Origin: Thermoplasmata archaeon
Lineage (GTDB): Archaea; Thermoplasmatota; Thermoplasmata; Thermoplasmatales; Thermoplasmataceae
Direction: 5' to 3'
Length of the DNA: 6,925 nt
Assembly (NCBI GenBank): GCA_021826835.1
Contig: JAKAYH010000122.1
Coordinates: 1-6,925, forward strand
Shown: positions 1-6,925 of the stretch, piece by piece
Numbering within the stretch: position 1 is the stretch's first letter
Layout: each line of letters begins with the position of its first letter
Notes under the pieces: generated by a model
What the model was told of the DNA's origin: nothing
What the model saw: only the letters and a program-made list of their open reading frames with translations
Databases searched by the model: none
Program-made: the position numbers and the translations under genes

Positions 1-681
1 CACATCGAAATAGGAATACCACGCTGCCTTAAAGCATTCAAGACGATTGTCCTCATCTTTCCCCTGCAGATTATTGAATAATTTTTCTATTGCCTTAAGT
101 GCCATAATTATGGCTAATTCACTTTCTCTGTTCGAGAAGATTGTTTCTATTGCATGATCAAGTGATCGTATACCCGTTGACCTCCAGAGTTTATCTGGAG
201 TCTCCTTAGCAGCTGCCGGGTCAATAAATATTATTGAAGGAGTAATTGCTTTGTCTCTCACACCATTCTTAACCGAATCGAAAGTGTAACCAGCTATATG
301 GGAGAATTCTGATGCCGAGAGTGTGGTGGGTACAACAAGATGAGGTATATTTACATCATAATAATGCCTCAGCATTTTTGATGAATCTATAACGCTTCCT
401 CCACCAATTGATAGTAGTATATCGCAGTTGTTGTTTCTATATGCCTCAATTCCATGTTCAATTTCTTCAATGGGAGAATGTTGCGTAATATCTGAGAATA
501 CAACATAGTCAATACCCAGAGAATTGATAATTGATGCAAAAAACTTTGACTTTGATACAGAACTACCAGTTACAATGAGAGCTTTTTTCTTGTTGAGTCT
601 TTCTATTTGACTGTTTATGGATGATACCGAGTTTTTTCCGTATATTACCTTGTCAATTGGCAAATAATTGAATTCAATCAT
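1..681 (-). CDS. Maleylacetate reductase / iron-containing alcohol dehydrogenase family protein (3' end outside window)
   Basis: Partial: 227 N-terminal residues, C-terminus beyond the left edge. The start ATG (681-679) overlaps the hmgA stop as ATGA, so it is the last visible gene of the operon and probably translationally coupled. Seen: an N-terminal nucleotide-binding half with the family motif GGGSVIDSSK (residues 93-102), then VPTTLSASE (117-125), a VRDKAITPSIIFIDP stretch (141-155) like the GRD...P..VIYDP of maleylacetate reductases, and GIRSLDHAIE (170-179). In metal-dependent members the last motif reads GxDALxHAxE; here Arg172 replaces the first metal-binding Asp, while His176 is kept. 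Maleylacetate reductases also lack that Asp (Asn there) and work without metal. Known for the family: NAD(P)H-dependent reduction of the double bond of maleylacetate. Inference from position: it may reduce maleylacetoacetate, the HmgA product. It could instead be an alcohol dehydrogenase-like enzyme of unrelated substrate. Family assignment is firm; substrate is not. Confidence 0.85.
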   Translation of the reverse strand, partial: MIEFNYLPIDKVIYGKNSVSSINSQIERLNKKKALIVTGSSVSKSKFFASIINSLGIDYVVFSDITQHSPIEEIEHGIEAYRNNNCDILLSIGGGSVIDSSKMLRHYYDVNIPHLVVPTTLSASEFSHIAGYTFDSVKNGVRDKAITPSIIFIDPAAAKETPDKLWRSTGIRSLDHAIETIFSNRESELAIIMALKAIEKLFNNLQGKDEDNRLECFKAAWYSYFDV

Positions 682-1820
682 TTTTTGAACCATGATTCCA
701 TATAATGCGGGTCTTCAAACTCTTTGCCGGTCTTTGTAAGAACAAGGGGCTCGTAAGATTCAACCATAACTGCAACCTCGTCAGTTCCCTCCTTTCCTAT
801 GGCTGCCTCAACTGTTCCAGGTTGTGGTCCATGAATAATACCTCTCACGTGCACCGTAACTGAACCTTCTTCTATGCCCTTTCTACTCATGAAATTTCCT
901 GAAGAATAAAAGAGGACTTCATCCACATCTATGTTGTTATGGTAATAAGAAATGGGGATACTCCTTGGATGAAAGTCAAATTTTCTAGGAAGGAAAGTTC
1001 CAACCATAAATCCTTTTCCAGAAAAAGTCTCATGTATTGGTGGTGGCATATGCAGTTTACCAACAATGGGGGCCATATTGTCAACATTAATCGCAAATGG
1101 ATAAAGATAGCCATCCCATCCTACAACATCCAGAATTGATTTGTCTCTCTCCTCAACCATATAGTAGTTGTCATATTCCACGTAGACATTAAAATTCTGG
1201 TCTTTCTTTGAAGGCTCCTTAAGTTCCGGGAATCTAATATCTCTACTATAATAAGGTGTACCTTCTTTCAATTGACCATACTTATTAAGATATCTTGAAG
1301 GTAAATCCATGTGCTCTCTTGATTCTATGATGAAAAAGTAACTTTCACTTGTGCTCAGACGGAATGTGGTACCTCTTGGGACAAAGACATAATCACCTTT
1401 GTGATAATTCAGGTCCCCCTGTGGAGATGACAGCGTTCCACTCCCTTTCTGAACAAACAGGAGGATATCGGCATATGAATTTCGATAGAAATCATTTGAG
1501 CTCTCTGTGATATTGGCAATGCCTATCCTAAGCTTTGAATTTGATAGAATGAACTTTCTTGAATCGATAAATGTGCCATCAGTCTTTATTTTACCTGCTT
1601 TAATATGCAGATGCTTTGTAACCTCTTCAGGTGTTTCATCTTTTTGTTTCTCTCTTTTAGTAAGAGATTTAACCCTCGTTGGTTCGTTCAGATGATACAA
1701 TAGAGAATATGCACCGTCGAAACTATCTTCACCGAATAATTCCTCTTTTAAAATTTCATCTTTGTGGTCATATGTGTGTCTGCTCTCTGTTAATTTTCCC
1801 TGTTTTACGTAAAATACCAT
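678..1820 (-). CDS. hmgA: Homogentisate 1,2-dioxygenase
   Basis: Opens the ring of homogentisate with O2 to give 4-maleylacetoacetate; cytosolic non-haem Fe(II) cupin enzyme of tyrosine/phenylalanine breakdown. The protein is 380 aa from the ATG at 1820, the size of short prokaryotic members (human about 445). Numbering here counts the upstream in-frame TTG (1823) as 1; subtract one for the ATG start. Seen: family-typical N-terminus ending SRHTYD, a first cupin around 115-165, LDVVGWDGYLYPF (231-243) matching the DVVGW block of human HGD, His258 in the region of the human catalytic His, and probable iron ligands His295 (YYHNN), Glu302 (DVDEV) and His331 (IIHGPQPG). The ATG is preferred over TTG because GGTGAT sits three bases before the TTG and the family sequence begins about there. 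The ATG overlaps the upstream hydrolase stop by one base (TGATG); the downstream reductase overlaps by four. Confidence 0.95.
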   Translation of the reverse strand: MVFYVKQGKLTESRHTYDHKDEILKEELFGEDSFDGAYSLLYHLNEPTRVKSLTKREKQKDETPEEVTKHLHIKAGKIKTDGTFIDSRKFILSNSKLRIGIANITESSNDFYRNSYADILLFVQKGSGTLSSPQGDLNYHKGDYVFVPRGTTFRLSTSESYFFIIESREHMDLPSRYLNKYGQLKEGTPYYSRDIRFPELKEPSKKDQNFNVYVEYDNYYMVEERDKSILDVVGWDGYLYPFAINVDNMAPIVGKLHMPPPIHETFSGKGFMVGTFLPRKFDFHPRSIPISYYHNNIDVDEVLFYSSGNFMSRKGIEEGSVTVHVRGIIHGPQPGTVEAAIGKEGTDEVAVMVESYEPLVLTKTGKEFEDPHYMESWFKK

Positions 1821-2713
1821 CAAATCACCTTATTCAACAGATTTCCAAGAATTGGGGACTGCATTAAAACTTCATCGTTTTTCTGAATCCATCTTGGTTT
1901 TTCTTGAGGCATTTCTGTTATGCATCCACCTGGCATTGTCCCTGTCATTATTATATCTCCCGCTTTTAATTGGGATGACATCGACGCATAACTTATCAAC
2001 TTCTCAATTGGCCAGTAGATTCTCTTAAGATTTGATTCCCCAAAGAGATGGCCGTTAATTTGGGTCTCTACAGGTATGTCAAATTTCCCATTTTTTAAGA
2101 GCGGTTTAAGGTCTTTGAGTGTAACGATACAATCCCCTATTCCCGTTGCGAAATCTTTTGACTTTGACGGCCCAAGGCCGATCTTCATCTCTCTGCGTTG
2201 AAGATCTCTTGCGCTCCAGTCATTCATCAATACCATGCCAAATATGTGATTGAATGCTTCTTCCTCAGAAATATCCTTTCCGCTCTGTCCAATTATAATC
2301 CCTATCTCCATTTCAAAATCAAGTTCTTCTGTGAAATTAGGATATTTAAATGAACCGCCGTGTGGTATAAGACCACTGTTGGATGTAAAATAATAAGCTG
2401 GAATTTTATACCATTCAGGTTCCATGTCAAGACCTCTTCTTCTTCTGGAATTTTTCACATGATCTTCAAAGGCATAGAAATCTCTTATCTGACCAGGGTA
2501 TTTTAACGGGGACAGGTAAGAATCAATTTTTGAGATGATATATGTATCCTTAAAAGAGGAATCTGCAGGTTCATTTTCAGTAAAAGCTTTAAAGAAATCC
2601 CTCTCTAGATGTTCCTCAGAGATATCAAAGATCATTGTGGCATCATAGGCTTTGGTTCCTTTGAAAATAACAGTTACTATCCGCTCATTGGAGATAATTC
2701 TTCCTATTCTCAT
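1820..2713 (-). CDS. Fumarylacetoacetate hydrolase family protein
   Basis: Expected to cleave the C-C bond of fumarylacetoacetate (or a close analogue) to acetoacetate plus a C4 dicarboxylate, the last step of homogentisate breakdown. At 297 aa it is much shorter than animal FAH (about 419) but normal for the prokaryotic family. Catalytic residues align with mouse FAH: Asp78 and His85 (DFYAFEDH; mouse D126/H133, same spacing), Glu134 and Glu136 (LDFEMEIG; E199/E201), Asp165, Arg169 and Gln172 (MNDWSARDLQ; D233/R237/Q240), Lys186 probably for K253, and TGT (257-259) near the substrate loop. All metal ligands are present, so it should be active. ATG at 2713 lies 11 bases after the hppD stop; GCTGAT before it is a weak Shine-Dalgarno match. 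Its stop overlaps the hmgA ATG. Sequence alone does not decide between fumaryl-, maleyl- and succinyl-acetoacetate; related acylpyruvase and oxaloacetate decarboxylase folds are less likely given the neighbours. Confidence 0.92.
   Translation of the reverse strand: MRIGRIISNERIVTVIFKGTKAYDATMIFDISEEHLERDFFKAFTENEPADSSFKDTYIISKIDSYLSPLKYPGQIRDFYAFEDHVKNSRRRRGLDMEPEWYKIPAYYFTSNSGLIPHGGSFKYPNFTEELDFEMEIGIIIGQSGKDISEEEAFNHIFGMVLMNDWSARDLQRREMKIGLGPSKSKDFATGIGDCIVTLKDLKPLLKNGKFDIPVETQINGHLFGESNLKRIYWPIEKLISYASMSSQLKAGDIIMTGTMPGGCITEMPQEKPRWIQKNDEVLMQSPILGNLLNKVI
1824..1831 (-). promoter_or_regulatory. Shine-Dalgarno site of hmgA
   Basis: The minus strand reads AAGGTGAT, complementary to the archaeal 16S rRNA 3' end (AUCACCUC). 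It lies inside the last codons of the upstream hydrolase gene and three bases before a TTG that is followed directly by ATG. Its spacing favours the ATG at 1820 as the hmgA start. Confidence 0.7.
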
Positions 2714-2724
2714 ATGGTATCAGC

Positions 2725-3828
2725 TTAAAGGTTTCCTCTCTTAGCCTGTTCTAATTCAATGGACTGGAAGAGTGATTTAAAGTTTCCCTTTCCAAAGGAT
2801 GTTGCACCCCTCCTTTGTATTACCTCATAGAATACTGTTGGTCTGTCTCCTACAGGCTTTGTGAATATCTGCAGTAGATACCCGTCATCATCTCTATCCA
2901 CCAAAATGTCAAGTGCTTGGAGCTTGTCAATATCCTCCTTTATCTTTCCTACTCTGTCCTCTAACGTGTCGTAATATACCTTTGGAGTTGAGAGAAATTC
3001 AATGCCTCTGGATTTCATATCAGAAACTGTTTTAATTATATCATCAGTTTCCATTGCAATATGCTGAACTCCTGGTGAATTGTAGTAGTCAATATATTCC
3101 TGAATTTGTGATTTCTTCAGACCGAGAGCCGGTTCGTTTATAGGAAATATTATTTTTCTGTTATTGTAATGGACGACCTTTGACCTGAGGGCAGAATATT
3201 CAGTGCTTATATCCTTATCATCGAAACTTATTAGCTGGTCGAATCCAAAACCTTTGGTATAATATTCAACCCACTGATCCATCTTCTTATCCTCTACATT
3301 CCCAACTATATGATCTATTTTCTTTATACCTGTAGGTTTGATGTCCGGTGATTCCACTTCTTTGAATCCTGGGGGGAGTTCATCCTCATATTCGCCATAA
3401 TCATTTAGAGAATGAAGTGTTTCTCCAAAAGAATTGGATATTGCACTATAAAGAGTTCCATTATCTGTTTTGATCTTTTTCACAGGGCCATGTTTGACAA
3501 CGCCTCTTCTATCAATTTCGGCGATGGTATCGTTAATATCCGGGACTGTCATGGATATATCTCTAACGCCATCTCCGTGAATTCTTGTATGCTCTGTAAT
3601 AGGGGAAGATGGAAATAATGTGTTGGTAAAAATGAACTTTATATCGCCCTGTTTTAAAAGATAAGATACCCTATCCCTGACACCAGTTTCTGGTCCTGAA
3701 TAACCTACCAATTTAAATCCCAAACCATATTGGTGGAAATAACTCCATTCCTTGGCTGATCCTACATAAAATTCAAGTGTATCTACAGAGTCTAAAATCT
3801 TTTCTGATACCATAGAATAAAATTCCAT
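2725..3828 (-). CDS. hppD: 4-hydroxyphenylpyruvate dioxygenase
   Basis: Converts 4-hydroxyphenylpyruvate plus O2 to homogentisate and CO2, feeding the hmgA product downstream. 367 aa, two vicinal-oxygen-chelate domains (about 12-140 and 168-340). Iron ligands are His173 (KKIDHIVGN), His256 (GVQHIAMET) and Glu335 (TVFYEVIQR); the His-His spacing of 83 equals that of the human enzyme. Further signature blocks are PINEPALGLKKSQIQEY (229-245), GYLLQIFTKP (316-325) and FGKGNFKSLF (345-354), the C-terminal helix that closes the active site. First gene of the operon. Two start choices exist: ATG at 3828 (used here), with TATA-like AATTTTTAGA about 23 bases upstream, or ATG at 3813, with TTATTATA about 23 bases upstream; in the latter case the protein starts MVSEKILDS. 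The related hydroxymandelate synthase uses the same fold, but homogentisate-pathway neighbours make dioxygenase the better call. Confidence 0.96.
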   Translation of the reverse strand: MEFYSMVSEKILDSVDTLEFYVGSAKEWSYFHQYGLGFKLVGYSGPETGVRDRVSYLLKQGDIKFIFTNTLFPSSPITEHTRIHGDGVRDISMTVPDINDTIAEIDRRGVVKHGPVKKIKTDNGTLYSAISNSFGETLHSLNDYGEYEDELPPGFKEVESPDIKPTGIKKIDHIVGNVEDKKMDQWVEYYTKGFGFDQLISFDDKDISTEYSALRSKVVHYNNRKIIFPINEPALGLKKSQIQEYIDYYNSPGVQHIAMETDDIIKTVSDMKSRGIEFLSTPKVYYDTLEDRVGKIKEDIDKLQALDILVDRDDDGYLLQIFTKPVGDRPTVFYEVIQRRGATSFGKGNFKSLFQSIELEQAKRGNL

Positions 3829-3845
3829 GGACTATAATAAGTTTA

Positions 3846-3855
3846 TCTAAAAATT
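3846..3855 (-). promoter_or_regulatory. Candidate TATA box for the hppD operon
   Basis: The minus strand reads AATTTTTAGA, centred about 23 bases before the ATG at 3828, which would give a leaderless or nearly leaderless transcript. A competing TTATTATA at 3833-3840 is similarly spaced from the alternative ATG at 3813, so promoter and start choice are linked. Confidence 0.4.
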
Positions 3856-3874
3856 GGTTCTCTACCGTGCTACA

Positions 3875-3907
3875 GAGTGTCTCGGTATGCATATGGCATT
3901 GACACTC
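3875..3907. promoter_or_regulatory. Inverted repeat upstream of hppD, possible operator
   Basis: GAGTGTC (3875-3881) and GACACTC (3901-3907) are perfect 7-base inverted arms separated by 19 bases. The spacer contains a smaller ATGC/GCAT dyad. The repeat lies about 20 bases upstream of the candidate hppD TATA box, where an archaeal regulator could bind. No regulator gene is in the window. Confidence 0.4.
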
Positions 3908-3990
3908 AAAATATTAATACAAATATAGAGCATGATATATAGAGATTTTAAATAAAATATCACATCTTCTTCCGTACGGCCAGTAATAGT

Positions 3991-4010
3991 TAGAATGCCA
4001 TAGAATGTCA
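3991..4010. repeat. 10-base tandem direct repeat, candidate regulator site
   Basis: TAGAATGCCA (3991-4000) is followed at once by TAGAATGTCA (4001-4010), two copies differing at one base. The one-helical-turn period places both copies on the same DNA face. The second copy ends just before the promoter element of the downstream membrane gene, a typical archaeal activator position. Confidence 0.5.
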
Positions 4011-4025
4011 CGAAATATTTATATT
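4011..4025 (+). promoter_or_regulatory. BRE/TATA promoter of the membrane-protein gene pair
   Basis: CGAAAT (BRE-like) followed by TTTATATT (4018-4025). The TATA centre lies about 26 bases before 4047, so transcription should start at or next to the TTG start codon and give a leaderless message. This is the clearest promoter in the window. Confidence 0.65.
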
Positions 4026-4046
4026 ATGCATTGAGAATTCCTGATT

Positions 4047-4742
4047 TTGAAAATCAAAACTGTTAATTTAAAACTCGCTTTGTTAATACTCATTGGGGTG
4101 TTTTTAATCATCGGGATACATTTCATAATTTCCAATAGTGATTCTTCATTTGAACAAGGACATAACTTTGTTACTCAGGAAAAATATGCAAAGTTTTGTG
4201 TTTCCAATAACAAATTGACGGAAATATACAAAAATACTGGTTTGAATTTTAAAAAAGAACATCGTCTAGAGCCCAAATTTTTCGGTCAATTTAAACAGAA
4301 TGAATTTGCCAGCAATCACACTTTAGACAACTCAACAAATGGAAACTTATTGCGATGGACTTTTGAGAAGGATTCAGCTGGAGGTTTTATAGTTTCACTT
4401 TCAGATAAGAGTACTAATAAAATAGTTATTACATTTGCCTTATTGGGCATATTAGGTACCTTCTCAATAGAAACTCTTCTTCCAGATAAGGGCCCTGAAA
4501 CTATTGCATTTTTAAAAAATCCACATAGTTTGAAAAACGATCTAAAGGGGGTTTTTAGTGCACTTGTTATAATTGCAATGATTATGGCGTTTCTAAATTT
4601 AGTGGGTTCATACAATGGTATCTTTATAGGTTATCAAATCTACAATGTTAATATGAACGGGGTTTCAGTGAGTTTCGTATCTCCATTAATAAATACAAAC
4701 CCTGCACCAGGGTTCATTCCATTTGGGAGAGGGGAAATCTGA
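4047..4742 (+). CDS. Hypothetical membrane protein, three predicted transmembrane segments
   Basis: Not recognised as a known family. 231 aa beginning with TTG; an in-frame TGA 15 bases upstream and the TATA box 26 bases upstream support this start as leaderless. Seen: a hydrophobic segment at 9-28 (signal anchor or TM1), a polar 95-residue region (30-124) rich in Asn, Lys and Ser with a single Cys51, TM2 at about 126-145 (IVITFALLGILGTFS...), a short charged loop, TM3 at about 168-188, and a Gly/Pro/Asn-rich tail (190-231). If the N-terminus is cytoplasmic, the polar region and tail face outside. The gene is followed after nine bases by a second small membrane protein sharing the IVIT...GTFS segment, so the two are probably co-transcribed and may act together. 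It is divergent from the aromatic operon. No catalytic motif is visible; function unknown. Confidence 0.75.
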   Translation: MKIKTVNLKLALLILIGVFLIIGIHFIISNSDSSFEQGHNFVTQEKYAKFCVSNNKLTEIYKNTGLNFKKEHRLEPKFFGQFKQNEFASNHTLDNSTNGNLLRWTFEKDSAGGFIVSLSDKSTNKIVITFALLGILGTFSIETLLPDKGPETIAFLKNPHSLKNDLKGVFSALVIIAMIMAFLNLVGSYNGIFIGYQIYNVNMNGVSVSFVSPLINTNPAPGFIPFGRGEI

Positions 4743-4751
4743 GGTTAGAAC

Positions 4752-5024
4752 ATGGAGAGCTTCAGCAAATGGATCAAGAACAGTAAACTAACAATAGAAT
4801 TTATGAAAAAAAAATTCTATTTTATTATATTGATAAACGTATTAATGTGGGTAGGCGCGGTATACTGTATATACTACACATTAACCGGTGCAATGTCATC
4901 TTTTGAAGAATATATTGTTATTACACTAATCCCCATTTTTGGCACATTCAGTTCAAGGTCAAAGAAAAAGAAACCTCAACCAAATAAAGGCGCTCACACC
5001 ACAAAACAAATTGTTAAAAAATGA
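4752..5024 (+). CDS. Hypothetical small membrane protein with lysine-rich tail
   Basis: Not recognised. 90 aa. Seen: a basic N-terminus (KWIKNSK, later MKKK 18-21), TM1 at about 22-44, a short loop, TM2 at about 53-68 ending IFGTFS, then a strongly basic tail with SRSKKKK (68-74) and a final KK. The positive tail predicts a cytoplasmic C-terminus, so both ends are inside and only a few residues outside. The ATG is preceded by GAGGT (4741-4745), which overlaps the stop codon of the upstream gene, a good Shine-Dalgarno site for a second operon gene. The segment IVITLIPIFGTFS (55-67) resembles residues 126-140 of the upstream protein, and TM1 is loosely alike, so this may be a shortened paralogue lacking the long polar domain. 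Function unknown. Confidence 0.7.
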   Translation: MESFSKWIKNSKLTIEFMKKKFYFIILINVLMWVGAVYCIYYTLTGAMSSFEEYIVITLIPIFGTFSSRSKKKKPQPNKGAHTTKQIVKK

Positions 5025-5054
5025 GTCTTGATAATGGAAGTTTATTCATAATAA

Positions 5055-5074
5055 TTTTTATTTTTTGTAATTTT
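5055..5074 (+). terminator. T-rich terminator after the membrane gene pair
   Basis: Three T runs (5055-5059, 5061-5066, 5071-5074) lie 30-50 bases after the stop of the small membrane protein gene. Archaeal RNA polymerase stops at such U-rich tracts without a hairpin. The next gene has its own promoter. Confidence 0.6.
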
Positions 5075-5089
5075 CATCAATGGTGTAAC

Positions 5090-5111
5090 ATGTGAAATTA
5101 AAAACTCACAT
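5090..5111. promoter_or_regulatory. Inverted repeat ATGTGA-N10-TCACAT, candidate operator of the hemQ-like gene
   Basis: ATGTGA (5090-5095) and TCACAT (5106-5111) are perfect inverted arms around an A-rich 10-base spacer. The right arm abuts the TATA box, so a bound dimer would cover the BRE and probably block TFB/TBP loading. No cognate regulator is in the window. Confidence 0.4.
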
Positions 5112-5121
5112 ATTTTATTAT
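5112..5121 (+). promoter_or_regulatory. TATA box of the hemQ-like gene
   Basis: ATTTTATTAT, centred about 25 bases before the ATG at 5141. This spacing predicts a leaderless transcript beginning at that ATG and argues against the upstream in-frame TTG at 5123. Confidence 0.55.
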
Positions 5122-5140
5122 ATTGAGAGTAATTCCAAAT

Positions 5141-5833
5141 ATGGCTGAACACGGTGCAAATGAAAAAAAATCATACTCTGAAATCAATGAGGATAAAGAT
5201 GTCATTTACATGCAGGTGCTATGCCTAAAAATAAGAGAAGGGCATTGGAAAAATAAGGATGAAATTATTAGAATTTTTAAGGAATTCATAACTCTGCCTC
5301 ATGAAATCAATGGCATCATTCATACAAAGGTATACAAATCTCTCAGATATGATTCTGATTTCATAATTTGGTTATCTTCAAGAAACCCCCCAACTATAAG
5401 GGAGGCAATGGATATTATTTATTCAAAATCAGGGCATTTAGCAAAATCTACCTTTAGCATGCTTTCCATTTATGTCAAATCACCCTATCTGAAAAATGCA
5501 ACCCATATCGAAGAAGATCTGAAAAAAAAGGGTCTGAAATATTTTGTTGGTTATCCTATGAGCAAAGACCCGGAGTGGTATCTTATGGATTATGACACCA
5601 GAAAGAAAATAATGGATGAGCACATTAAAACTGCCATGACTCACCCGATGAATCAGGGAATTCAGTCTTATACAACATATTCTTTCAGCATTGCGGATCA
5701 GGAATTTGCTGTTCTATATGAAGTAGATTCCCTATACAGATGGATGAAGGTTGCAGAATCACTTCGTGAGGTAAAGGCAAGAAAATGGATCACAAAGGAA
5801 GAGCCTATATTAATTGGAATTAGTGTTGACTGA
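5141..5833 (+). CDS. hemQ: Chlorite dismutase-family haem protein, probable coproheme decarboxylase (HemQ/ChdC-like)
   Basis: Members of this family decarboxylate coproheme III to haem b, or in true chlorite dismutases split chlorite. The protein is 230 aa from the ATG at 5141, a normal subunit length; an in-frame TTG at 5123 would add six residues but fits the TATA box less well. Seen: an N-terminal ferredoxin-like half, then YPMSK (138-142), matching the Tyr and Lys needed by S. aureus HemQ (Y145/K149), a W-Y-L-M stretch, His161 in DEHIKT as the likely proximal haem ligand, and a C-terminal half ending R-W-M...R-E-V-K-A-R. At the distal position (Gln in Firmicutes, Ala in actinobacteria, Arg in chlorite dismutases) my hand alignment gives Ser176. 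Lack of the distal Arg speaks against chlorite dismutase. Thermoplasma has a homologue. Inference: it may complete haem synthesis in place of AhbD. The stop codon overlaps a decayed insertion-sequence end. Confidence 0.85.
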   Translation: MAEHGANEKKSYSEINEDKDVIYMQVLCLKIREGHWKNKDEIIRIFKEFITLPHEINGIIHTKVYKSLRYDSDFIIWLSSRNPPTIREAMDIIYSKSGHLAKSTFSMLSIYVKSPYLKNATHIEEDLKKKGLKYFVGYPMSKDPEWYLMDYDTRKKIMDEHIKTAMTHPMNQGIQSYTTYSFSIADQEFAVLYEVDSLYRWMKVAESLREVKARKWITKEEPILIGISVD

Positions 5834-5865
5834 CATACCCCCATAATGAAGGATTGGAGATTCTC
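5831..5865 (-). repeat. Degenerate right-end hairpin of an IS200/IS605-like element
   Basis: The plus strand reads TGACATACCCCC, then ATAATGAAGGATT, then GGAGATTC. This follows the layout seen at many tnpB element ends: TGACAT, a C-rich arm, a GAAGG-type apex, a G-rich arm and GATTC. Here the stem is imperfect (AAT/ATT closes a GAAGG loop, with the outer arms partly mispaired), as expected after decay. The first three bases are also the hemQ stop codon. On the minus strand the same sequence would be the 3' part of a tnpB guide (omega) RNA. Confidence 0.45.
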
Positions 5866-6191
5866 ACTTTTACCTTCTTTTCGTCTTCATCCCTCGCGAT
5901 CTGGACGGCTTTATGAGAACCCATTGCTGAGTTTAAACTCGCTTCAGTCATGAACCTTGCCCCTTTAGGGATATTTCTTCAACCTGCTCCTCTACTCAGA
6001 CTGCAGAACGGAGACATTGCGAACCTCATGTGGAAGTTCTCTCGGTTCAATAGTCGAATGAGAATTTTCATCCATGACTTTCTAACGGTTTTCACTTGAG
6101 AAGTTTCTCTTGCCTGAATCTTAATACCTTTGCAACGTATATTGGTTTTGCAATTCATCCACATCGCAAACTTGGTGGGTTTCTTGCTCAA
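5831..6191 (-). mobile_element. Decayed IS200/IS605-type (tnpB) 3' remnant
   Basis: This gene-free stretch is richer in G+C than its neighbours (about 48% over 5881-5940 by hand count). Read on the minus strand it gives coding-like pieces broken by stops and frame changes: a 70-residue piece at 6191-5979 ending SLSRGAG, then after one stop the same frame continues as RNIPKGARFMTEASLNSA, through KAVQIARDEDEKK, to VRISNPSLWG. A run like ISNPSL followed by an imperfect hairpin is what the 3' end of tnpB and the right end of IS200/IS605 or IS1341-type elements usually look like. The C-terminal zinc-finger motif (DRDxNAA) could not be found, and no complete transposase remains. The other minus frame reads STIEPRELPHEVRNVSVLQSE in two pieces (STIEPREL, PHEVRNVSVL), also stop-bounded. 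The assignment rests on the terminal motif and overall look. Confidence 0.45.
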
Positions 6192-6211
6192 ATCATTGTA
6201 AGGAATAAGGA

Positions 6212-6925
6212 ATGTACATTATAAGATATTCAGAGATTGGTCTAAAGGGAAAAAGTTCCAGAAGGCAAATGGAATCTAGGTTGGTCAGCAACGTTAAATA
6301 TGCATTAAATACAAATGGATTGAGCGCAGAAGTTAAGTGTGTATTTGGAAGAATATACGTTGAATCAGATGAACCCTCTATTGGTAACATTCTTTCACGA
6401 ATTTTCGGGATAAAATCTTACTCGAAAGCCAAACGATTCAAATTGACCGAATTTAAAGATATTGTTGACACCGCAGAGCAACTCTTTGCGGATCAGGTAA
6501 AGGGAAAAACATTTTCGGTAAGAACAAGAAGAATTGGTGACCACAATTTTAAATCAATGGAAGTATCACAGGCAATTGCGGACAGACTTTATGAAAAATC
6601 TTCAGGTGTGAACCTTAATAATCCGGAGGTTGAGGTATACTTGGAGATACGGGATAATCAGGTCTATTACTTTACAGAAAAAATGAAGGGACCAGGCGGG
6701 TTACCTTTGGCAACAGAAGGAAGATATCTTGCCCTCGTTTCAGGAGGGATTGATTCTCCGGTGGCAGCTTGGATGATGATGAAGAGAGGGTCTCCCGTTG
6801 ATTTCCTTTTCATATCAATGGCTGATCCAATTGATACCATGGAATTCTATCGCGCCATCTCTATCCTCCACAAAAACTGGTCATATGGATACAGTTCAAA
6901 CACTTTCATTTGTGACTTCAGACCG
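6212..6925 (+). CDS. thiI: tRNA 4-thiouridine synthase ThiI (3' end outside window)
   Basis: Partial: 238 N-terminal residues, cut by the right edge. ThiI adenylates U8 of tRNA and transfers sulfur to form 4-thiouridine; bacterial versions also supply sulfur for thiazole synthesis. Seen: an N-terminal ferredoxin-like part beginning MYIIRYSEIGLKGKS (family-typical, so the ATG at 6212 is the true start; an in-frame TAA lies four bases upstream), a THUMP domain at about 60-160 (FSVRTRRIGDHNF, VEVYLEIRDNQVYYF), the linker GPGGLP (160-165) and the ATP-binding PP-loop SGGIDSPVA (177-185). GGAATAAGGA before the ATG gives only a weak Shine-Dalgarno site, and no good TATA box is visible in the preceding remnant. 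Whether a C-terminal rhodanese domain exists, which many archaeal ThiI lack, cannot be seen. Confidence 0.93.
   Translation, partial: MYIIRYSEIGLKGKSSRRQMESRLVSNVKYALNTNGLSAEVKCVFGRIYVESDEPSIGNILSRIFGIKSYSKAKRFKLTEFKDIVDTAEQLFADQVKGKTFSVRTRRIGDHNFKSMEVSQAIADRLYEKSSGVNLNNPEVEVYLEIRDNQVYYFTEKMKGPGGLPLATEGRYLALVSGGIDSPVAAWMMMKRGSPVDFLFISMADPIDTMEFYRAISILHKNWSYGYSSNTFICDFRP

What the first reader, a model, noticed from the sequence alone, without database searches (positions are those of the whole stretch)
1..3828. Homogentisate operon with a maleylacetate-reductase relative instead of an isomerase: possible reductive branch
Seen: hppD, FAH-family gene, hmgA and an Fe-ADH/maleylacetate reductase-family gene sit in one overlapping operon, with no maleylacetoacetate isomerase. 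Known: the classical isomerase (MaiA/GSTZ) needs glutathione, which most archaea lack; maleylacetate reductases reduce the C=C of an HOOC-CH=CH-CO- unit; maleylacetoacetate has the same unit; FAH is reported to accept succinylacetoacetate. Inference: HmgA product is reduced to succinylacetoacetate, then hydrolysed to succinate and acetoacetate. Visible gene order fits, and I do not know this route as described.
Basis: partly seen in the sequence, partly recalled or inferred. Interest (0 to 1): 0.72.

Follow-up and report, generated by a model that had tools for sequence, protein, structure and literature searches.

The report
Possible reductive tyrosine breakdown in archaea
In many archaea of one class the genes that break down the amino acid tyrosine travel with a reductase gene while the usual isomerase is not found, which suggests an alternative, still untested, way of finishing the pathway.

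Summary
In detail: HPPD, an FAH-family hydrolase, homogentisate dioxygenase (HGD) and an iron-ADH-family gene (cut by the window edge; 344 aa in a near-identical contig). In 400 Thermoplasmata genomes HGD occurs in 74 and the reductase (E<=1e-30) in 38, all among those 74. In 35 of 38 it directly follows HGD; in the other three both lie at contig edges. HGD and reductase trees share 23 of 26 splits. MaiA and mycothiol-type isomerases were found in 0 of 74; intradiol dioxygenase, the usual source of maleylacetate, in 0 of 39 reductase-bearing genomes. The reductase has Arg for the ADH metal-ligand Asp, as reported for part of the MAR subfamily, but lacks the classical MAR motif and its essential Lys. 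Best explanation: it reduces the C=C of maleylacetoacetate and FAH cleaves the succinylacetoacetate formed. Main evidence against: 21 of 59 genomes with a close HGD have neither reductase nor known isomerase, so it is not obligatory; and classical MARs group with ADHs, not with it. No activity was tested. Partly supported; probably a new variant of a known pathway.

The parts
2725..3828 (-). 4-hydroxyphenylpyruvate dioxygenase (HPPD), 367 aa, first gene of the operon
   Evidence: TIGR01263 390 bits, cut-off 277; PDB HPPD 1t47 E=3.5e-101
1820..2713 (-). FAH-family hydrolase, 297 aa
   Evidence: PF01557 168.6 bits; TIGR01266 fumarylacetoacetase 84.1 bits, below cut-off 375.3; D78, H85, E134, E136, D165, R169, K186, T259, E267 shared with Priestia FahA
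678..1823 (-). homogentisate 1,2-dioxygenase, divergent short form, 381 aa
   Evidence: PF20510 over cut-off; TIGR01015 49.9 bits, below cut-off; human HGD 1ey2 E=5.8e-8; 41% identical to HGD of Priestia plasmids, one of which was read and has hppD and fahA beside it
1..693 (-). 5' part (231 of about 344 codons) of the Fe-ADH-family (MAR-like) reductase gene; the rest lies left of the window
   Evidence: PF00465 114.4 bits; full gene L001:2389-3423; PDB top hits 'MAR1' 9ph0 E=3.2e-37 and maleylacetate reductase 3w5s E=2.3e-27
678..693 (-). 16-base overlap of the HGD end with the reductase start
   Evidence: coordinates; in 36 of 39 reductase places in relatives the gap between HGD and reductase matches is -13 to +31 bases

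Best explanation
The operon is a tyrosine/4-hydroxyphenylpyruvate catabolic operon running through homogentisate. Shown by sequence: the gene set, its conservation, and that the known isomerase families were not found. Inferred: HGD opens homogentisate to maleylacetoacetate; the last gene product, an Fe-ADH-fold enzyme without the metal-ligand Asp, uses NAD(P)H to reduce the C=C of its HOOC-CH=CH-CO unit; the resulting succinylacetoacetate is cut by the FAH-family enzyme into succinate and acetoacetate. Where the reductase is missing, the hydrolase presumably works on maleylacetoacetate directly or on fumarylacetoacetate formed without an enzyme or by an unknown one; the reductase is therefore a branch, not an essential step of every such pathway.
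For: (1) 38 of 400 Thermoplasmata genomes have the reductase at E<=1e-30, all among the 74 with HGD (the two draws show the same handles where listed); Fisher p about 7e-33, not corrected for kinship. (2) 36 of 39 reductase places, in 35 of 38 genomes, lie directly behind HGD on the same strand, gaps -13 to +31; in G004, G293 and G364 the genes are at the edges of different contigs, and in G004 a 64-residue start of the reductase does stand beside HGD. (3) Reductase and HGD trees of 29 of the 38 genomes share 23 of 26 splits; distances correlate at rho 0.87, reached in 0 of 1000 permutations. (4) MaiA (TIGR01262) over cut-off in 0 of 11 and, at E<=0.01, in 0 of 74 genomes; PF11716 in 0 of 74; GST_N_3 in 10 of 74, all among the 15 distant-HGD genomes. 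(5) Intradiol dioxygenase PF00775 in 0 of 39 reductase-bearing genomes. (6) The first four PDB sequence matches are 9ph0 'MAR1', 3w5s, 3jzd and 3hl0, with a methanol dehydrogenase close behind the last (2.9e-23 against 1.4e-23). The metal-ligand Asp is Arg176 in 33 of 34 aligned reductases; K142, R146, H180, H240 and H254 are also kept in 33 of 34. PMC5125639 (passages) says MARs work without metal and have Asn or Arg at the ligand site. H180 corresponds by motif to the essential His172 of PcpE (PMC5741723, passages; PcpE itself was not aligned, plasmid MARs were). (7) Succinylacetoacetate is mentioned as arising from fumarylacetoacetate in fahA mutants (PMC4374905, passage), so the product is chemically plausible.
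Against: 21 of 59 close-HGD genomes have no reductase, nor MaiA or PF11716; 19 of these 21 show intact HPPD, FAH and HGD, among them G045, G063 and G114 on contigs of 1.83-1.94 Mb; in G164 FAH is split into two frames and G389 is cut before FAH. So the pathway can evidently run without either enzyme. PcpE's essential Lys238 and the LHHKLCHTLGG signature are absent, and in the tree four plasmid MARs join FucO and YiaY (100/97) apart from the Arg-motif proteins, so a special kinship with classical MARs is not supported there. Of four plasmid contexts of Arg-motif relatives all have acyl-CoA-type genes and none an HGD; one has a muconate-cycloisomerase-family gene about 6 kb away. The fold does not separate MARs from alcohol dehydrogenases; VIA-align puts several ADHs level or slightly ahead. 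Co-adaptation of FAH is inconclusive. In one Thermoplasmatales co-culture tyrosine loss went with a rise of 4-hydroxyphenylacetate (PMC8975820, passage), a different route.
Confidence: 0.5

Rival explanations
1. The FAH-family enzyme hydrolyses maleylacetoacetate directly (to maleate and acetoacetate), or works on fumarylacetoacetate formed by spontaneous, acid- or thiol-driven isomerisation or by an unknown isomerase; the reductase has an accessory or protective role, for example removing excess reactive intermediate.
For: 21 of 59 close-HGD genomes have HGD but no reductase and no known isomerase; one Priestia plasmid cluster read has hppD, fahA and HGD with neither annotated isomerase nor reductase in the 12 kb shown (an unnamed 339-aa protein there was not examined). 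Non-enzymatic and glutathione-independent isomerisation are recalled from older literature, not seen in a call.
Against: Does not explain why the reductase has stayed adjacent to HGD and co-inherited with it with its active site conserved in 33 of 34.
Confidence: 0.25
2. The protein reduces a carbonyl (for example acetoacetate, 4-hydroxyphenylpyruvate or a related keto acid) like ordinary Fe-ADHs.
For: Same fold; lactaldehyde, propanediol and methanol dehydrogenases score level with MARs in structure.
Against: The metal-ligand Asp is replaced by Arg in 33 of 34 aligned members (the exception is the degenerate G184 copy), and loss of the ligand goes with metal-free C=C reduction in the MAR subfamily (PMC5125639, passages).
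Confidence: 0.15
3. The protein is the missing isomerase: it acts redox-neutrally (reversible hydride transfer) or by acid/base catalysis to turn the maleyl into the fumaryl isomer.
For: Its place in the operon and the lack of MaiA and PF11716.
Against: I know of no isomerase in the Fe-ADH family (recalled); the GGGS motif is conserved.
Confidence: 0.1

Closest known systems
Maleylacetate reductase (MAR, cd08177; PcpE, GraC, TfdF)
   Same: Fe-ADH fold; loss of the metal-ligand Asp; counterpart of the catalytic His (PcpE His172); basic residues at several other substrate-site positions; would reduce the same HOOC-CH=CH-CO unit
   Different: Arg instead of the Asn of classical members; LHHKLCHTLGG signature and essential Lys238 missing; separate in the tree; no intradiol dioxygenase in 39 of 39 genomes; lies in a homogentisate operon
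PDB 9ph0 'MAR1' (name as deposited; no paper found)
   Same: Best PDB sequence match; shares the STG(M/I)R..DHA(V/I)E and IPHG motifs
   Different: 407 aa; organism, substrate and pathway not learned here
Classical homogentisate pathway (HPPD-HGD-MaiA-FAH)
   Same: HPPD, HGD and FAH-family genes in one operon
   Different: No MaiA found; a reductase gene behind HGD in 35 of 74 HGD-bearing Thermoplasmata genomes (three more at contig edges); would yield succinate instead of fumarate
FUM7 (MAR homologue of fumonisin biosynthesis)
   Same: MAR-subfamily protein thought to reduce an alkene (PMC5125639, passage)
   Different: Fungal secondary metabolism; not aligned here

Membership tests
Fe-ADH (group III) superfamily | PF00465 above cut-off and the family's two-domain fold | tested here: met
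   114.4 bits vs 31.3; model pLDDT 94.4, Foldseek 3hl0 E=2.3e-24, TM 0.87 by query length
Metal-dependent alcohol dehydrogenase of this superfamily | Metal-ligand Asp (GxDALTHA in FucO/YiaY) conserved | tested here: not met
   Arg176 in 33 of 34 archaeal and 28 of 28 further relatives aligned; Asp in the FucO and YiaY rows
Maleylacetate reductase (classical) | Signature LHHKLCHTLGG with essential Lys238 | tested here: not met
   Present (HHKLCHxLGG) in 4 of 4 plasmid MARs, absent in the archaeal rows; Lys238 essential in PcpE (PMC5741723, passages)
Maleylacetate reductase (classical) | Essential His172 | tested here: met
   H180 at the same motif position, 33 of 34
Maleylacetate reductase (MAR subfamily) | Metal-ligand Asp replaced by Asn or Arg | tested here: met
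   Arg176; definition from PMC5125639 passages
Maleylacetate reductase (classical) | Groups with MARs in a tree | tested here: not met
   Four plasmid MARs form one clade, joined to FucO/YiaY (100/97), apart from the archaeal clade; 34 rows, no PDB sequences or fungal MARs in it
Maleylacetate reductase | NAD(P)H-dependent reduction of maleylacetate | not testable with these tools
   needs an enzyme assay
Fumarylacetoacetase | Catalytic residues of FAH | tested here: met
   Aligned with Priestia FahA; residue roles recalled from mouse FAH. The Gln after ARD is Trp in 9 of 48 relatives
Fumarylacetoacetase | TIGR01266 over curated cut-off | tested here: not met
   84.1 vs 375.3 bits
Homogentisate 1,2-dioxygenase | TIGR01015 over curated cut-off | tested here: not met
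   49.9 vs 510.75 bits
Homogentisate 1,2-dioxygenase | Iron ligands His, Glu, His | tested here: met
   Alignment to human 1ey2, with a one-residue gap between the first His and Glu; ligand identity recalled
Classical homogentisate pathway | MaiA gene in the genome | tested here: not met
   0 of 74 HGD-bearing Thermoplasmata genomes, most of them drafts; the window's own genome not held

The most novel reading that the evidence does not exclude
A reductive homogentisate pathway: a dedicated, metal-free maleylacetoacetate reductase of a non-classical Fe-ADH clade, ancestral to the Thermoplasmata-type operon and lost several times, feeds succinylacetoacetate to a co-adapted FAH, giving succinate plus acetoacetate without glutathione.
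Probability: 0.42. Interest if true: 0.75.

Novelty: new variant of a known kind. Interest (0 to 1): 0.6.

Why it matters
How organisms without glutathione get past maleylacetoacetate is, to my knowledge, a gap in tyrosine breakdown. A dedicated reductase would be a new enzyme activity and a new end to a textbook pathway, would explain an operon gene now labelled only 'iron-containing alcohol dehydrogenase', and would make a useful step of a reaction that in tyrosinaemia leads to toxic succinylacetone. Homologues at 49-52% identity in named organisms (Cuniculiplasma sp. SKW3, Oxyplasma meridianum, Caldiplasma sukawensis; their position beside HGD was not checked by name) should make it testable.

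Tried and rejected
Classical MAR function (maleylacetate from hydroxyquinol) was set aside for these genomes because intradiol dioxygenase PF00775 was found in 0 of 39. A hidden MaiA was rejected at the sensitivity of TIGR01262 (in one search only 3 of 14 control genomes rang, 1 over the cut-off) and of the GST N-domain PF13417 (10 of 74, all among the 15 distant-HGD genomes); a mycothiol-type isomerase by PF11716, 0 of 74. Unknown isomerase families cannot be excluded.

Co-adaptation of FAH: 5 of 285 FAH columns (75, 107, 109, 183, 185) against 1 of 378 HGD columns separate reductase-bearing from reductase-free rows (26 vs 20 rows). Four of the five flank the conserved Y108 or K186 (catalytic roles recalled). 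But G383/G268 and G159/G121/G245 go the other way, and in a Pagel-type test of 31 preselected columns HGD control columns did as well as FAH columns. Inconclusive. FAH position 172 is Trp instead of Gln in 9 of 48 rows, all reductase-bearing but one lineage.

Fold comparison does not separate MARs from ADHs; 9ph0 is not among the 50 rows shown in either. Four plasmid contexts of Arg-motif relatives gave no HGD. Ten paper searches listed no paper whose title or abstract start describes a maleylacetoacetate reductase or this operon; I read passages of five papers (PMC5741723, PMC5125639, PMC8975820, PMC6669923, PMC4374905), none in full; subscription journals are mostly not held. The only paper holding both 'homogentisate' and 'Thermoplasmatales' is a lipid review (listing only). 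Rfam and tRNA scans of the window gave nothing; a promoter/terminator scan of 3700-4100 was at chance.

Errors of mine: the second HGD copy of G263 (L036) was labelled reductase-bearing although none lies beside it. One search repeats the column counts and the label count on the tree with the right label (4 changes on 46 rows; one search gave 6 on 61 rows); one search was not rerun. An earlier count gave 57/17 close/distant HGD; the right count is 59/15. One search crashed (strand error) and was redone. Rows used: 34 of 39 reductase places aligned (G231, G290, G355, G254 and a G010 fragment left out); 61 of 62 HGD rows; 46 (G184 and G395 dropped; distant HGDs not in the set); 48 FAH rows; 29 genomes in the tree comparison.
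Full report
What is there. The window carries, on the minus strand, HPPD (3828-2725), an FAH-family hydrolase (2713-1820), a divergent homogentisate 1,2-dioxygenase (1823-678) and the first 231 codons of an iron-ADH-family gene (693-1). HPPD passes its curated NCBIfam cut-off; HGD and FAH do not pass theirs, but HGD's iron-ligand positions align with human HGD (ligand identities recalled) and the hydrolase shares D78, H85, E134, E136, D165, R169, K186, T259 and E267 with an annotated Priestia FahA (catalytic roles recalled from mouse FAH). HGD is 99% identical to that of a Thermoplasmata MAG contig (L001) and 90% to that of E-plasma. The complete last gene in L001 encodes 344 aa.

Linkage. Of 11 loci found by HGD in genome contigs, 9 carry HPPD-FAH-HGD-reductase in this order (HPPD cut by the contig end in L001); L004 ends behind HGD and L011 has an aminotransferase instead. 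Of 400 Thermoplasmata genomes, 74 have an HGD relative at E<=1e-10 and 38 the reductase at E<=1e-30; all 38 lie within the 74 (the two draws show the same handles where listed). Among the 74, 59 have a close HGD (full-length copies 47% identity or more) and 15 a distant one (32-38%); the reductase is in 38 of 59 and 0 of 15. Of 39 reductase places, 36 (35 genomes) follow HGD directly on the same strand with gaps of -13 to +31 bases; in the three others (G004, G364, G293) HGD and reductase are at the edges of different contigs, and in G004 the first 64 residues of the reductase stand beside HGD. Trees of reductase and HGD from 29 genomes share 23 of 26 splits, and 19 of 20 well-supported reductase splits are in the HGD tree. 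The gene has therefore been inherited with HGD, and its absence in some clades is best read as loss (inference; 4 label changes on a 46-row HGD tree; 6 on a 61-row tree with one wrong label).

No isomerase found, no other MAR substrate source. MaiA (TIGR01262) over cut-off: 0 of 11 (two matches of 14 and 11 bits) and 0 of 74. PF11716 (mycothiol-type maleylpyruvate isomerase): 0 of 74. GST_N_3: 10 of 74, all in distant-HGD genomes. Intradiol dioxygenase PF00775: 0 of 39 reductase-bearing genomes, so maleylacetate, the normal MAR substrate, has no visible source. Some of the 14 named control genomes rang in each of these searches (5, 3, 4, 6 and 4; for MaiA only one passed the cut-off). Most genomes are drafts; G078, G121, G215 and G184 have the locus on contigs of 1.9-2.2 Mb.

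The reductase. Its best PDB matches are 'MAR1' 9ph0 (E=3.2e-37), 3w5s (maleylacetate reductase, 2.3e-27), 3jzd (deposited as an alcohol dehydrogenase, listed as HxqD of the MAR subfamily by PMC5125639; 1.7e-24) and 3hl0 (maleylacetate reductase, 1.4e-23), with a methanol dehydrogenase next at 2.9e-23. In 34 of 39 places aligned (with 28 further relatives) the metal-ligand Asp of ADHs is Arg176; K142, R146, R176, H180, H240 and H254 are each kept in 33 of 34 and D179 in 34 of 34. PMC5125639 (passages) states that MARs work without metal, that the Asp is replaced by Asn or Arg, and that the MAR homologue FUM7 likely reduces an alkene. PMC5741723 (passages) reports His172 and Lys238 of PcpE as essential and LHHKLCHTLGG as a signature: His172 has a counterpart (H180), Lys238 and the signature do not. 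In a 34-row tree the archaeal proteins form a clade with four unplaced relatives; four plasmid MARs join FucO and YiaY (100/97) apart from the Arg-motif proteins. So it shares with MARs the loss of the metal ligand, but it is not a classical MAR and that tree does not make it their closest kin. The AlphaFold model (57 sequences, pLDDT 94.4) matches MARs best by Foldseek, while VIA-align puts ADHs level or slightly ahead.

Evidence against. Twenty-one of 59 close-HGD genomes have no reductase. Nineteen of the 21 show intact HPPD, FAH and HGD, including G045, G063 and G114 on contigs of 1.83-1.94 Mb; in G164 FAH is split into two frames and in G389 the contig starts inside HGD. All 21 also lack the isomerase families searched. 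So the step can be done without this enzyme: by direct hydrolysis, spontaneous isomerisation or an unknown enzyme. In G184 the gene beside HGD is degenerate (K142, R146, R176, H180, H240 and H254 all changed), in line with ongoing loss or change of function. Arg-motif relatives on four bacterial plasmids lie among acyl-CoA-type genes, one with a muconate-cycloisomerase-family gene about 6 kb away, so the motif alone does not fix the substrate. A search for matching change in FAH gave suggestive columns but no better support than control columns in HGD.

Mechanism proposed. HGD makes maleylacetoacetate (established pathway knowledge). The reductase transfers hydride from NAD(P)H to the enone C=C, with the carboxylates held by basic residues such as K142, R146, R176 and H240 and no metal (inference). 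FAH hydrolyses succinylacetoacetate to succinate and acetoacetate (inference; that FAH accepts succinylacetoacetate is stated in the finding and recalled, not seen in a call; one search found no paper on it). Succinylacetoacetate is mentioned as derived from fumarylacetoacetate in fahA mutants (PMC4374905, passage), and PMC6669923 (passages) treats succinylacetone as a stable derivative of maleyl- and fumarylacetoacetate. Reduction of fumarylacetoacetate rather than maleylacetoacetate would fit the same data. A passage of PMC8975820 reports 4-hydroxyphenylacetate rising while tyrosine falls in another Thermoplasmatales co-culture, so the homogentisate route is not the only one in the order.

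Novelty. Ten full-text searches listed no paper that, by title or abstract start, describes a maleylacetoacetate reductase or this archaeal operon; the library holds only openly licensed papers. I rate it a new variant of a known pathway, if the activity is confirmed.

Noticed in passing
L110:4956-5993 (G184): Reductase gene beside HGD still open (345 aa) but with K142, R146, R176, H180, H240 and H254 all changed; a protein losing or changing its function in place.
   Followed up: partly
L081:7254-7940, L097:2907-3575: In two distant-HGD Thermoplasmata genomes a 222-228 aa gene lies between HGD and FAH; the L081 protein has no Pfam match; both carry a C-terminal CPLC motif. Could be an unknown enzyme of the pathway.
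   Followed up: partly
L011:11193-12350, L083:7243-8415, L100:4762-5934: In one reductase-free clade an aminotransferase class I/II gene follows HGD, possibly the tyrosine aminotransferase.
   Followed up: partly
window:5123-5833: Chlorite-dismutase-family gene (PF06778, perhaps coproheme decarboxylase) upstream of a ThiI-family gene on the same strand.
   Followed up: no
window:4047-4742 and 4752-5024: Two small ORFs (231 and 90 aa) that look like membrane proteins; the first has no Pfam match; L003 has small ORFs (273 and 92 aa) at the matching place.
   Followed up: no
L036 (G263:C54): A second HGD copy in G263 without a reductase beside it; may be real or a mixed MAG.
   Followed up: partly
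L116:1-5933: Priestia megaterium plasmid with hppD, an unnamed 339-aa gene, fahA, an aminotransferase and an HGD 41% identical to the archaeal one, without annotated maiA or reductase in the 12 kb shown: the same apparent isomerase gap in a bacterium.
   Followed up: partly
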